Positions 1 through 64,000 of a DNA stretch of 64,000 bases are shown in pieces; positions within the stretch are counted from its first letter, which is position 1, and the number at the start of each line of letters is the position of its first letter. Made by a program: the position numbers and the translations under genes. The stretch covers positions 1 to 64,000 of the forward strand of contig NZ_JAQTLH010000004.1 of the NCBI RefSeq assembly GCF_028714975.1, read 5' to 3'. Under the pieces are notes generated by a model that had not been told where the DNA came from, made no database searches, and saw nothing but the letters and a program-made list of their open reading frames with translations. Source of the stretch: Sulfurimonas sp. Its GTDB lineage: Bacteria > Campylobacterota > Campylobacteria > Campylobacterales > Sulfurimonadaceae.

Positions 1-308
1 TGCTTAGTTTTCAATGATCTCAAACTATCTAAAAACCTCTACTTAAGGCTTCTTCAGGTCCTAAACTTTAGGTCTCTGTGTTTGTGGATGGGAATTATAG
101 ACAAATGATTCTTAGGAGAGGCTTAAAACATCGCAAGTGTTTTAAAAAGATTTTTAAAATGTTAAGTTTGTTAAGTTTTTGTAATACTGTTTTCTTATAA
201 ACTCCCCTATTTACTTGTCTGTTGCTATTTATTAACTCTTTATGTATAAAATTCTTAAACATACAAATATGTAAATTATTTTGTATTACATATATAAAGG
301 AAGAAAAT
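1..308. other. Leader region with no convincing gene
   Basis: No gene is evident before the first CDS. The + strand is open in frame 1 from base 1 to a TGA at 106-108 (35 codons), which could be the tail of a gene entering from the left but is short enough to be chance. A perfect 8-bp stem with a 7-nt loop lies at 123-145 and could be an AT-rich terminator for such a gene. The rest is AT-rich and presumably holds the promoter of the BI-1 gene. Confidence 0.3.
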
Positions 309-1007
309 ATGGGACTTTATGATCGTGATTACGCAAGGGGAAATGCATCTACTTATAGCAGTTATGTTAAAAGTGAAGCAGAAATTGTTTCTTTTGTAAA
401 AGAGACATATAAACTTTTTGCAGCCTCTATGATGGCTGGAGCTGTTGGGGCTTATGTGGGTGTTCCTATGGCCGGAACAATTCAAGCATTCTTTTGGCCT
501 CTGTTTTTCTTAGAGATGGGTTTATTGATTGGTTTACATTTTGTAAAACATAAACCGGGCATTAATTTAGCCGTAATGTTCGGTTTTGTATTTATGACTG
601 GACTTATGCTTGCACCTCTGTTGTCTCGTACTCTTGGAATGAGCGGTGGAGCTACTATTATAGGAAACGCGTTTGCAATGACCTCTGTTGTATTTGGGGC
701 AATGAGTTTTTATGCAATTAAAACTACAAAAGATTTTACGGGATATACAAAACCTCTTATGATTGCTTTATTGGTAATTGTCGGTTTTTCTATTCTTAAT
801 ATCTTTTTAGGCAATCCAATATTACATGTAATTATCTCAGGTGCTGTTGTTGTACTATTTAGTATTTTGGTAATCTTTGATACGCAAAATATTATGCAAG
901 GCGGTTATGAAACTCCGATTGACGGTGCAATTGCTCTGTACTTAGATTTTTTAAATATCTTTACTGCCCTGCTGCAACTATTTGGTATATTCGGAAATGA
1001 CGAATAA
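309..1007 (+). CDS. Bax inhibitor-1 (BI-1/YccA) family membrane protein
   Basis: A 232-residue inner-membrane protein with about seven hydrophobic segments starting near residue 38. The C-terminal part carries the BI-1 hallmarks FDTQNIM and ALYLDFLNIFTALLQL. Bacterial members act as membrane channels or pH-sensitive leaks or interact with FtsH; the role here is unknown. The ATG at 309 is preferred to the in-frame codon at 222 because AAGGAAG lies just upstream and the extra 29 residues are not family-like. The next gene starts inside its last codons, suggesting translational coupling. Confidence 0.88.
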   Translation: MGLYDRDYARGNASTYSSYVKSEAEIVSFVKETYKLFAASMMAGAVGAYVGVPMAGTIQAFFWPLFFLEMGLLIGLHFVKHKPGINLAVMFGFVFMTGLMLAPLLSRTLGMSGGATIIGNAFAMTSVVFGAMSFYAIKTTKDFTGYTKPLMIALLVIVGFSILNIFLGNPILHVIISGAVVVLFSILVIFDTQNIMQGGYETPIDGAIALYLDFLNIFTALLQLFGIFGNDE

Positions 1008-1398
1008 TCAACTTTCACCCGAACTTTTTCGGGTGATTGATGCAAACCTAAACCGCCTCAGAGAAGGAATCAGAGTTGTTGAAGATATCGTGAGATATAG
1101 AGACAATAACAAAGAACTCGCTCAAAAACTAAAACTACTAAGACATAAAACAAAAATCAAAGAAACGCTAGAGTTACTAAAAGAACGTGACAGTGTTAAT
1201 GATGTACTTCGTTCAACCATCAAAAGTGAATTAAATCGCAGCGATATCTCTTCTATCATTATTGCAAATTTCAAAAGGGCAGAGGAGTCTGCAAGAGTGC
1301 TCGAAGAGCTATATAAACTCTGTAATGCCGAGTATAGTGAAAACTTTAAATACATCAGGTACGAGCTTTATACGCTTGAAAAAGAGATTTTGATTTAA
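997..1398 (+). CDS. ThiD2-type protein (annotated as thiamine-phosphate synthase family)
   Basis: A 133-residue all-helical protein beginning MTNNQLSPELFRVIDANLNR and continuing with LREGIRVVEDIVRY, the signature of the domain at the N-terminus of cyanobacterial ThiE proteins (Pfam ThiD2). The family has been reported to include monofunctional hydroxymethylpyrimidine-phosphate kinases in thiamine synthesis. The ThiE catalytic barrel is absent, so the common label 'thiamine-phosphate pyrophosphorylase' is probably wrong for this stand-alone form. The ATG at 997 overlaps the end of the BI-1 gene by 11 bases; a start at 982 is possible but less likely. Confidence 0.75.
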   Translation: MTNNQLSPELFRVIDANLNRLREGIRVVEDIVRYRDNNKELAQKLKLLRHKTKIKETLELLKERDSVNDVLRSTIKSELNRSDISSIIIANFKRAEESARVLEELYKLCNAEYSENFKYIRYELYTLEKEILI

Positions 1399-1439
1399 TT
1401 AACTGACTTTTGCGTAACATCAGTAGACTTCTTGCAAAA

Positions 1440-1510
1440 CTTAAAAACTAGATTCCAAATGACCAAAGGAAATACCCTTGCGGTACAAGTTTGGAATGAC
1501 GAAGTATAGG
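1440..1510. repeat. Dispersed imperfect inverted repeat, copy A
   Basis: The gap between convergent genes holds AACTAGATTCCAAATGACC, followed after about 35 bases by TTTGGAATGACG, giving an inverted ATTCCAAA (1452-1459) / TTTGGAAT (1490-1497). The left arm matches other copies in the window at 18301, 26697, 45931 and 50685. No open frame with gene-like composition crosses it. Confidence 0.55.
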
Positions 1511-1542
1511 TGTTTTTAGGTGAAGAAAATTTATGCGGGTAG

Positions 1543-1563
1543 AAAAAAGCGCCTGTAGAGGCG
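1543..1563 (-). terminator. Rho-independent terminator of the soxCDYZ operon
   Basis: Read on the minus strand, stem CGCCT-CTAC-AGGCG is followed by C and six T residues. It lies just after the stop codon of the MBL-fold gene. A second perfect dyad (GATTTGGTCT-A-AGACCAAATC, 1563-1583) overlaps that stop codon and may add to termination or mRNA stability. Confidence 0.75.
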
Positions 1564-1581
1564 ATTTGGTCTAAGACCAAA

Positions 1582-2589
1582 TCACTTCTTATCAAGACCC
1601 ATATCGAATTCTATAAATGCTCTTGATACATTTGCTGCATTTAACATATCATACAGAGCCTTATCTTTAAACTCTTCTAACGGCACTGCTTCAACAATTC
1701 CCGTCTCGTCTATACCTTTTTTGATAGCATCTTGAACTCTATCTCTTGTAAGAGTAAAATATTGCATCGCTTCATCGGCAGCAGTTTTATCAATTACAAA
1801 TCCATGACCCGGAATCATCGTAGTCCATGGTAAGGAGTTCATTTTTTCAATAGCTGCAATTTCACCTATAACAGAACCGTCTCTGTTTGATGTAACCCTT
1901 CCGTTCATAACCAAGTCTCCGGCAAAGATAACCTTGTTATCCGGCATATATAAAAAGTAATCCTCTTCAGAGTGACCGTTGCCTACCGGAACATATTCAA
2001 AATTAACGCCTGAAATAGTAAACTTAATTGTCTCTTTATGCCATTTATCAACCGGCACAATTTTTGTTCCTCTAATAGCATTCTCTGTTAAAGTTTTGAA
2101 CATTCTTGTTTGGTCGCCGACTTTATAGTTTTTGTTTATAGACTCAGGTCCTATAATTTCTGCTCCATGAACTTCTTTATAGTAGTTATTACCTAGCCAG
2201 TGATCATCATGCTCATGGCTTAATATAATAGTTTTTGGAGGTAACTTAGCAATTTTACTCATTGCCTCATAAGCCTGTTTAGCGTATACATAAGATGCAC
2301 CCGTATCCCATAAGACATAGCTGTCATTCGTTTTAATATAGCAGGTATTTACCATATTTCCGCCGTTCTCTTTTGTAGGAACTTCTAGCGCTCCAAAGAA
2401 ACACCAAACATTACTGCTAACTTGTTTTGGCTCTAGTTTATAATCAAATTCAGGAGCCACTGCCGGAGCAGCTTTTTCAACTTTAGCACTCTCTTGTGCT
2501 TTATTTTTATTATCCGAAGAACATGCAGTCATTATCGGCAGTAAAGCGATTGCCGAGAGTATTAACGGACTAGCTATCTTTTTTAACAT
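1582..2589 (-). CDS. MBL-fold metallohydrolase, predicted lipoprotein (SoxH-like)
   Basis: A 335-residue protein with an N-terminal signal and a lipobox-like MTAC with Cys23, so it is probably anchored in the periplasm. The metal site is visible as HEHDDH (125-130), with further ligand candidates in GNGHSEED, FAGDL and PGHGF. It is the last gene of the minus-strand soxCDYZ cluster, about 110 bases after soxZ and before a terminator. SoxH and related hydrolases accompany sox genes in other sulfur oxidisers, and their substrate is unsettled. A second exported MBL protein follows the SQR gene at 31010. Function beyond metallohydrolase is inference. Confidence 0.82.
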   Translation of the reverse strand: MLKKIASPLILSAIALLPIMTACSSDNKNKAQESAKVEKAAPAVAPEFDYKLEPKQVSSNVWCFFGALEVPTKENGGNMVNTCYIKTNDSYVLWDTGASYVYAKQAYEAMSKIAKLPPKTIILSHEHDDHWLGNNYYKEVHGAEIIGPESINKNYKVGDQTRMFKTLTENAIRGTKIVPVDKWHKETIKFTISGVNFEYVPVGNGHSEEDYFLYMPDNKVIFAGDLVMNGRVTSNRDGSVIGEIAAIEKMNSLPWTTMIPGHGFVIDKTAADEAMQYFTLTRDRVQDAIKKGIDETGIVEAVPLEEFKDKALYDMLNAANVSRAFIEFDMGLDKK

Positions 2590-2702
2590 AAGATTACCTT
2601 TTTTTTTAAATTTATTCTCTGTAAGAATAGAGTTGATGTGTTACACAACACATCAAATTTACTCTTAATAAATTTCCCTCAAAAGAGGGAAATAAGCTAA
2701 AA

Positions 2703-2996
2703 TTACTTAATCGCTTCTTCAGCTTTTTCAGTTTTACCTTTGTTGTCAACAGTTTCAACAACAATTTTATCACCGGCTTTAGCACCTTTGAATTTAAACA
2801 TAAAGTAAGGGTCTTTTGATAAGAATGGTCCCGTTGATGCTTCCCATACAACCGCTGCACCTACTTTAGCAGTAATGTGTGTGATATAGCTCTCTTCAAT
2901 TTTCTTTGTTGCAGCTTCTTCTTTACCAGCCATTGGACTCTCAAGTAATAACTTGATTTCTGTTTCGTCACCTGTTAATTTTGCTTTTATTTTCAT
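2703..2996 (-). CDS. soxZ: Thiosulfate-oxidation carrier subunit SoxZ
   Basis: A 97-residue protein without a signal peptide, the usual length for SoxZ. SoxZ is the partner of SoxY; the heterodimer carries sulfur intermediates covalently on a SoxY cysteine in the periplasm, and SoxZ is expected to be co-exported with Tat-targeted SoxY. The central segment (VVWEASTGPFLSKDPYFMFK) matches the SoxZ beta-sandwich. It follows soxY by 58 bases in the same operon. Confidence 0.93.
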   Translation of the reverse strand: MKIKAKLTGDETEIKLLLESPMAGKEEAATKKIEESYITHITAKVGAAVVWEASTGPFLSKDPYFMFKFKGAKAGDKIVVETVDNKGKTEKAEEAIK

Positions 2997-3054
2997 AGTA
3001 ATCCTTTTTTTATTTTTATTTTATTTTGCAACTATATGAGAAATGGGGGTTATA

Positions 3055-3510
3055 TCAACCTCCACATCCACCGATAGAAACTTCTACTTTTTGTGCTGCC
3101 GAGTATAACTTGCCGTCTTTACCTTTTCCAACAATCGTAACTTCTGCAGTTTTTCTCATTTTGATTTTAGTCATCATATCCATAACACCGTTATCGCCCA
3201 TTTCAAAAACAGCAACCGCACTTCTAGGGTTTGCATCTTGAAAAATAGCAATAGTTGTAAGAGGTATAGATGATTTGATACCGATTGGCACTGCACCACC
3301 GTTTTCAGCAAGCTTTGGAGCTTTAATTTCAATTTTACCTTCAGTAGCAGCAGATGAACCGAAAAGTGCCTCTATAGCTTCTTTACTTGTTGGAGCTTCC
3401 CAAGCTTTTGGAGCCGTCGTTCTAAAATCAGTAGCAGTTAAACTAGATGGTAAAACTGATACAACAGCAGCTGCAGCTGCACCTAAACTTAAAAATTTTC
3501 TTCTTTGCAT
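3055..3510 (-). CDS. soxY: Thiosulfate-oxidation carrier protein SoxY
   Basis: A 151-residue protein with an N-terminal Tat signal (RRKFLSLG followed by an Ala-rich stretch) and the diagnostic C-terminal swinging arm GGCGG at 147-151. The Cys there carries the sulfur intermediate passed between SoxXA, SoxB and SoxCD. An AAAGGAAAAG ribosome-binding site precedes the start. It lies between soxD and soxZ. Campylobacterota sulfur oxidisers often encode a second SoxYZ with SoxXAB elsewhere; that set is not seen here. Confidence 0.95.
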   Translation of the reverse strand: MQRRKFLSLGAAAAAVVSVLPSSLTATDFRTTAPKAWEAPTSKEAIEALFGSSAATEGKIEIKAPKLAENGGAVPIGIKSSIPLTTIAIFQDANPRSAVAVFEMGDNGVMDMMTKIKMRKTAEVTIVGKGKDGKLYSAAQKVEVSIGGCGG

Positions 3511-3551
3511 TTCTTTTCCTTTATGTAGTGTTTAAGTAGATCTAGCAAGCT

Positions 3552-4691
3552 TTACTTGCTAGATTCTACCATATATTTAACAATATCTTTGACTTCATCG
3601 TCACTCAAATTCATAGCTCCACCCTTTGGAGGCATACCGCCAACTCCATTGATAGCATTATGATTTACCTTATCCATACCTTTTTCCATAGCTTTTGCCC
3701 AAGCAGCTTTAGCTCCGACAGCCGGAGCGCCCATTGAGTCTGTTTTATGACAAACTGCACAAGACTTCTCATACGCTTTAGCAGCAGGAGATGAAGCAGC
3801 ACCTTTTGATGCATCTTCTTTTGGAAGATCTCTCACGGTTGTATATGGAGGTACAACAGCCGTAATCTCGTTTGCAATTTTTGCTACAGACTCTTTTCCA
3901 CAGTTAGTCATACAACGAGTACCCGTTACGGCACCGAAGTTTTTAGGATCTTTATAGAAAGCTCTTACATTTTCAACACCTTTTGGTCCATCAATGTTTG
4001 GATAGAAACCATTACGGTTTGGCATAACAATCTTTTTAAAATTCTCTTTGTTAAGCTCTGTAATATCTTTACCGTCTATTTTAACACCGTTCTCTGCTAA
4101 GAGATAAGCTGTCATAGCATATAACTGATTTGGCGTATAGCTTTTTGGATGTGCATACGGCATAGCGTCGCGGATATACCAAATAAGTGTACTTGCCTGT
4201 GGCCAATATGAACCTATTGTTCTGTTTGGAGCATCTTTACCCGGACAAGTTCTTTGGTTTTTAAGTGACTCTAGTGTTCCACCCGTTAGAGTCGGATACC
4301 CTTTACCGCCTGCACCAAACTCACCATGGCAAACTGCACAATCTTTATCATAAAGTTCAGAACCCTCTTCTGCCGTACCGGAACCTTCAGGTAAACCTGT
4401 GCCATCCGGCATAATATCGACATCCCAAGCTTTTAACTCATTTGGAGTCGGTGCTCTACCAAAGTTAACACCTTTAGTCGACTGCTCATTTACTTTATAT
4501 GCAGTATATGAGCCGTTGCTTCTTTTATAAGTTACACCACCGTCTAAAGCATCTTTAGTAGCTTTATAAATACCTGCAGGAGCAGCTTCAGTTTTACTCT
4601 CAGTAGCAGCAAAAGCACTTGTAGTTAAAAGTGTACTTGCAATTACAGAAGCCCCTAAAGCAATTAATTTATTATTTAATCTAATCATCAT
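3552..4691 (-). CDS. soxD: Sulfane dehydrogenase diheme cytochrome c subunit SoxD
   Basis: A 379-residue exported c-type cytochrome with signal peptide to about residue 28 (TTSAFAA) and two heme motifs, CAVCH at 118-122 and CAVCH at 311-315. The second domain ends with MPPKGG, whose Met can be an axial ligand, and VKDIVKYMVESS. A further CMTNC at 260-264 is not a heme site. SoxD accepts electrons from the SoxC molybdenum centre. The start follows GGGAGAG; Met at 4691 or 4688 are equally possible. It lies 6 bases downstream of soxC. Confidence 0.93.
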   Translation of the reverse strand: MMIRLNNKLIALGASVIASTLLTTSAFAATESKTEAAPAGIYKATKDALDGGVTYKRSNGSYTAYKVNEQSTKGVNFGRAPTPNELKAWDVDIMPDGTGLPEGSGTAEEGSELYDKDCAVCHGEFGAGGKGYPTLTGGTLESLKNQRTCPGKDAPNRTIGSYWPQASTLIWYIRDAMPYAHPKSYTPNQLYAMTAYLLAENGVKIDGKDITELNKENFKKIVMPNRNGFYPNIDGPKGVENVRAFYKDPKNFGAVTGTRCMTNCGKESVAKIANEITAVVPPYTTVRDLPKEDASKGAASSPAAKAYEKSCAVCHKTDSMGAPAVGAKAAWAKAMEKGMDKVNHNAINGVGGMPPKGGAMNLSDDEVKDIVKYMVESSK

Positions 4692-4697
4692 CTCTCC

Positions 4698-6038
4698 CTA
4701 CTTTGGACAGTTGTCTGTTCGAACTTGAACATTATGAACTGAACCGTCTTGTCTAACTTCCCAAGTACAAATTGAGTTTCTGTGATAAACACCCTCTAAT
4801 CCCATAATTGCTTTTTCTTGAGTAATTGACGGTTGAACATAACCGGCATCATCTACTGCACGAGATTGCATAAGCAACGGCTTACCTTCATATTTGTACA
4901 TATAAGAGAATCTTGTCCATGATTTAGGAAGAACTAGCCCTTTAAGACTTGCTTTAACATAGTTATCTCCGCCGTCAAACGATATATCTACGGCAGTTAT
5001 AGTTCCGTGTCCGCTCCAAGCAATACCTTCAACCTCAACTAAATCACCTTTTTTAAGGTCTGACCATGGTTTTTCAGGACATGGATTTGTAATAATTGAG
5101 TTTACTTCTAATGGATAGAAGTGTTGGATTGCTTTACCGCTCGGCATTAACGCCGTATATTTAGAAGTCTCTTCTTTACAGTACCAAGGTTCTGTTCCAA
5201 ACTCTAAACGCTTTAAGTATTTAACACATAAGTTAGCTTCCCAGCCCGGTAACATTAAACGAACAGGATATCCTTGTTCCGGTCTAAGTGCTTCACCGTT
5301 TTGTGCCCAAACAATCATAGCATCGTCTAAAACTTTCTCAATAGGAATCGTTCTGCTCATCTCTGAACCGTCTGAACCCTCTGCTAACATCCATTTTGCA
5401 GTCGGCTTAAGACCGATTTCATCAAGGATAGTTTTTAGGCGAACACCAGTCCACTCAGCATTACTCATCATACCTTTTACGAATTGTAAAGAGTTGAATT
5501 GTGGACCTTTCCATTCAGCAGCACCGTTTGCAGGACACTCTAAGAAAAGAAGTCTACTCTCAGCCGGATATTTTTTCAACTGCTCAAGAGTTAAAACAAT
5601 CGGTTTTTCAACAAGACCGTGAATCATAAGTCTAAACTTATTCGGATCTATATGAGCTACACCGTTATGCGTTCTTGTAAAATGCAGTCCGTTTGGCGTA
5701 ATAATACCTTCAAGTTCATGCAGAGGCGTCATTGAAACCGCAGCATGCATATCCCCCGCAGATGAAAGAAGAGCCGAAGTTCTTCTTACGACATTATGCT
5801 CATATGCCGATGGTATACCGTACGGATATTTATTAAGCTCATCACCTAATGTTGTCCCCCACTCCGTATGGTGAATTATGTTTTCATCATCAGCTAACAA
5901 CTTTGCAGGTGCTAAAATATTAGCCGCCGCAATCGCGCTCACAGAATAAGCAGCAGTTCTTTTGAAGAATTCTCTTCTGCTTGATTGTTCTGCTTTATTT
6001 GTAGTAGTTTCTAAATTATTTTCAGAAATTTTACTCAT
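4698..6038 (-). CDS. soxC: Sulfane dehydrogenase molybdopterin subunit SoxC
   Basis: A 446-residue sulfite-oxidase-family protein. A Tat signal (SRREFFKRTAAYSVSAIAAA, 20-39) marks export of the folded molybdoprotein. The Moco-binding core follows, with the ligand Cys at about residue 168 in LFLECPANG, then the Mo-co dimerisation domain near 300-440 (GDNYVKASLKG, WTRFSY). SoxCD oxidises the sulfane sulfur on SoxY, so thiosulfate can go fully to sulfate. It is the first gene of the minus-strand operon; the 262-base gap upstream is very AT-rich and should hold the promoter. Confidence 0.95.
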   Translation of the reverse strand: MSKISENNLETTTNKAEQSSRREFFKRTAAYSVSAIAAANILAPAKLLADDENIIHHTEWGTTLGDELNKYPYGIPSAYEHNVVRRTSALLSSAGDMHAAVSMTPLHELEGIITPNGLHFTRTHNGVAHIDPNKFRLMIHGLVEKPIVLTLEQLKKYPAESRLLFLECPANGAAEWKGPQFNSLQFVKGMMSNAEWTGVRLKTILDEIGLKPTAKWMLAEGSDGSEMSRTIPIEKVLDDAMIVWAQNGEALRPEQGYPVRLMLPGWEANLCVKYLKRLEFGTEPWYCKEETSKYTALMPSGKAIQHFYPLEVNSIITNPCPEKPWSDLKKGDLVEVEGIAWSGHGTITAVDISFDGGDNYVKASLKGLVLPKSWTRFSYMYKYEGKPLLMQSRAVDDAGYVQPSITQEKAIMGLEGVYHRNSICTWEVRQDGSVHNVQVRTDNCPK

Positions 6039-6300
6039 TAATCATCTACCTCCTTCTCTTTAATCTTGTAGATTTTATGATATGCACAATTACATTTTAT
6101 GCAAGATATAAAATGCAAGACGGGAAGATTATATATGAAAATAAATTAAATTGTCAAGGAATTTTAGTAAAAATGTAATAATTTTCTCACATTTTTATAA
6201 TTATTCACACTTCTCTTCTTTTTTGGTAATAAATTTCTCACAAAGTCTACTAAAAAAATATGCTAGAATTTCATACTAATACAAAACAAGGTCTTTTTTT

Positions 6301-6741
6301 ATGCCAAACAAAAAAGTCGGACAAATTTTAAAACTTTTTATCTCTACTGCCCAAAGTTCGCAAAGGGTCGAGAAACCAGTTATCTTGCTTGATGAGTTAG
6401 GTGTAATCGGTGATAAGTTTTATAATAGAGATAACGCTCGTTCTATATTATTGACATCAACGGATAGTTATGATTTAATCAAAAACTATGATATAGATAT
6501 GCCGAGCGGATATTTAGGCGAAAATCTTTTAATGGATTACAACCCTTACTCTTTAGCTATAGGAACGCAGCTTAAAATCGGAGATACAATACTGGAGATA
6601 AGCCAAAACTGCACGATTTGCAATCATCTATCCGTAATAGATAAACGGATACCGAAACTTTTAAAAGATGATAGAGGAATTTTTGCAAAAGCTATACAAG
6701 GCGGAGAGATAAGTATCGGAGACACTATTTATATACTTTAG
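6301..6741 (+). CDS. MOSC-domain protein
   Basis: A 146-residue stand-alone MOSC domain with the family pattern: GYLGENLL (75-82), LAIGTQLKIGDTILEIS, and the conserved Cys pair in NCTICNHL. MOSC domains bind molybdenum-pterin or pyridoxal ligands and move sulfur or handle N-hydroxylated substrates (YiiM, YuaD, MocoS C-terminal domain). It is divergent from soxC, the only molybdoenzyme gene in the window, which makes a cofactor-related role plausible but unproven. An AAGG sits about 10 bases before the start. Confidence 0.8.
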   Translation: MPNKKVGQILKLFISTAQSSQRVEKPVILLDELGVIGDKFYNRDNARSILLTSTDSYDLIKNYDIDMPSGYLGENLLMDYNPYSLAIGTQLKIGDTILEISQNCTICNHLSVIDKRIPKLLKDDRGIFAKAIQGGEISIGDTIYIL

Positions 6742-6798
6742 ATAACTGAGACCTTAATACTCTTAGGCATTTATGCCGGAAGCTTTAGGGGGTTGCAA

Positions 6799-6861
6799 GG
6801 GACAAATTTGTCCCTGCCGGTAAAATGGGCTCGCGTGCCCTTTGGGTATTGCTCATTTTAC
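6799..6861. repeat. Tandem palindrome and inverted repeat, copy E of the dispersed family
   Basis: A perfect 16-base palindrome GGGACAAATTTGTCCC (6799-6814) is followed by an inverted repeat with arms GTAAAATG (6820-6827) and CATTTTAC. Inside lies CTCGCGTGCCCTTTGGGTAT (6830-6849), which recurs at 26743-26762 with one change and, reverse-complemented and exact, at 37641-37660. The element sits between the convergent MOSC and bioC genes and could also serve as a bidirectional terminator. Confidence 0.6.
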
Positions 6862-6870
6862 TGCTTAACA

Positions 6871-7551
6871 TCAATAGATAAAGACTACCTCAAACTCCAG
6901 ATAGTTCAAAGGGTACTCATTTAGCAGCTTTTTGCTCTCTTTGTAACTTAATATTTTTCTTGCCCCGCTAACGCCGCTTCTCTTTATATACTTAAACATC
7001 TCTCTTGTCGATTCAAACTCAAGTTTATAGTTTACTACTTCAAACTCTGCGTCGAAATATTTTTTTTGAAGTTCATTTACCTCATCGGCACTTTTTAAAA
7101 TCGACTCTATCGACGCCGTTTTATTTATGGTTTTAAAAGTATTTGCAGTAAAAATTGCCAAAGCAAGAGGCGCATTAAACTGCTTAATTTTGCCAAATAC
7201 CCTATCTAAATCATCCGCCCACTGCAAAGCCGATGCGGAAAAAATAAAATCGTATCTATATGTAAGCAGCTTTTCAAATAACTTATCATCGTTAAAGTCC
7301 CCGTATATAAGCTCAATCTTTGATGATTTTGGATGCAAATCTAACATACCCTTGGCAAAATCAACACCGCTAAAGTGTTCATACTCCCAATTAATCGCTC
7401 TGCAAATGCTTCCGCTTCCGCATCCCAAATCCAAAATTCGTTTCGGTTTTTCATTAATATGGCTAAGAAGTTTTTCTACCACCCTGTTTTGTATAATATT
7501 GTAACTATTATAATGCGGTGCATATTTTGAAAACTCGGAGCTTATTTTCAT
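6871..7551 (-). CDS. bioC: BioC-like malonyl-ACP O-methyltransferase
   Basis: A 226-residue class I SAM-dependent methyltransferase. The SAM motif ILDLGCGSGSICRA is near residue 39 and FSASALQWADDLD near 104 matches the BioC acceptor-side motif. BioC methylates malonyl-ACP to start pimelate synthesis for biotin. The N-terminal FSKYAPHYNSYNIIQ resembles the BioC 'Ya..Yd..a.vQ' opening. Its start overlaps the end of the metal permease gene by 4 bases, so it is co-transcribed with the znu genes, with no evident functional link. Confidence 0.8.
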   Translation of the reverse strand: MKISSEFSKYAPHYNSYNIIQNRVVEKLLSHINEKPKRILDLGCGSGSICRAINWEYEHFSGVDFAKGMLDLHPKSSKIELIYGDFNDDKLFEKLLTYRYDFIFSASALQWADDLDRVFGKIKQFNAPLALAIFTANTFKTINKTASIESILKSADEVNELQKKYFDAEFEVVNYKLEFESTREMFKYIKRSGVSGARKILSYKESKKLLNEYPLNYLEFEVVFIY

Positions 7552-8345
7552 TTTCTATTTATGATTAGAGATATTATAAAGATTACAAGTACGCACAAAA
7601 CTATCGTAGCGCCTGAAGGGAGCGAGAAATAAAAAGAGAGCGTCATACCTGATACGACGCTAAAGAGTCCAAAAATCAGAGAAATAATTACAGTTTTTAA
7701 AAAACCGACTCTAAACTGTAACGCTGAGACGCTCGGGATTATCATAAGCGCACCTATGAGCAAACTTCCCACTACTCTGATGGAAAGTGCAATGATAACG
7801 GCTACTACGCTAACAAGCAGAAAATTTAAAAAATTTACTTTAATTCCGCTTGTTTGTGCCACCTCTTCATCATAGGCGATAAAATATAACTCTTTTGAGA
7901 AAAATAGCAGTGCGCCCAAAGAGAGGGTTCCAAAAATAGCAATAGTTACGACATCCTCGCTGCTTACGGATAAAATAGAGCCAAAAAGATAGGAAAAAAG
8001 AGAGTTGTTAAAGGCACCGCCGATGGAGACGATAATAACGGCAGCTGCTAATGAACCCGAGAGCAAAATAGCAAGTACGGCATCGCTGTAGAGCGAAAAT
8101 GCACTTCTTAGATACTCTATAAGCCAAGCGGATATAATGGCAAACAAAACAGCCATCCATAAAGGATTAAAGCCACCCACAAGACCGACGGCAACACCGA
8201 CAAGTGCTGAATGGGCAAGTGTTTCGCTAATCATCGAGTAGCGTTTTAAAACTACAAAAGTTCCGCTCACGGAGGCAAGAACGGCAATAATAATACCCGC
8301 TACAAAAGCTCTTTGCATAAAATCGTATTCAAACATTTCTAACAT
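7548..8345 (-). CDS. znuB: Zinc/manganese ABC transporter permease (ZnuB-like)
   Basis: A 265-residue polytopic protein of the ABC-3 permease family with about eight hydrophobic helices and the segment SETLAHSALVGVAVG typical of ZnuB/MntB. The ATG at 8345 lies one base after the stop of the ATPase gene and gives a family-like N-terminus (MLEMFEYDFMQRAFV). An upstream in-frame Met at 8384 would overlap the ATPase gene and is rejected. Metal specificity cannot be read from the permease alone. Confidence 0.88.
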   Translation of the reverse strand: MLEMFEYDFMQRAFVAGIIIAVLASVSGTFVVLKRYSMISETLAHSALVGVAVGLVGGFNPLWMAVLFAIISAWLIEYLRSAFSLYSDAVLAILLSGSLAAAVIIVSIGGAFNNSLFSYLFGSILSVSSEDVVTIAIFGTLSLGALLFFSKELYFIAYDEEVAQTSGIKVNFLNFLLVSVVAVIIALSIRVVGSLLIGALMIIPSVSALQFRVGFLKTVIISLIFGLFSVVSGMTLSFYFSLPSGATIVLCVLVIFIISLIINRK

Positions 8346-8346
8346 A

Positions 8347-9111
8347 TTAATGCTCGTGCTTATGATTGTGAAGCAGATGGGCATCTATGCCATAAAGTTC
8401 GCTCATCTCTTGACAGCTTAAAAGTTGTTTGGGGTTATTGCATATAATAGCTTTTTCGTTTATGGTAAAAAGCCTTGCTATATCATCTGCAATTACGCCT
8501 ATATCGTGCGTAATAAAAACTATAGTTATCTTATCTTCTTTATTTAATTTTCTAAGAAGCGCATAGAAATTTTTTTGCGAAGCCGCATCTACTCCGGTAT
8601 TTGGCTCATCCAGTATCAATATTTCAGGTTTTGAAGCAAGGGCACGGGCAATCATAGCTCTTTGTCTCTGCCCACCGGAGAGAGTACCTATCATCTTGTC
8701 TTTTAAATCAAGTATATCCATCTTTGCCATTGCATCGTAAACAAGCTTTTTATCGGTTTCGCTAAAAGAGCTGAAAAATCCTCTCTGTGAAGTTCTGCCC
8801 ATTTTTACTATATCCAAAACAGTTGCCGGAAAAGAGCTGTCTACATGCGAAGCGCGTTGCGGAACATAGCCGATTTTATGCCACTCTTTAAAATTTGAGA
8901 GCTTTTTTCCGTATATTTTCACTTCTCCGGTTGTCGGTTTTTCAAGTCCCAAGAGCATACGGATAAGCGTCGTTTTACCGCCTCCGTTTGGACCGATTAT
9001 AGCAATATACTCCGAACGAAAAATCTCCAAAGAGATATTTGATAAAATTCTCTGACCTTTAACGATAAAAGTTAAGTTTTTGATATCGAATATCGGAAGA
9101 TTAAATTTCAT
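8347..9111 (-). CDS. znuC: Zinc/manganese ABC transporter ATPase (ZnuC-like)
   Basis: A 254-residue ABC ATPase with Walker A GPNGGGKTT near residue 41, signature LSGGQRQR, Walker B EILILDEPNTGVDA and the switch His in FITHDIG. The C-terminus is His-rich (HLLHNHKHEH), as often seen in zinc and nickel systems. It powers uptake together with the permease and the binding protein in the same operon. The start overlaps the end of znuA by 4 bases. Confidence 0.9.
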   Translation of the reverse strand: MKFNLPIFDIKNLTFIVKGQRILSNISLEIFRSEYIAIIGPNGGGKTTLIRMLLGLEKPTTGEVKIYGKKLSNFKEWHKIGYVPQRASHVDSSFPATVLDIVKMGRTSQRGFFSSFSETDKKLVYDAMAKMDILDLKDKMIGTLSGGQRQRAMIARALASKPEILILDEPNTGVDAASQKNFYALLRKLNKEDKITIVFITHDIGVIADDIARLFTINEKAIICNNPKQLLSCQEMSELYGIDAHLLHNHKHEH

Positions 9112-10034
9112 TTACACTCAAGTGCTTGTGATATCTTTTGCAAATTTTTTCTCATAATATCTTCGTAGCTTAATCCCGACTTTGCCTCATCCGCCGTGAT
9201 GTTGCCGAGAGGTTGAAGAATATCAACCTTTACGTTTGCCTCTTTTGCTATACTCTTTATCGCTTTATCGCTTGCAAAACTCTCAAAAAATATAGTAGCT
9301 ACTTTATGCTCTTTTACATGTGTTATAAGTTTTATCATATTTTTTGGACTAGGTTCGGCTTCAGGCGATAATCCACTAAGGGCTTCGACATGAAAACCGT
9401 ATCTGTTGGCAAGATATGAAAAAGCGTCGTGATTTACTATAATCGTATCGAGCTTACAAGCAGAGAGCTTCTTTTTATAATCTGCATCGAGATTTTTTAA
9501 CATATTTATATAATTATCTCTATTTTTTATATATAAACTTTTATTTTGCGGAAACAGTTGAGCAAGTTCCTCTGTGATACGCTCTGTGGCTTTTATCATA
9601 TTTTGCAAATCCTGCCAATAGTGCGGATCAACGCTATTATGTTTATGGTGAACATCTCCGTGGTGTTCATGTTCACCGTTTGGCTTTTTAAGCTCAACAT
9701 ATTTGCTTATGTCGATGGCTCTATTTTTAAATTTAAATCCGCCTATCCACGGTTCTAAGCCTGCCCCGCTGTAGAGAACCAAATCGCTTTTTGATATTTT
9801 TATCATCTCTTTGGGTGATGGCTCATAACTATGAACATCTACTCCAAAAGGAAGAATCATAAAAACTTCCGCACTCTCGCCTGCAATATTTTTTGAGATA
9901 TCATACAAAGAGAATGTACTGGCTGCGATAGTCGGCTTTTGAGCAATCTCCTTTGCGCTTAATGGAGTAATAAATATTATTAAAGATACAAAAACCGCAA
10001 CTGCAGTCACTAAAATTCTATTTTTTAAATTCAT
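9108..10034 (-). CDS. znuA: Periplasmic zinc/manganese-binding protein (ZnuA-like)
   Basis: A 308-residue cluster A-I (ZinT/TroA type) binding protein. After a signal peptide (VFVSLIIFITPLSA) come the metal ligands: His in DVHSYEP, a His-rich loop EHEHHGDVHHKH, the ligand segment DPHYWQDL, His in VNHDAFSYLA and a C-terminal Asp near GNITADE. The His loop favours zinc over manganese. The start at 10034 is chosen because it opens directly into the signal peptide after GGAAACAGTA; the upstream in-frame Met at 10133 adds unlikely sequence. A Zur/Fur operator was not recognised. Confidence 0.9.
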   Translation of the reverse strand: MNLKNRILVTAVAVFVSLIIFITPLSAKEIAQKPTIAASTFSLYDISKNIAGESAEVFMILPFGVDVHSYEPSPKEMIKISKSDLVLYSGAGLEPWIGGFKFKNRAIDISKYVELKKPNGEHEHHGDVHHKHNSVDPHYWQDLQNMIKATERITEELAQLFPQNKSLYIKNRDNYINMLKNLDADYKKKLSACKLDTIIVNHDAFSYLANRYGFHVEALSGLSPEAEPSPKNMIKLITHVKEHKVATIFFESFASDKAIKSIAKEANVKVDILQPLGNITADEAKSGLSYEDIMRKNLQKISQALECK

Positions 10035-10094
10035 TACTGTTTCCGATATTTTTTTGAAATTATAGCTTATTTTGCAACAATAAGTTTTTTTGGG

Positions 10095-10100
10095 TATAAT
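10095..10100 (+). promoter_or_regulatory. -10 box of the secG-frr-pyrE promoter
   Basis: TTTTTTTGGGTATAATTCGC contains a perfect TATAAT preceded by TGGG, 44 bases before the secG start. The same TTTGGGTATAATCGCG-type sequence recurs at 63970. Campylobacterota sigma-70 promoters typically lack a clear -35 and have T-rich upstream DNA, as here. Confidence 0.6.
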
Positions 10101-10143
10101 TCGCCACTTTTTAAAATAGGGCGAAACCCTCAAGGATATATAA

Positions 10144-10476
10144 ATGACAACTAGTTTTCTACTTATTGTTCAAATAATTTTAGTAGTAATGTTGGTAATT
10201 GCGGTACTTCTGCAAAAAAGCTCAAGCATCGGTCTTGGCGCATACAGCGGTTCAAACGAATCTGTTTTCGGGGCAAAAGGTCCAAACAGCTTTTTGGCAA
10301 AAACAACTTTTATTATAGGTTTTTTATTTGTCGTAAACACAATCACATTAGGTTATATGTATGGTTCAACTTCAACAAAATCGGTTGTTGATAATATAGT
10401 TGAAACAAAGAATATCGTAGCTCCGTCTACATCTGCGACTACACCGGCAAACAACGAAACTACACCTTCAAAATAG
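10144..10476 (+). CDS. secG: Preprotein translocase subunit SecG
   Basis: A 110-residue membrane protein with two hydrophobic segments (residues 5-20 and 53-73) flanking the SecG core, VLLQKSSSIGLGAYSGSNES and GAKGPNSFLAKTT. It is part of the SecYEG channel. The C-terminal tail is low in complexity (SATTPANNETTPSK), as is common in this phylum. AAGGAT precedes the ATG. It heads the secG-frr-pyrE group, an arrangement familiar from Campylobacterota. TAGTTGCAA/TTGCAGCTA after the stop may form a weak attenuator. Confidence 0.92.
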   Translation: MTTSFLLIVQIILVVMLVIAVLLQKSSSIGLGAYSGSNESVFGAKGPNSFLAKTTFIIGFLFVVNTITLGYMYGSTSTKSVVDNIVETKNIVAPSTSATTPANNETTPSK

Positions 10477-10572
10477 TTGCAATTTTTTTGCAGCTATAAC
10501 TTCTTAAATTCTCTTTTTTAAATATTTCTTGCTACAATTGCACCAATATTTTTCATATACAAGGGAACAAAA

Positions 10573-11130
10573 ATGCTAAACGAAATATTCAAAGAGTGTG
10601 AAGCAGAAATGAAATCAAGCCTAAACCATATGCTTAGAGATTTTAAAACACTTAGAACAGGTAAAATTACTACCTCTGTTTTGGATAATGTAAAAGTTGA
10701 CTACTATGGAACAATGACTGCACTTGATCAAGTCGGCTCTATCTTAGTAGCAGATGCAACTACTATCGTTATAAATCCGTGGGAAAAAAATCTTCTTCAG
10801 CAAATTGAGAGCGCTATATCAAAAGCAAATGTCGGAGCAAATCCAAATAACGACGGCATTCAAATCAAACTATTTTTCCCTGCAATGACTGTTGAGCAGA
10901 GACAAGAGTCGGTAAAACAGATGAAGGGCATGGGTGAGACCGCAAAAGTTGCGATAAGAAATGATAGAAAACACTCAAACGATAAAATCAAAAAACTTGA
11001 AAAAGATAAAGCAATAACTGCCGATGAGTCAAAATCTGCTCAAGATAATATACAAAAAATAACCGATAAATTTATTGCCGAAGTTGAAAGTATATTAAAA
11101 ACAAAAGAATCGGAAATACTAAAAGTATAA
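10573..11130 (+). CDS. frr: Ribosome recycling factor
   Basis: A 185-residue protein of standard length for RRF. Visible family segments include LRTGKITTSVLDNVKVDYYG (around 27-46), the domain II entry, and RNDRKHSNDKIKKLEKDK in the C-terminal helix. RRF splits post-termination ribosomes together with EF-G in the cytoplasm. It lies 96 bases after secG and 15 bases before pyrE. Confidence 0.96.
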   Translation: MLNEIFKECEAEMKSSLNHMLRDFKTLRTGKITTSVLDNVKVDYYGTMTALDQVGSILVADATTIVINPWEKNLLQQIESAISKANVGANPNNDGIQIKLFFPAMTVEQRQESVKQMKGMGETAKVAIRNDRKHSNDKIKKLEKDKAITADESKSAQDNIQKITDKFIAEVESILKTKESEILKV

Positions 11131-11145
11131 TACAAGGAACTCTCT

Positions 11146-11754
11146 ATGGATGTTAAGAAAATATATATGGACTCAAATGCTCTTTTAGAGGGGCATTTTA
11201 AACTAAGCAGCGGCAACCATTCACAATATTATTTACAATCTGCAAAAGTTTTAGAAGATCCAAAAACGGCAAAGCTTCTTGCCGATGCGCTAGCTCTTCA
11301 AATCAAAGAGAGCGGTTTAGAGATAGATACGGTTTGCGCTCCGGCTCTTGGCGGGCTAATCGCCGGTTTTGCACTTGCTACCGCACTTGATTGCCGCTCT
11401 ATATTTGCCGAGAGAGTAAACGGGGAGATGAGTATCCGCCGCGGTTTTGAAGTAAAAGAGGGCGAGAGAGTTCTAATGTGCGAAGATATCATTACAACCG
11501 GCGGCTCCGCTATGGAAGCTGCAGAAGTTGTAAAGAGTCTCGGCGGAAAGATTGTCGGTGTTGCTGCTTTGGCAAATCGCGGTTTTTGTAAACGCGAAAA
11601 CAGCATGGTAACTACAAAACCAAACTGTAAGCTCCCGCAAGACATTCCATTTTTTGCGTTAGAGGATTTTACATTTGAAATGTATGCACCCGAAGCGTGT
11701 CCAATGTGCAAAGACGGAAGCGAGGCTATAAAACCCGGCTCCAGAGGCAACTAA
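11146..11754 (+). CDS. pyrE: Orotate phosphoribosyltransferase
   Basis: A 202-residue type I phosphoribosyltransferase. The PRPP-binding loop [17 protein letters not shown] is present near residue 107, as is [15 protein letters not shown] near 65. It converts orotate and PRPP to OMP in pyrimidine synthesis. The C-terminus has a small Cys pair (EACPMCKDG) seen in the long PyrE form of this phylum. AAGGAACTCTCT precedes the ATG. Confidence 0.95.
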
Positions 11755-11769
11755 AATTAAGCGCTATCT

Positions 11770-12867
11770 GTGAAACCGATTGCACTTTTTTTAGCACTTC
11801 TGTTTTTTTGGCAAAATCTAGGCGCATCAGCCGATATACCTGAAGATAACGAGCTAAAAAAGATGATTGGCAGAATGCTTATCGTCGGATTTGACGGTGA
11901 TAGTGTAGATGAGAATAGCAAAATAGTTTCCCAGATACAAAAATATGAACTTGGCGGTGTAATTCTTTTTGACCGTCACTTTCATGACAGAACCAAAACA
12001 AAAAATATCAGCTCGCCGCAACAATTAAGCACTCTTACTTCATCGCTAAAATCTTTTGCAAAAAAACCGCTTATCGTCTCTGTTGATCAAGAGGGCGGAA
12101 GAGTCGCAAGACTTAAACCTGCATACGGATTTGACGCAACGCCCTCAGCTAAAGTTGTCTCTGAGATGGATGAGTATATGACAAAGCATGTATACAACTC
12201 TCTAGCAAAAACACTCAAAAACAGCGGAATAAATTGTGATTTTGCACCCGTCGTTGATTTGGCGATAAACCCACAAAATAGAGTTATCGTCGGACTAAAT
12301 CGCTCTTACGGAACCGACTCCAAAGAGGTTGCAAAATACGCAAAGATATTTATAAACTCCCTTAAAAATGAACATATTTTAAGCGTGGCAAAGCATTTTC
12401 CCGGACACGGTTCATCGCTTGGTGATTCGCATGAAGGTTTTGTGGATATCAGTAAAACTTGGAGCGAGGTAGAACTTGAACCATACAAAGAACTAATCAA
12501 CTCAGGCATGATTTCTATGATAATGACCGCCCATGTTTTTAACTCGCAGTTAGATGAAAAGTACCCCTCTACGCTCTCACACAATGTAAACACAAAACTA
12601 CTTCGGGACAAACTCCATTTTAACGGTGTTATTGTAAGCGATGATTTACAGATGGGGGCGATTTTGAAGCACTACTCGCTAAAAGAGATTGTTTCATTAT
12701 CCATAAACAGCGGGGTTGATATGCTGCTTTTTGGCAATCAGCTTGCAACTCAAGACATTGATGAGCTTGTAGAGCTTATTTTTGCCGAGGTTAAAAGCGG
12801 CGAAATAAGCTACAGACGAATCTTGGAGTCAAACAAAAGAGTAGAACTCTTGCATAAAAGTTTCTAA
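11770..12867 (+). CDS. nagZ: Beta-N-acetylhexosaminidase NagZ-type (GH3), exported
   Basis: A 365-residue GH3 enzyme that removes GlcNAc from GlcNAc-anhydroMurNAc (peptides). Visible: VDQEGGRVARL (105-115), the KHFPGHGSSLGDSH loop (208-221) with the general acid/base His, and the nucleophile Asp in VSDDLQMGAI (about 291). Unlike cytoplasmic E. coli NagZ it begins with a signal peptide (residues 1-21, ALFLALLFFWQNLGASA), so it probably acts outside the cytoplasm. It starts with GTG; a stop lies just upstream in frame, so no longer start exists. It is followed by transporter, anmK, amgK and murU with overlapping ends. Confidence 0.9.
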   Translation: MKPIALFLALLFFWQNLGASADIPEDNELKKMIGRMLIVGFDGDSVDENSKIVSQIQKYELGGVILFDRHFHDRTKTKNISSPQQLSTLTSSLKSFAKKPLIVSVDQEGGRVARLKPAYGFDATPSAKVVSEMDEYMTKHVYNSLAKTLKNSGINCDFAPVVDLAINPQNRVIVGLNRSYGTDSKEVAKYAKIFINSLKNEHILSVAKHFPGHGSSLGDSHEGFVDISKTWSEVELEPYKELINSGMISMIMTAHVFNSQLDEKYPSTLSHNVNTKLLRDKLHFNGVIVSDDLQMGAILKHYSLKEIVSLSINSGVDMLLFGNQLATQDIDELVELIFAEVKSGEISYRRILESNKRVELLHKSF

Positions 12868-14336
12868 TGCAGAGTGCTTTTTCTACCCTTGACTGGCTTG
12901 TGTTTGGTCTCTATTTTTTAGTTTTAACCGTTACTTCGGTGATACTTAGCCGCACGAAAATAGAGTCGTCACGCGATTTCTTCATTACCAAACACCATAT
13001 GTCGACATTTGCCGTTGCCGTTTCCGTAATTGCCACTTCTCAATCCGCCGCTACATTTTTAGGCGCTCCGGAGTACTCATATACTCATAACTTTACATTT
13101 ATAGGCTTTTACTTCTCAGGAGTGCTCGGGGCTTTTTTTGTAGCTTTTGTGCTTGTTCCGAAATTTTACGAGATGAAAGCGGTTACGGTTTATGAGCTTT
13201 TAGAACTAAGATACGGGGAAAGCGCAAAAAAACAAGCAGGAGTTATGTTTTTACTAGGAAGAGTCTTAGCAAGCGGCGCAAGACTCTACATCGGCGCGCT
13301 TGCAATCTCTATGATTCTTTTTAACGACATAATATTTGCGCATGTAGCTATATCTATTTTCGTTTTAATGGCAGGTTCTGTCGCCTACTCATATTTCGGC
13401 GGTATCCGCTCCATCATCTTAAGCGATATTATTCAAGCTATTACCTACATTACTGCGGCGTTAGCAGTACTTATTTTTCTCTACTACTCGCTTGAAGATG
13501 TAGAGATTATAAAAACACTCCAAGAGCATGATAAGCTGGTGTTTATAGACACCTCATTTAGCGGAGAGTTTAGTCTTATAGGGCTTTTTGGCGGATGGCT
13601 TTTGCTAAATATCGCGGCTTACGGGCTTGACCAAGACCTGACTCAAAGAGTTCTTTGCTGTAAAAACAAAAGAGAAGCGACAAAGTCGCTCTTTATCTCG
13701 ACGCTTCTAACGGTTCCTATCGTTATGATTTTTTTAACAATCGGTGCACTTTTATATGTTTTTTACCTTCAAAGCAGTGTCGTGCAAAATTTTCAGGGCG
13801 AAAAAATAACCATCTTTATGTACTACATTTTAAATGAGATGCCGGAGGGCTTAAGAGGCTTGGTTACGGTTGGAGCGGTTGCAACGGCACTCTCAAGCAC
13901 AACCTCTGTTTTAGGTGCTATGGCATCGGTTGCGGTTGAAGATTTATACAGACCGTGGAAGATGAAAAGGGGCAAAGTAGCTGAAAAACATTTTATAAAA
14001 GCATCAAGATTTGCGGTACTTTTTTTCGCACTTGCTCTCTCTTTGATGGCGATAGGAAGTTACTTTTGGCAACGATACAGCAACCTTTCACTCATTAGTT
14101 TCGCACTCGGAGTTATGGCATTTGCCTATACAGGGCTTTTGGGTGTATATTTTTCGGCAATATTTACGACTCGTGGAAACCAAACTACCGTTCTTTTAGC
14201 ACTTATTGGCGGATTTATAACAGTTTTAGCACTTCAACCATATACTTTCGGAATTAATTTAGGTTTTTCATGGCAGATAGTTATCGGAACTGCCGTAGCG
14301 TTTTTAATTACTCAAAGCGGAGCAAAGAATGGATGA
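12867..14336 (+). CDS. Sodium:solute symporter (SSS family), candidate muropeptide-sugar importer
   Basis: A 489-residue polytopic protein of the SSS family with about 13 hydrophobic helices; SQSAATFLGAPEYSYT and TALSSTTSVLGAMASVAVED match the sodium-site regions in TM1 and TM8. The substrate is not readable from sequence. Its ATG overlaps the nagZ stop (TAATG) and its end overlaps anmK by 8 bases, so it is embedded in the recycling operon. No AmpG or PTS gene is in the window. The inference is uptake of anhydroMurNAc or GlcNAc-anhydroMurNAc released by the exported NagZ. Confidence 0.85.
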   Translation: MQSAFSTLDWLVFGLYFLVLTVTSVILSRTKIESSRDFFITKHHMSTFAVAVSVIATSQSAATFLGAPEYSYTHNFTFIGFYFSGVLGAFFVAFVLVPKFYEMKAVTVYELLELRYGESAKKQAGVMFLLGRVLASGARLYIGALAISMILFNDIIFAHVAISIFVLMAGSVAYSYFGGIRSIILSDIIQAITYITAALAVLIFLYYSLEDVEIIKTLQEHDKLVFIDTSFSGEFSLIGLFGGWLLLNIAAYGLDQDLTQRVLCCKNKREATKSLFISTLLTVPIVMIFLTIGALLYVFYLQSSVVQNFQGEKITIFMYYILNEMPEGLRGLVTVGAVATALSSTTSVLGAMASVAVEDLYRPWKMKRGKVAEKHFIKASRFAVLFFALALSLMAIGSYFWQRYSNLSLISFALGVMAFAYTGLLGVYFSAIFTTRGNQTTVLLALIGGFITVLALQPYTFGINLGFSWQIVIGTAVAFLITQSGAKNG

Positions 14337-15435
14337 ATTTTACATCGGTGTAATGTCGGGAACAAGCCTTGACGGTATCGATATAGCTTTTTGCGAAATC
14401 AAACCGCATAGTTTTGAGCTGCTTTACTCTGCCGTATATCCTTTTGATAAAGAGTTAAAGGTTGACATCCTAAGTGCTATAAATGCTCCGATAACTCTAA
14501 AGACCATAGGTGAACTTGATACCCGTTTGGGCAAAATGTACGCTGATGCGATAGAGAGTTTTATATATGAGAAAAAGATAGATAAAAATAAAATAAGAGC
14601 TATCGGCCTACACGGTCAAACACTTTGGCACGAGCCAAACAGTAAGTACCCTTTTTCTATGCAGTTAGGCAATCCTAGTGTTGTAACGGCTCAAACAGGT
14701 GTTAGAGTTGTCAGTGATTTTAGACAAAAAGATATAGCGCTCGGGGGTCAAGGTGCTCCTTTTGCACCTGCTTTTCATAACTACCTATTTTCAAAACTTG
14801 AAGGCAATATCGCGGTGCTAAATATCGGCGGAATGGCAAATCTAACTATTCTAGGCGATGAACTTATAGGCTACGACACAGGCTGCGGCAATGTTCTTAT
14901 AGACTACTGGGCTTCTCAAAATAACAATACTGCTTATGACGAAGACGGAAAATGGGCTAAATCGGGAACCGTAAATGCCGAGTTGCTTAAACTTATGCTA
15001 AAAGAGCCTTACTTTTCAAAAGAAGCTCCAAAAAGTACTGGTCGTGAGCTTTTTAACGGAAATTGGCTTAAAAAACAGCTTGAACTTTTCTCACTAAAAA
15101 GAGGAGGAAATTCTCATATAAAAAACAGAGATGTTCAAGCAACTCTTTTAGAGTTAAGCGTAAAGAGCATCGCAAATGAGGTCAAAAAAACCTCAACCGA
15201 TTTGTTGATTGTATGTGGCGGCGGCGTTAAGAACTCTTACCTTATGGAGCGACTCAAAGATGAACTAAGCGGAATAGAGGTTGTTTCAAGCGATGAGTGT
15301 GGAGTTAGCAGTGAATTTATGGAGGCTATGGCTTTTGCATGGCTTGCTTATGAGAGAGTGCACAAAAGATGTGTTAAACTATCCTCCGTTACGGGAGCGT
15401 CAAAAGATTCTATTTTAGGTGCTATATATGAGTAA
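14329..15435 (+). CDS. anmK: Anhydro-N-acetylmuramic acid kinase
   Basis: A 368-residue kinase of standard AnmK length, with N-terminal GVMSGTSLDGIDIA (7-20), GLHGQTLWHEP near 102, DFRQKDIALGGQGAPFAPAF and LNIGGMANLT. AnmK opens the 1,6-anhydro ring of anhMurNAc and phosphorylates it to MurNAc-6-phosphate in the cytoplasm. It overlaps both neighbours by 8 bases, indicating one transcript. In the Pseudomonas-type pathway a phosphatase (MupP) must follow before AmgK; no clear mupP is in this operon. Confidence 0.95.
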   Translation: MDEFYIGVMSGTSLDGIDIAFCEIKPHSFELLYSAVYPFDKELKVDILSAINAPITLKTIGELDTRLGKMYADAIESFIYEKKIDKNKIRAIGLHGQTLWHEPNSKYPFSMQLGNPSVVTAQTGVRVVSDFRQKDIALGGQGAPFAPAFHNYLFSKLEGNIAVLNIGGMANLTILGDELIGYDTGCGNVLIDYWASQNNNTAYDEDGKWAKSGTVNAELLKLMLKEPYFSKEAPKSTGRELFNGNWLKKQLELFSLKRGGNSHIKNRDVQATLLELSVKSIANEVKKTSTDLLIVCGGGVKNSYLMERLKDELSGIEVVSSDECGVSSEFMEAMAFAWLAYERVHKRCVKLSSVTGASKDSILGAIYE

Positions 15436-16366
15436 AATAAAAGAGTGGCTACAAACAACTTCTTACAAAAATTATACGATTGAGACTGCATTAGCAGATG
15501 CAAGTTTTAGAAAATATTACAGACTCAGAGACGGGGACAAAACAGCCCTTTTGATGGACTCTTCTTTGGAGTTAAACTCTTTAAAATCATTTTTAGATGT
15601 AACGATAAGACTAAAAAATGCGGATGTAAGCGTCCCTAAGATTTTTGAACAAAACATAGAAAACGGGTACATAATTTTAGAAGATTTCGGAACTACCCAC
15701 TATTTGGATCTCTTAAGTGAAAATAACTTCAAAGCGTTTTACACGAAAGCCATCAATTCTATTTTAAAAATGCAAAAAGCGGATACGAAAGATTTGCCTC
15801 TATACGATAAAGAGTTTTTACATGCAGAGATGCAATTGATGCAGGATTGGTATATAGAGAAACTTCTTCGCGCAAAGCTAAACGAATCGCAAAAAGAGCT
15901 TATCGCAACTACGCTTGAGACTATTTCTGCCGTAGTTTTAGAGCAGCCTCAAGATGTTTTTGTGCATCGCGATTTTCACTCAAGAAATATCATGCTAAAA
16001 AATGATAAAAAAATCGGCATCATTGATTATCAAGACGCGATGAGCGGTGCCATAACCTACGACTTGGTCTCTTTACTCAAAGATTGTTATGTCGCTTACG
16101 ATAGAAAAGAGATTAAAACTCTTGCATTGGAGTTTCGCGATAAAAAAGGGATTAAAGTAGATAATGAAACATTTATCAAATGGTTTGATTTTATGGGATT
16201 GCAAAGACATATAAAAGTGCTAGGCATATTTTCCCGCCTATCTCTTCGTGACGGCAAAAACGGCTATCTAAAAGATATCCCGCTGACACTCAAGTATGTT
16301 ATAGATACGGCAAGCAGATACAGCCAAACCAAAGAGTTGGCAAATTTATTGAGCAGTATAAAATGA
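15428..16366 (+). CDS. amgK: N-acetylmuramate/N-acetylglucosamine kinase (AmgK-like)
   Basis: A 312-residue aminoglycoside-phosphotransferase-fold kinase. The catalytic loop VHRDFHSRNIM (HxDxxxxN) lies near 178 and the Mg-binding IIDYQDAM follows. AmgK phosphorylates the anomeric carbon of MurNAc to give MurNAc-1-phosphate. Function is assigned mainly from the adjacent murU, anmK and nagZ; alone the fold could be any small-molecule kinase. The ATG at 15428 overlaps anmK by 8 bases and is preferred to the GTG at 15419. The stop overlaps the murU ATG. Confidence 0.88.
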   Translation: MSKIKEWLQTTSYKNYTIETALADASFRKYYRLRDGDKTALLMDSSLELNSLKSFLDVTIRLKNADVSVPKIFEQNIENGYIILEDFGTTHYLDLLSENNFKAFYTKAINSILKMQKADTKDLPLYDKEFLHAEMQLMQDWYIEKLLRAKLNESQKELIATTLETISAVVLEQPQDVFVHRDFHSRNIMLKNDKKIGIIDYQDAMSGAITYDLVSLLKDCYVAYDRKEIKTLALEFRDKKGIKVDNETFIKWFDFMGLQRHIKVLGIFSRLSLRDGKNGYLKDIPLTLKYVIDTASRYSQTKELANLLSSIK

Positions 16367-17025
16367 AAGCAATGATTTTGGCGGCCGGACGAGGCGAGAG
16401 AATGCGTCCGCTGACTGACAAAATACCCAAACCCCTGCTTGAGGTGCATAAAAAACCACTTATTGTTTGGCATATAGAAAAGCTTGCTTCTCTTGGTTTT
16501 AGAGAAATTGTTATCAATATCGATCATCTTGGAGATATGATACAAAAAAAATTGGGCAACGGCAGAGAGTGGGGAGTAAACTTAATCTACTCGGATGAGC
16601 AAAAAAGCGGAGCCTTAGAGAGTGCAGGCGGAATCATAAAAGCGCTTGGGATACTTGGAGATGAGAATTTTTTAGTAGTAAACGGCGATATTTGGTGCGA
16701 CTATGAGTTTGAAAATAACTTTGATTTGAAAGATGATTTGGCGCATCTGATTTTAGTTCCAAATCCACAACACAACCCGCATGGAGATTTTGCTCTGCAT
16801 AACGGCAGAGTTATAAACGATGCAGAACAAAAGTTTACCTTCTCAGGCATAGGATACTACAGCATAAAATTTTTTGATAACTTAGAGTGCAAAAAAACTC
16901 CACTTGCACCTCTGCTAAGAGAAGCGGCACAAAAGGGCAAAGTCGGAGGTTCTTTATATAATGGAAGATGGCATGACATAGGCACGCCGCAGAGGCTTGC
17001 CGAAGCAAACGCTATTTTTGTATAA
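16363..17025 (+). CDS. murU: N-acetylmuramate-1-phosphate uridylyltransferase (MurU-like)
   Basis: A 220-residue nucleotidyltransferase beginning MKAMILAAGRGERMRPLTDK, the nucleotide-binding signature, with VNGDIWCDY as metal-binding Asp region near 108 and GRWHDIGTPQRL at the C-terminus. MurU makes UDP-MurNAc directly from MurNAc-1-phosphate, bypassing the fosfomycin-sensitive MurA step. It is coupled to amgK by an ATGA overlap and is the last gene of the operon. A small opposite-strand gene overlaps its last 14 bases. Confidence 0.9.
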   Translation: MKAMILAAGRGERMRPLTDKIPKPLLEVHKKPLIVWHIEKLASLGFREIVINIDHLGDMIQKKLGNGREWGVNLIYSDEQKSGALESAGGIIKALGILGDENFLVVNGDIWCDYEFENNFDLKDDLAHLILVPNPQHNPHGDFALHNGRVINDAEQKFTFSGIGYYSIKFFDNLECKKTPLAPLLREAAQKGKVGGSLYNGRWHDIGTPQRLAEANAIFV

Positions 17026-17158
17026 ACTGACCGCACCCTTTTGTCTCTGTGCCTTTAAATGTTTTATAATCTTTATTGCCGTCTAAATATGATTGGAAAC
17101 GAGCGCACTCTTTGCTTTTTAGGCATATTTTGTTGTCGCAGGCTTTATCTACTTCCAT
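17012..17158 (-). CDS. Small Cys-rich protein of 48 residues
   Basis: Reading the minus strand gives a 48-residue protein starting MEVDKACDNKICLKSKECAR and ending GCGQFIQK, with Cys at 7, 12, 18 and 42. A strong ribosome-binding site (AAAGGAGTCTAT then ATG) supports translation. It overlaps the 3' end of murU convergently by 14 bases. The four Cys could bind a metal or form disulfides; there is no signal peptide, so a cytoplasmic metal site is more likely. The family is not recognised. Confidence 0.7.
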   Translation of the reverse strand: MEVDKACDNKICLKSKECARFQSYLDGNKDYKTFKGTETKGCGQFIQK

Positions 17159-17271
17159 ATAGACTCCTTTGTTTAATTTTTTGAAATTATAACAAACATA
17201 TCTATCAATTAATATGCATTTGATTTTAAAATGCTATACTAAAAATATAAAAATAGCGGGGTGAATTGATA

Positions 17272-18258
17272 ATGATTAAAATATTTTTTGTGCTTTTGTT
17301 AAGCACTCTGCTTTTTGCAAAACATAATAGCTGTGAATTTCAAAACCAAAATTATACGGAAGTTTGTAACAAAGTAGTAGAAAACGGTGTGTCGTATGAG
17401 TATGCAAATAAATTTTTATTATCTTTTTTTAAAACACAAAAATTTGACGAAATAAGTTATGAGTACCTGCAGCCAAAATATATACAAGTTCATAAAAAAA
17501 ATGAGAAAAAAGCGAACAATGTACTGGTTAAATATATACCCGAGATGGTTGAACATCTAAAAAAATATAGTGAAGTTTATGATTATGCCGAGGAAAAATA
17601 TGGCGTAAACCGTGAGATAGTAGCTGCTATTTTGCTAAAAGAGACAAGGCTGGGAAAAATCGTGCCAAAACATGATGCGTTTATTGTTTTTAACACTTTA
17701 GTCGTGCGAACAAAACCAAACACGCAAAGAGAAAAGTGGCTCTTAAATATGGGCAAAACCAATATGGTATCTATCATCACACATTGTTATAAAAGAGGTG
17801 TAGAACCTGATGAGTGCAATCTGCCAAGCTCATACGCCGGAGCCGTAGGAATACCGCAGTTTATGCCCGATAGTTTTATATATAGCGAAGGATATAAAAC
17901 AGAAATTGCAGATTTGACAAAGATGGAAGATGCAATCTTGTCTGCTAGTAAATTTCTCAACAAAAAAGCCGAATTTACAGAGCTTCTTGACTGGAATAAA
18001 ATACCCGACATCGTAGATATCGAGTCAAAATGGTATGACTATGAGTTTGAAAATGAAGATGCTTCATTTGTTCATGCCAAAAACAAAGGTACCGATAAAG
18101 AGAGCAAATGCTTTACATGCGATAAAGAGGAGCTTAATTACTTAAGAGAGTACACAAAAAAAGTCTTGCGCTACAACAACTCCTCAAACTATGCAGTTGG
18201 CGTAATGCGTTTGGCTTATGAAGCGCAAAAAGGGCTTGTCCGTACAGAAGGAAAATAA
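17272..18258 (+). CDS. Lytic murein transglycosylase, MltB-like (GH103)
   Basis: A 328-residue exported protein with a signal peptide (FFVLLLSTLLFA). The catalytic Glu is in LLKETRLGK (near residue 120) and the MltB-type motif SSYAGAVGIPQFMPDSF follows near 185. It cleaves peptidoglycan with formation of 1,6-anhydroMurNAc ends, the substrate of the recycling operon just upstream. The C-terminal part is shorter than in E. coli MltB and has a CFTC pair (about 280). The ATG at 17272 follows GCGGGG; the TTG at 17266 is less likely. Confidence 0.85.
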   Translation: MIKIFFVLLLSTLLFAKHNSCEFQNQNYTEVCNKVVENGVSYEYANKFLLSFFKTQKFDEISYEYLQPKYIQVHKKNEKKANNVLVKYIPEMVEHLKKYSEVYDYAEEKYGVNREIVAAILLKETRLGKIVPKHDAFIVFNTLVVRTKPNTQREKWLLNMGKTNMVSIITHCYKRGVEPDECNLPSSYAGAVGIPQFMPDSFIYSEGYKTEIADLTKMEDAILSASKFLNKKAEFTELLDWNKIPDIVDIESKWYDYEFENEDASFVHAKNKGTDKESKCFTCDKEELNYLREYTKKVLRYNNSSNYAVGVMRLAYEAQKGLVRTEGK

Positions 18259-18300
18259 CCTAAAAATGCATTGTGTATACAAGGTAATAAATAAGCTTCT

Positions 18301-18379
18301 TTCATAACTAAAAGATTAGATTCCAAATTAAAATATTTTTTGTGCAAACTTGGACATAATTTAGAATCTAGGTTATGAA
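18301..18379. repeat. Dispersed imperfect inverted repeat, copy B
   Basis: TTCATAACTAAAAGATTAG followed by ATTCCAAATTA at the left pairs with TAATTTAGAATC followed by TAGGTTATGAA at the right, separated by about 30 bases. The terminal TTCATAAC/GTTATGAA arms are exact. It lies between the convergent transglycosylase and HiPIP genes and may work as a transcription end for both. Confidence 0.65.
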
Positions 18380-18401
18380 AAAAAGTAATATGGTTAGTTA
18401 C

Positions 18402-18644
18402 TTATTTTTTCTCTTGAAATATCCTACACCAGCCATCAGGGCTAATTGAACCTTCAACCATCTTACATTCGTTGGTCTGCGGAAGAAAGTAGACACAATT
18501 TAAACATCTCTTTCCATCATTTGGAGTCTCTTGATACTTAAATGTGTCTTTTGGTACTTTTGCATACAGCGGAGTCGTACTCCATGTCACTAAACCCAAC
18601 ATAGCCATATATTTAAAAAAAACTCTTCGTGTTAAAACTTTCAT
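18402..18644 (-). CDS. High-potential iron-sulfur protein (HiPIP)
   Basis: An 80-residue protein with a Tat signal (TRRVFFKYMAML, cleavage near YAK at 29) and the four HiPIP cluster cysteines at 47, 50, 60 and 73 (CLNC, then NEC and GWC) plus the family sequence VEGSISPDGWC. HiPIPs are soluble periplasmic electron carriers holding a 4Fe-4S cluster that cycles between 2+ and 3+. It stands alone, transcribed minus, and could link Sox or SQR electron flow to a terminal reductase. The partner is unknown. Confidence 0.92.
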   Translation of the reverse strand: MKVLTRRVFFKYMAMLGLVTWSTTPLYAKVPKDTFKYQETPNDGKRCLNCVYFLPQTNECKMVEGSISPDGWCRIFQEKK

Positions 18645-18758
18645 AACAATCTCCTTGTCATTTATATTAACTTTAGTGCTACACTTTAATCATATTTTTC
18701 TTAAATTATAATGAATTATTATATATAAATGATTTTGGCTATGCTGCGAGAAAGGATT

Positions 18759-19595
18759 TTAGAAAATAGTAGCCTTTAGAACATGCGACTCGTTGGGTTT
18801 TATGACTCTTGCATCATCAAATGCATTTGCCGACTCTATACAGAGCATATTTTGGTAAGCATCATCTCTCATCGCACTCATTCTTTTACACTTCTCTATC
18901 CACGGATTCCATACGACAACGGACAATGAGCCATCGTTTTTGATGTGAATCTCTCTGTTTTTATCCCCTAAAACTATCTCGCTATCAACTTCTTGGTAAA
19001 CTCTATCAACCTCTTGATTGAAGGCTATATCGCCGTTTTGCACTTCGTTTTTCCATGTCAGCGCATCCAAATAGGGCTTTTTATCTAACCCTTTAATAGA
19101 TACCTGTGAGATATCCGAGATAGCAAAATAAGTATGAAGCGCTTGTGAAATTTCAAAAGATTTGTCATCTAAGTTTGTAGTTTTTAACTCCATCGTCAAT
19201 CTATCTGAAATGGTAATTTTTAGCTCCAAAAGAAACTTATAGTACCACATTTTAAGCGTCTCTTCATTGTTAGAGAATCTAAAAGTAAGAGTTGTTGTTC
19301 TTTCGTCTACCTCATCGCCAAACACAAACTCCCACATAGAAATTCTTGCAAAACCGTGTTGAGGCAGACTTTTATCTTCATTAAACCCAAACCACGGCCA
19401 ACACACTGGAACACCGCCGCGGATTGCCTTGCCGTATTCGAAATCACTTACTTCACTAAGCCAAAGAAGAGGCTCTTCACCCATTCTTGCATAGTGAAAC
19501 AGATGTGCTCCCTGCAAAGCGACTTTTGCTTCTGCAACAGAATTTTTTATCTCTATATATGCAAAACCGTTTACTAATGTTTTATGAACAACCAT
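18759..19595 (-). CDS. D-hexose-6-phosphate mutarotase (YeaD-like)
   Basis: A 278-residue aldose-1-epimerase-fold protein with the YeaD-type sequence RGGVPVCWPWFG near 61 and PQHGFAR near 77 (catalytic His region), and ALHTYFAIS near 147. It interconverts alpha and beta anomers of hexose-6-phosphates such as glucose-6-phosphate. Its start overlaps the end of the sugar transporter gene by 22 bases, so it is the last gene of the four-gene minus operon beginning with the Kef-type antiporter. Confidence 0.88.
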   Translation of the reverse strand: MVVHKTLVNGFAYIEIKNSVAEAKVALQGAHLFHYARMGEEPLLWLSEVSDFEYGKAIRGGVPVCWPWFGFNEDKSLPQHGFARISMWEFVFGDEVDERTTTLTFRFSNNEETLKMWYYKFLLELKITISDRLTMELKTTNLDDKSFEISQALHTYFAISDISQVSIKGLDKKPYLDALTWKNEVQNGDIAFNQEVDRVYQEVDSEIVLGDKNREIHIKNDGSLSVVVWNPWIEKCKRMSAMRDDAYQNMLCIESANAFDDARVIKPNESHVLKATIF

Positions 19596-20860
19596 TCACT
19601 TCCCCAAGATGAGATTTTATGTCCTTTGAGTGCGTAAAAAAGTATAAAAGTGTAGCAAACTATGCCGATTAGGTAGGTTGATTGCATATCACCGCTCACT
19701 TGAGCTATTTTGCCGAAGAGTAGCGGAAGTATCGCACCTCCTGCTATCGCCATGATTAACAGTGCGCTTCCCTTAGCCGTATGTCTTCCCAACCCCTCTA
19801 ACGCCAAAGGCCAAATGGTAGGCCAGACAAGGGCATTTGCAAAACCCAAAAGTGCGACAAATGTTATAGTGTCAGGCAGAGTTCTCACTCCGCTCCAACC
19901 CCATAAAATCTCGCTGATTGTACTGCCTTGCGTTGATGAAGATGCAACACCGAGCAAAAACATCACTCCAAAGACACTAGAGAGCAGAAGCGCTTTTTCT
20001 TGTGAGAGATATTTGGGTATGAAAAGAACACCGACAAGATAGCCTAAAACCATAAAAATCATAGTAAAAGAGGTTAGGGCAGTATAGTTTTCTACGCTTA
20101 AATGTTGCCCGTAAAGCCCGATAGTATCTCCCGCGATTACCTCAATGCCGACATAAAAGAAGAGTGCAATCGCCCCCAAAACTACTCGTGGAAACTCAAA
20201 TATATTCTTCTCTTCTTCTTGCGTCTCTTTTGGAAACTCAAGTTCCGGAAGCGAAGAGAATTTCACAAGTGCTATCAAGCCACTCAAAACTACCGCCATT
20301 ATGATATACGGGGTTATAAGTTTTGAAGCCAGAGCCTCTTTTGCTTCGCTTGATAAATCCTCCATTGAACCGATGCCTGAGAGTATAAACGCGCTAAAAA
20401 GAAGAGGAACGATAACTCCGGCACTTTTATTTATAAGCCCCATTATACTTATACGCATAGCCGCACTCTTGATATCCCCGATGCAGACTATGTATGGATT
20501 TGAAGCAGTTTGCAGTATCGTAAGCCCTGTTCCCAGCGTAAAGAGTGCAGTTAAAAAAAGTATAAAACTTGCATTCATAGCAGCCGGTATAAAAAGAAGA
20601 CTACCGACAACCATGACTGCCAAGCCCAAAGCCATACCGTTTTTATAGCCTGTTTTCTCAAGCAGATAAGCCATCGGAAGAGCCATAACTGTATAGGCGA
20701 TGTAAAAAGCAAAAGTGACAAAGAGAGCTTGAAACTCGTTAAGGTCGCAAATGACTTTTAAAAAGGGGATGAGTGAGCCGTTGAGCCATGTAACAAACCC
20801 AAAAATGAAAAATAGAACTCCTATGATTGCCATAGGGACAAGCGTGGATTTACTTTGCAC
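19574..20860 (-). CDS. Sugar:proton symporter, FucP/GluP/NagP (FHS) family
   Basis: A 428-residue major facilitator with 12 hydrophobic helices. FFIFGFVTWLNGSLIPFLK (about 17-35) and LQTASNPYIV (around 115-124) are typical of the FHS subfamily, which includes L-fucose, glucose/galactose and N-acetylglucosamine (NagP) importers. Substrate cannot be decided from sequence. It overlaps the HAD gene upstream by 11 bases and the mutarotase downstream by 22. A sugar importer is notable in an organism otherwise looking lithoautotrophic; GlcNAc from the nearby recycling genes is one candidate. Confidence 0.85.
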   Translation of the reverse strand: MQSKSTLVPMAIIGVLFFIFGFVTWLNGSLIPFLKVICDLNEFQALFVTFAFYIAYTVMALPMAYLLEKTGYKNGMALGLAVMVVGSLLFIPAAMNASFILFLTALFTLGTGLTILQTASNPYIVCIGDIKSAAMRISIMGLINKSAGVIVPLLFSAFILSGIGSMEDLSSEAKEALASKLITPYIIMAVVLSGLIALVKFSSLPELEFPKETQEEEKNIFEFPRVVLGAIALFFYVGIEVIAGDTIGLYGQHLSVENYTALTSFTMIFMVLGYLVGVLFIPKYLSQEKALLLSSVFGVMFLLGVASSSTQGSTISEILWGWSGVRTLPDTITFVALLGFANALVWPTIWPLALEGLGRHTAKGSALLIMAIAGGAILPLLFGKIAQVSGDMQSTYLIGIVCYTFILFYALKGHKISSWGSEWLFIKH

Positions 20861-21680
20861 TTTTTAGACTTTTTAGATAGTGTGCAACTGCATCTTCATC
20901 GTTTGTATGAGGCAGAACGATATTTGCCAGTTTTTTTACACCCTCTTGCGCATTTGCAACCGCAACGGAAGTTCCCGCTAACTCAAACATACCGACATCG
21001 TTAAAATTATCTCCAAAAACAGTGAGTTTAGAGAGGTCAAAACCGATATATTCGCTCACACTCTTTATGCCGTGAGATTTATCTGCGTCTTTATGCAAAA
21101 TTGTCAAAAAATAGCAGCCGACATAAGCTTCGGGTGCTAAGATATATTTCAAACTATCTCCAAAAATCTTCTCTATTTGAAGTGCAAGTTCTCGCAACAA
21201 AACCTCATCTCCAAAATAGACGATTTTAAAATTATCATCCATCGCACGAAGATTGCTCTGCTGATTGTGGTGATCGTCATTTTTATAATTTTTAAGCACC
21301 TCTTTTTGATGTGCATTTAAAACGGTAGAGTAAGAGAAAATTTCGCGCAGAGTGCCATCTGCCAAAGAGAGGATAAAAGGGTAGATACCCAGCTTCGCAC
21401 CCTCGTCTATAATAGCATCCGATACCGCTTTGTTTATAAACTTTGTGTCTATTATCTTCTTATCCATAGTTGCTATTAAAGCCCCGTCAAGCAGTATCAT
21501 CGGAGCATTTATTTGAACATTCTCTATAAACTGGAGTGTTTTTTTGTATGTTCTAGCCGTTGCAACACTCACGATAGAATTATTTGCCGTCTCATTCCAA
21601 ATCTCTCTGGTAAATCCGCTTATAGAGAGATCGGTTCGTAAAAACGTATGATCCAGATCCGTTATAAAGATACTCTTCAT
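20850..21680 (-). CDS. HAD-superfamily (Cof-type) hydrolase
   Basis: A 276-residue HAD phosphatase: nucleophile motif FITDLDHTFLRTD (5-17) and motif III-IV VFGDNFNDVGMF near 215, with a type IIB cap between. It resembles the Cof or sugar-phosphate phosphatase branch. The ATG at 21680 follows GGAGGAAAAAAGCA and overlaps the antiporter stop as ATGA; the ORF extension to 21704 is rejected. A sugar-phosphate substrate is suggested by the transporter and mutarotase downstream, but is not shown. Confidence 0.85.
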   Translation of the reverse strand: MKSIFITDLDHTFLRTDLSISGFTREIWNETANNSIVSVATARTYKKTLQFIENVQINAPMILLDGALIATMDKKIIDTKFINKAVSDAIIDEGAKLGIYPFILSLADGTLREIFSYSTVLNAHQKEVLKNYKNDDHHNQQSNLRAMDDNFKIVYFGDEVLLRELALQIEKIFGDSLKYILAPEAYVGCYFLTILHKDADKSHGIKSVSEYIGFDLSKLTVFGDNFNDVGMFELAGTSVAVANAQEGVKKLANIVLPHTNDEDAVAHYLKSLKSAK

Positions 21681-23305
21681 TGCTTTTTTCCTCCGATTTG
21701 GCATGTCATCATTCGCTCAACCAATATACGCCCTATTTCCACTTTATCATCTACAATCGATGTTATCGGTAAATCTTGCAGATTCTCTTTATCCTCAAGT
21801 GTCGCTACTTTGACGACAAGGTTTACATCTTTTGTATGTTTTAGTACAGCTTCGCAGATAGCTCTTTTTTTCTCGATGTTATCAAGCGTTACAATTACCG
21901 CAACAGAGTTCTTGGCATGCAGAGCGTCTAATAAAGATAGCTTTGACATATCACCAAGATACGCCTCTTTACCCTCTTTTAATGCTTCTTGAACTTGTTT
22001 TGGGTTATTGTCTATGATAACATAATGCGCATTAATGAGATCAAGATTTTTTGCAACAAATTTTCCCGTGACACTATACCCACATATTATGACATGATCT
22101 TTGCGTGAAACAAAAGCAGAAGTATCCAATCCTAAGTATTGATAATTACTAATATAACTTACAAACTTATTTATTTTAGAGATAAAAAACGGTGTAATCA
22201 CCATAGAAAAGATAACTACCAAAACAAAAAGAGACTCAAGCTCTTTTTCTAAAAGCCCTCCTACACTTGCTACGGCAAAAATAACAAATGAAAATTCTCC
22301 TACTTGCGAGAGCGCAAGAGCCGTCTTAAGTGAACGGGTATGTGACGAAGTGATACGCATTATCACATATGTTATAGCTGTTTTTGAAATAAAGATAAGA
22401 ATAAAAGTCGTAATGATTATATCGATATGTTTTATGAAAAAGACAATATCTATCTTCATACCTACGACGATAAAAAATGTTCCAAGCAAAATATCTTTAA
22501 ACGGGGCTATATCCGATTCGACTTTATGGTGGTACTTTGTCTCCGCTATAATCATTCCTGCTACAAAAGCTCCAAGGGAGTAGGTAAAACCCATAAATGA
22601 AGCCAAAAGTCCTGCACTTACTACAATAAAAAGGACAGAACTCATAAAAAGCTCATCTACTTCACTTCTAGCAGAAAAATGTAAAAGCCAAGTCATAACT
22701 CTTTTTCCGACAATAAAAAGTAGCCCTAAAACCAAAACGGCACTTATAAATGTATCTATCAATACCGTAGATATGGATTGTGTGCCTTTGCTTGCTAAAA
22801 ATCCTAAAAAGATTAAAATAGGTATAACAGCAATATCTTGAAATATCAAAATTCCCATTGCTCTTTGCCCATAAGGGTTATTGATTTCTTTTGAGTTTTT
22901 TAAATAACTAAGCACAACAGCGGTCGATGAGAGCGCGATAGCAAGTGCAACTATAATAGCAGGAACGGTCGGAAGTCCAAAATAATAATAGGATACTAAA
23001 AAAATAAAGATAGCAGTGAGGCTTACTTGTAAAAAACCGTTAAAAAAGATCTCCGCCTTCATACTGTTCATTTTTGATAAAGAGACTTCAAGACCTATCG
23101 TAAACATTAAAAAAACGACCCCAAAATCTCCTATATGCCCAAGCATAGCAGAACTGCCATACTCTCGCAAATCAAACGCATAAACTATTATGGTACCGGT
23201 TAATATATAGCCTATAATCTGTGAAACACCTAGCCGTTTTAAAAGTAAGTTCAGTACCGTTGAGAGACCCAAAGCCACTACTATATATAAAAGTACAAAA
23301 TCCAT
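21677..23305 (-). CDS. CPA2-type cation:proton antiporter with RCK domain (KefB/YbaL-like)
   Basis: A 542-residue protein. Residues 1-380 are a 12-13 helix Na/H-exchanger domain (QIIGYILTGTIIV, AIALSSTAVVLSYL, FQDIAVIPILIF). Residues 400-515 form a TrkA-N/RCK nucleotide-binding domain (HVIICGYSVTGKFVAKNL). It probably expels potassium or sodium under NAD(H) or stress control. It is the first gene of the minus operon continuing with the HAD, sugar transporter and mutarotase genes. Confidence 0.9.
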   Translation of the reverse strand: MDFVLLYIVVALGLSTVLNLLLKRLGVSQIIGYILTGTIIVYAFDLREYGSSAMLGHIGDFGVVFLMFTIGLEVSLSKMNSMKAEIFFNGFLQVSLTAIFIFLVSYYYFGLPTVPAIIVALAIALSSTAVVLSYLKNSKEINNPYGQRAMGILIFQDIAVIPILIFLGFLASKGTQSISTVLIDTFISAVLVLGLLFIVGKRVMTWLLHFSARSEVDELFMSSVLFIVVSAGLLASFMGFTYSLGAFVAGMIIAETKYHHKVESDIAPFKDILLGTFFIVVGMKIDIVFFIKHIDIIITTFILIFISKTAITYVIMRITSSHTRSLKTALALSQVGEFSFVIFAVASVGGLLEKELESLFVLVVIFSMVITPFFISKINKFVSYISNYQYLGLDTSAFVSRKDHVIICGYSVTGKFVAKNLDLINAHYVIIDNNPKQVQEALKEGKEAYLGDMSKLSLLDALHAKNSVAVIVTLDNIEKKRAICEAVLKHTKDVNLVVKVATLEDKENLQDLPITSIVDDKVEIGRILVERMMTCQIGGKKQ

Positions 23306-23407
23306 CTAAATCTTTATTTATTAAATTATCTGTTATTCTACCAAAATATTCTTATAGCCTACTATTTTTAAAGGATATTGATGTACTAATTTTAAGAGAT
23401 ACTATAC

Positions 23408-23413
23408 TATAAT
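23408..23413 (+). promoter_or_regulatory. -10 box upstream of pyrG
   Basis: GATACTATACTATAATCGCG holds a TATAAT 32 bases before the pyrG ATG. It lies in the 140-base divergent gap between the antiporter gene and pyrG. No convincing -35 is seen. Confidence 0.5.
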
Positions 23414-23445
23414 CGCGTCTTTAATTGACATTTTGGAGCTATTTT

Positions 23446-25074
23446 ATGACTAAATATATTTTTGTTACCGGTGGTGTTTTAAGTTCCCTTGGAAAAGGGA
23501 TAACAGCGGCTAGTATTGGCACTTTGCTTAAACACTCAGGCAAACAAGTCGGTATGTTGAAGATAGATCCATACATAAATGTCGATCCCGGAACTATGAG
23601 TCCGCTCGAACACGGTGAAGTATTTGTTACAAAAGACGGAGCGGAGACGGATCTTGATATCGGAAACTACGAGAGGTTTTTAGACACCTCTTACCTAAAA
23701 TCCAGCAACTTTACTACCGGTCAAGTCTACTCTACGGTAATCGAGCGTGAGCGTGCAGGCGGATATTTGGGACAAACGATTCAAGTTATCCCTCATATCG
23801 TAGGCGAAATCGTAAAACGCATAAAAGAGGCAGGAGAGGGTCATGAGATACTTATAGTAGAACTTGGCGGAACTGTCGGCGATATCGAAGGTCTTCCGTT
23901 CATGGAAGCGATTCGCCAGATGAAACATGATGACGAAGTTGAGGGAACTTTTTTTGTACATGTAACGCTTATTCCATTCATCAAAGCTGCGGGCGAGTTA
24001 AAAAGCAAACCGACTCAGCACTCTGTTCAAGAGCTTCGCCGCATAGGTATCACTCCCCAAATGATAATTGCCAGAAGTGAAAATGCACTGCCAAAAACTT
24101 TCAAGAAAAAACTGGCGATGAGCTGTGATGTTTCTGCGGATAGCGTTATAGAGGCACTTGATGCCGCAACTATTTATGATATTCCTATTACATTTTTGAG
24201 ACAAAACATCCTAAAACCTATTTCAAAAGAGTTGGGTTTAGGTGAACTTAATCCAAATATGGAAAAATGGGACTCTCTGGTTAAAAAAATAGTTCAACCG
24301 AAAAATCGCATTGTTCTTGGTTTTGTCGGCAAATATCTTGAGCTAAAAGAGGCATATAAATCTCTAACAGAGTCCCTCATCCACGCCGGAGCGCATCTTG
24401 ACACTCGTGTTGATATTCACTGGGTGGACAGCGAAGAGGTTGAAGAAAGAGGAGCCGAAGCACTGCTTAGCGATTGTGACTCTGTTTTAGTTGCAGGTGG
24501 GTTTGGAAACCGTGGTGTTGAGGGCAAAATCAAGGCTATCGAATACGCAAGAGTAAACAAAATCCCATATCTTGGCATCTGTCTTGGAATGCAGCTTACA
24601 CTTGTTGAATATGCAAGAAATGTACTTGGATTTGAGGGCGCAAACTCTGTAGAATTTGATGCAAATACACCTTATCCGATGATTTATCTTATTGACAATT
24701 TCTTAGATCAAAGCGGAAACACACAACTTCGTACTCATAAGTCACCGATGGGCGGAACTCTTAGACTCGGAGAGTATCCATGTGACACCTTAGAGGGCTC
24801 GATTATACGCAAAGCTTACGGCGGAGCAAAAACGATTTTTGAGAGACATCGCCATAGATATGAAGCAAATCCGACTTACCGCAAGCAGCTAGAAGATGCG
24901 GGTATGATAGTTACGGGTGAGTCAAACGGGCTGATAGAGGCTGTTGAGATAAAGGATCATCCATGGTTTTTAGGTGTTCAATTTCATCCGGAATTCACAT
25001 CAAGACTTCAGACTCCAAACCCGTCAATCTTAGCATTTGTTGAAGCGACTCTCAACATTTCGCGAAAAGAGTAG
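23446..25074 (+). CDS. pyrG: CTP synthase
   Basis: A 542-residue protein of normal length: N-terminal synthetase domain with [14 protein letters not shown] (4-17) and C-terminal class I glutamine amidotransferase domain with nucleophile Cys in [10 protein letters not shown] (near 385) and catalytic His/Glu in VQFHPEF. It aminates UTP to CTP. The ATG at 23446 follows TTTTGGAGCTATTTT; the in-frame Met at 23425 adds seven non-family residues. recJ follows at once. Confidence 0.97.
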
Positions 25075-25087
25075 TTTACAACTAGAT

Positions 25088-26692
25088 ATGCGAAACTTTG
25101 ATGATCTTCCCATCCTAAACAAATCAACTCTCTTTGAGTTGCTCTCACGGAGATTTGACACAGAGGATAAAAAACTCTCACAAATCCCCGACCCCGCCCT
25201 GCTTCATGATGCTCCAAAGGCTGCTAAAAAAATAGCAGATGCCATAAGGGATAAGAAAAAGATAACAATAGTCGGCGATTATGATGTAGACGGCATTGGT
25301 GCAACTGCAATTATGGTTGACTTTTTTAGACAAATTCCATATCCGCTGGATGCAATAATCCCAAACCGTTTTAGCGACGGTTACGGTGTAAGCCCAAACA
25401 TCTTAAACAGAGTAGATACCGACCTCATCATAACGGTAGACAACGGCATAAGCGCCGTTGAAGCCGCAGAGATTTGCAAACAAAGAGGCATTGAACTCAT
25501 CATTACAGACCACCATACACCGCCTGAGACACTGCCTCACGCTTACGCCATTGTAAATCCAAAACTCTCGGCATGCATATACCCGTTTGAAGAGATTTGC
25601 GGAGCGCAGGTTGCATGGCTGCTTCTTGGGCTTCTAAAAAAAGAGTTAAATCTCTCCATAGATATGAAAAGCTTTTTGGATATTTTATGTATCGCCATAA
25701 TCGCCGATATCATGCCGCTTAAAGATATAAACAGAACTCTCGTAAAAGAGGGTTTAAAAGTTTTAATGAACTCCAAAAGACCATCTTCTATTATAATGAA
25801 AGATTTTTTAAATAAAAACCCTATAACTTCAGAAGATATAGCATTTCAAATAGCACCTCGCATAAACTCGGCAGGAAGACTGGAAGACGCAACTATTGCT
25901 TTAGAATTTTTAACTGCAACTACAACAAACCAAGCCTACAAGCAGTTTGAGAGACTAAACTCTCTTAACGAACAAAGACGAGAGAGCGAAGCGCAAACAA
26001 CAAAAGAGGCTATAGAGATGGTAGAGAGTTTGCCCGACATCCCGCAAGTTATCGTAGTAGCACATGAAGATTGGCACGAGGGTGTAGTCGGAATAGTCGC
26101 TTCAAGGCTAGTGGATCGTTTTGAAAAACCGGCAATCGTACTAAGCATAAAAGAGGGTTTGGCAAAAGGAAGTGCTAGAAGTTTAGGAGATGTCAATATA
26201 TTTGAACTCATCAAAGAAAACTCATCATATCTAAGCAAATTTGGCGGACATAAAATGGCTGCAGGACTTCTTTTGGAGGAAGAAAAGATTGATAATTTCA
26301 GAGATGCAATCAATAAAAGAGCTCAAAACATAGAACCGAATGATTTTTTACCAAAAGAGAGCGTGCTTGGAGTTTTAGATATTGATGATATAGACTTTGA
26401 ACTGCTTACTATGCTTGAGAGCTTCGAACCTTTTGGAGAAGCAAACGCTCGCCCGAAATTTTTACTAAAAGATGCACAGATAGTCGACATTAAACTTATG
26501 GGAAGCGACAAATCACACTCAAAAATCACACTTAAAAAATCGCAAAATACGATAAAAACCCTAGAGCTGGTTGCATTTAGAACTGTTTTAGAGATGCCAA
26601 AAGATAAAAAAATTTCATGCAACTACACAATCTCAAAAAATGAGTTTAACTCCAAAGTCTCCATACAACTGCTCTTGAATAAAATTTATTAA
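25088..26692 (+). CDS. recJ: Single-stranded-DNA-specific exonuclease RecJ
   Basis: A 534-residue DHH-family nuclease. Motifs visible: VGDYDVDGIGATA (around 64, motif I/II), ITDHHTPPE (DHH, near 139), the DHHA1 domain region VVGIVASRLVDRFEKPAIVL (near 340) and SKFGGHKMAAGL. RecJ degrades 5'-ended single strands in recombination and mismatch repair. The start at 25088 lies 13 bases after the pyrG stop; an earlier Met at 25037 overlaps pyrG and is less family-like, but the ribosome-binding site is weak for both. Confidence 0.93.
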   Translation: MRNFDDLPILNKSTLFELLSRRFDTEDKKLSQIPDPALLHDAPKAAKKIADAIRDKKKITIVGDYDVDGIGATAIMVDFFRQIPYPLDAIIPNRFSDGYGVSPNILNRVDTDLIITVDNGISAVEAAEICKQRGIELIITDHHTPPETLPHAYAIVNPKLSACIYPFEEICGAQVAWLLLGLLKKELNLSIDMKSFLDILCIAIIADIMPLKDINRTLVKEGLKVLMNSKRPSSIIMKDFLNKNPITSEDIAFQIAPRINSAGRLEDATIALEFLTATTTNQAYKQFERLNSLNEQRRESEAQTTKEAIEMVESLPDIPQVIVVAHEDWHEGVVGIVASRLVDRFEKPAIVLSIKEGLAKGSARSLGDVNIFELIKENSSYLSKFGGHKMAAGLLLEEEKIDNFRDAINKRAQNIEPNDFLPKESVLGVLDIDDIDFELLTMLESFEPFGEANARPKFLLKDAQIVDIKLMGSDKSHSKITLKKSQNTIKTLELVAFRTVLEMPKDKKISCNYTISKNEFNSKVSIQLLLNKIY

Positions 26693-26696
26693 ACTT

Positions 26697-26784
26697 CTTG
26701 AATAACTAAAAAATTAGATTTCAAAACTTCCGTCATCCTGAACTCGCGTTCCCTTTGGGTATGATTCAGAATCTAGGTTATGAA
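26697..26784. repeat. Dispersed imperfect inverted repeat, copy C
   Basis: The outer arms ACTTCTTGAATAACT and AATCTAGGTTATGAAGT are imperfect inverts. The inner part reads GTCATCCTGAACTCGCG, then CTTTGGGTATGATTCAG. That inner part is nearly identical, in reverse complement, to 37631-37672, where it is translated as the end of a protein. The copy lies between recJ and the DUF3373 gene. Confidence 0.75.
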
Positions 26785-26846
26785 GTCTATTATATTCCTT
26801 TATTTTAAAATAAGTTAATTTCATAAACGCGATATTTAAAACCATA

Positions 26847-26884
26847 TTAAGCTTTAAAATTGTAACATTGATAAAATTATCACA
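26847..26884 (+). promoter_or_regulatory. Shared 38-bp leader/operator, copy 1 (DUF3373 gene)
   Basis: A 38-base segment ending 12 bases before the ATG aligns without gaps to 28703-28740 upstream of the SQR gene, with 28 identical positions by eye. It contains the dyad TGATAA-AA-TTATCA (26869-26882) followed by CA. TGATA-N6-TCACA partly resembles a CRP/FNR-family half-site arrangement. A regulator or an RNA leader function are both possible. Confidence 0.5.
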
Positions 26885-26896
26885 AAAGGGATTTAC

Positions 26897-28426
26897 ATGA
26901 AAAAAATCGTTACGCTGTCGGCTATTGCTTTTTTGAGCACTGCGGCATTTGCGGTAGATGCTGATGTTCAAAAACAGATAGATGAACTCAACCAAAAAAT
27001 AGAGCAGTTACAAAAAACTAACTCTTCTCAAGATAAAAAGATATCGGAAGTAAATGCACAATCTGCGCAAAACAATATAAAGTTCAATGTTGATTTTAGA
27101 ACTTCATATGATAATTTACGCTATAAAACTGCAAGTGGAGAAACATTTTCAAACGATGCTCTTTACGCAAGCCGTTTATGGTTAGGTATGGGTTATGCTC
27201 CGACTGAAGATATGCTATTTAAGGGTCAGTTGGCTTACAATAAAGCTTTCGGCGCTAGCTACGGACAAAGAGGAACAGGTTTTGGGTTTGATACTTTTGA
27301 CTGGGTTATAAATGAAAATCTAACAGATGACACTCTAAGAGTAAGAGAAGCTTATTGGTTGTGGAACCTTAGAACAGGATCTATCGGCTGGACGGCAAGT
27401 GTCGGTCGTCGCCCGTCTACAAACGGTTTCTTATCTAACCTAAGAGAAGATGATGCTAAAGCAAAATCTCCGATGGGTCATGTTATAAATATGGAGTTTG
27501 ACGGCGCATCCGTAGCTATGAAACTAGATAGCTATGTTCCGGGTATGTATGCAAAACTTTGTCTTGGTCGTGGGTTAACAAATGCAACAGGTTGGGCTGC
27601 TCAAGCCGCTTCATATCTTGGCGTTCCTCCTAGCATGGGTGGTTCTAATCAGCCTACTAATTACACCAAAGATGGAAGTAATTTAGATAATGTAGATATG
27701 GCAGGATTTATCTTCGTGCCGTATGACAACGGCCAGTACTCAGTTGAAACTACATGGTATAGAGGATTTAATGTTCCAGGTTTAGTTGCAACAAACATAA
27801 CTGTTGATGCTATGGGTAATCAAATACCGACTGCTTATGCAATGAAAAATACAGGTAATATGGATGGTGCGGCAATCTCTTTCAAAGCTGACGGTATCGG
27901 AGAGGGAATCAGTGACTTCTTAGATGAAACAACTCTTTTTGCATCAGCTGCTATGTCAAAATCACACCCAAATATAGATAATACTAGAGCTATAAATATG
28001 AGTGCGATGGGTATGGGAACTATGAATATGACCGGTAGTAGTATGCTTGGAAGCAATGAATCTGAGACTGGTACATCTATCTGGATTGGTGCCGTGATGC
28101 CTAACTTAACAGGCGGTAAATTCGGTTTAGAGTATAACCATGGCTCAAAATATTGGAGACCGTTTACTTACGGTGAAGATACTATGATAGGCTCTAAAAT
28201 GGCTGTTCGCGGTAATGCTTATGAGGCTTACTGGTCTCAACCGATTATAAAAGATGTTTTCTCTATGCAAGTTAGATATACATATTTAGATTATAAATAC
28301 ACGGGTTCAAACGGCTTCTTTGGAGACGAAGGTACTCCAATGAGTATGTCTGAAGCAAAAGCAATGGGAATGGATCCTGTTGAAACTGCACAAGACATAC
28401 GCGTATATTTCAGATATAGATACTAA
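26897..28426 (+). CDS. DUF3373 family outer-membrane beta-barrel protein
   Basis: A 509-residue protein with a signal peptide (LSAIAFLSTAAFA), a short coiled coil (VQKQIDELNQKIEQLQKTNS, 24-43), then a long stretch of alternating aromatic and polar residues ending in an aromatic residue (VYFRYRY), all typical of an outer-membrane porin. It matches the DUF3373 family common in Campylobacterota; ligand unknown. A Met-rich section lies around 370-385 (MSAMGMGTMNMTGSSMLG). It shares its leader sequence with the SQR gene downstream and is followed by a strong hairpin. Confidence 0.82.
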   Translation: MKKIVTLSAIAFLSTAAFAVDADVQKQIDELNQKIEQLQKTNSSQDKKISEVNAQSAQNNIKFNVDFRTSYDNLRYKTASGETFSNDALYASRLWLGMGYAPTEDMLFKGQLAYNKAFGASYGQRGTGFGFDTFDWVINENLTDDTLRVREAYWLWNLRTGSIGWTASVGRRPSTNGFLSNLREDDAKAKSPMGHVINMEFDGASVAMKLDSYVPGMYAKLCLGRGLTNATGWAAQAASYLGVPPSMGGSNQPTNYTKDGSNLDNVDMAGFIFVPYDNGQYSVETTWYRGFNVPGLVATNITVDAMGNQIPTAYAMKNTGNMDGAAISFKADGIGEGISDFLDETTLFASAAMSKSHPNIDNTRAINMSAMGMGTMNMTGSSMLGSNESETGTSIWIGAVMPNLTGGKFGLEYNHGSKYWRPFTYGEDTMIGSKMAVRGNAYEAYWSQPIIKDVFSMQVRYTYLDYKYTGSNGFFGDEGTPMSMSEAKAMGMDPVETAQDIRVYFRYRY

Positions 28427-28430
28427 AAAA

Positions 28431-28457
28431 ATTAAAGAGCCGTTTTGGCTCTTTAAT
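28431..28457 (+). terminator. Terminator of the DUF3373 gene
   Basis: Perfect 11-base arms ATTAAAGAGCC and GGCTCTTTAAT around a GTTTT loop, starting 5 bases after the stop codon and followed by AAATTTCTCTT. A-rich and T-rich flanks suggest it could work in both directions. Confidence 0.75.
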
Positions 28458-28702
28458 AAATTTCTCTTATAAAACGGCAAAATTAAAGAATAAATTCCCT
28501 TTATTATTCACTCTCAAACTCCTAACAGTAAAAAGTTAACTCAGAGTAACAAATTTATCAAAAAAGCTAAAATTTTCATCATCACTTTAACTTATTATAA
28601 ATAAAATATATAATTATTCATTCAAACACTCAACTAAAATTTTGATACATTAACGCAAAATTAGGGGTAAAACTCATAAAAATAGTGGTATTTAAAACTC
28701 CC

Positions 28703-28740
28703 TTAAGCCTCAAGGCTGTAGAATTGATAACTTTATCACA
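28703..28740 (+). promoter_or_regulatory. Shared 38-bp leader/operator, copy 2 (SQR gene)
   Basis: Homologous to 26847-26884. It carries the dyad TGATAA-CT-TTATCA (28725-28738) followed by CA, 17 bases before the SQR ATG. Conservation outside the dyad (TTAAGC, TGTA, ATTGATAA) shows common descent of the two leaders rather than chance similarity. Confidence 0.5.
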
Positions 28741-28755
28741 GAAAAAGGAAAATAG

Positions 28756-30231
28756 ATGAAAAAGAACAAAATCTTAGAAGAGATTTTAAAAGAAGTTGAC
28801 AAGCATCCTGAGATTATGTCTCGCCGTGAAGCTTTAAAATATTTGACAATGTCTCCGTTGGCAGCATCTGTACTTGCAAGTGCAACTGTTGGAACAACAG
28901 CTGCAAGCGCTGCATCAAGCAACGCTAAGGGCAAAGTAGTTATCGTTGGTGGCGGTCTAGCAGGTATGAGTACTGCGGCACTTATAAGAAATACTGCATC
29001 AAATATCGAAGTTACGGTAATTGAGCCTGATCAATATTCAGTATCTTACCAACCGGGACAAACTCTTGTAGCTGCAGGTGTTTGGAAGAAAGAAGATATT
29101 ATCTATAAAAGAGATGACTTTTTACCAAGCGGCGTTAAGCTTATCAAAGGGAGCGTAACTGCTTTTGATCCTGCAAACAACAAAGTAACGGTAGACGGTA
29201 AAGAAGATGTAAGTTATGATCAACTAATCGTAGCTACGGGTCTTATGTTAAATTACGGCGGAATTAAAGGTTTAGAGGGAGTAATTACTTCATCTGGAGA
29301 AAATTCAGTTGTAAGACAAAAAATCGGTAAAAACGGTGCTTACTCAATCTATTTCCGTGACGGTTCAGAAGATACTTGGAAAGGTATCCAAGAGTTAGTA
29401 GCAAAAGCAAAAGCTCACACTGGTACTGAAAAACTTCAAGCTCTATTTAGTATGCCTGCTACTGCTATCAAATGTGGTGGTGCTCCGATGAAAATTATGT
29501 ATCTTACACACGCTCACCTAGAAAAAGCTGGCGTTGCTAATAAAGTTGAACTAACTTTCAACACAAACGGCGGAGCTTTATTTGGAATTCCTGAATACAA
29601 TGCTGCTATCGTTAAGCAATTCGAAAAAAGAGGCTTTAAGTGGAATTTCTCTCATAACTTAGTTGAAATTGATACTGAAGCTAAAATTGCAACTTTCGAT
29701 AAGTTCTGGAAAGAAAAAGGCGAATTTGACGAAGCTCTAGATGAGTATGTAATGGTTACTAAACATGATTACAAAGCGATTAAATACGATTTTATCCATG
29801 TAACACCTCCAATGAAAGCTTCTGATGAAGTTGCAAAATCTCCACTTGGCTCTGAGCAAGGATGGGTACCTGTTGAAAAAGAGACTCTTCAACATGTTAA
29901 ATTTAAAAATGTATGGTCTTTAGGAGATGTTGCGGCACTTCCAATGACTAAAACTGGTGGTTCTGCTCGTAAAGAGTACAGAGTACTAGTTGAAAACATG
30001 GTAGCTTCAATGGAAGGCAAAACTACATTACCTGCTAAATTCGGAGGATATACTGTTTGTCCACTTATTACAGGTCTTGGCACTGTTATGCTTGCTGAAT
30101 TCGACTGGAGCAAAAAACCAACTCCTTCATTCCCACTTGACCCAACACAAGAGAGATGGATATGGTGGTTACTAAAAGTTTATGCACTTAAACCGATGAC
30201 TATGTACGGAATGCTTGCAGGTAGAGCGTAA
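28756..30231 (+). CDS. sqr: Sulfide:quinone oxidoreductase-like flavoprotein, Tat-exported
   Basis: A 491-residue FAD/NAD(P)-fold protein. A Tat signal SRREALKYLTMSPLAASVL (22-40) is followed by the FAD motif VVIVGGGLAGMS (61-72), VATG near 159, and the SQR segments IKCGGAPMKIMYL (Cys240) and TVCPLITG (Cys435). These are the only two cysteines, so the first redox-cycle Cys of classical type I SQR is missing, as in type II enzymes. The end (WWLLKVYALKPM, MLAGRA) fits SQR. It oxidises sulfide to sulfane or polysulfide and reduces quinone at the outer face of the inner membrane. FCSD flavoprotein is the main alternative. Confidence 0.83.
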   Translation: MKKNKILEEILKEVDKHPEIMSRREALKYLTMSPLAASVLASATVGTTAASAASSNAKGKVVIVGGGLAGMSTAALIRNTASNIEVTVIEPDQYSVSYQPGQTLVAAGVWKKEDIIYKRDDFLPSGVKLIKGSVTAFDPANNKVTVDGKEDVSYDQLIVATGLMLNYGGIKGLEGVITSSGENSVVRQKIGKNGAYSIYFRDGSEDTWKGIQELVAKAKAHTGTEKLQALFSMPATAIKCGGAPMKIMYLTHAHLEKAGVANKVELTFNTNGGALFGIPEYNAAIVKQFEKRGFKWNFSHNLVEIDTEAKIATFDKFWKEKGEFDEALDEYVMVTKHDYKAIKYDFIHVTPPMKASDEVAKSPLGSEQGWVPVEKETLQHVKFKNVWSLGDVAALPMTKTGGSARKEYRVLVENMVASMEGKTTLPAKFGGYTVCPLITGLGTVMLAEFDWSKKPTPSFPLDPTQERWIWWLLKVYALKPMTMYGMLAGRA

Positions 30232-30258
30232 TTATTACCCTCTCTAAAAGCTTCTTCT

Positions 30259-30283
30259 AACAGCAAGGAATTTCCTTGCTGTT
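30259..30283 (+). terminator. Hairpin after the SQR gene
   Basis: Perfect 12-base arms AACAGCAAGGAA and TTCCTTGCTGTT with a single T between. It lies 28 bases after the stop. No clear T-run follows, so it may stabilise the 3' end rather than terminate alone. Confidence 0.55.
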
Positions 30284-30530
30284 ATCTTAGACACTCCCTT
30301 TTATATTTACATCTCTCCTTTTTTTATAAGCATCATCAAAAAGTTTAAATTTGTAACAGTTAAATAAAAAAATATATTTTTATCTGCAAAATCAACTAAA
30401 AAAACTCTTATTTATTACTTCAAACTATACAAATTGTTACACTTTATTATAAATATTATATTTTAATTTTATAATAAATATTATTTTTATTTTTTATAAG
30501 TTAAAATATCACAATTCAAAAGGAGATACA

Positions 30531-30854
30531 ATGAATAAAATCGTAAAAGTTGCATTAAGTGCAGCATTAATTTTAAGTGTTGGCGCAACAGCTGCAAGTG
30601 CAGATGCTGATAAAGGTCTAAAACTTTATTCTAAAAAATTAAAAGATGCTTGTGGTATAAGCGGAGCAGCTATGGCCGGTAAACATACTCAAGGTCAATG
30701 GAACGAAATTAACAAAGGTGGAAATCTTGCAAAAGAGATTAAAACTATTTGTCCAAAAGCAAGTGATGAAGATTTAAACGATAAAACTCTTCCTCATCTT
30801 TATGATTTCTTCTACAAATTCGGAAGCGACAGCGGGAATGTTCCTTCTTGCTAA
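30531..30854 (+). CDS. Small periplasmic cytochrome-c-like protein lacking a heme motif
   Basis: A 107-residue exported protein (signal peptide ALILSVGATAASA). The mature part opens KGLKLYSKKLKDACG and has GAAMAGKHTQGQW and LPHLYDFFYKFGSDSGNVPSC, the outline of a small cytochrome c, but no CxxCH exists: Cys are at 41, 74 and 107 only. Homologs in sulfur-oxidising Campylobacterota are often called cytochrome C. AAAAGGAGATACA precedes the ATG. It sits between the SQR and MBL genes, each separated by its own hairpin. A heme-free sulfur-binding role is conceivable; function is unknown. Confidence 0.75.
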   Translation: MNKIVKVALSAALILSVGATAASADADKGLKLYSKKLKDACGISGAAMAGKHTQGQWNEINKGGNLAKEIKTICPKASDEDLNDKTLPHLYDFFYKFGSDSGNVPSC

Positions 30855-30868
30855 TTGACTTTTAACTT

Positions 30869-30901
30869 CACTCCATGCTTTTTGCACGGAGTGAGATTTT
30901 T
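30869..30901 (+). terminator. Rho-independent terminator after the cytochrome-like gene
   Basis: Arms CACTCCATGC and GCACGGAGTG (one mismatch) around TTTTT, followed by AGATTTTTAT. It starts 15 bases after the stop codon. Confidence 0.7.
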
Positions 30902-31009
30902 ATACTCACTTCTTCTTTTAAACTTACATTTTTAACTTTTTCTTATATTATTAACTCTATATCAAGTATAATAACCGCCACAATAAATCAAACAACAACA
31001 GGAGATAAA

Positions 31010-31984
31010 ATGAGAAAAGCTATATTTTTAGCTTCAGCTGCTATGATATTTTCATTATCACTCAATGCATTTACATTAGGAAAACTTGGTGATTATAAAT
31101 TTGAAAAAGCAAACGATAATGTTTACATTATGCATGGACCCGAAAGAGAACCGAGTAAAGAGAACGAAGGTTTTATGAATAACCCTGCGGTTATAGAGAG
31201 TAAAAACGGGCTTATAGTAATTGATCCGGGCGGTAATTATAATGTAGGTAAAAAAATCCTTGCAGAGATTGAAAAAGTAAGCAAAAAGCCGATAATTGCC
31301 GTTTTTAATACTCACAAACACGGGGATCACTGGTTTGCAAATAAAAATATTCAAGAAAAGTACCCAAATGTGCCTATTTACGCTCTTGATTATATGATTG
31401 AACAAGTAAAAGATAACTCTGCCGAGACTTGGTACGGCATCTTGGATAGATTAACCGGCAACCTAGAAGGCACTAAACCGTTTGCTTTCCCGACTGCAGG
31501 TGTTGTAAATAAACAAAGTGTTGTGGTTGACGGGCAAACTTTTATTATGCGTCACTATGCAAAAGGCCATACGGATACGGATATATTGATTGAACATGTT
31601 AACTCTAATACGCTTTTTATAGGAGACAATCTTATAACCAACCGTTTCGGAGCATTTGACGATTCTTCAAATATGCATGACAATATCGAACTTTTAGAGA
31701 AAATTAAAAACAAACAAGACGGTTTTAAAAAATATAAACTCTATGTTCCGGGTCACGGGCGCTCAAGCGGTGAAATAAGCAAAACAATAGATCCGTTTTT
31801 AAATTACTTGAAAATAATCACTGCAGGTGCTAAAAAAGCATACAAAGCAGGTGTTGAGAGTTATGAAATAAAACCAGAAATTCATGAGCAACTAAAAGCT
31901 TACCATAAATGGGATGCCTATGAGGGTCAAATGGGCAAACACCTTATGAAAGCTTATGAAGAAGTAGAAGCATTAGATTTATAA
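31010..31984 (+). CDS. MBL-fold metallohydrolase, exported, in the SQR region
   Basis: A 324-residue protein with a signal peptide (FLASAAMIFSLSLNA). The metal motif is NTHKHGDHW near residue 102; ligand candidates follow in YAKGHTDTD, FIGDNL and VPGHGRSSG. It resembles the MBL protein of the sox cluster (1582-2589) in layout: both have H.H.DHW, G-H-(S/T)-x-x-D and a late PGHG. The start at 31010 follows GGAGATAAA; the in-frame Met at 30875 lies in the preceding terminator. The substrate is unknown; a persulfide or glutathione-type thioester is only a guess. Confidence 0.82.
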   Translation: MRKAIFLASAAMIFSLSLNAFTLGKLGDYKFEKANDNVYIMHGPEREPSKENEGFMNNPAVIESKNGLIVIDPGGNYNVGKKILAEIEKVSKKPIIAVFNTHKHGDHWFANKNIQEKYPNVPIYALDYMIEQVKDNSAETWYGILDRLTGNLEGTKPFAFPTAGVVNKQSVVVDGQTFIMRHYAKGHTDTDILIEHVNSNTLFIGDNLITNRFGAFDDSSNMHDNIELLEKIKNKQDGFKKYKLYVPGHGRSSGEISKTIDPFLNYLKIITAGAKKAYKAGVESYEIKPEIHEQLKAYHKWDAYEGQMGKHLMKAYEEVEALDL

Positions 31985-31990
31985 AATATT

Positions 31991-32010
31991 TGAGCCGTTT
32001 TTACGGCTCA
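31991..32010 (+). terminator. Terminator of the SQR-region MBL gene
   Basis: Arms TGAGCCGT and ACGGCTCA around TTTT, 6 bases after the stop, followed by ATCCCTCTCTT. The T-run after the stem is poor. Confidence 0.55.
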
Positions 32011-32069
32011 ATCCCTCTCTTACCTTTAACTTTCAGTTCAAATACTACTTTTTTAATCTATAATATTTA

Positions 32070-34208
32070 ATGCTTAAGATATATGAGTGCCAAAGTGCCA
32101 AATCCGATATTACCGAATTAAAAGTCTTAAACGGTTCCCTAGTTGCTTATAGTACCAAACTTCACGGAATTAAAATATTTGATTTTGATGAGTGTGAAAT
32201 TAAAAAAAGCATTGCAAATATCTATCTTAATTCTACTGTAAACGCTTGTTCGTTCAGCCCAAACTCTGAGCTTTTTGCCTTTGTAAATAATCAAGTCATA
32301 TATGTAATCGATATACTATCCAAAGAAGTTGTCTGCACAATTGAAGTAAACGGTGAAGATATAGAGATTATCAGTTTTGATTTATCTTCAAACTATATTA
32401 TTGCAGGAAGTAAAGAAGGCAGGGTACTTCAATATAAAATAACTCAATCATCATTCCTCTCAAGACTCTGCTCTTTTCCGCATGATAGGTCTCTGCTAGA
32501 TTCAAAAAACAAAGAGCATAAAAATTTTGTAAGTGCTTTTGCTTTTTATAAAAACAGATTTGCATGCAGCGGTTACGGCGGTGCTGTTTTTATAGTAGAT
32601 CTATATACTCAAACAAATAAGAGTGTAATTACTCACAATAGAGCTCGTATCGATGCTTTGTGCTTTATTGATGAGAACACCATTATATGCGGCAGAGACG
32701 ATGGAAAGATTGATATTTCTTCACTAACCGATACAAACAGTTACAAAAGCATAGTTACGCCGCTATCAAACATTAAACAAATTATTGTAATGCCAAACCC
32801 AAACTATATTATGGTTAGCGGCATATCCAATATAATTACAATCGTTGATATAAAAAATTTTAAAGTTGCCCACAGCAAATATATTGAATTTGATACAAAA
32901 ATAAATAAAATCGCCATAGTAAACGGAAACTCATTAGCAGTTGCACTAGATAATAATAACATCATGCATGTTGAACTCCCCGGAATTGCAACATTAAAAT
33001 CACTAATACTTCAGAGCTCTTTTGCAAAAGCTTTTGAGCTAATTGAGAGGGAGCCTATGCTTCAAGGCTCCAATGAACACAAAATGCTTGAAGAAAAGTT
33101 TGAAAAAAACTATGAAGATGCCACAAAAGCACTCATTAACCAAAATAACGCCTTGGCTATTCAAATTTTAGATATTTACAAAGATGTAAAATCAAAACAA
33201 ACAAAGATAAAAGATCTTTTTTATGCGTTTAAAAACTATCTTAGATTTCAAACTCTATTTTTAGAAAAAAAATATGCTCTAGCTTATGCCCTCTGTTCCA
33301 AATTTGAACCGCTTAAAAAAACCGTTCAATACAAAAAAATGGAACAAATATTTAAGCTTGTTTTCGTAAATGCCCAAAGACATGTGATGCAAAATAATAT
33401 TGCCGGTGCAAGAGCACTGCTGAGTGAATATAGTACGACTATGTCAAAAAAACCGCTTATTAAGCTGCTGCTTACCCAAAACAAAGAGTTTGTTGAACTC
33501 TTAAAAGCTATCCAAAAGAGAGATTTTCAAACTATTAACAAGCTGGTGAGCAAAAATGAACTATTTAAGCAAATTCCAAACTATATTGCCATAAACAACC
33601 AGATAGAGGATACTTTAGAGGAGATAGAGGTAAATATAAAATCCGGTGAGCTAGATAAAGCGAAAGAACTCTTACTTACACTAGAGGAAATCCCGCATGT
33701 AGCACAAAAAGTGGAAGAGCTGCATAAAAAATACAAATATGTCTCAATTCTTCAAAAAGCTTATGAAGAGAGTGATTTTAAAAGTTGTTATGAGCTTCTT
33801 GACATGCATAAATATCTAAAATCCGTAGAGTTGGGAGTGCTGCTGGAAAATCACTGGTCTAAACTTATAAAAAAATGCGAAGAGTACGCACTTGATGGGA
33901 ACATAAGAGATATTAAAAAAACACTCGGCGAACTTATAAATTTGCATACCAGAAGCGATAAAATCGGGGATTTATTAAGAGTCAGCTTTCATACAAGAAT
34001 CGGTATCTTAATGGGTAGAAAAGATTTTAAAGGTGCCGAGGCGATAATATATACTTACATTGATGTATTTGGCATAGACAATGAAATAAGCCTGATTATG
34101 AAAAAATTTGAAAAAATTTCAATGAGCAAACTAGCTTTAACACAAATTATGGAAGAGAGACCCTCAAGAGACAGCTGGAGGCACTCTAAAATCATTATGA
34201 AACATTAG
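32070..34208 (+). CDS. WD40-like beta-propeller plus helical-repeat protein
   Basis: A 712-residue protein without signal peptide. Residues 1-300 have repeated blade-like segments (VNACSFSPNSELFAFVNNQV, DALCFIDENTIICGRDDGKI, IVMPNPNYIMVSGISN). Residues 310-712 are helical with spaced repeats resembling TPR (ALAIQILDIYKD, KYALAYALCSKF, DKAKELLLTLEE). Such proteins are scaffolds. The family is seen in Campylobacterota, but I know no assigned function. It converges with fliI, overlapping it by 14 bases; a flagellar link is speculative. No good ribosome-binding site is visible. Confidence 0.75.
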   Translation: MLKIYECQSAKSDITELKVLNGSLVAYSTKLHGIKIFDFDECEIKKSIANIYLNSTVNACSFSPNSELFAFVNNQVIYVIDILSKEVVCTIEVNGEDIEIISFDLSSNYIIAGSKEGRVLQYKITQSSFLSRLCSFPHDRSLLDSKNKEHKNFVSAFAFYKNRFACSGYGGAVFIVDLYTQTNKSVITHNRARIDALCFIDENTIICGRDDGKIDISSLTDTNSYKSIVTPLSNIKQIIVMPNPNYIMVSGISNIITIVDIKNFKVAHSKYIEFDTKINKIAIVNGNSLAVALDNNNIMHVELPGIATLKSLILQSSFAKAFELIEREPMLQGSNEHKMLEEKFEKNYEDATKALINQNNALAIQILDIYKDVKSKQTKIKDLFYAFKNYLRFQTLFLEKKYALAYALCSKFEPLKKTVQYKKMEQIFKLVFVNAQRHVMQNNIAGARALLSEYSTTMSKKPLIKLLLTQNKEFVELLKAIQKRDFQTINKLVSKNELFKQIPNYIAINNQIEDTLEEIEVNIKSGELDKAKELLLTLEEIPHVAQKVEELHKKYKYVSILQKAYEESDFKSCYELLDMHKYLKSVELGVLLENHWSKLIKKCEEYALDGNIRDIKKTLGELINLHTRSDKIGDLLRVSFHTRIGILMGRKDFKGAEAIIYTYIDVFGIDNEISLIMKKFEKISMSKLALTQIMEERPSRDSWRHSKIIMKH

Positions 34209-35505
34209 TGATCTTAAAAAGGGCATTTAGCGTATCATTAAACTCACTTTTAACAGTTGAGCTTTGAGTTAAAAACTTCTCCATCTCACCCTTTTTGCTT
34301 ATCGCTTCATCGAGCTCAGGGTCACTGCCTTTTAAGTACGCACCGATTCGGATTAGTACCTCATTCTCTTTTAAAATAGTATAGAGTCTTCTAAATTTTA
34401 AAACCGCCTTGAGATGTTCAGGCGAAATAATGTCATTCATAACCCTAGAGGCTGAATTTAGTATATGAACCGGCGGATAGATACCAAAATCGGTAAGTTC
34501 GCGTGAAAGTACTATATGCCCGTCTAAAATAGAGCGGGATTGGTCTGCTATGGGATCACTCATATCATCACCCTCAACGAGAACCGTAAAAAAGGCAGTA
34601 ATAGAACCTTTGCCTTCCTCTTTTCCCGCACGCTCCATTAGTTGGGGAAGAAGTGTTAGGGATGAGGGCGGATAACCCTTTGATGTCGGTGGTTCGCCTA
34701 ATGCCAAACCTATCTCTCTTTGAGCCATGGCGAACCTTGTTACGGAGTCCATGATAAACAAAACATCCAAACCTTGGTCTTTAAAAAATTCCGCCACGCT
34801 CATAGCCGCAAATGCACCGTATTTTCTCATCAAAGGAGAGTCATCCGATGTTGCTACTACTATTACGGTATTTTCCAGATTTCCGCCCAAATTTTTCTCT
34901 ATAAACTCAGGGACTTCTCTACCACGCTCACCGATAAGAGCTACTACTTTTATAGGTGCATCCGCTCCCCTTACTATCATTCCCATAATAGTTGACTTCC
35001 CGACGCCGCTTCCTGCAAAAATACCTAGTTTTTGACCTTTTCCGCATGTCAAAAGCCCGTCGATACTTTTTACTCCTACACTAAAAACCTCATCTATCAT
35101 TCCTCGTTTCATCGCAGCAATCGGAGCTTTGATAATTGGAGAGAGTTTTGTGTTATTTATACTCCCTTTGCCGTCAATAGGTCTCATAAAAGGATCAACC
35201 ACGCGCCCTAGCAAAGATGAGTCTACAGGAATATTTAACCCTGTTTGATCTAAAAACACTCTATCACCGGAGCAAAATCCCTCAACAAAACTAAAAGGAG
35301 TAATGAAAAAGGTCATACCGTCTATCTCTGTAACCATTCCGATAGTCTCTTGATTTGTGTCGTTTGATACGATTTTTACTATATCGCTGATTCCGACTTT
35401 CAATCCGCGAGCGGTAATGACGGTTGCATTGATTTTAACAATTTCACCGAATGCGACCGAATATTTTTTATCTGAGATTTTTTCTTTAAGTGAAGAGAGA
35501 GGCAT
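34195..35505 (-). CDS. fliI: Flagellum-specific ATP synthase FliI
   Basis: A 436-residue F1-beta-like ATPase with Walker A GIFAGSGVGKST near 164, LIGERGREVPEF near 191, Walker B DVLFIMDSVTRFAMAQREI near 243, and SSLTLLPQLMERAGK. It energises the flagellar type III export gate. It is apparently not in a flagellar operon here, which is usual for Campylobacterota, where flagellar genes are scattered. folE lies 28 bases upstream on the same strand. Confidence 0.96.
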   Translation of the reverse strand: MPLSSLKEKISDKKYSVAFGEIVKINATVITARGLKVGISDIVKIVSNDTNQETIGMVTEIDGMTFFITPFSFVEGFCSGDRVFLDQTGLNIPVDSSLLGRVVDPFMRPIDGKGSINNTKLSPIIKAPIAAMKRGMIDEVFSVGVKSIDGLLTCGKGQKLGIFAGSGVGKSTIMGMIVRGADAPIKVVALIGERGREVPEFIEKNLGGNLENTVIVVATSDDSPLMRKYGAFAAMSVAEFFKDQGLDVLFIMDSVTRFAMAQREIGLALGEPPTSKGYPPSSLTLLPQLMERAGKEEGKGSITAFFTVLVEGDDMSDPIADQSRSILDGHIVLSRELTDFGIYPPVHILNSASRVMNDIISPEHLKAVLKFRRLYTILKENEVLIRIGAYLKGSDPELDEAISKKGEMEKFLTQSSTVKSEFNDTLNALFKITNVS

Positions 35506-35532
35506 TAAAAATCTCCTTGATTTACAGCAGGT

Positions 35533-36117
35533 TTAATAACGCGAACCGTTAGGAGAGTTTATCAAAGAGAAAAATTCGCTTCTTGTTTTCTCATCTTTTT
35601 TAAACAGACCGCGAAGAGCCGAAGATGTTGTCGTTGAGTTGATTTTTTCAACCCCCCTCATCTCCATACACATATGTCTTGCCTGAATAACGACTGCAAC
35701 GCCTTTTGGCACAATCGTATCCATAATCGCATCTGCGATTTGTTCCGTAAGCTGCTCTTGAATCTGCATACGACGCGCAAAAACATTTACGACGCGAGGG
35801 ATCTTTGACAAACCGACTACTTTGCCATCAGGTATATATGCCACATGTACACGACCGATAATCGGCAAAAGATGATGCTCGCAAGTAGAGTAAAATTCTA
35901 TGTCTTTTAAAAGAACCATCTCATCGTTTGAGCTGCTAAAAAGAGCAGATTTTAGTATCTCTCTTGGATCCTCTTTGTATCCGCCGAAAATAAACTCATA
36001 AGCTTTTTTAACTCTTTGCGGAGTTTTTAAAAGCCCTTCTCTGTTTGGATTTTCTCCGACATGAAGCATCATATATTTTACTGCATTTTCAAATTCTGTA
36101 TCTTGCTTATTTGACAA
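35533..36117 (-). CDS. folE: GTP cyclohydrolase I
   Basis: A 194-residue enzyme of typical length with the zinc-binding segment [20 protein letters not shown] near 78 and [14 protein letters not shown], plus the second zinc Cys and active-site region [11 protein letters not shown]. It forms 7,8-dihydroneopterin triphosphate for folate and 7-deazaguanine (queuosine) synthesis; queF for the latter is at 62257. It is upstream of fliI with a 27-base gap. Confidence 0.96.
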
Positions 36118-36375
36118 TGTTATGCCTTTTAGAGTTTTTATAAATGATAGGGTACCGATAAGTTGCTGAGAAGTATATTTATAGAAGTAGGACGTTAGTA
36201 GATTTAAAAATTTTAGTTAATATGTTAATATATTTTTTTAATTTAAAAATATAAACTTCTACGCAAAGGCAATCAAATCAAACTGCTATTTATCTCATTT
36301 TTACTCTATCTTCAAAACTATTTATACTTAACAGTTTTTAAAACCGAGTTTGAATTTTCGCTCTTAGAGTTTTTG

Positions 36376-37683
36376 ATGCTATTTTCAACGGTATCTCTAT
36401 TTTCAAAATTAAAGCGGTTTAAAATATTTATACTTATTATCCAAAGCTTCTATCTAGTTCATTTTATTTTTATCTCTTACTTTGGAAATCAGATTCAGTA
36501 TACTGATATTTATCTATTTTTTACTCATATAACGGAGACTTTTGAAAGTGTTGCAGCCCTCTATGACATAATTTTCTACCCGCTGCTCATAGTTGGAATA
36601 ACCTCATTTATCATAATGTATACTAGCTATGAGAAGAGTAAAATACCGACATTTTTACTATCTGCATTTTTACTCTTTCTTCTTATATTTCAAGATAAAA
36701 TGCATGATGCTTCACTTTCACTCATAAAAGAGAGCATAAAGAGTATCTTTTTAAAAAAAGAGAAGGGCAATATCCCTGAGAGTGACGATAAGAACAGAGT
36801 ACCTTTACATAAAACCGATAACAATATTATTTTAGTGATAGGCGAGAGCATGAGAAGCCGTGAAAATTTAAAAGAGAGATATGATATATTTGAAAATTAC
36901 GGATACAAAACCATAAAAAGCGGAGCGACAAATACCGATGTTTCCGTGCCTCTACTCATAAACGGCGGTGTATCTCCGCAAAAGATAAATTTAGAAGACA
37001 ATCTATTTTTACTGGCAAAGAAAAACGGGTATAAAACATCCTTTATATCTGCACAAAATGATAAAAGCCTGAAGTATATAGAACCATATCTACATAAAAA
37101 GCATATAGATACTTTTAAGATATTAGGTTCAAGAGACGATAAAGAACTTGTTTTTCATTTAAAAGATTTACTCTTAGAAGATAAAAACTTCATAGTACTG
37201 CAGATGCAAGGCGAACATAGTCCTTATATATACTATGAAAACTCCGACAGAAGCGATTCCGTTGAACTTAGATATCATAAATCTATGCAATATTCGGATG
37301 CCGTTTTAAATCAACTTATCAGCTATGTAAGCAGTTATTCAAAAAAGCCTTTTATTTTTATATTTCTCTCAGACCATGGAGAGTTAATAGGGCATGACGG
37401 AAAAACAGGGCATAACAGGTTTGAAAAAGAGATTTACTCCGTCCCGTTGGTAATCCATTCAAATTTAGAAACATATCTTGAGAAACTAGAGAGTCACGGT
37501 GATGTTTATGAGTTGATGTACCATTATCTCGGCTACTCAGAAGAGTTCAAGCTAAAAGAGAGAAAAAAGATACGAGTTTACGGAACGATGATAACGGAAG
37601 AGGACGGTTATGTAGATATAAAAATGAAAGATCCTGAATCATACCCAAAGGGCACGCGAGTTCAGGATGACGAAACCTTTTAG
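36376..37683 (+). CDS. Sulfatase-fold transferase (EptA/CptA-like), both ends abnormal
   Basis: A membrane protein of the alkaline-phosphatase/sulfatase fold, with N-terminal hydrophobic helices and a periplasmic catalytic domain: VIGESMRSRENL (metal and nucleophile region), LQMQGEHSPYIYY and FIFLSDHGELIGHDGKTGHNR. Phosphoethanolamine transfer to lipid A or oligosaccharide is the closest known role. Annotated here from ATG 36376, but the frame stays open upstream to 36247 and encodes family-like hydrophobic sequence (KLLFISFLLYLQNYLYL) with no ATG/GTG/TTG; AAAGG then ATC at 36277 suggests a mutated start. The last 17 or so residues (DPESYPKGTRVQDDETF) come from a dispersed repeat. The gene may still be functional. 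Confidence 0.75.
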   Translation: MLFSTVSLFSKLKRFKIFILIIQSFYLVHFIFISYFGNQIQYTDIYLFFTHITETFESVAALYDIIFYPLLIVGITSFIIMYTSYEKSKIPTFLLSAFLLFLLIFQDKMHDASLSLIKESIKSIFLKKEKGNIPESDDKNRVPLHKTDNNIILVIGESMRSRENLKERYDIFENYGYKTIKSGATNTDVSVPLLINGGVSPQKINLEDNLFLLAKKNGYKTSFISAQNDKSLKYIEPYLHKKHIDTFKILGSRDDKELVFHLKDLLLEDKNFIVLQMQGEHSPYIYYENSDRSDSVELRYHKSMQYSDAVLNQLISYVSSYSKKPFIFIFLSDHGELIGHDGKTGHNRFEKEIYSVPLVIHSNLETYLEKLESHGDVYELMYHYLGYSEEFKLKERKKIRVYGTMITEEDGYVDIKMKDPESYPKGTRVQDDETF

Positions 37684-37735
37684 ATTGCCGCGCTTCGCTT
37701 GTAATGACCGTCATCGCGAACAAAGTGAAGCAATC
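37630..37735. repeat. Two adjacent dispersed repeats, copy D plus a REP-like element
   Basis: Bases 37631-37672 match the reverse complement of copy C (26729-26770) almost exactly, with outer inverted AGATCCTGAA / TTCAGGATGA. They are translated as the end of the sulfatase-type ORF. Immediately after, 37683-37734 has inverted GATTGC...CTTCGCTT and AAGTGAAGCAATC arms with CGTCATCGCGAACAAAGTG inside, matching the element at 58356-58398. Confidence 0.75.
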
Positions 37736-37777
37736 GAAGATATGCAAGAATTGATTCATGCATATCGGAAGCTTACG

Positions 37778-39700
37778 CTACATCACAAAAATATGAGGAA
37801 CGATTAGCGGGTATTTTTTCATTTTTCTATAAATATGTTTTCTAACAACTTGGCGAAGATCATTTTCCAATGCTCTTGGGTTTTCGATCAATCCCTCTTT
37901 TATATTTACAAGGAAGTGTTCTAAAACATCTTCAATCTCTTTGGCAAAATATTTATCTTGTTTATCGGCAACTAAACCGAATGATGTAACATTTGGTTTT
38001 GATAGCATTGTAGAGTGTTGCCCGTCAATTTGAGCAACTATTACGACAATTCCGTCAGAAGCAAGTTTTTGACGGTCAATTACAATATCATCATCTATTT
38101 TATGATTATTTTGATTGTCAATATATACTTTTCCTGTTCTAACTGTTTTTACTTTTCTCATATATTTTGGAGCAATCTCTACGGTGTCTCCGTCATTCAT
38201 GATATAAATATTTCTCTCAGGAACACCGCACATCATAGCAGTCTCTTTGTGCTTCATAACATGATTATACTCACCGTGAATAGGTAAAAAGAATTTAGGA
38301 TTTACCAAACGAAGCATAAGTTTTTGCTCCTCTATGGAAGCGTGACCTGAAACATGGATATCTTTCTCATTTGTAACTTTAGCACCGGCTCGTTGCAGAT
38401 GATTTAGCATTGCAGAGATAGAGCCTTCATTTCCCGGAATAGGGCGAGATGAGAGAACAATCAAATCGTTTGGTTTAATCTTTACATGTCTATGTTCTCC
38501 AATAGACATTCTAAATAGTGCCGAACTTGTTTCACCTTGTGAACCGGTTGTAACTATAAGAATTTCTTTGTCATTCATTTGCGAAACCATCTCCGGCTCT
38601 ACAAAAATATTTTTCGGCAGTTTTATATAGTCATACTGCATCGCCACTTCAATATTTCTCTCCATTGAACGACCGATTACACAAACTTTACGACCATACT
38701 TTACACCATACTGGATGGCTTGATAAACACGGTGAATATTTGAACTAAAAGTAGATAAAATAACTCTACCCTCAGCTTTTGCAAATACTCTATCTAACGC
38801 CGGTGCAACGCTTAATTCCGACGGTGTCGGATTTGTGTTATATGAGTTTGTAGAGTCGCTTAGCAGACAAAGAACGCCTCTATCTCCATAATGCGCAAGT
38901 CTATGCAAATCTGCCGTATAACCGTCTACCGGAGTATGGTCAATTTTAAAGTCACCCGTATGAATGACCGTTCCGCAACTTGTTGTTATCGCCAATGATG
39001 ATGAATCTACTATTGAGTGTGTCATATGCATCCACTCAACCTCAAAATCCTCACCGATTTTATATATTTTTCTTTTTTCTACAGGATTAAAATGTTGTCT
39101 GCAATCTTTTATATGATGCTCATCAAATTTATTTCCAATCATGGCTAAAGGAAGAGGCGTGCCGTATATAGGAAACTGCATCTCTTTATAGAGATACGGC
39201 ATTGCACCTATATGGTCTTCGTGTGCATGCGTAATAATAACTGCTTTGATTTTATCTTTTATTTCACGAATATATGAAAAATCAGGTATCAAGATATCTA
39301 CACCGTGCATATCTTCATCCGGAAAGCTCATACCTACATCCACCAATATTGCTTCGTTTTGAGTTTCAAATACCGTAATATTTCCGCCGATTTCACCAAG
39401 TCCGCCAAGCGGAGTGATACGAATTTTATCTCTTGAGTTTAAATCTAATTTATAATGCGGATTGAGTCTTTGTTTATGTGATTCTTGATTGAGTTCGACA
39501 AATGCTTTTAATTTTTCGTCTATAGGCGTACTTTGACGACGGCGACTGCTGTTTTTTGATACATTTTTGTTTTTATTGCCACTTTGTATATTTGGCGACT
39601 TATTGCTATTGTTATTGTAATTACTGTTGGGTTTTTTATAATGTTGTTTACGATTTTCTTGAGAAATACTTTCGTTAATTTCCTGATTCTCTTGTTCCAT
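37778..39700 (-). CDS. rnj: Ribonuclease J
   Basis: A 640-residue metallo-beta-lactamase/beta-CASP ribonuclease. After a basic Asn/Ser-rich N-terminal extension of about 90 residues (NSNYNNNSNK, NKNKNVSKNSSRRR) comes ITPLGGLGEIGGN, the catalytic THAHEDHIGAMPYL near 165, HTGDFKIDHTP and a beta-CASP domain with IHGEYNHVMKH near 480. RNase J is the main 5'-exonuclease in Campylobacterota, which lack RNase E; in Helicobacter it works with the helicase RhpA. The start overlaps rsmA by 26 bases. Confidence 0.95.
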   Translation of the reverse strand: MEQENQEINESISQENRKQHYKKPNSNYNNNSNKSPNIQSGNKNKNVSKNSSRRRQSTPIDEKLKAFVELNQESHKQRLNPHYKLDLNSRDKIRITPLGGLGEIGGNITVFETQNEAILVDVGMSFPDEDMHGVDILIPDFSYIREIKDKIKAVIITHAHEDHIGAMPYLYKEMQFPIYGTPLPLAMIGNKFDEHHIKDCRQHFNPVEKRKIYKIGEDFEVEWMHMTHSIVDSSSLAITTSCGTVIHTGDFKIDHTPVDGYTADLHRLAHYGDRGVLCLLSDSTNSYNTNPTPSELSVAPALDRVFAKAEGRVILSTFSSNIHRVYQAIQYGVKYGRKVCVIGRSMERNIEVAMQYDYIKLPKNIFVEPEMVSQMNDKEILIVTTGSQGETSSALFRMSIGEHRHVKIKPNDLIVLSSRPIPGNEGSISAMLNHLQRAGAKVTNEKDIHVSGHASIEEQKLMLRLVNPKFFLPIHGEYNHVMKHKETAMMCGVPERNIYIMNDGDTVEIAPKYMRKVKTVRTGKVYIDNQNNHKIDDDIVIDRQKLASDGIVVIVAQIDGQHSTMLSKPNVTSFGLVADKQDKYFAKEIEDVLEHFLVNIKEGLIENPRALENDLRQVVRKHIYRKMKKYPLIVPHIFVM

Positions 39701-40475
39701 CCAAACTCCTTGTTAGTTTATAGAGTTGGTGATAGTCGCCGGTTGAGACTTGATGAGGACGAATCGTTTGTGTTAATCCAAGCTTCTCAAAAGCTTCTTG
39801 AAGAAGATTTTTTTCATACATTGCCGATAGATTTTTCATCAGAGTTTTTCGAGGCTGCGTAAATGCAACTCTTAGCATATCCTCAAAATCTTCATCACAT
39901 CTATCGCTATTTTTTTGTATTAAAAAAACTGCAGAGTCTATTTTTGGCTGCGGTTCAAACGCTGTTGGCGGAACCTTTACGACAATATGTGCATCTCCAA
40001 CACTTTGAGTTATGATACTCAAAGATCCAAACACTTTATCACCCTCATGAGCACAAAACTTCTCTGCAACTTCAAGTTGCACCATTACAAGTATATTTTT
40101 GCATTTTGGATCTGCGAGGGCTTTTAGAATTATATTAGTCGCTATATAGTATGGCAAATTTGCCACCAAATCATACGACTCTTCTATAAGTTCACTCTTC
40201 CAAGCAGTAAGAACATCCCCACAATGTATGTGAAGCTGCTTGGTTGCGATCTCTTTTTCAAACTTATTTTGTAACAGTTTACACAAATCGGTATCGACCT
40301 CAAAAGCTTCTACACTTTTGACATCTACTAAAAATTTAGTTAAATCACCTAAGCCAGGCCCAATCTCTACGATTTTATTATCGTTGTTGGGCATCGCTTC
40401 GACGATTTTTTGTAAAACAGTTTTATCTTTTAAGAAATTTTGTCCAAATTTCTTTTTTGCTACAATTTTTTCCAT
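39675..40475 (-). CDS. rsmA: 16S rRNA dimethyladenosine transferase (KsgA)
   Basis: A 266-residue methyltransferase with KKKFGQNFLKDKTVLQKIV (8-26), SAM motif IVEIGPGLGDLTKFL near 36, catalytic NLPYYIATNII near 112 and the C-terminal TQPRKTLMKNL. It dimethylates two adenines in the 16S rRNA 3' hairpin. It precedes and overlaps rnj, coupling rRNA modification and RNA decay genes in one transcript. The upstream gap carries a parS site. Confidence 0.96.
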   Translation of the reverse strand: MEKIVAKKKFGQNFLKDKTVLQKIVEAMPNNDNKIVEIGPGLGDLTKFLVDVKSVEAFEVDTDLCKLLQNKFEKEIATKQLHIHCGDVLTAWKSELIEESYDLVANLPYYIATNIILKALADPKCKNILVMVQLEVAEKFCAHEGDKVFGSLSIITQSVGDAHIVVKVPPTAFEPQPKIDSAVFLIQKNSDRCDEDFEDMLRVAFTQPRKTLMKNLSAMYEKNLLQEAFEKLGLTQTIRPHQVSTGDYHQLYKLTRSLDGTRESGN

Positions 40476-40589
40476 TGGGGAGCATTCTATACTATTTTTA
40501 CTTATACTTAGTTAATATTTATAAAAAAAGTGACCTTTTCGTAACAAATGTTGCGATTGACTACAAAATATTGATTCTTAACTGCTAAA

Positions 40590-40605
40590 TGTTTCATGTG
40601 AAACA
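40590..40605. other. parS-like centromere site 1
   Basis: TGTTTCATGTGAAACA differs from the widespread ParB-binding consensus TGTTTCACGTGAAACA at a single position. It lies in the 208-base gap between rsmA and hisF. Two further copies lie at 43544 and 43783, all 12-15 kb from dnaA. Confidence 0.85.
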
Positions 40606-40650
40606 TTTTCAAGTTCAAAACTTCAAAACTAACTATAAGCCATAAATAAG

Positions 40651-40656
40651 TATAAT
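40651..40656 (+). promoter_or_regulatory. -10 box upstream of hisF
   Basis: AAATAAGTATAATTTTAC contains TATAAT 28 bases before the TTG start of hisF, the first gene of a coupled four-gene run. Confidence 0.5.
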
Positions 40657-40683
40657 TTTACAATATTATCAGAGGCTTTTATT

Positions 40684-41445
40684 TTGAATAACTACTTTGC
40701 AAAAAGAATTATCCCTTGTCTTGATGTTAAAGACGGGCGTGTTGTTAAGGGTGTTAACTTTGTCGGACTAAAAGATGCAGGCGACCCCGTAGAAGTTGCA
40801 AAAAGATATAACGAAGAGGGTGCGGATGAGATTACTTTTTTAGATATTACCGCATCAAGCGACAATCGTGATACTATCGTAGATATAGTCGCTCAAGTCG
40901 CACGCGAAGTTTTTATACCTCTAACGGTTGGCGGCGGCATTAGAAAACTTGACGATATTTACAAACTTTTAAATGTCGGATGCGATAAAGTAAGCGTAAA
41001 TTCGGCAGCAATCAAAAGACCTGAACTTATCAACGAAGGTGCAAAAAGGTTTGGCTCTCAATGTATCGTAACGGCAATTGATGTAAAAAAAGTCGGCGAT
41101 AAATATCATGTATATCTCAACGGCGGGCGCGTAGATACAGGGTTGGATGCCGTAGAATGGGCAAAAGAGGTAGTAGACCGCGGAAGCGGTGAGATACTTT
41201 TAACTTCTATGGATGCAGACGGTACAAAAGCCGGATTTGAGTTAAATATTACAGAGCAGATAAGCAAAGCAGTCAATGTCCCTGTAATTGCAAGCGGCGG
41301 AGCAGGGACAATGGAACATATAAAAGAAGCATTTGAGCACGGTGCCGATGCTGCGCTTGCGGCAAGTATCTTTCACTACAAAGAGATAGATATAATGGAT
41401 CTCAAACGCTATCTGCACGCAAATAATATTCCGGTTCGTTTATGA
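40684..41445 (+). CDS. hisF: Imidazole glycerol phosphate synthase subunit HisF
   Basis: A 253-residue (beta/alpha)8 barrel with [19 protein letters not shown] (9-27; catalytic Asp11-equivalent), [19 protein letters not shown] (second catalytic Asp near 130) and [10 protein letters not shown]. It makes the imidazole ring with ammonia from HisH. The start is TTG after AGAGGCTTTTA; no nearby ATG in frame gives the conserved N-terminus. The stop overlaps the next gene by 4 bases. Confidence 0.96.
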
Positions 41446-41984
41446 TTATATGTGCCGGAAATAACGAAACATTTGACTTTGCAACTCCGATGGGGGTAGG
41501 GCTAATTGAGACTACCGTAAATTTAACAAGACTTTGTCTATTTGACAAACCTGAATTTTTACTTTTCATAGGAAGTGCAGGGAGCTACGGCGAGCATCAA
41601 ATATTTGACATAATCGAATCAAAAACTGCTTCAAATATTGAGTTGGGTTTTTTATCAGGCAATGCTTACACTCCGCTGGATAATGTAATCTCAGCTAACG
41701 AAACTAACAAAAAAGATGTTATAGTCAACTCTTCAAACTATATCTCCACAAACGAAGAGCTAACAAAAAAGTTTTTAAAACTTGGCATTGGCATAGAAAA
41801 TATGGAGTTTTTTGCTGTTTTAAAAGTAGCACAAGAGTTTGATATTCCAGCCGGCGGAGTTTTTTGCATAACAAACTACACTAACAAAAACGCTCATGAA
41901 GATTTTATAAAAAATCACGAAGAGGCAAAAAAACTCTTGAGCGAGCATGTAAAAAAAAGAATCAAGGAATTAACCTCAAAATGA
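41442..41984 (+). CDS. Purine-nucleoside phosphorylase-family protein
   Basis: A 180-residue protein related to the PNP/MTAN fold: [12 protein letters not shown] (46-57, phosphate/ribose site region) and [20 protein letters not shown] (116-135), where the E-M-E motif matches the ribose-binding site. It is shorter than canonical PNP or futalosine hydrolase (about 220-250 residues). Campylobacterota genomes label it purine-nucleoside phosphorylase. It overlaps hisF and rlmN by 4 bases each (ATGA), so the genes are translationally coupled. The substrate is unverified. Confidence 0.7.
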
Positions 41985-43051
41985 AACCATCACTACTTGA
42001 TTTTACTCAAAAAGAGCTACTATCTCAAATAAAACCGTCATTTAGAGTTAAACAGATTTTTGGCTGGCTTTATCATAACTATGCACAAAATTTCGATGAG
42101 ATGAAAAATATACCAAAAGCACTCAAAGATGAACTTGCCCAAAAATTTATCGTAAATCCTCTTAAAATTATAAAAAAAGAGGAATCAAGCGACGGTACCA
42201 TCAAGTATCTTTTTGAACTTCAAGACGGCAAAACTATAGAAGCTGTTTGGCTTAAAATGAAAGAAGAGATTACGGACGAAGAGGGAAATATAACTCAAGA
42301 GTCAAAATACACTATTTGCGTATCTACCCAAGTAGGATGTAAGGTAGGGTGCGCATTCTGCTTGACGGCAAAAGGCGGATTTACAAGAGATTTAACAGCA
42401 GGCGAGATAGTCGCGCAGGTAGTAAATCTAAAGAGAGACAATAACCACAAACATAACAGAATGATAAATATCGTCTATATGGGAATGGGCGAACCTCTAG
42501 ACAATCTTGACAATCTAGCAAAAGCAATAGAAATCTTTAAAGATGAAGAGGGTTTATGCATATCAGGCAAAAGGCAAACAGTTTCAACTAGCGGACTAAG
42601 CAACAAGATAGACAAGCTCGGAGAGTTGGATTTGGGCGTTCACATTGCTATATCTCTTCATGCAGTCGATGATAAGCTAAGAACTGAACTTATACCTATG
42701 AATAAAGCTCACAACATCGCATCCATTATTGAGGCGGTTAAACGCTTTCCGATAGATACTAGAAAAAGAGTTATGTTTGAGTATCTTGTAATAAAAAATA
42801 AAAACGATGATCTACTTTCTGCTAAAAAGCTTGTTAAACTGCTCTCAGGCATCAAAGCAAAAGTAAATCTAATCTACTTTAACCCATATCCGGGAACGGA
42901 ATATGAACGACCAAACAGAGCCGATATGATAGCTTTTCAAGAGTATCTAGTAAATCACGGTCTCTTATGTACCATTCGTGACTCTAAAGGCATAGATATC
43001 AGCGCAGCTTGCGGTCAGCTAAAAGAGAAAACTCAAAACGAGTTAAAATGA
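41981..43051 (+). CDS. rlmN: 23S rRNA/tRNA adenine-C2 methyltransferase RlmN
   Basis: A 356-residue radical SAM enzyme. The cluster motif CKVGCAFC has Cys at 120, 124 and 127 (CxxxCxxC), preceded by CVSTQVG. YMGMGEPLDN near 163 and a C-terminal TIRDSKGIDISAACGQL with the second catalytic Cys complete the signature. It methylates A2503 of 23S rRNA and A37 of some tRNAs. It is coupled upstream to the PNP-like gene and downstream to a 35-residue membrane protein. Confidence 0.96.
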   Translation: MKPSLLDFTQKELLSQIKPSFRVKQIFGWLYHNYAQNFDEMKNIPKALKDELAQKFIVNPLKIIKKEESSDGTIKYLFELQDGKTIEAVWLKMKEEITDEEGNITQESKYTICVSTQVGCKVGCAFCLTAKGGFTRDLTAGEIVAQVVNLKRDNNHKHNRMINIVYMGMGEPLDNLDNLAKAIEIFKDEEGLCISGKRQTVSTSGLSNKIDKLGELDLGVHIAISLHAVDDKLRTELIPMNKAHNIASIIEAVKRFPIDTRKRVMFEYLVIKNKNDDLLSAKKLVKLLSGIKAKVNLIYFNPYPGTEYERPNRADMIAFQEYLVNHGLLCTIRDSKGIDISAACGQLKEKTQNELK

Positions 43052-43155
43052 GTTATGTCGAAATATTTCAAATTGTTTTCTTGGTAGTTGTTTTTGCGGT
43101 AGGTCTCATCGGCTTCATAAAAGCTGCTACTACGGATGATAAAAAAAGCGATTGA
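43048..43155 (+). CDS. Small single-helix membrane protein of 35 residues
   Basis: ATG at 43048 overlaps the rlmN stop (ATGA). The 35-residue product starts MSYVEIFQIVFLVVVFAVGL, continues into a hydrophobic helix to about residue 25, and ends with a charged tail TTDDKKSD. A hairpin terminator begins 7 bases after its stop, so it is the last gene of the transcript. Coupling and terminator position argue for real translation. Function is unknown. Confidence 0.65.
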   Translation: MSYVEIFQIVFLVVVFAVGLIGFIKAATTDDKKSD

Positions 43156-43161
43156 TTAGCA

Positions 43162-43190
43162 AAACGACCAACACACCAGGGAGGTCGTTT
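43162..43190 (+). terminator. Terminator of the hisF-rlmN transcript
   Basis: Arms AAACGACC and GGTCGTTT enclose a 13-base loop, followed by ATAAATATAATAA. It lies 7 bases after the small membrane protein gene. Confidence 0.6.
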
Positions 43191-43543
43191 ATAAATATAA
43201 TAATACCCTACTTTTCTTATAAAAAAATAATTTAAAAAAATCTCATTTCTTCTCTTAAAAGAAAATTTAGTCTAAAAAAATATTACTAATTTTATTCATT
43301 TGTGTAGTATTCACACATTGTTCTAAAATGTGAATAGCACTTTAAAAAAAGAATTATATATTTCAAAATTTACTGTTTTTTTAAGAATAAATTTAGATAA
43401 AAACAACCTGAAATCGCAAACTTTTATATAGCTTAAAGTGCCTATTTTAGGGGTTTGCAGCCATTTATTACTTTTAATTATCCAAATATTAAATTTTTCA
43501 TAAAAGTTCTGTTTTTACTATTCACATAAAATCTGCGTATAAA

Positions 43544-43559
43544 TGTTTCATGTGAAACA
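43544..43559. other. parS-like centromere site 2
   Basis: TGTTTCATGTGAAACA, identical to site 1, ends one base before the stop codon of the rluA-type gene (minus strand). Confidence 0.85.
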
Positions 43560-44480
43560 TTACTCACTTATACCCATATTTTCAAAGCAAACTTTTTCAA
43601 AATTCACACTGCTTTTCACATTATATTTTTTACCGTACAGCTCAAACTCTAACTCATTTGCATGTAACAACAATCTTCTTGCTCCGCTTAACTTTACTCT
43701 TATGTCTCTATCCAACTCTCTGTCTAAATATTTAACGATGTTCTCTTCACTCTGTCCGTAAACCGGATCACCGACGATTGGATGTTTCACATGAAACATA
43801 TGAACTCTTATCTGATGTTGTCTTCCGGTGTGCGGGGAGCACTCTATAAGCGTTGTATTTAGATGCTCAAAATATTTTAGCGGTTTTACAAATGTTAAAG
43901 ACTCTTTGCCGCTTGGATCAACTTTTACAACCATTCTCACAAGAGCACTTTTTTCATCATCATATCGAAGCAGCGGAGCATCAATACGAAGTTCATCTTT
44001 TAACTCCCCATGAACCATTGCAAGATACTTCTTTTTCATATCTCTCTCTTGAAACATCATCTTTATATCGACTTCACTCTTTTTATCTTTTGCACACAAA
44101 ACAAGTCCGCTTGTCTCCTGATCTATTCTATGGGCGATATTTGCATCCATTCCAAATTGAGCTTTTAGCTCATCTATAAGAGAGTATTCCGTATGTCTAT
44201 TTTGAGGATGAATAAGCATACCGCTCGGTTTGTCAAAAACTACAAAGTTTTCATGCACTTCATGCGGCATTAAACCTTTTGAAATCGGTTCAAAATGGAT
44301 AAACTCAAATTCGCCCTCTAAATAGTCTGATGGCTTCGTAATCGGAATACCGTTTACAAGAACTCTTCCGACTGCTATATATCTTTGAATGTCTCTTTGA
44401 GAGTATCCCAATTCTCGCTTGAAAAAAAGAAAAGCACTCTCTCTTTGGGAAGCAAACATTTTTTTAATTACAAATGGCAA
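43560..44480 (-). CDS. RluA-family pseudouridine synthase
   Basis: A 306-residue enzyme with an N-terminal S4-like region (SQRDIQRYIAVGRVLVNG), the catalytic segment NIAHRIDQETSGLVLCAKDK (catalytic Asp in HRIDQ, near 142) and SPHTGRQHQIRVHMFHVKHP. RluA proteins isomerise uridines in rRNA or tRNA; the exact site is not decidable. The usual HQIRVH(L/M).H.GHP motif here reads HMFHVKHP because a parS site is embedded in it. Confidence 0.9.
   Translation of the reverse strand: MPFVIKKMFASQRESAFLFFKRELGYSQRDIQRYIAVGRVLVNGIPITKPSDYLEGEFEFIHFEPISKGLMPHEVHENFVVFDKPSGMLIHPQNRHTEYSLIDELKAQFGMDANIAHRIDQETSGLVLCAKDKKSEVDIKMMFQERDMKKKYLAMVHGELKDELRIDAPLLRYDDEKSALVRMVVKVDPSGKESLTFVKPLKYFEHLNTTLIECSPHTGRQHQIRVHMFHVKHPIVGDPVYGQSEENIVKYLDRELDRDIRVKLSGARRLLLHANELEFELYGKKYNVKSSVNFEKVCFENMGISE
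43783..43798. other. parS-like centromere site 3, inside a coding sequence
   Basis: TGTTTCACATGAAACA is the reverse complement of sites 1 and 2, in the rluA-family reading frame, where it encodes MFHVKH. All six residues fit within the family motif with tolerated changes. Confidence 0.85.
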
Positions 44481-44562
44481 TATTTAATCCTTCTATTAGC
44501 GTATTTTTTGTAAAATCATTAACTTACTAAAAGAGAAATTTTACAATAATCAGGTTGAATAA

Positions 44563-45891
44563 ATGATAGAGAGATACGCAAGAGAAGAGATGAGTTCAAA
44601 ATGGACGATGCAGGCAAAATATCAAGCTTGGCTAGATGTAGAAAAAGCGGTTGTAAAAGCTTGGAACAAACTGGGTCTTATTCCTGATGATGATGCAAAA
44701 AAAATCATCGACAATGCCGGATTTGACATAAAAAGAATAGATGAGATAGAAGCTGTTACTCGCCATGACCTCATTGCATTTACTACAAGCGTGTCTGAAA
44801 CACTAGGAGAAGAGAGCAGATGGTTTCACTACGGAATGACAAGCTCCGACACGGTAGACACCGCCGTAGCACTTCAGATGAAAAGCTCACTGGAACTGAT
44901 TATAAAAGATGTAGAAATGGTTATGGAGTCAATCAAAAAAAGAGCGTTCGAGCATAAAATGACTCTAATGGTCGGAAGAAGCCACGGTATCCATGGCGAG
45001 CCTATAACATTCGGTCTTGTGTTAGCCGTTTGGTATGATGAGATGGCTAGACATTTAGAGAACTTAGAACAAACATTTAATGTAATATGTGTCGGGCAAG
45101 TAAGCGGAGCAATGGGAAATTTTGCTCACGCTCCGCTTGAACTCGAAGAGTATACTTGTAAAGAACTCGGTCTAAAACCTGCACCTGCCTCAAATCAAGT
45201 TATTCAAAGAGACAGATACGCAAGACTTGCAACGGCGTTAGCACTCTTAGCTAGTTCTATTGAAAAATTTGCGATTCAAGTTCGCCACTGGCAGAGAACC
45301 GAAGTTTATGAGTGTGAAGAGTATTTTGCAAAAGGGCAAAAAGGCTCATCGGCAATGCCGCATAAGCGCAATCCGATACTAACGGAAAATATAACAGGTT
45401 TGGCAAGAATGATAAGAGCTTACGCTATACCTGCAATGGAGAATGTAGCACTTTGGCATGAGAGAGATATATCTCACTCTTCAACTGAGAGATTTTGGCT
45501 TCCTGATAGTTTTATAACAAGCGATTTTATGTTACACCGCATGAATAATGTTATAGCTAACCTAACAGTTTATCCGCAAAATATGATGAAAAATCTAAAC
45601 CTGACAGGCGGGTTAGTATTTTCTCAAAGAGTTCTTTTGGAACTTCCGCTAAAAGGCGTTAGTCGTGAAGACGCTTACCGCATAGTTCAAAGAAATGCGA
45701 TGAAAGTTTGGGAAGAGATACAACAAGGAAAGCCTACGACAAACGAAAAAGGCGAGAGCCTATACCTAAACCACCTCTTGGCAGATGATGAGTTAAGAGC
45801 AAGTCTGAGCGAAGAGCAGATAAGAGATTGTTTTAACTACGACTATTACACTAAAAATGTAGACAAAATTTTTGCTAGAGTTTTCAAGTAA
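44563..45891 (+). CDS. purB: Adenylosuccinate lyase
   Basis: A 442-residue fumarase/aspartase-superfamily lyase with TSSDTVDTA near 92, the signature GSSAMPHKRNPI near 262, and GRSHGIHGEP near 138. It acts twice in purine synthesis (SAICAR to AICAR, and adenylosuccinate to AMP). Typical length. It is transcribed alone; repeat copy F follows. Confidence 0.96.
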   Translation: MIERYAREEMSSKWTMQAKYQAWLDVEKAVVKAWNKLGLIPDDDAKKIIDNAGFDIKRIDEIEAVTRHDLIAFTTSVSETLGEESRWFHYGMTSSDTVDTAVALQMKSSLELIIKDVEMVMESIKKRAFEHKMTLMVGRSHGIHGEPITFGLVLAVWYDEMARHLENLEQTFNVICVGQVSGAMGNFAHAPLELEEYTCKELGLKPAPASNQVIQRDRYARLATALALLASSIEKFAIQVRHWQRTEVYECEEYFAKGQKGSSAMPHKRNPILTENITGLARMIRAYAIPAMENVALWHERDISHSSTERFWLPDSFITSDFMLHRMNNVIANLTVYPQNMMKNLNLTGGLVFSQRVLLELPLKGVSREDAYRIVQRNAMKVWEEIQQGKPTTNEKGESLYLNHLLADDELRASLSEEQIRDCFNYDYYTKNVDKIFARVFK

Positions 45892-45930
45892 AAATGACAT
45901 AATTGTGCTAATATTTCTTTAGCAAAAAAT

Positions 45931-45992
45931 AGACTTTCATAATTTAGATTCTGAATCAAGTTTGGAATCTAATCTTTTATTTATGAAAGTCT
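45931..45992. repeat. Dispersed imperfect inverted repeat, copy F
   Basis: Perfect terminal arms AGACTTTCATA and TATGAAAGTCT with inner TAGATTC and GAATCTA arms around TGAATCAAGTTTG. It sits 40 bases after purB and 44 before nrdA. It is the most symmetric copy in the window and could act as a terminator-like hairpin. Confidence 0.7.
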
Positions 45993-46035
45993 AATAAAAA
46001 ACTTATAGCACTCTATACACTCATAGGAAGTTGAA

Positions 46036-48402
46036 ATGATAACAATTATAAAAAGAAACGGCAGAACTGAAAAACTAGATATCACTAAAATTCAAAAATA
46101 TACTTCTGCCGCTGTTGAAGGTCTAAGTAATGTTTCTCAAAGCGAGCTAGAAGTTGATGCACAAATTCAGTTTCGCGACGGCATTACATCTAAAGAAATA
46201 CAGCAAACGCTTATCAAAACTGCAGTCGATAAGATAGACATAGATGCTCCAAACTGGACATTTGTCGCATCAAGACTCTTTTTGTTCAATCTTTATCATG
46301 AAGTAAACGGCTTTACGGGTTACTCTTCACTTAAGAGCTATTTTGAAAGAGGCGAAAAAGAGGGAAGACTGCTTTTGGGTTTAAAAGAGATGTATAACCT
46401 TGAAGAACTGGAAAAACATATAAATCCAGAGCGCGATATGCAGTTTAACTATCTAGGCGTTAAAACGCTTTACGATAGATACCTCATAAAAGATAGAAAC
46501 TCAAATCCCATAGAGTTGCCGCAACATATGTTTATGGCGATTGCAATGTTCTTAGCACAAAGAGAAGCCAAAAGAGAGGAGTGGGCTATCAAGTTTTATA
46601 ACATGATTTCAACATTTGAAGTTATGTTAGCAACTCCGACTCTAAGCAATGCAAGAACAACAAGACATCAACTAAGCTCATGTTATATCGGTTCAACTCC
46701 TGATAATATAGAGGGGATATTCGACTCTTACGCTGAGATGGCGATGCTCTCAAAATTCGGCGGAGGGATCGGCTGGGATTGGACAAATGTTCGTTCAATG
46801 GGCTCATACATCGACGGACATAAAAATGCAGCGGGCGGAACTATTCCGTTTCTAAAAATCACAAACGACATAGCAGTTGCGGTTGATCAGTTGGGTACAC
46901 GAAAAGGTGCTATCGCTGTTTACATGGAACCGTGGCACATCGATATAAACGACTTTTTGGATTTGAAGAAAAACTCAGGCGAAGAACGCCGTCGTGCGCA
47001 TGATCTTTTTCCGGCACTTTGGTTAAACGACCTCTTTATGCAGAGAGTTGAAGAAGACGGTATCTGGACGCTTTTTGACCCTTATGATGTAAGAGAGTTA
47101 ACAACGCTTTACGGTGAAGAGTTTAACAAAAGATATAGAGAGCTTGAAGCAAACGAGAGCATAATCAAAGAGAAGATAAAAGCTAAAAATCTCTGGAAAA
47201 AGATACTGACATCATATTTTGAGAGCGGTAGTCCGTTTTTATGTTTTAAAGACAATGCCAACAGAGCAAACCCTAACAACCACACGGGTGTTATAAGAAG
47301 TTCTAATCTTTGTACTGAGATTTTTCAAAACACAAACCCTAACCACTATAAAGTAAAATTTGTTTTTGCAAACGGCGAGAGTGTTAGTTATGAAGAAGAT
47401 GAGATTATAAAAGTCGATAGCGGTTTACAAAAACCGGCTAAAAAAGTAACGGCACTTGACTCACTCGGCGGCAGAGAGATTTATGTAGTTGAAAAGGAGA
47501 AAGTAAACGGCGACACAGCTGTTTGTAATCTAGCTTCGGTGAACCTCTCCCGCATAAATACTAAAGAGGATATTGACAGAATTGTTCCTATTGCAATCCG
47601 CGCTTTGGATAATGTAATCGACTTAAACTTTTATCCGATTGAAAAAGTAAAACGAACTAACATGAAAACCCGCGCGATAGGTCTTGGTGTTATGGGCGAA
47701 GCTCAGATGTTAGCACAAAAAGGTATAACTTGGGGAAGCCAAGAACATTTTGACAAGATAGACGAAGTTATGGAAGCTGTTAGTTTTAACGCTATCTCTT
47801 CATCTTCCGACATAGCACTTGAGAAAGGATTTTATCCTGAGTTTGAAGGTTCTAAATGGAGTAAGGGTGTTATGCCGATGGACTATGCTAATGCGGAAGT
47901 TAAAAACCTTATTGACCGCGGCGGACTTTTTGCTTCATCTTATGAGTGGGAAGAGCTTCGTGCAAAAGTGAAAAAGCAGGGTATGAGAAACGGTTATCTG
48001 ATGGCAATCGCACCGACAAGCTCTATCTCTATATTAACCGGAACTACTCAGGCAATTGAGCCGGTATTTAAGCGAAAGTGGTTTGAAGAAAATCTATCAG
48101 GACTTATTCCCGTTGTCGTGCCTGAACTCTCTCCCGAGACTTGGGCATACTATACTCCTGCATATGATTTAAACCAAACGGTTCTAATCAAAGCCGCAGC
48201 AATTCGTCAAAAATGGATAGATCAAGGTCAAAGCCTAAATATCTTTATTACTCTTGATAAAGCAAGCGGAAAGTACCTAAATGAGATCTATATGTTAGCT
48301 TGGAAGTTAGGACTAAAGTCTACCTACTATCTTCGCTCACAATCTCCCGAAATGGCAAAAGATGTAGAAGACAGAAGTATGGAGTGCGCAGGTTGTCAAT
48401 GA
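46036..48402 (+). CDS. nrdA: Ribonucleoside-diphosphate reductase, alpha subunit
   Basis: A 788-residue class I reductase: N-terminal ATP-cone (IKRNGRTEKLDITKIQKYTS), catalytic barrel with LSSCYIGSTPDN (Cys for disulfide), RSSNLCTEIFQ (active-site N-x-C-x-E) and a C-terminal MECAGCQ tail that shuttles reducing equivalents (CxxC). It makes dNDPs with NrdB, which is not in the window. AGGAAGTTGAA precedes the ATG. The stop is fused to the next ATG as ATGA. Confidence 0.96.
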   Translation: MITIIKRNGRTEKLDITKIQKYTSAAVEGLSNVSQSELEVDAQIQFRDGITSKEIQQTLIKTAVDKIDIDAPNWTFVASRLFLFNLYHEVNGFTGYSSLKSYFERGEKEGRLLLGLKEMYNLEELEKHINPERDMQFNYLGVKTLYDRYLIKDRNSNPIELPQHMFMAIAMFLAQREAKREEWAIKFYNMISTFEVMLATPTLSNARTTRHQLSSCYIGSTPDNIEGIFDSYAEMAMLSKFGGGIGWDWTNVRSMGSYIDGHKNAAGGTIPFLKITNDIAVAVDQLGTRKGAIAVYMEPWHIDINDFLDLKKNSGEERRRAHDLFPALWLNDLFMQRVEEDGIWTLFDPYDVRELTTLYGEEFNKRYRELEANESIIKEKIKAKNLWKKILTSYFESGSPFLCFKDNANRANPNNHTGVIRSSNLCTEIFQNTNPNHYKVKFVFANGESVSYEEDEIIKVDSGLQKPAKKVTALDSLGGREIYVVEKEKVNGDTAVCNLASVNLSRINTKEDIDRIVPIAIRALDNVIDLNFYPIEKVKRTNMKTRAIGLGVMGEAQMLAQKGITWGSQEHFDKIDEVMEAVSFNAISSSSDIALEKGFYPEFEGSKWSKGVMPMDYANAEVKNLIDRGGLFASSYEWEELRAKVKKQGMRNGYLMAIAPTSSISILTGTTQAIEPVFKRKWFEENLSGLIPVVVPELSPETWAYYTPAYDLNQTVLIKAAAIRQKWIDQGQSLNIFITLDKASGKYLNEIYMLAWKLGLKSTYYLRSQSPEMAKDVEDRSMECAGCQ

Positions 48403-48761
48403 AACCCCTTTTAGATAGAAATTTAACTCCATTTTTAAAGAGATTTGATGGCTTCATAGATGCAGAGTTTCGCTCCATAGAAATCGTCTCTCCTACTACC
48501 GTTAAAATCACTCTAGCGGCACAAGACAGTGCCAGAGCATTTGACTGGATAACGATAGAGTTGAAATTTAACGGTATAAGCGATGCAAGACTGCTTGATA
48601 GCTCAAAACTTATGCATATAGATATGAGTAACGGTATAACTTTAATATATGCAGAAAATCAGTTTGTTTTTGGAGTCGGAGATTATAACTACTCAAATAT
48701 AACGGACTCCATATGTTATATAAAAGCTATTTCATTAAAATATTTAGAAGGCGGATTTTAA
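48399..48761 (+). CDS. Hypothetical protein coupled to nrdA
   Basis: A 120-residue protein starting MKPLLDRNLTPFLKRFDGFI, with an alternating beta-rich remainder and a YNYSNITDSICYIKAISLKY end. No signal peptide or membrane segment. The ATG at 48399 overlaps the nrdA stop (ATGA); the longer ORF from 48300 runs inside nrdA and is rejected. Coupling to nrdA suggests co-expression. No family is recognised. Confidence 0.75.
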   Translation: MKPLLDRNLTPFLKRFDGFIDAEFRSIEIVSPTTVKITLAAQDSARAFDWITIELKFNGISDARLLDSSKLMHIDMSNGITLIYAENQFVFGVGDYNYSNITDSICYIKAISLKYLEGGF

Positions 48762-48834
48762 TAAAATTTTTTGTTAGTAATTTGTAAACCGTTTATGATA
48801 TAAAATATTCTCATTTAATTTTAAAGGAATTCAA

Positions 48835-50220
48835 ATGAGAAGATTGTTTTTATTATGCTCACTGGCACTAACACTCGTTTACGCAAAAGATAGCGTTGAG
48901 TTTAAATACGCACCGAAAAACCTTGAAAGAACTTACCCCACTGCTCAAAATCAGATACTCTCTTACAACAATGTTTTAGAAAATGTAAGAACAAGTATCG
49001 TTAATATTTCTATAAAAAAAGAGGTAAACAGCAATCAATTAGGTGCAAATCCTTTTTTTAATGACCCGTTTTTTAAAGAATTTTTCAAAGGATACGGAGA
49101 TATTCCGCAAGATAGAATTCAACAAGCATTAGGTTCAGGCGTGGTAGTTTCACAAGACGGCTACATCGTAACCAACAATCATGTTGTTGAGGGTGCAAAC
49201 AAAATCATAGTTAACTTAGCAGGCGATAAAAAAGAGTATGAAGCTAAACTTATCGGCAAAGACGAAAAGAGTGATTTGGCTATCATCAAAATAGAGGCAA
49301 AAAACCTAAATGCCGTAACATTTTACGACTCCGACAAAGTAAAAGTAGGCGATGTGGTTTTTGCACTCGGCAATCCGTTTGGAGTCGGTGAGACTATAAC
49401 TCAAGGAATCGTATCGGCAACGGGCAGAAGCGGTGTAGGAATTGTAGAGTATGAGGATTTTATACAAACGGATGCATCTATAAATCCCGGAAACTCAGGC
49501 GGAGCGCTTATAAACTCTGCAGGACACTTAATAGGAATTAACTCGGCGATTATCTCAAAATCGGGCGGAAATGTAGGAATTGGTTTTGCAATCCCCTCAA
49601 ATATGGTTACAACCGTAGCAACAAGCTTAATAGAGAGCGGTAAATACACCCGTGCATATCTAGGAGTAAATATCTCAGATATCAGCGATGATATGAGTAA
49701 ATTTTATAATGATAACTACGGAGCCCTCATAACAAGCGTAGAGGATAACTCACCGGCTGCAAAAGCAGGGCTTAAAAGAGGGGATTTAATTATTGAAGTA
49801 AACGGCAAAAAGATAGGAAGTGCAAGCGAACTCAAAAATACGATAGGTTCATACGCTCCATCTAAAACGGTAACCGTAAAGTTTCTAAGAGATAAAAAAG
49901 TAGATACGAAAAATGTAATGCTGGCAACACTTGATAACAAAACTCTAAACGGCGAACTTGAGTACAAAGGCTTAAAATTAACTCAAATTAACCCTACCCA
50001 TAAACAACAACTAAACATTACCATTAACGGTGTATTAGTCATCAATGTAGATGAAAAAAGCGAGGCTTACAGTGCAGGCGTGAGAAAAAATGACATAATC
50101 ATACAAGTAGAAGATAATGAAATCGCTACCTTAGACGACTTTAAAAGAGCAACTGGCTCAAAAGATAAAAAAAGAGTCTTTATCTATAGAAAAGGCTATA
50201 TATTAGCCATCGTACTTTAA
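48835..50220 (+). CDS. htrA: Periplasmic serine endoprotease, Do/HtrA family
   Basis: A 461-residue protein: signal peptide (LFLLCSLALTLVYA), trypsin-like domain with His116 (VTNNHVV), Asp147 (KSDLAIIKI) and Ser221 (NPGNSGGALIN), then two PDZ domains (about 265-360 and 370-455). It degrades and refolds misfolded envelope proteins, and in Helicobacter and Campylobacter it is also secreted. A Phe-rich activation loop (NPFFNDPFFKEFFKGYG) is typical. trxC follows by 9 bases. Confidence 0.95.
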   Translation: MRRLFLLCSLALTLVYAKDSVEFKYAPKNLERTYPTAQNQILSYNNVLENVRTSIVNISIKKEVNSNQLGANPFFNDPFFKEFFKGYGDIPQDRIQQALGSGVVVSQDGYIVTNNHVVEGANKIIVNLAGDKKEYEAKLIGKDEKSDLAIIKIEAKNLNAVTFYDSDKVKVGDVVFALGNPFGVGETITQGIVSATGRSGVGIVEYEDFIQTDASINPGNSGGALINSAGHLIGINSAIISKSGGNVGIGFAIPSNMVTTVATSLIESGKYTRAYLGVNISDISDDMSKFYNDNYGALITSVEDNSPAAKAGLKRGDLIIEVNGKKIGSASELKNTIGSYAPSKTVTVKFLRDKKVDTKNVMLATLDNKTLNGELEYKGLKLTQINPTHKQQLNITINGVLVINVDEKSEAYSAGVRKNDIIIQVEDNEIATLDDFKRATGSKDKKRVFIYRKGYILAIVL

Positions 50221-50229
50221 GGAGACTTT

Positions 50230-50652
50230 ATGAGAGTCGTATGTCCGCATTGCAAAAGCGTCAATAATGTTCCGCAAAGAGACTCTTACGCAAAAGCTAA
50301 CTGTGGAAAGTGTAAAAGTTCGCTTTTAGATACAAAACCCATCGAGTTAACAAGTGTTAACTTTGACGAAATCATCGTAAATAGCGATATTCCCGTAATA
50401 ATAGATTTCTGGGCACCGTGGTGCGGACCATGCAAGATGATGGCTCCAAATTTTGAGAAAAGTGCAACAAAATTTCCTCTCAAAGCACTCTTTGCAAAAG
50501 TAAACACGGAGAATGAACAGCATCTAGGAGCAAGATTTGGGATACGAAGCATCCCGACTATCATAATTTTTAAGAGCGGCAAAGAGGTACATAGAGTTTC
50601 AGGCGCTTTGGATGAGGCAAGTTTAACCAAGCTTGTTGCACAATTTATATAG
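50230..50652 (+). CDS. trxC: Thioredoxin 2 (zinc-finger type)
   Basis: A 140-residue thioredoxin with an N-terminal zinc-binding domain (CPHC at 5-8 and CGKC at 25-28) and the active site WAPWCGPCKM (Cys65, Cys68), the TrxC architecture. It reduces disulfides in the cytoplasm and responds to oxidative stress in other bacteria. It lies 9 bases downstream of htrA with AAGGAGAC before the ATG. An htrA-trxC pairing for envelope/oxidative stress is plausible. Confidence 0.93.
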   Translation: MRVVCPHCKSVNNVPQRDSYAKANCGKCKSSLLDTKPIELTSVNFDEIIVNSDIPVIIDFWAPWCGPCKMMAPNFEKSATKFPLKALFAKVNTENEQHLGARFGIRSIPTIIIFKSGKEVHRVSGALDEASLTKLVAQFI

Positions 50653-50684
50653 TATAATTATTTAAAGCCTCTGAACAATTGTCG

Positions 50685-50720
50685 AACTAGATCCTGAATG
50701 ACCAAAGGATCTAGGTTATG
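50685..50720. repeat. Dispersed imperfect inverted repeat, copy G (short)
   Basis: Arms AACTAGATCC (50685-50694) and GGATCTAGGTT (50707-50717) around TGAATGACCAAA; the loop shares ATGACCAAAGG with copy A. It lies between trxC and gltA, downstream of a TATAAT at 50653-50658. Confidence 0.6.
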
Positions 50721-50753
50721 GAAGAAGTTTACTATCAAAAAAAGGGGTAGATT

Positions 50754-52031
50754 ATGAGCAGAGATACAGTAACACTAACAAACAATCGTGACGGTAAAAG
50801 TTATGAGTTTCCGATATTGGATGCGACGGTAGGTCCATCCGTAATTGATATTTCAACTCTCTACAAAGAGACTAAAATGTTTACTTATGATGAGGGTTAC
50901 ACATCCACCGCATCTTGTAAATCCGACATTACATATATAGACGGTGATGCCGGAAAACTTATGTATAGAGGGTATGACATAGCATACCTTGCAAATCAAA
51001 AAAGTTTTTTGGATACCGCCTATCTTCTTTTAAACGGCGAACTGCCGACTAAAGAGGAGCTTGATAATTTTACTCTGGAGATGAAAAAACGCTCATTCGT
51101 GCACGAGGGGATTAAAAAGCTCTTTGACTCTTTCCCAGACGGCGCACATCCGATGGCAATTCTCTCAGCCGGTGTCTCCGCACTCTCAACATTTTACTAT
51201 AAACATTTAGAGATAAAAAATAAAAGAGAGTATACTGAAATGGCGAACAGAATTGTTGCCAAGATTCCTACACTTGCAGCTTTTTCATATAGATACTCTA
51301 ACGGCTTGCCTATTATATATCCCGATATGAACAAAGGGTTTACGGAAAATTTTCTATATATGTTAAGAGCCTACCCTCACAGTTATATAGAGTTAAAACC
51401 TATAGAAATAAAAGCTCTTGACACTATCTTTACTCTTCATGCCGACCATGAGCAAAATGCATCAACCACGGCTGTTAGAAATCTAGCCTCAACAAATGCA
51501 CATCCTTACGCAGCCATAAGTGCCGGCATAGGTGCTTTATGGGGAAAAAGCCATGGTGGAGCAAATGAGAGCGTTATTCGTCAACTAGAGATGATAGGAA
51601 CGGTTGATAGGGTAGATGAGTTTATTGCACGTGCAAAAGATAAAGATGACCCGTTTAAACTGATGGGATTCGGGCACCGTGTATATAAAAACTTTGATCC
51701 TCGTGCTACCATTCTTAAAAACCTCCGCAATGAGCTTATGGAAGAGTTAGGCATAAGCAGTGAACTTGTCGAAGTTGCAAATAAAATAGAGAAGATTGCT
51801 CTAAGCGATGAGTACTTTATAAGCCGCAGTTTATACCCAAATATCGATTTTTATTCAGGACTTATTCTTCAAGCGTTAAAAATTCCAAAAGAGATGTTTG
51901 CGGTTATATTTGTAATAGGCAGAACACCGGGCTGGATTGCGCAGTGGAGTGAGTTAAGTCAGCAAAAAACTATAAAAATTGCCCGCCCTAGACAATTATA
52001 TACAGGTCCAAAAGAGAGAACTCCGGATTAA
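50754..52031 (+). CDS. gltA: Citrate synthase
   Basis: A 425-residue type II citrate synthase with the active-site segments LHADHEQNASTTAVR (His near 230), GKSHGGANES and MGFGHRVYKNFDPRA (His near 306), and a C-terminal Asp/Arg region (RPRQLYTG). It condenses oxaloacetate and acetyl-CoA. In sulfur-oxidising Campylobacterota the reverse TCA cycle fixes CO2 and gltA can coexist with ATP-citrate lyase, so direction of use is open. AAAAAAGGGGTAGATT precedes the ATG. Confidence 0.96.
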   Translation: MSRDTVTLTNNRDGKSYEFPILDATVGPSVIDISTLYKETKMFTYDEGYTSTASCKSDITYIDGDAGKLMYRGYDIAYLANQKSFLDTAYLLLNGELPTKEELDNFTLEMKKRSFVHEGIKKLFDSFPDGAHPMAILSAGVSALSTFYYKHLEIKNKREYTEMANRIVAKIPTLAAFSYRYSNGLPIIYPDMNKGFTENFLYMLRAYPHSYIELKPIEIKALDTIFTLHADHEQNASTTAVRNLASTNAHPYAAISAGIGALWGKSHGGANESVIRQLEMIGTVDRVDEFIARAKDKDDPFKLMGFGHRVYKNFDPRATILKNLRNELMEELGISSELVEVANKIEKIALSDEYFISRSLYPNIDFYSGLILQALKIPKEMFAVIFVIGRTPGWIAQWSELSQQKTIKIARPRQLYTGPKERTPD

Positions 52032-52043
52032 TAATCCGGAGTT
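52019..52043. terminator. Bidirectional terminator between gltA and ppnP
   Basis: Perfect 12-base arms AACTCCGGATTA and TAATCCGGAGTT with one base between, overlapping the gltA stop and the ppnP stop, followed by ATTTTAT on the + strand. Confidence 0.75.
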
Positions 52044-52353
52044 ATTTTATATATGAACAGCAGTAATCCGTAACAGTTTTGATTTTTAAATCAAATGAGG
52101 AGTTCGCAGGCACGCTAAATGTCTCAGGCGTGTTTAGAGTTTTCCACTCCTCGTTTGGCAGTCTTATCTCCAAATCTCCGCTCATTATCTCCATGATTTC
52201 GGCAGCATCTGTTCCAAACGAATAATCACCCGGCATCATAATACCGAGAGTTTTTTTACTACCGTCCGCAAACTCAACCGTTCTGCTTGTAACTTTTCCA
52301 TCATAGTAGATATTTGCTTTTTTTACTACCGTTACATTTTCAAATTTTGACAT
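52042..52353 (-). CDS. ppnP: Pyrimidine/purine nucleoside phosphorylase (PpnP, DUF1255)
   Basis: A 103-residue cupin-fold protein of family length. [20 protein letters not shown] (37-56) and SGDLEIRLP match PpnP/YaiE, which phosphorolyses many nucleosides. AAGGAAAAAATAT precedes the start. It is convergent with gltA. Confidence 0.9.
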
Positions 52354-52409
52354 ATATTTTTTCCTTAATTTTATTTCATAAAATGAAGAAAACCTCCATT
52401 TATTTGTTT

Positions 52410-52485
52410 ACAAAAAGGAACAAGTCCCTTTTTGTATCGCTAGCCGCTATGGCACTAAAGAGCCTCTTGCGAGGCATATTTTTTT
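52410..52485. repeat. Pair of hairpins between ppnP and the hemerythrin-PAS gene
   Basis: ACAAAAAGG / CCTTTTTGT (52410-52435) around a GGAACAAGTCCC-like centre, then GCCTC-TTGC-GAGGC (52462-52475) followed by ATATTTTTTT. The second has the form of a + strand terminator, although the adjoining genes are on the minus strand. The repeat family it might belong to is unclear. Confidence 0.4.
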
Positions 52486-52496
52486 GAAATTATATC

Positions 52497-53462
52497 TTAT
52501 TCCCAGTCCAACAATCTCTGTTGACCTTCTAAACCTCTAATGTGAGTAACATCTTGAGAAACTTCTATAACGCCTTTGTAGTTGCCCTCATCGTCTCTGA
52601 TAGCAAAGTAACGTATGTGAATAAACTTGCCTTTAAAAGTTATCCAAAATTCTGCCTCGTCTCTGCGACCTGCTTTAAACTCTCGCAAAATCATTAAAAC
52701 TTGGTCAACGGATTTTGGAGGATGGCAAAATTTTACCTCACGACCGATAATTCCCGCACTTCTTGGAAATACTCTCTCATCTCCGCGGTTATAAAAGATA
52801 ACGATGTCATTTTCATCAACATAAGTGATATCAACCGGCATAAACTTCAAAAGCCAGTTAATCTGCTCAGGCAGCATGTAACCCTCATCCAACTTTATTC
52901 TATTCTCAAGCGAAAAAGGAAGTTTTCTTTTCTGTTTGTCTTGAGACGGATGGATATATTCGCCCTCTACATGCGGAGGATACGCTGCAGGTGCTTTATC
53001 AAACATCCAGCCTATCTCTTCATCTCCGGCTCTCATCTCTTTCCAGTCCTCTTCGTCCAACATATTCATAGCATTTGGCAAAAGTCTTCCCTCTTCAACC
53101 TGCATAATATGTTCTAGGCTTCCAAAAACTCTCTGTAACTGCTGCATTAGTGCGGGCATATTTTTTTCTTCAACCAAAGCTCTTGCAGTTTTTATTTCTG
53201 CTCTTATGTCATCATGAAAAGCCCACATATTTTGTGACGGACTAGTCCAGCCGTACTTTTCAAGATATGGAAAAAGTTGGTTCTCTTTTCTTGCAAAATG
53301 TTTTTCAACAAGACAAAGTTTTTTAAACTTATCTTCAAACTCTTCAAAATTTTCTACTATATTGATGCTGATGATACTTGAGATTAACCCTCTCATAAGC
53401 ATATTTTCTTCCAAATATACTCTAACCGGATGTCCATCCGGTAAATTTAGATATGGATTCAT
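52497..53462 (-). CDS. Hemerythrin-PAS domain protein (DUF438-like)
   Basis: A 321-residue cytoplasmic protein. Residues 10-160 are hemerythrin-like with candidate iron ligands at GHPVR, EKHFARKENQLFPYLEKYG, AFHDDIR and LEHIMQVEEGRLLP. Residues 200-321 form a PAS domain (MPVDITYVDENDIVIFYNRG, ... YFAIRDDEGNYKGVIEVSQD). This resembles DUF438/hemerythrin/PAS proteins, proposed oxygen or NO/iron sensors. No output domain is attached, so it may signal through a partner or handle oxygen. It is preceded by a TATAAT-poor AT-rich gap. Confidence 0.85.
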   Translation of the reverse strand: MNPYLNLPDGHPVRVYLEENMLMRGLISSIISINIVENFEEFEDKFKKLCLVEKHFARKENQLFPYLEKYGWTSPSQNMWAFHDDIRAEIKTARALVEEKNMPALMQQLQRVFGSLEHIMQVEEGRLLPNAMNMLDEEDWKEMRAGDEEIGWMFDKAPAAYPPHVEGEYIHPSQDKQKRKLPFSLENRIKLDEGYMLPEQINWLLKFMPVDITYVDENDIVIFYNRGDERVFPRSAGIIGREVKFCHPPKSVDQVLMILREFKAGRRDEAEFWITFKGKFIHIRYFAIRDDEGNYKGVIEVSQDVTHIRGLEGQQRLLDWE

Positions 53463-53552
53463 AATTTTTCCTTAATTTATACTGTTTTAAAATTATACTG
53501 TTTTAAAAAATTTACTCTTTGATATAAAACAAGAGTGAGATCTCTTATTAAA

Positions 53553-54875
53553 TTATTTTTTAGTTTCAAATTCTTCTTTAGTTATAACTAAAAAAAAGCG
53601 TTTTCTTTCATCTTTGACATGTACAGATTTATTTATTAGTTGCTGTTGCACTTTTTTCTTATCTACTTTATTTCGCCATTTGCACTCTATAAAACAGATA
53701 TTTTCATCATCGAACGCCACTAAGTCAATCTCCTCTTTGTTACTCCACCATCGCCCGATTTTTGTAGGTACAAACTCTAAATATTTTAACGGTTCAAGCA
53801 ATATCTCTTCATGTATAACATCTTCAAACGCAAAAGATACAAACCTATCGTTAAAATTTAGTTTTATCTCTTGCAAAACCTGCTCAGTTTGATTTATCTC
53901 AAGATAGTTGTAGTTTTTATAAACATAGTAAAACCAAAAATTTAGAAATTTATCTTTGATTTTATATCTTCCAAGTTTACTTTTAAGCGGATTAGACTCA
54001 GTGATTGGCACCTCTTTTTCTAAGATGTCAAGCTCAATAAGTTTGCCAAGATATTTTGGTAGATATGATGAATGCAGTTTCAAATCCTTTGCGATGCCTC
54101 CTACTTTTGTATTGCCTTTTGAGATGCTCTCTAAAATGGAAAAGTAGCTTCCTGCATCATTTATCTCTTGTTTGAGTAAGAAATTTCCTTCACTGTAAAG
54201 ATAAGAATTTTTATCCAAAATATTATCAACTATATTTTGTTCAAAACTTTTGTTTTTTTCATACATTTGAAGATATTTTGGGATAGTTCCAAATGAAGAA
54301 TATATCTCCATAAGCTCTGTTTTTTTCATATTTGGCAAAAACTCTTTTAAGTACCTAAATTTTATGGCTTTTAAATGAATATTTGTTGTTCTTCTCCCAT
54401 AAAGCGGAGCGTTGTAGGCTAAAACTTCAGAGTGCATCATAGAAAAAACAGAACCGCATAAAATGAGATGTATATTTGATTTACAAAGATACATATCCCA
54501 TGCTTTTTGTAAAACAGAAGAGAAACCTTTATCAAGATAGCATAGATTTTGATACTCATCTATAGCAATGATGAGTTTTTTTTCCAACTTAAGTGTAGAG
54601 ATAAACTCAAAAACTTCTTCAAAATTTTTAAATGATAAGTTACTGGCATAAGGAAGAGCAGAGAGTTTTACAATCTCTTTTACAAATTTTTCAAGCTGCC
54701 CGTCAAGGTTGGATTCAGTCGCATAAAAATAAATATGAGGCTTGTTTTGAATATATTTACCGATGAGAGCCGTTTTACCGACTCTTCTTCTGCCATAAAT
54801 AACACTAAATGAAGCCATTTGTTTAGCATACTCGCTCTCTAGCGTTTGAAGTTCATCTTTTCTATTTATAAACAT
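53553..54875 (-). CDS. AAA ATPase with C-terminal DUF234 nuclease-like domain
   Basis: A 440-residue protein of the archaeal-type ATPase family. Walker A is VIYGRRRVGKTALI near 25, Walker B LIIAIDEYQNL near 103, then a winged-helix (GGIAKDLKLHSSYLPKYLGK) and a DUF234 domain whose EEIDLVAFDDENICFIECKW carries a PD-(D/E)XK-like pattern. Start at 54875 gives the standard MFINRKDEL; the extension to 54905 is rejected. Function is unknown in bacteria; such genes are patchy and often laterally transferred. Confidence 0.85.
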   Translation of the reverse strand: MFINRKDELQTLESEYAKQMASFSVIYGRRRVGKTALIGKYIQNKPHIYFYATESNLDGQLEKFVKEIVKLSALPYASNLSFKNFEEVFEFISTLKLEKKLIIAIDEYQNLCYLDKGFSSVLQKAWDMYLCKSNIHLILCGSVFSMMHSEVLAYNAPLYGRRTTNIHLKAIKFRYLKEFLPNMKKTELMEIYSSFGTIPKYLQMYEKNKSFEQNIVDNILDKNSYLYSEGNFLLKQEINDAGSYFSILESISKGNTKVGGIAKDLKLHSSYLPKYLGKLIELDILEKEVPITESNPLKSKLGRYKIKDKFLNFWFYYVYKNYNYLEINQTEQVLQEIKLNFNDRFVSFAFEDVIHEEILLEPLKYLEFVPTKIGRWWSNKEEIDLVAFDDENICFIECKWRNKVDKKKVQQQLINKSVHVKDERKRFFLVITKEEFETKK

Positions 54876-54932
54876 TATGACAACCTTTATTATGATGTAT
54901 GTCATAATAATACATGTATGTTTAAATTACTT

Positions 54933-55091
54933 TTAACCGAACTCTTTAATTAAAAGATAAGTAAATATCGCTCTTACCAGTGATACCCTATTATGGTTGC
55001 TACTACGAATCGCATTATGAGTGTCAACGGCAGAGTTAAATTCGGCAAATTTTCGTAAAAAATCCCATTCTAAATATCCTTTAAATTTTAT
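54933..55091 (-). pseudogene. Coding remnant of unrecognised family
   Basis: The minus strand is open for 52 codons, from just after an in-frame TAA at 55092-55094 to a TAA at 54933. It encodes a protein-like sequence including AEFNSAVDTHNAIRSSNHNR and VSLVRAIFTYLLIKEFG. There is no ATG, GTG or TTG in frame, so it looks like the 3' remnant of a gene deleted at its 5' end. The family is not recognised; a transposase tail is one possibility. It lies beside the DUF234 ATPase. The rest of the 329-base gap (54876-55204) is AT-rich and empty. Confidence 0.35.
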
Positions 55092-55204
55092 TTATTTCAC
55101 TATTTTTAGCAAAATTTTACAAAGTATATATATATTAGATTAAGCTTAAAACCAAATATAATTGGAAATAATAAAAATTTAGATTTGAGAGTGTTGATTA
55201 AGGG

Positions 55205-55684
55205 TTATTGCAGTTTTAGTCTAACTCTTTGCGAGTGTGTTATAGCAACGGCAATCGCATCCGTGATATCAAGCGGTTTTATCTCTTTTTTTATGTTTAA
55301 AAGTCTCTTTGCCATAAATGCAACTTGCTCTTTCGTTGCTTTGCCGTTTCCGGTTAGTGCTTGTTTAACCTGAAGTGCTGTGTACTCGTTAAACTGCCCA
55401 AACTGCTGAAGAAGCATAAGCATTATCGCTCCGCGGAATTGGGCAAGTTTTATAGTTGTTTTTGGGTTATGCGCATAAAAAATATCTTCGATTGCTACTT
55501 CATCTATCTTATGATTTTTAAATATACTCTCAAAAGCTTCAACCATTTGCGGAATCTGAAACTGCAGCTCCTCTGCTTTTATCTTTATAAGCCCAGCCTC
55601 AACTAAAGCTATCTTTCCTTTTTCCAAAGAGATAAGAGCATAACCCATTTTTCTAGTACCCGGGTCGATTCCTAAAATTATCAT
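55205..55684 (-). CDS. ruvC: Crossover junction endodeoxyribonuclease RuvC
   Basis: A 159-residue RNase H-fold resolvase with the acidic active site: [14 protein letters not shown] (Asp6), [14 protein letters not shown] (Glu near 65), and [13 protein letters not shown] (C-terminal Asp pair). It cuts Holliday junctions with RuvAB. It is divergent from dnaA across the likely oriC. Confidence 0.95.
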
Positions 55685-55793
55685 TTAATACTTTCACATG
55701 TTATAGACGAGCTATTCACATAGTTTTAACTTTGTTTATGGGAATTATAGCTATTATTCACATAAATATATAAACACCTATAAAAGGCTTTTT
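55685..55793. other. Upstream part of the chromosomal origin (oriC1 candidate)
   Basis: The 109-base gap between ruvC and dnaA has DnaA-box 9-mers CTATTCACA (55712-55720) and a perfect TTATTCACA (55754-55762), with CTTTCACA and TTGTGAATA (at the dnaA start) as weaker ones, in AT-rich DNA. Campylobacterota origins (known from Helicobacter) are bipartite around dnaA. Confidence 0.65.
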
Positions 55794-57104
55794 GTGAATA
55801 TCGGTCAAAAAATTTTACTTCTGCTTAAAGAAGAGATACCTGAAATAGAATACAATAGATATATCAAACATCTCGTTTATGATACGAAAAAATCTACTAA
55901 TGATACTGCTATCTTTTACGCACCGAACAATTTAGTCTTAAACTGGATAAAAAACAGATATAGTTCAAAAATCAGACACCTCTTTGAAGTGCATGAATCT
56001 TTAATCCTAAATGTAAAAATTGTATTAAAAAATCAAATTGAAGATAAAAAAGTAGAAATAAAAAAAGAGCAAAAACCCCAACAGCACTCGCTTTTAAACC
56101 CATCTCATACATTTGAAAATTTTATGGTCGGCGGTTCAAATCAGTTTGCATATGCAACAATAAAAAGTGTAAGTGAAAAACCAGGTGAACTTTATAATCC
56201 TGTTTTTATTTATGGAGGTGTAGGTCTTGGAAAAACTCACCTTATGCAAGCAGCAGGCAATGTTTTGCAAAATCAAGGAAAAATCGTTATTTACACCACG
56301 GTTGAGCAGTTTTTAAATGATTTTATTCGTCATGTTAGAAATAAAACAATGGAGAGATTTCAAGAAAAATATCGTAAATGCGATGTTCTTTTGATAGATG
56401 ATATCCAGTTCTTAAGCAACAAAGAGGGGATTCAAGAGGAATTTTTTCATACTTTTGAAGCACTTAAAGGTATCGGAAAACAAATTATTTTAACAGCCGA
56501 CAAACATCCTAAAAAAATAGCCGGACTTGAAAAAAGACTTCAAAGCCGTTTTGAACACGGGCTTGTTGCAGATATTCAACCGCCTGAACTTGAAACTAAA
56601 ATAGCAATTATTGAAAATAAGTGTAAGATAAACAAAGTCATCCTTACAAAAGATATTATTCACTATATCGCAACCGTTATAGAGAGCAATGTTCGTGAAA
56701 TTGAGGGAATACTCTCAAAACTTCATGCATATTCACAACTTATGCATGTTGACATAGATTTACAGTTTACGAAAAATGTATTAAAAGACCAACTCCAAGA
56801 AAACCGCGCTAATCTTACTCTTGACATTATTACGCAAAATGTTGCAAAAGATTTAAATATTAAACCAAGTGAAATTCGTTCAAAAGGCAGAAGTAAAAAT
56901 TTAGTTTACGCCAGAAGAATAGCTATATATCTTTGCCGTGAACTAACACAAAATACTATGCCGCAACTCGCTCAATACTTTGGAATGCAAGATCATACGG
57001 CAATAAGCCACACACTTAAAAAAATAAACGAACTAATACAAAATGATGAAGATTTTAAAGTTAAAATAGAAGAGTTGACAAATAAAATTACATCATCTTC
57101 TTAA
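55794..57104 (+). CDS. dnaA: Chromosomal replication initiator DnaA
   Basis: A 436-residue protein: DnaB-binding domain I (1-85), AAA+ domain with Walker A GGVGLGKTHLMQAAG near 145 and Walker B VLLIDDIQFLSNK near 200, and the DnaA-box-binding helix-turn-helix with QDHTAISHTLKKI near 400. It begins with GTG; that start codon lies inside the TTTGTGAATAT 9-mer-like sequence. dnaN and gyrB follow. Confidence 0.97.
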   Translation: MNIGQKILLLLKEEIPEIEYNRYIKHLVYDTKKSTNDTAIFYAPNNLVLNWIKNRYSSKIRHLFEVHESLILNVKIVLKNQIEDKKVEIKKEQKPQQHSLLNPSHTFENFMVGGSNQFAYATIKSVSEKPGELYNPVFIYGGVGLGKTHLMQAAGNVLQNQGKIVIYTTVEQFLNDFIRHVRNKTMERFQEKYRKCDVLLIDDIQFLSNKEGIQEEFFHTFEALKGIGKQIILTADKHPKKIAGLEKRLQSRFEHGLVADIQPPELETKIAIIENKCKINKVILTKDIIHYIATVIESNVREIEGILSKLHAYSQLMHVDIDLQFTKNVLKDQLQENRANLTLDIITQNVAKDLNIKPSEIRSKGRSKNLVYARRIAIYLCRELTQNTMPQLAQYFGMQDHTAISHTLKKINELIQNDEDFKVKIEELTNKITSSS

Positions 57105-57270
57105 AAAATAAAAAAAAAGATATAATTGCTAAAGTGAACAAATGTGAATGAAATTTTAAAGATTCATCACATTTACAAATACCTTAAAATAGGGATGAAA
57201 CGGCGATATTCACATTATCACTTTCACCTACTACTAATACTATAATTTTATATAATAAATAGGGATTCTA
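57105..57270. other. Downstream part of the chromosomal origin (oriC2 candidate)
   Basis: The 166-base dnaA-dnaN gap holds TGTGAATGA (57143-57151, reverse TCATTCACA, the Helicobacter-type box) and ATATTCACA (57206-57214), with ATTATCACTTTCACC next to it and a very AT-rich 3' half that could be the unwinding element. Confidence 0.6.
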
Positions 57271-58338
57271 ATGAAGATAACAATACAAAAATCTGTCATT
57301 GAAAATATACTAATTCACGCTCAACCGTTTTTAGAAAAAAAAGATACCTCACAAATCACATCCCATATCTTAATAGATGTTTTGGATTCAAAATTAACCG
57401 TAAAAGCAACCGACTATGAAATAGGTTTACAAATTTATACTGACAATATAAATATTACCGAAAACGGAACAGTTACGGCAAACGGTAAAAAATTATTAGA
57501 TATTATTAGAATTTTAAAAGACGGCAACATTAACTTAGAAACTAAAAATGATATGCTCTATATCTCCCAGTCAAATTCAAATTTTAAACTGCCGACTTTT
57601 TCTTACAAAGAGTTTCCTCTATTTCCTGTCTATGAAGGAAAACCTCAAATTTCAATCAACTCACATCTGCTTATAGAATCACTTAAAAAAGTGACCCCGT
57701 CGATTGACAGCAATAATCCTAAATTTGAACTAAACGGCGCTTTAATCGATATAAAAAGCAGCGGTATAAACTTTGCTTCAACCGATACTAGAAGATTGGC
57801 AGTCGTTAATATAGAAAATCAAAACAACAACGAGCTCTCTATCATCATTCCAAAAAAAGCAATTATTGAAATTCAAAAACTCTTTTTTGACAATATTGAA
57901 CTCTATTATGATGAAACAAGTTTGATTATTCACTCAAATCAATACACTTTTTTTACAAAACTTATAAATGGAAAATTTCCTGAATATTCAAGAATAATCC
58001 CAAAAGAAATATCAAAAACTTTAACACTGCCAAAAGCAGAAATGATAGAGTCACTTAAACAAATTACGACTATTTCTACTGATGTAAAAATTACTTTTTT
58101 AAACAACTCCATTGTTTTTGAATCATTAAGTGACGATAACATCGAAGCAAAAACAGAAATGAGTTATGAAACCGGCTTTTCATCTCCGTTTGTTATTGCG
58201 ATTAATACTAGATATCTTTTAGATTTTCTAAACAGTATAAATAACTCAGAATTTAGTATCGGTTTAAATGAGAGTAATTTACCGTTTGTTTTAAGTGAAA
58301 ATAATTTTAAAACCGTAGTAATGCCGATAGTTATATAA
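57271..58338 (+). CDS. dnaN: DNA polymerase III beta sliding clamp
   Basis: A 355-residue three-domain clamp with N-terminal KITIQKSVIENILIHAQPFL, the middle domain ELNGALIDIKSSGINFASTD near 152 and a C-terminal PIVI hydrophobic end similar to the usual PMR(L). It tethers replicative polymerase to DNA. AATAGGGATTCTA precedes the ATG. It follows dnaA in the standard order. Confidence 0.95.
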   Translation: MKITIQKSVIENILIHAQPFLEKKDTSQITSHILIDVLDSKLTVKATDYEIGLQIYTDNINITENGTVTANGKKLLDIIRILKDGNINLETKNDMLYISQSNSNFKLPTFSYKEFPLFPVYEGKPQISINSHLLIESLKKVTPSIDSNNPKFELNGALIDIKSSGINFASTDTRRLAVVNIENQNNNELSIIIPKKAIIEIQKLFFDNIELYYDETSLIIHSNQYTFFTKLINGKFPEYSRIIPKEISKTLTLPKAEMIESLKQITTISTDVKITFLNNSIVFESLSDDNIEAKTEMSYETGFSSPFVIAINTRYLLDFLNSINNSEFSIGLNESNLPFVLSENNFKTVVMPIVI

Positions 58339-58355
58339 ATTCTAATTAAAAAGAT

Positions 58356-58398
58356 TTTAGATTACTTCGTCATTGCGAACAAAGTGAAGCAATCTAAA
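58356..58398. repeat. REP-like hairpin, copy H
   Basis: TTTAGATTACTTC pairs with GAAGCAATCTAAA (one mismatch) around GTCATTGCGAACAAAGT, followed by a run of A. The loop sequence recurs at 37710-37726. The same GTCATTGCGA...GAAGCAATC design is a known palindrome class in several bacterial phyla. Confidence 0.7.
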
Positions 58399-58519
58399 AA
58401 AAAATTATAAAAAAAATCCTTAATCCTCTGTTTTTAGCCTATAAAACTTCCTTTTAGAATAAATTAGATAAAATAGCTTTAATTATGTCAAATATGTTAA
58501 ACGAAATATGGAGTATTAA

Positions 58520-60832
<2,313 letters not shown>

Positions 60833-60847
60833 CATTTAAATATTCAA

Positions 60848-62260
60848 ATGTTACTTCCGCAAACTAAAGAGAGAGAGTACCGTTTTAAGTTAGCGCTTAG
60901 AATGGGTCTTCCTATTTTTGCTCTTGTCTTTGCTCTTATTTCTCACACATTTATTTCAAGTAAAGAGAGTTTAAACACCTCTTTTTATGTTGAATCTATA
61001 CTAATTCTATTTTTTAGTATATATTTTATTTTTCATCTTATATATAAAGGTTTTGACACAAAGATAACCGACAATGTATCAAAAGCTTTTACTAGAGAGT
61101 ATATGTATGAGTGTCTAAAAAAAGAGTTAAAAAATTCTAACGAATATACGCTTTTACTTATTAGTGTAAATAATCTATATGAGATAAACAGTCGTTACGG
61201 CATAAAAAACGGCGATAAAGTTCTTTTTAAAACACTTAAATGGATAGGCAAATATCTCAAATCCAAAGATATAGTTAATTTTCCGATCGGACGTATAAAA
61301 GGCGGTGATTTTATAATAGGTCTAAAGGGAAATAAGAGTCAATATAAAACAGTTATGGAACTTATGTGCCTTAAGAGCGATGAGTTTAAAGTAGATGATA
61401 TTGAAGTACAGATAACCGGCGCTATAAATGATATAAATCTTTCAAATAATCTTGATTATTTAATTGAAAATCTTTTTGAACAACAAAATAAAAATAAAAA
61501 CTCTAAATTTACTGTTACGGATATAAATGATGAAATGAATCCGAGTGATTTAGAATATTATGTAATTAATGCTATTAAAAAAAGAGATTTAATAATTTTT
61601 ACACAAAATATTTTTGAAAAAGAGTCTAGTGTATTTAAAGAGTGCTTTATTAAATTAAAAGCACAAGACGGCAAGGTATTGCATCCAAAAAGCTATATAA
61701 AAGTTTTAAATAAACTTAGACTTATGGCTGATTATGATTTAATAGTTTTAGAAAAAGTCATAGAGATGTGCAAAAAATCGGATAACGAAAGATTTGCCGT
61801 CTCTATATCGCCTACTTCTATTCGAAATCCGATTGTACTGGCTAAAATGAAAGATCTCTTTTATAAAAATAAGTGCTCGGAAAATAGAATCATATTACTA
61901 TTAAATGAGAGTGAGTATTATCCAAGGATAGAAAAATTTAATGTTATATTGCAGCAGCTAAAAGATTTGGGAGTTATGATAGCCGTTGACAGGCTTGGCT
62001 CTTTACACACAAGTTTTTTATATTTAAGAGATTTAAATATTGATATAGTTAGGTTTGATTTTTTTTATACAAAAGATATAAGCGAGAAAACACACAAAAA
62101 TATCCTTAGCGGTTTTAATGTTATGGCTCATGAAAATGGAATTAAAACTTGGATTAAGATGATTGAAAATGAGGATGTTAAAGGTTTGGCAAAAGAGTTG
62201 GGAGTTGATTATTTACAGGGTAAATATTTAGCACCGTTAGAAAAATTTAAGGAGTTATGA
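60848..62260 (+). CDS. Membrane-bound GGDEF-EAL protein with degenerate motifs
   Basis: A 470-residue protein with two N-terminal helices (19-35 and 46-66), a GGDEF-fold domain (80-225) whose site reads RIKGGDFIIGL instead of GG(D/E)EF, and an EAL-fold domain (235-470) where the EAL motif is replaced (ECFIKLK). Catalytic acids such as the second GGDEF Glu are missing, so it is probably not a cyclase or phosphodiesterase and may bind c-di-GMP or a protein. It follows gyrB by 15 bases and overlaps queF by 4. Confidence 0.85.
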   Translation: MLLPQTKEREYRFKLALRMGLPIFALVFALISHTFISSKESLNTSFYVESILILFFSIYFIFHLIYKGFDTKITDNVSKAFTREYMYECLKKELKNSNEYTLLLISVNNLYEINSRYGIKNGDKVLFKTLKWIGKYLKSKDIVNFPIGRIKGGDFIIGLKGNKSQYKTVMELMCLKSDEFKVDDIEVQITGAINDINLSNNLDYLIENLFEQQNKNKNSKFTVTDINDEMNPSDLEYYVINAIKKRDLIIFTQNIFEKESSVFKECFIKLKAQDGKVLHPKSYIKVLNKLRLMADYDLIVLEKVIEMCKKSDNERFAVSISPTSIRNPIVLAKMKDLFYKNKCSENRIILLLNESEYYPRIEKFNVILQQLKDLGVMIAVDRLGSLHTSFLYLRDLNIDIVRFDFFYTKDISEKTHKNILSGFNVMAHENGIKTWIKMIENEDVKGLAKELGVDYLQGKYLAPLEKFKEL

Positions 62261-62637
62261 TGAAATACGGTGAAAAAATTGTTAATGAGTTTGACGTAGA
62301 AAAAGATTTGGAAATTTGGCCAAACGAACATAAAAGAAACTATCTTATAAAGATGACGCTTCCTGAGTTCTCTTGTCTTTGTCCAAGAAGCGGTTATCCC
62401 GACTATGCAACGATATATCTTGAATATACGCCGGATGAATGGGTAGTTGAACTAAAAGCGATAAAATTATATATAAACTCTTTTAGAGATAGACACATAT
62501 CACATGAAAACAGTGCAAATGAAATTTATGATGTTTTGGAGAGAAAATTAAAACCCAAATATATGAAAATTGTGGCAGATTACAACCCAAGAGGAAATGT
62601 TCATACAGTCATAGAGATTGACAGTTCAAAGCTTTAA
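62257..62637 (+). CDS. queF: NADPH-dependent 7-cyano-7-deazaguanine reductase QueF
   Basis: A 126-residue unimodular QueF with catalytic Cys in EFSCLCPRSGYPDYA (near 40-45) and substrate-binding ELKAIKLYINSFRDRH (near 68-83). It reduces preQ0 to preQ1 in queuosine synthesis; folE at 35533 supplies the entry step. The ATG pair at 62257/62260 overlaps the upstream gene. Its 3' end overlaps cca by 12 bases. Confidence 0.95.
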   Translation: MMKYGEKIVNEFDVEKDLEIWPNEHKRNYLIKMTLPEFSCLCPRSGYPDYATIYLEYTPDEWVVELKAIKLYINSFRDRHISHENSANEIYDVLERKLKPKYMKIVADYNPRGNVHTVIEIDSSKL

Positions 62638-63861
62638 ATACTCTTTTAACCAAAGCATTGCCTCGTTATGATTTTTAAATTTGCCATGCATTTGAGCCTC
62701 ATAGGCTTCATCTAGTATTTTTGAAAATTTTGGCGAGGCTTTAAGCCCAAGTTTCAAAATATCCCTGCCCATTAAAAGAGTAGGAAGCTTCTCTTTTAAT
62801 ATATTTAACTCTTTGGCTCTTTTATAAATCTCTTCGCCGGCTCTGTAAACTTTTTGGCTGTTTTTAGCAAAATAGATTGAACTGTTTAAAATTAAAAGTT
62901 CGTCTATATTTACTTTTGCAGCAAGCTTATAAAGCAGATAATCATCCGTAGAGTTTTTGTATATATTATCTATTTCGTTATTTGCCTGAACTAGATTAAT
63001 AACTCTCTTTAATAACTCTTTTTCGTCCGTTAGTTTTAATATAAAATTTTCTGTTTGAGTTAGCTCAAAGTTATAACAAAGCCCTGCTAACATTAAAACA
63101 AGATTTGTTTGATTGTTAGTCGTTAGCCGTTTTGCTATCTCGTCAATTACGGAGATATTATCAGTGTATATATCAGTGCCGAACTCTTTTAAGAGCTTAA
63201 ATCCGTATGAGGGTTTTTGTGATTTTAAAAGAAGTTTTTTTATCTCTTCAAATATTCTCTCTTTTGGCAGTTCGGCTAACAAATTTTTAGAAATCATATC
63301 TTTACAAGTAAAAAATAAATTATCTTCTATTTTCAGGTCGAATCTAGCACAAAATTGTGCGGCTCTTAAAACCCTTAAAGGATCCTCTATAAAACTTTTT
63401 AAATTTACCGCTCTTAGTATTTTATTTCTTAAATCGTCTGCCCCGCAAAAAGGGTCTAATAATTTTTTTTCCTCTACATCGTAGCCGATGGCGTTGATTG
63501 TAAAATCTCTTCTTGAGGCTGCAGTTTTAAAGTCAAGATTTGAGTCTATCTCTACATCAAATCCGCGATGTCCCGACTTAATTTTATTATCTATTCTAGG
63601 GAAAGAAAAATCTAAATCATAATCTTCAAATTTTAGTTTACAAACTCCAAAACTTTTTCCGACAACATTAACATTTCCAAACTCTTTTAGTATATCTTCG
63701 AGCTTTTTAAAAGATATCTCTCCATACACCTCGATATCAATATCTTTTGACTCTATTTTTAGCAAAGAGTCTCTGATAAATCCGCCTACAATTATAGGTT
63801 TGATATCGTAATTTTTCAGTTTGTCAAATATAATATTTAATTTACTAGGATAATTAATCAT
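62626..63861 (-). CDS. cca: CCA tRNA nucleotidyltransferase / poly(A) polymerase family
   Basis: A 411-residue class II nucleotidyltransferase. The head has IIVGGFIRDSLL (22-33), KDIDIEVYGE (39-48, metal Asps), then AASRRDFTINAIGYD near 113 and the basic EDPLRVLRAAQFCARF near 158. It adds or repairs the 3' CCA of tRNA. No HD domain motif is obvious, so CCA-adding is preferred, although a poly(A) polymerase is possible. It is convergent with queF. Confidence 0.9.
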   Translation of the reverse strand: MINYPSKLNIIFDKLKNYDIKPIIVGGFIRDSLLKIESKDIDIEVYGEISFKKLEDILKEFGNVNVVGKSFGVCKLKFEDYDLDFSFPRIDNKIKSGHRGFDVEIDSNLDFKTAASRRDFTINAIGYDVEEKKLLDPFCGADDLRNKILRAVNLKSFIEDPLRVLRAAQFCARFDLKIEDNLFFTCKDMISKNLLAELPKERIFEEIKKLLLKSQKPSYGFKLLKEFGTDIYTDNISVIDEIAKRLTTNNQTNLVLMLAGLCYNFELTQTENFILKLTDEKELLKRVINLVQANNEIDNIYKNSTDDYLLYKLAAKVNIDELLILNSSIYFAKNSQKVYRAGEEIYKRAKELNILKEKLPTLLMGRDILKLGLKASPKFSKILDEAYEAQMHGKFKNHNEAMLWLKEYLKL

Positions 63862-63974
63862 ATTAATCCTAAAAATATATGGCGCCTTGTGTATATTTGC
63901 TTCATTGTTTTGCCTATTTTGTGCTCTATATGTATTATATCACTACTTTTACGCAGATATAACATTTATTTGGG

Positions 63975-63980
63975 TATAAT
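63975..63980 (+). promoter_or_regulatory. -10 box for a gene beyond the window
   Basis: TTATTTGGGTATAATCGCG holds a TATAAT with the same TGGG extension as the secG promoter. No start codon follows before the window ends at 64000. Confidence 0.5.
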
Positions 63981-64000
63981 CGCGAAAATTTTATCTTGGT

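Follow-up and report, generated by a model that had tools for sequence, protein, structure and literature searches.

An operon for a proposed AmpG-independent peptidoglycan recycling route in Sulfurimonas-type Campylobacterota, with exported NagZ and a candidate anhydro-MurNAc symporter

Introduction

How is an internal AnmK supplied with anhydro-MurNAc in a bacterium whose NagZ is exported, and what is carried by the symporter encoded between the two? These questions are raised by an operon in a window of 64,000 nucleotides from a Sulfurimonas-type member of the Campylobacterota. The host genome has a size of 2.06 Mb and is 99.4% complete; among the best 80 of 340 relatives its closest named ones are Sulfurimonas. 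We regard it as likely that the operon belongs to a peptidoglycan recycling route which works independently of AmpG, with disassembly outside the cytoplasm and import of free anhydro-MurNAc by an SSS-family symporter. In the part of the literature that was covered no account of this operon in Campylobacterota was found.

Results

Gene content and conservation of the operon

The operon comprises the five genes nagZ-SSS-anmK-amgK-murU, which are all located on the plus strand between positions 11770 and 17025 and overlap by 1, 8, 17 and 4 nt, as the initial annotation had described. The first gene, nagZ (11770-12867), has a GTG start and encodes a GH3 beta-N-acetylglucosaminidase (PF00933, E 3e-65) with an N-terminal signal peptide. 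The symporter gene (12867-14336), whose product is the proposed anhydro-MurNAc importer, matches PF00474 with 86 bits (cut-off 22.8; E 3e-24). The anhydro-MurNAc kinase gene anmK (14329-15435) is assigned by PF03702 (E 4e-134) and by NF007139, where its 464 bits exceed the cut-off of 367. The product of amgK (15419-16366) is an anomeric MurNAc/GlcNAc kinase-like protein with the APH fold (PF01636), whose match to the equivalog model NF045759 (E 2e-71, 241 bits) lies below the cut-off of 550 bits. The gene of the MurNAc-alpha-1-phosphate uridylyltransferase, murU (16363-17025), scores 301 bits with NF045761 and thereby passes the cut-off of 250 bits.

Downstream on the plus strand follows a gene for an exported MltB-like lytic transglycosylase (17266-18258; PF13406, E 2e-29; below the cut-off of TIGR02282), which is found 3' of murU in most congeners and whose product would make anhydro-MurNAc ends. 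Three genes of the minus strand come next. An aldose-1-epimerase-like gene (18759-19595; PF01263, E 9e-43) keeps its position between the operon and nagP in many congeners. The NagP-like MFS carrier (19574-20860; NF046060, 513 bits, below the cut-off of 625), which is likewise encoded near the operon in many congeners, is a candidate for the uptake of the GlcNAc that NagZ releases. The third gene encodes a Cof-type HAD phosphatase (20850-21704; PF08282, E 3e-43). Scans for promoters and terminators yielded about as many sites as shuffled sequence, and no such signal was used.

Apart from occasional insertions of other genes, the order nagZ-SSS-anmK-amgK-murU-mltB is retained across the genus, and the arrangement is therefore not due to chance. 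We also surveyed 80 loci, obtained by alignment of the symporter as the best 80 of 340 relatives, of which all but one are labelled Campylobacterota. Upstream of the symporter gene NagZ or a NagZ-amidase fusion is encoded in 62 of them, a standalone amidase in 16 (Sulfurovum) and no recognised gene in two. Downstream, anmK is present in 71 loci; of the nine without it, most break off shortly behind the symporter gene. These loci partly overlap the genome set used for the co-occurrence analysis, and the two counts are not fully independent.

Export of NagZ and of the amidase

The N-terminus of NagZ reads MKPIALFLALLFFWQNLGASADIPED, and direct reading of the sequence assigns the signal peptide to positions 11770-11832 (plus strand, end approximate; MKPIALFLALLFFWQNLGASA). 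Export was judged by a simple rule which asks for a positive n-region, an uncharged hydrophobic core and a cleavage site or lipobox. It was calibrated on cytoplasmic control proteins encoded at the same loci, of which one in 337 passes. Among the relatives 70 of 74 NagZ N-termini pass, or 72 of 74 after two were read by eye, and so do all 29 standalone amidases. The signal peptide that had been noticed for NagZ in the window is thus predicted for nearly all of its relatives, and only in two congeners, G002 and G015, is NagZ devoid of a signal peptide. In the Sulfurovaceae nagZ is not linked to the operon, yet an N-terminal signal was seen in all 16 sequences read. Among the nearest solved relatives of NagZ is the exported B. 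subtilis YbbD/NagZ (E 7e-41), which ranks before the cytoplasmic NagZ of Gram-negative bacteria (E 3e-30). The catalytic motifs KHFPGHG..DSH and DDLQM are present in 78 and 77 of 79 homologues, respectively.

An Amidase_2 protein accompanies NagZ. The 21 Sulfurimonas-type genomes that have any encode exactly one each, which is fused to NagZ in 11 genomes and standalone with a signal peptide in ten. The fused domain is located at the C-terminus of the NagZ reading frame, which has 553-574 aa where complete. The standalone proteins (about 220-240 aa) resemble the fused domain including the stretch that precedes it; in the host genome the gene is found on another contig (C1:196529). The match to PF01510 exceeds the cut-off, and the zinc-ligand motifs H, GHxEY and DP are comprised in 76 of 77 reading frames, the remaining one being truncated.

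A census of 26 genomes revealed exactly one GH3 protein in 23 and none in three, which leaves the GH3-bearing genomes without any sign of a separate, cytoplasmic NagZ. With the only NagZ exported, release of free anhydro-MurNAc is expected outside the cytoplasm, and the sugar would require an importer of its own. Alternatively, the symporter might take the disaccharide GlcNAc-anhydroMurNAc after removal of the peptide, with NagZ acting later or partly inside the cell. This would fit the lineage of G002 and G015, which keep an exported amidase next to a NagZ without signal peptide, and the carrier of these two congeners may indeed take the disaccharide. As a general explanation it is unlikely, because NagZ is exported in nearly all other genomes and none of the tested genomes has a second GH3 protein that could cleave the imported disaccharide.

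AmpG and MurQ are not found

The canonical importer AmpG (TIGR00901) was searched for in the host genome, as the initial annotation had suggested, and in 48 other Campylobacterota genomes, and no match was obtained in any of the 49, while the E. coli control was matched; a divergent carrier could escape this search. The cytoplasmic NagZ and AmpD that go along with AmpG are not seen either in the surveyed relatives, where the signal peptides described above are carried by 72 of 74 NagZ and 29 of 29 amidase proteins, with the NagZ of G002 and G015 as exceptions.

No protein of 21 genomes matches MurQ above the cut-off. The matches to the MurQ profile are short SIS-domain stretches below the cut-off, which from their lengths were read as GlmS-like and GmhA-like. 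The presence of an AmgK-like protein and of MurU, together with the absence of MurQ, corresponds to the anabolic AmgK-MurU route. This bears on the purpose of the module, which might mainly scavenge the peptidoglycan of other cells rather than recycle the own wall. The breakdown enzymes are all exported and could use foreign fragments too, and the standalone amidase of Sulfurovum is often a lipoprotein. However, MurU would route the sugar to UDP-MurNAc with no catabolic MurQ branch found, and none of the matched genes of these loci was recognised as dedicated to uptake across the outer membrane. We therefore consider predominant scavenging improbable, and prefer recycling of the own wall.

Co-occurrence of the symporter with AnmK

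Within 397 Campylobacterota genomes AnmK is restricted to 47, which all belong to two families (Sulfurimonas and Sulfurovum), and the symporter subfamily was likewise found in 47 (E < 1e-200). Both proteins are encoded in 46 genomes, AnmK alone in one, the symporter alone in one and neither in 349; the Fisher p-values calculated from these numbers take no account of common descent. The genome with the symporter alone, G024, has an insert after the symporter gene at the end of the contig, and its anmK may simply be unassembled. In the Sulfurimonas-type genus 19 of 25 genomes contain AnmK. Since the two genes are found on separate contigs or at a great distance from each other in G263, G415, G419 and G293, linkage alone is not sufficient to account for the pattern. 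The symporter is the only transport-fold gene that was seen to track AnmK.

It is this co-occurrence, together with the NagZ-Amidase_2 fusion in about half of the genus and the single GH3 protein per genome, from which anhydro-MurNAc is proposed as the cargo. The external cleavage and symporter-mediated import put forward in the initial annotation thus gain support at the level of sequence, apart from G002 and G015. A symporter for free MurNAc or GlcNAc, with anhydro-MurNAc entering by an unrecognised route, would also be conceivable: the MurT protein of Tannerella is described as a MurNAc symporter that feeds a MurNAc kinase (PMC5790795), MurNAc can serve AmgK as a direct substrate, and the GlcNAc released by NagZ arises outside the cell. 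But the protein which the symporter tracks over the 397 genomes is AnmK, and for GlcNAc a NagP-like carrier is already encoded nearby. Such a substrate is accordingly judged to be about as improbable as the disaccharide.

Fold and site residues of the symporter

Among proteins of solved structure the sequence of the symporter is most similar to SiaT (E 2e-44), followed by the next protein with E 2e-32. An AlphaFold model was calculated from 52 sequences (pLDDT 85.6), and an earlier one from 16 sequences (pLDDT 55) was set aside. The best match of the model is SiaT as well (5nva/5nv9; Foldseek 7e-21), and VIA-align superimposes 457 residues at 2.4 A with Z 44.3, the next family reaching Z 39.1. 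In agreement with the score above the PF00474 cut-off, the model shows a LeuT-type fold which is matched over the full length by SiaT, NIS and SGLT.

In SiaT, contacts are described for A56, S342 and S343 (Na2), D182 (Na3), S60, T63 and N247, as well as R135, Q82 and Q250 (PMC5931594). The first seven of these correspond to A56, S343, S344, D187, S60, T63 and N248 of the symporter, which are invariant or nearly so in the 52 sequences; the Na2 residues A56, S343 and S344 are invariant or conserved in more than 90% of them. No counterparts exist for R135, Q82 and Q250. In the alignment the positions of the substrate contacts Arg135, the carboxylate arginine of SiaT, and Gln82 are taken by A135, which is invariant, and F81, and two invariant arginines, R132 and R139, are located about one helical turn on either side of the R135 position. 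SiaT (5nv9) is the closest relative by solved fold and sequence, with the sodium site and several residues of the sugar site kept, although the identity is only 24% and the three residues named above are lost. Judged from the sequences and the model, a carboxylated, N-acetylated sugar is a plausible substrate.

The phosphatase step

The initial annotation had pointed out that a MurNAc-6-phosphate phosphatase (MupP) is missing from the gene set. That holds insofar as no homologue in the host genome reaches the cut-off: the best score with the MupP model is 80 bits against 359, and two Gph-like HAD proteins, far below this cut-off, are the only ones found. A candidate for its replacement is nevertheless encoded a few kb away, namely the Cof-type HAD protein at 20850-21704. 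It is present in all 47 genomes with AnmK but in only 31 of 350 without, most of which are genomes from other families and show lower identity. Within the genus it occurs in 24 of 24 AnmK-positive genomes and in one of seven AnmK-negative ones, the one being G024. In 34 of the 47 genomes the gene is found no more than 20 kb away from anmK, and in 13 it is unlinked. The Cof-type HAD protein, a predicted phosphatase, may thus provide the "missing" MupP function.

A competing assignment, to which we give a considerable but somewhat less than even chance, is that one of the two Gph-like HAD proteins (C1:52510 or C6:52844) dephosphorylates MurNAc-6-phosphate. The known MupP is a member of the Gph-like HAD_2 group (PMC5371407), and it is C6:52844 that gives the 80-bit match. 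This score is not only far below the cut-off but also lower than the score of the same protein as phosphoglycolate phosphatase. Furthermore, the Cof-type protein accompanies AnmK in every case and often without linkage, a tracking which was profiled for this protein alone.

Discussion

Proposed route

According to the route that we infer, lytic transglycosylases such as the MltB-like protein (17266-18258) would release GlcNAc-anhydroMurNAc-peptides in the periplasm. The peptide would be stripped off by the exported Amidase_2 and GlcNAc by the exported NagZ, both acting outside the cytoplasm and in many relatives as one polypeptide. If both enzymes act externally on transglycosylase products, free anhydro-MurNAc is formed outside, and an internal AnmK needs an importer. 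The SSS symporter would bring in this sugar, probably together with sodium. AnmK would convert it to MurNAc-6-phosphate, from which a phosphatase, with the Cof-type HAD protein (20850-21704) as candidate, would produce MurNAc. AmgK would then form MurNAc-1-phosphate and MurU UDP-MurNAc, while GlcNAc may re-enter via the NagP-like carrier.

Comparison with known systems

The chemistry is common to the AmpG-AmpD-NagZ pathway of E. coli and Pseudomonas with AnmK, in which lytic transglycosylase, amidase, NagZ, AnmK and, in the AmgK-MurU branch of Pseudomonas, AmgK and MurU lead to UDP-MurNAc. There, however, the anhydromuropeptide is taken up whole through AmpG and then processed by AmpD and NagZ in the cytoplasm, whereas the organisms studied here export both hydrolases and lack AmpG. 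In the NagZ-AmiE-MurP system of Bacillus subtilis an exported NagZ and an amidase also act first and are followed by a monosaccharide importer (PMC6987092). In contrast to the import by the PTS protein MurP (PMC6987092), a symporter and AnmK would be used here, in a Gram-negative bacterium and on transglycosylase products. Agrobacterium YejBEF-YepA stands in for an absent AmpG as well, but is an ABC importer of whole muropeptides, and AmpD and NagZ are cytoplasmic (PMC9790009).

An SSS-family carrier for anhydro-MurNAc had been regarded as undescribed when the locus was annotated. The assignment to the anhydro sugar appears to be new, but two precedents exist for its surroundings. In the MurT-MurK-MurQ operon of Tannerella forsythia, which was compared by its published description only, a MurNAc importer of the sodium symporter superfamily is paired with a kinase, and MurNAc is passed to MurK and MurQ (PMC5790795). 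MurT is also termed an MFS protein in the same paper (PMC5790795). Transport of anhydro-MurNAc was not demonstrated for Tannerella and no AnmK is predicted (PMC7670621). The second precedent is RmNag3 of Rhodothermus marinus, a NagZ with a signal peptide in an organism with AnmK and without AmpG and AmpD, for which a periplasmic route was proposed by the authors (PMC6987092). The additional domain of RmNag3 is of the beta-lactamase type, and the study did not identify an importer in Rhodothermus (PMC6987092).

Implications

More tentatively, and at odds slightly against the full combination, two chemolithotrophic families of the Campylobacterota would share an extracytoplasmic disassembly, often by a NagZ-amidase fusion, a new sodium-coupled SSS subfamily for anhydro-MurNAc and a Cof-type HAD protein that replaces MupP. 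If true, the symporter would be a candidate for the missing importer of anhydro-MurNAc in Gram-negative bacteria with exported NagZ and without AmpG. It would add a transporter for an anhydro-amino sugar to the SSS family and would account for the supply of AnmK without AmpG. Two testable enzyme assignments, the NagZ-amidase fusion and the Cof-type phosphatase, would be gained for bacteria which are abundant at vents and redoxclines.

Gene neighbourhood of the recycling operon

Upstream of the recycling module and divergent from it lies an operon for a znuABC-like ABC uptake system of the zinc/manganese type (7548-10133), which adjoins the module in many of the congeners as well. Zinc is required by Amidase_2 enzymes.

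The operon itself is interrupted by additional genes in several congeners (L028, 3595-7139+; L045, 4408-7648; L030, 11292), and in these three loci the operon genes are retained on both sides of the inserts. In the Sulfurovum loci L135, L136 and L150 (about 5028-7979) a glutaminase-like gene of approximately 310 codons separates the amidase from the symporter. Two genomes carry an extra, short partial copy of the symporter of about 137 aa close to the operon (locus L235 and genome G331; G314:C1:1704918 and G331:C1:1738178).

The matches to the Cof-type HAD phosphatase in the genomes G254, G250, G291 and G358 contain one in-frame stop each, which may stem from an error in sequencing or mark a pseudogene.

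NagZ proteins without a signal peptide

NagZ is encoded without a signal peptide in G002 (L040, 11412-12440) and in G015 (L043, 2966-3994), two related genomes in which export of the amidase is nevertheless retained. It is possible that in this lineage the symporter has switched its cargo to import of the disaccharide GlcNAc-anhydroMurNAc.
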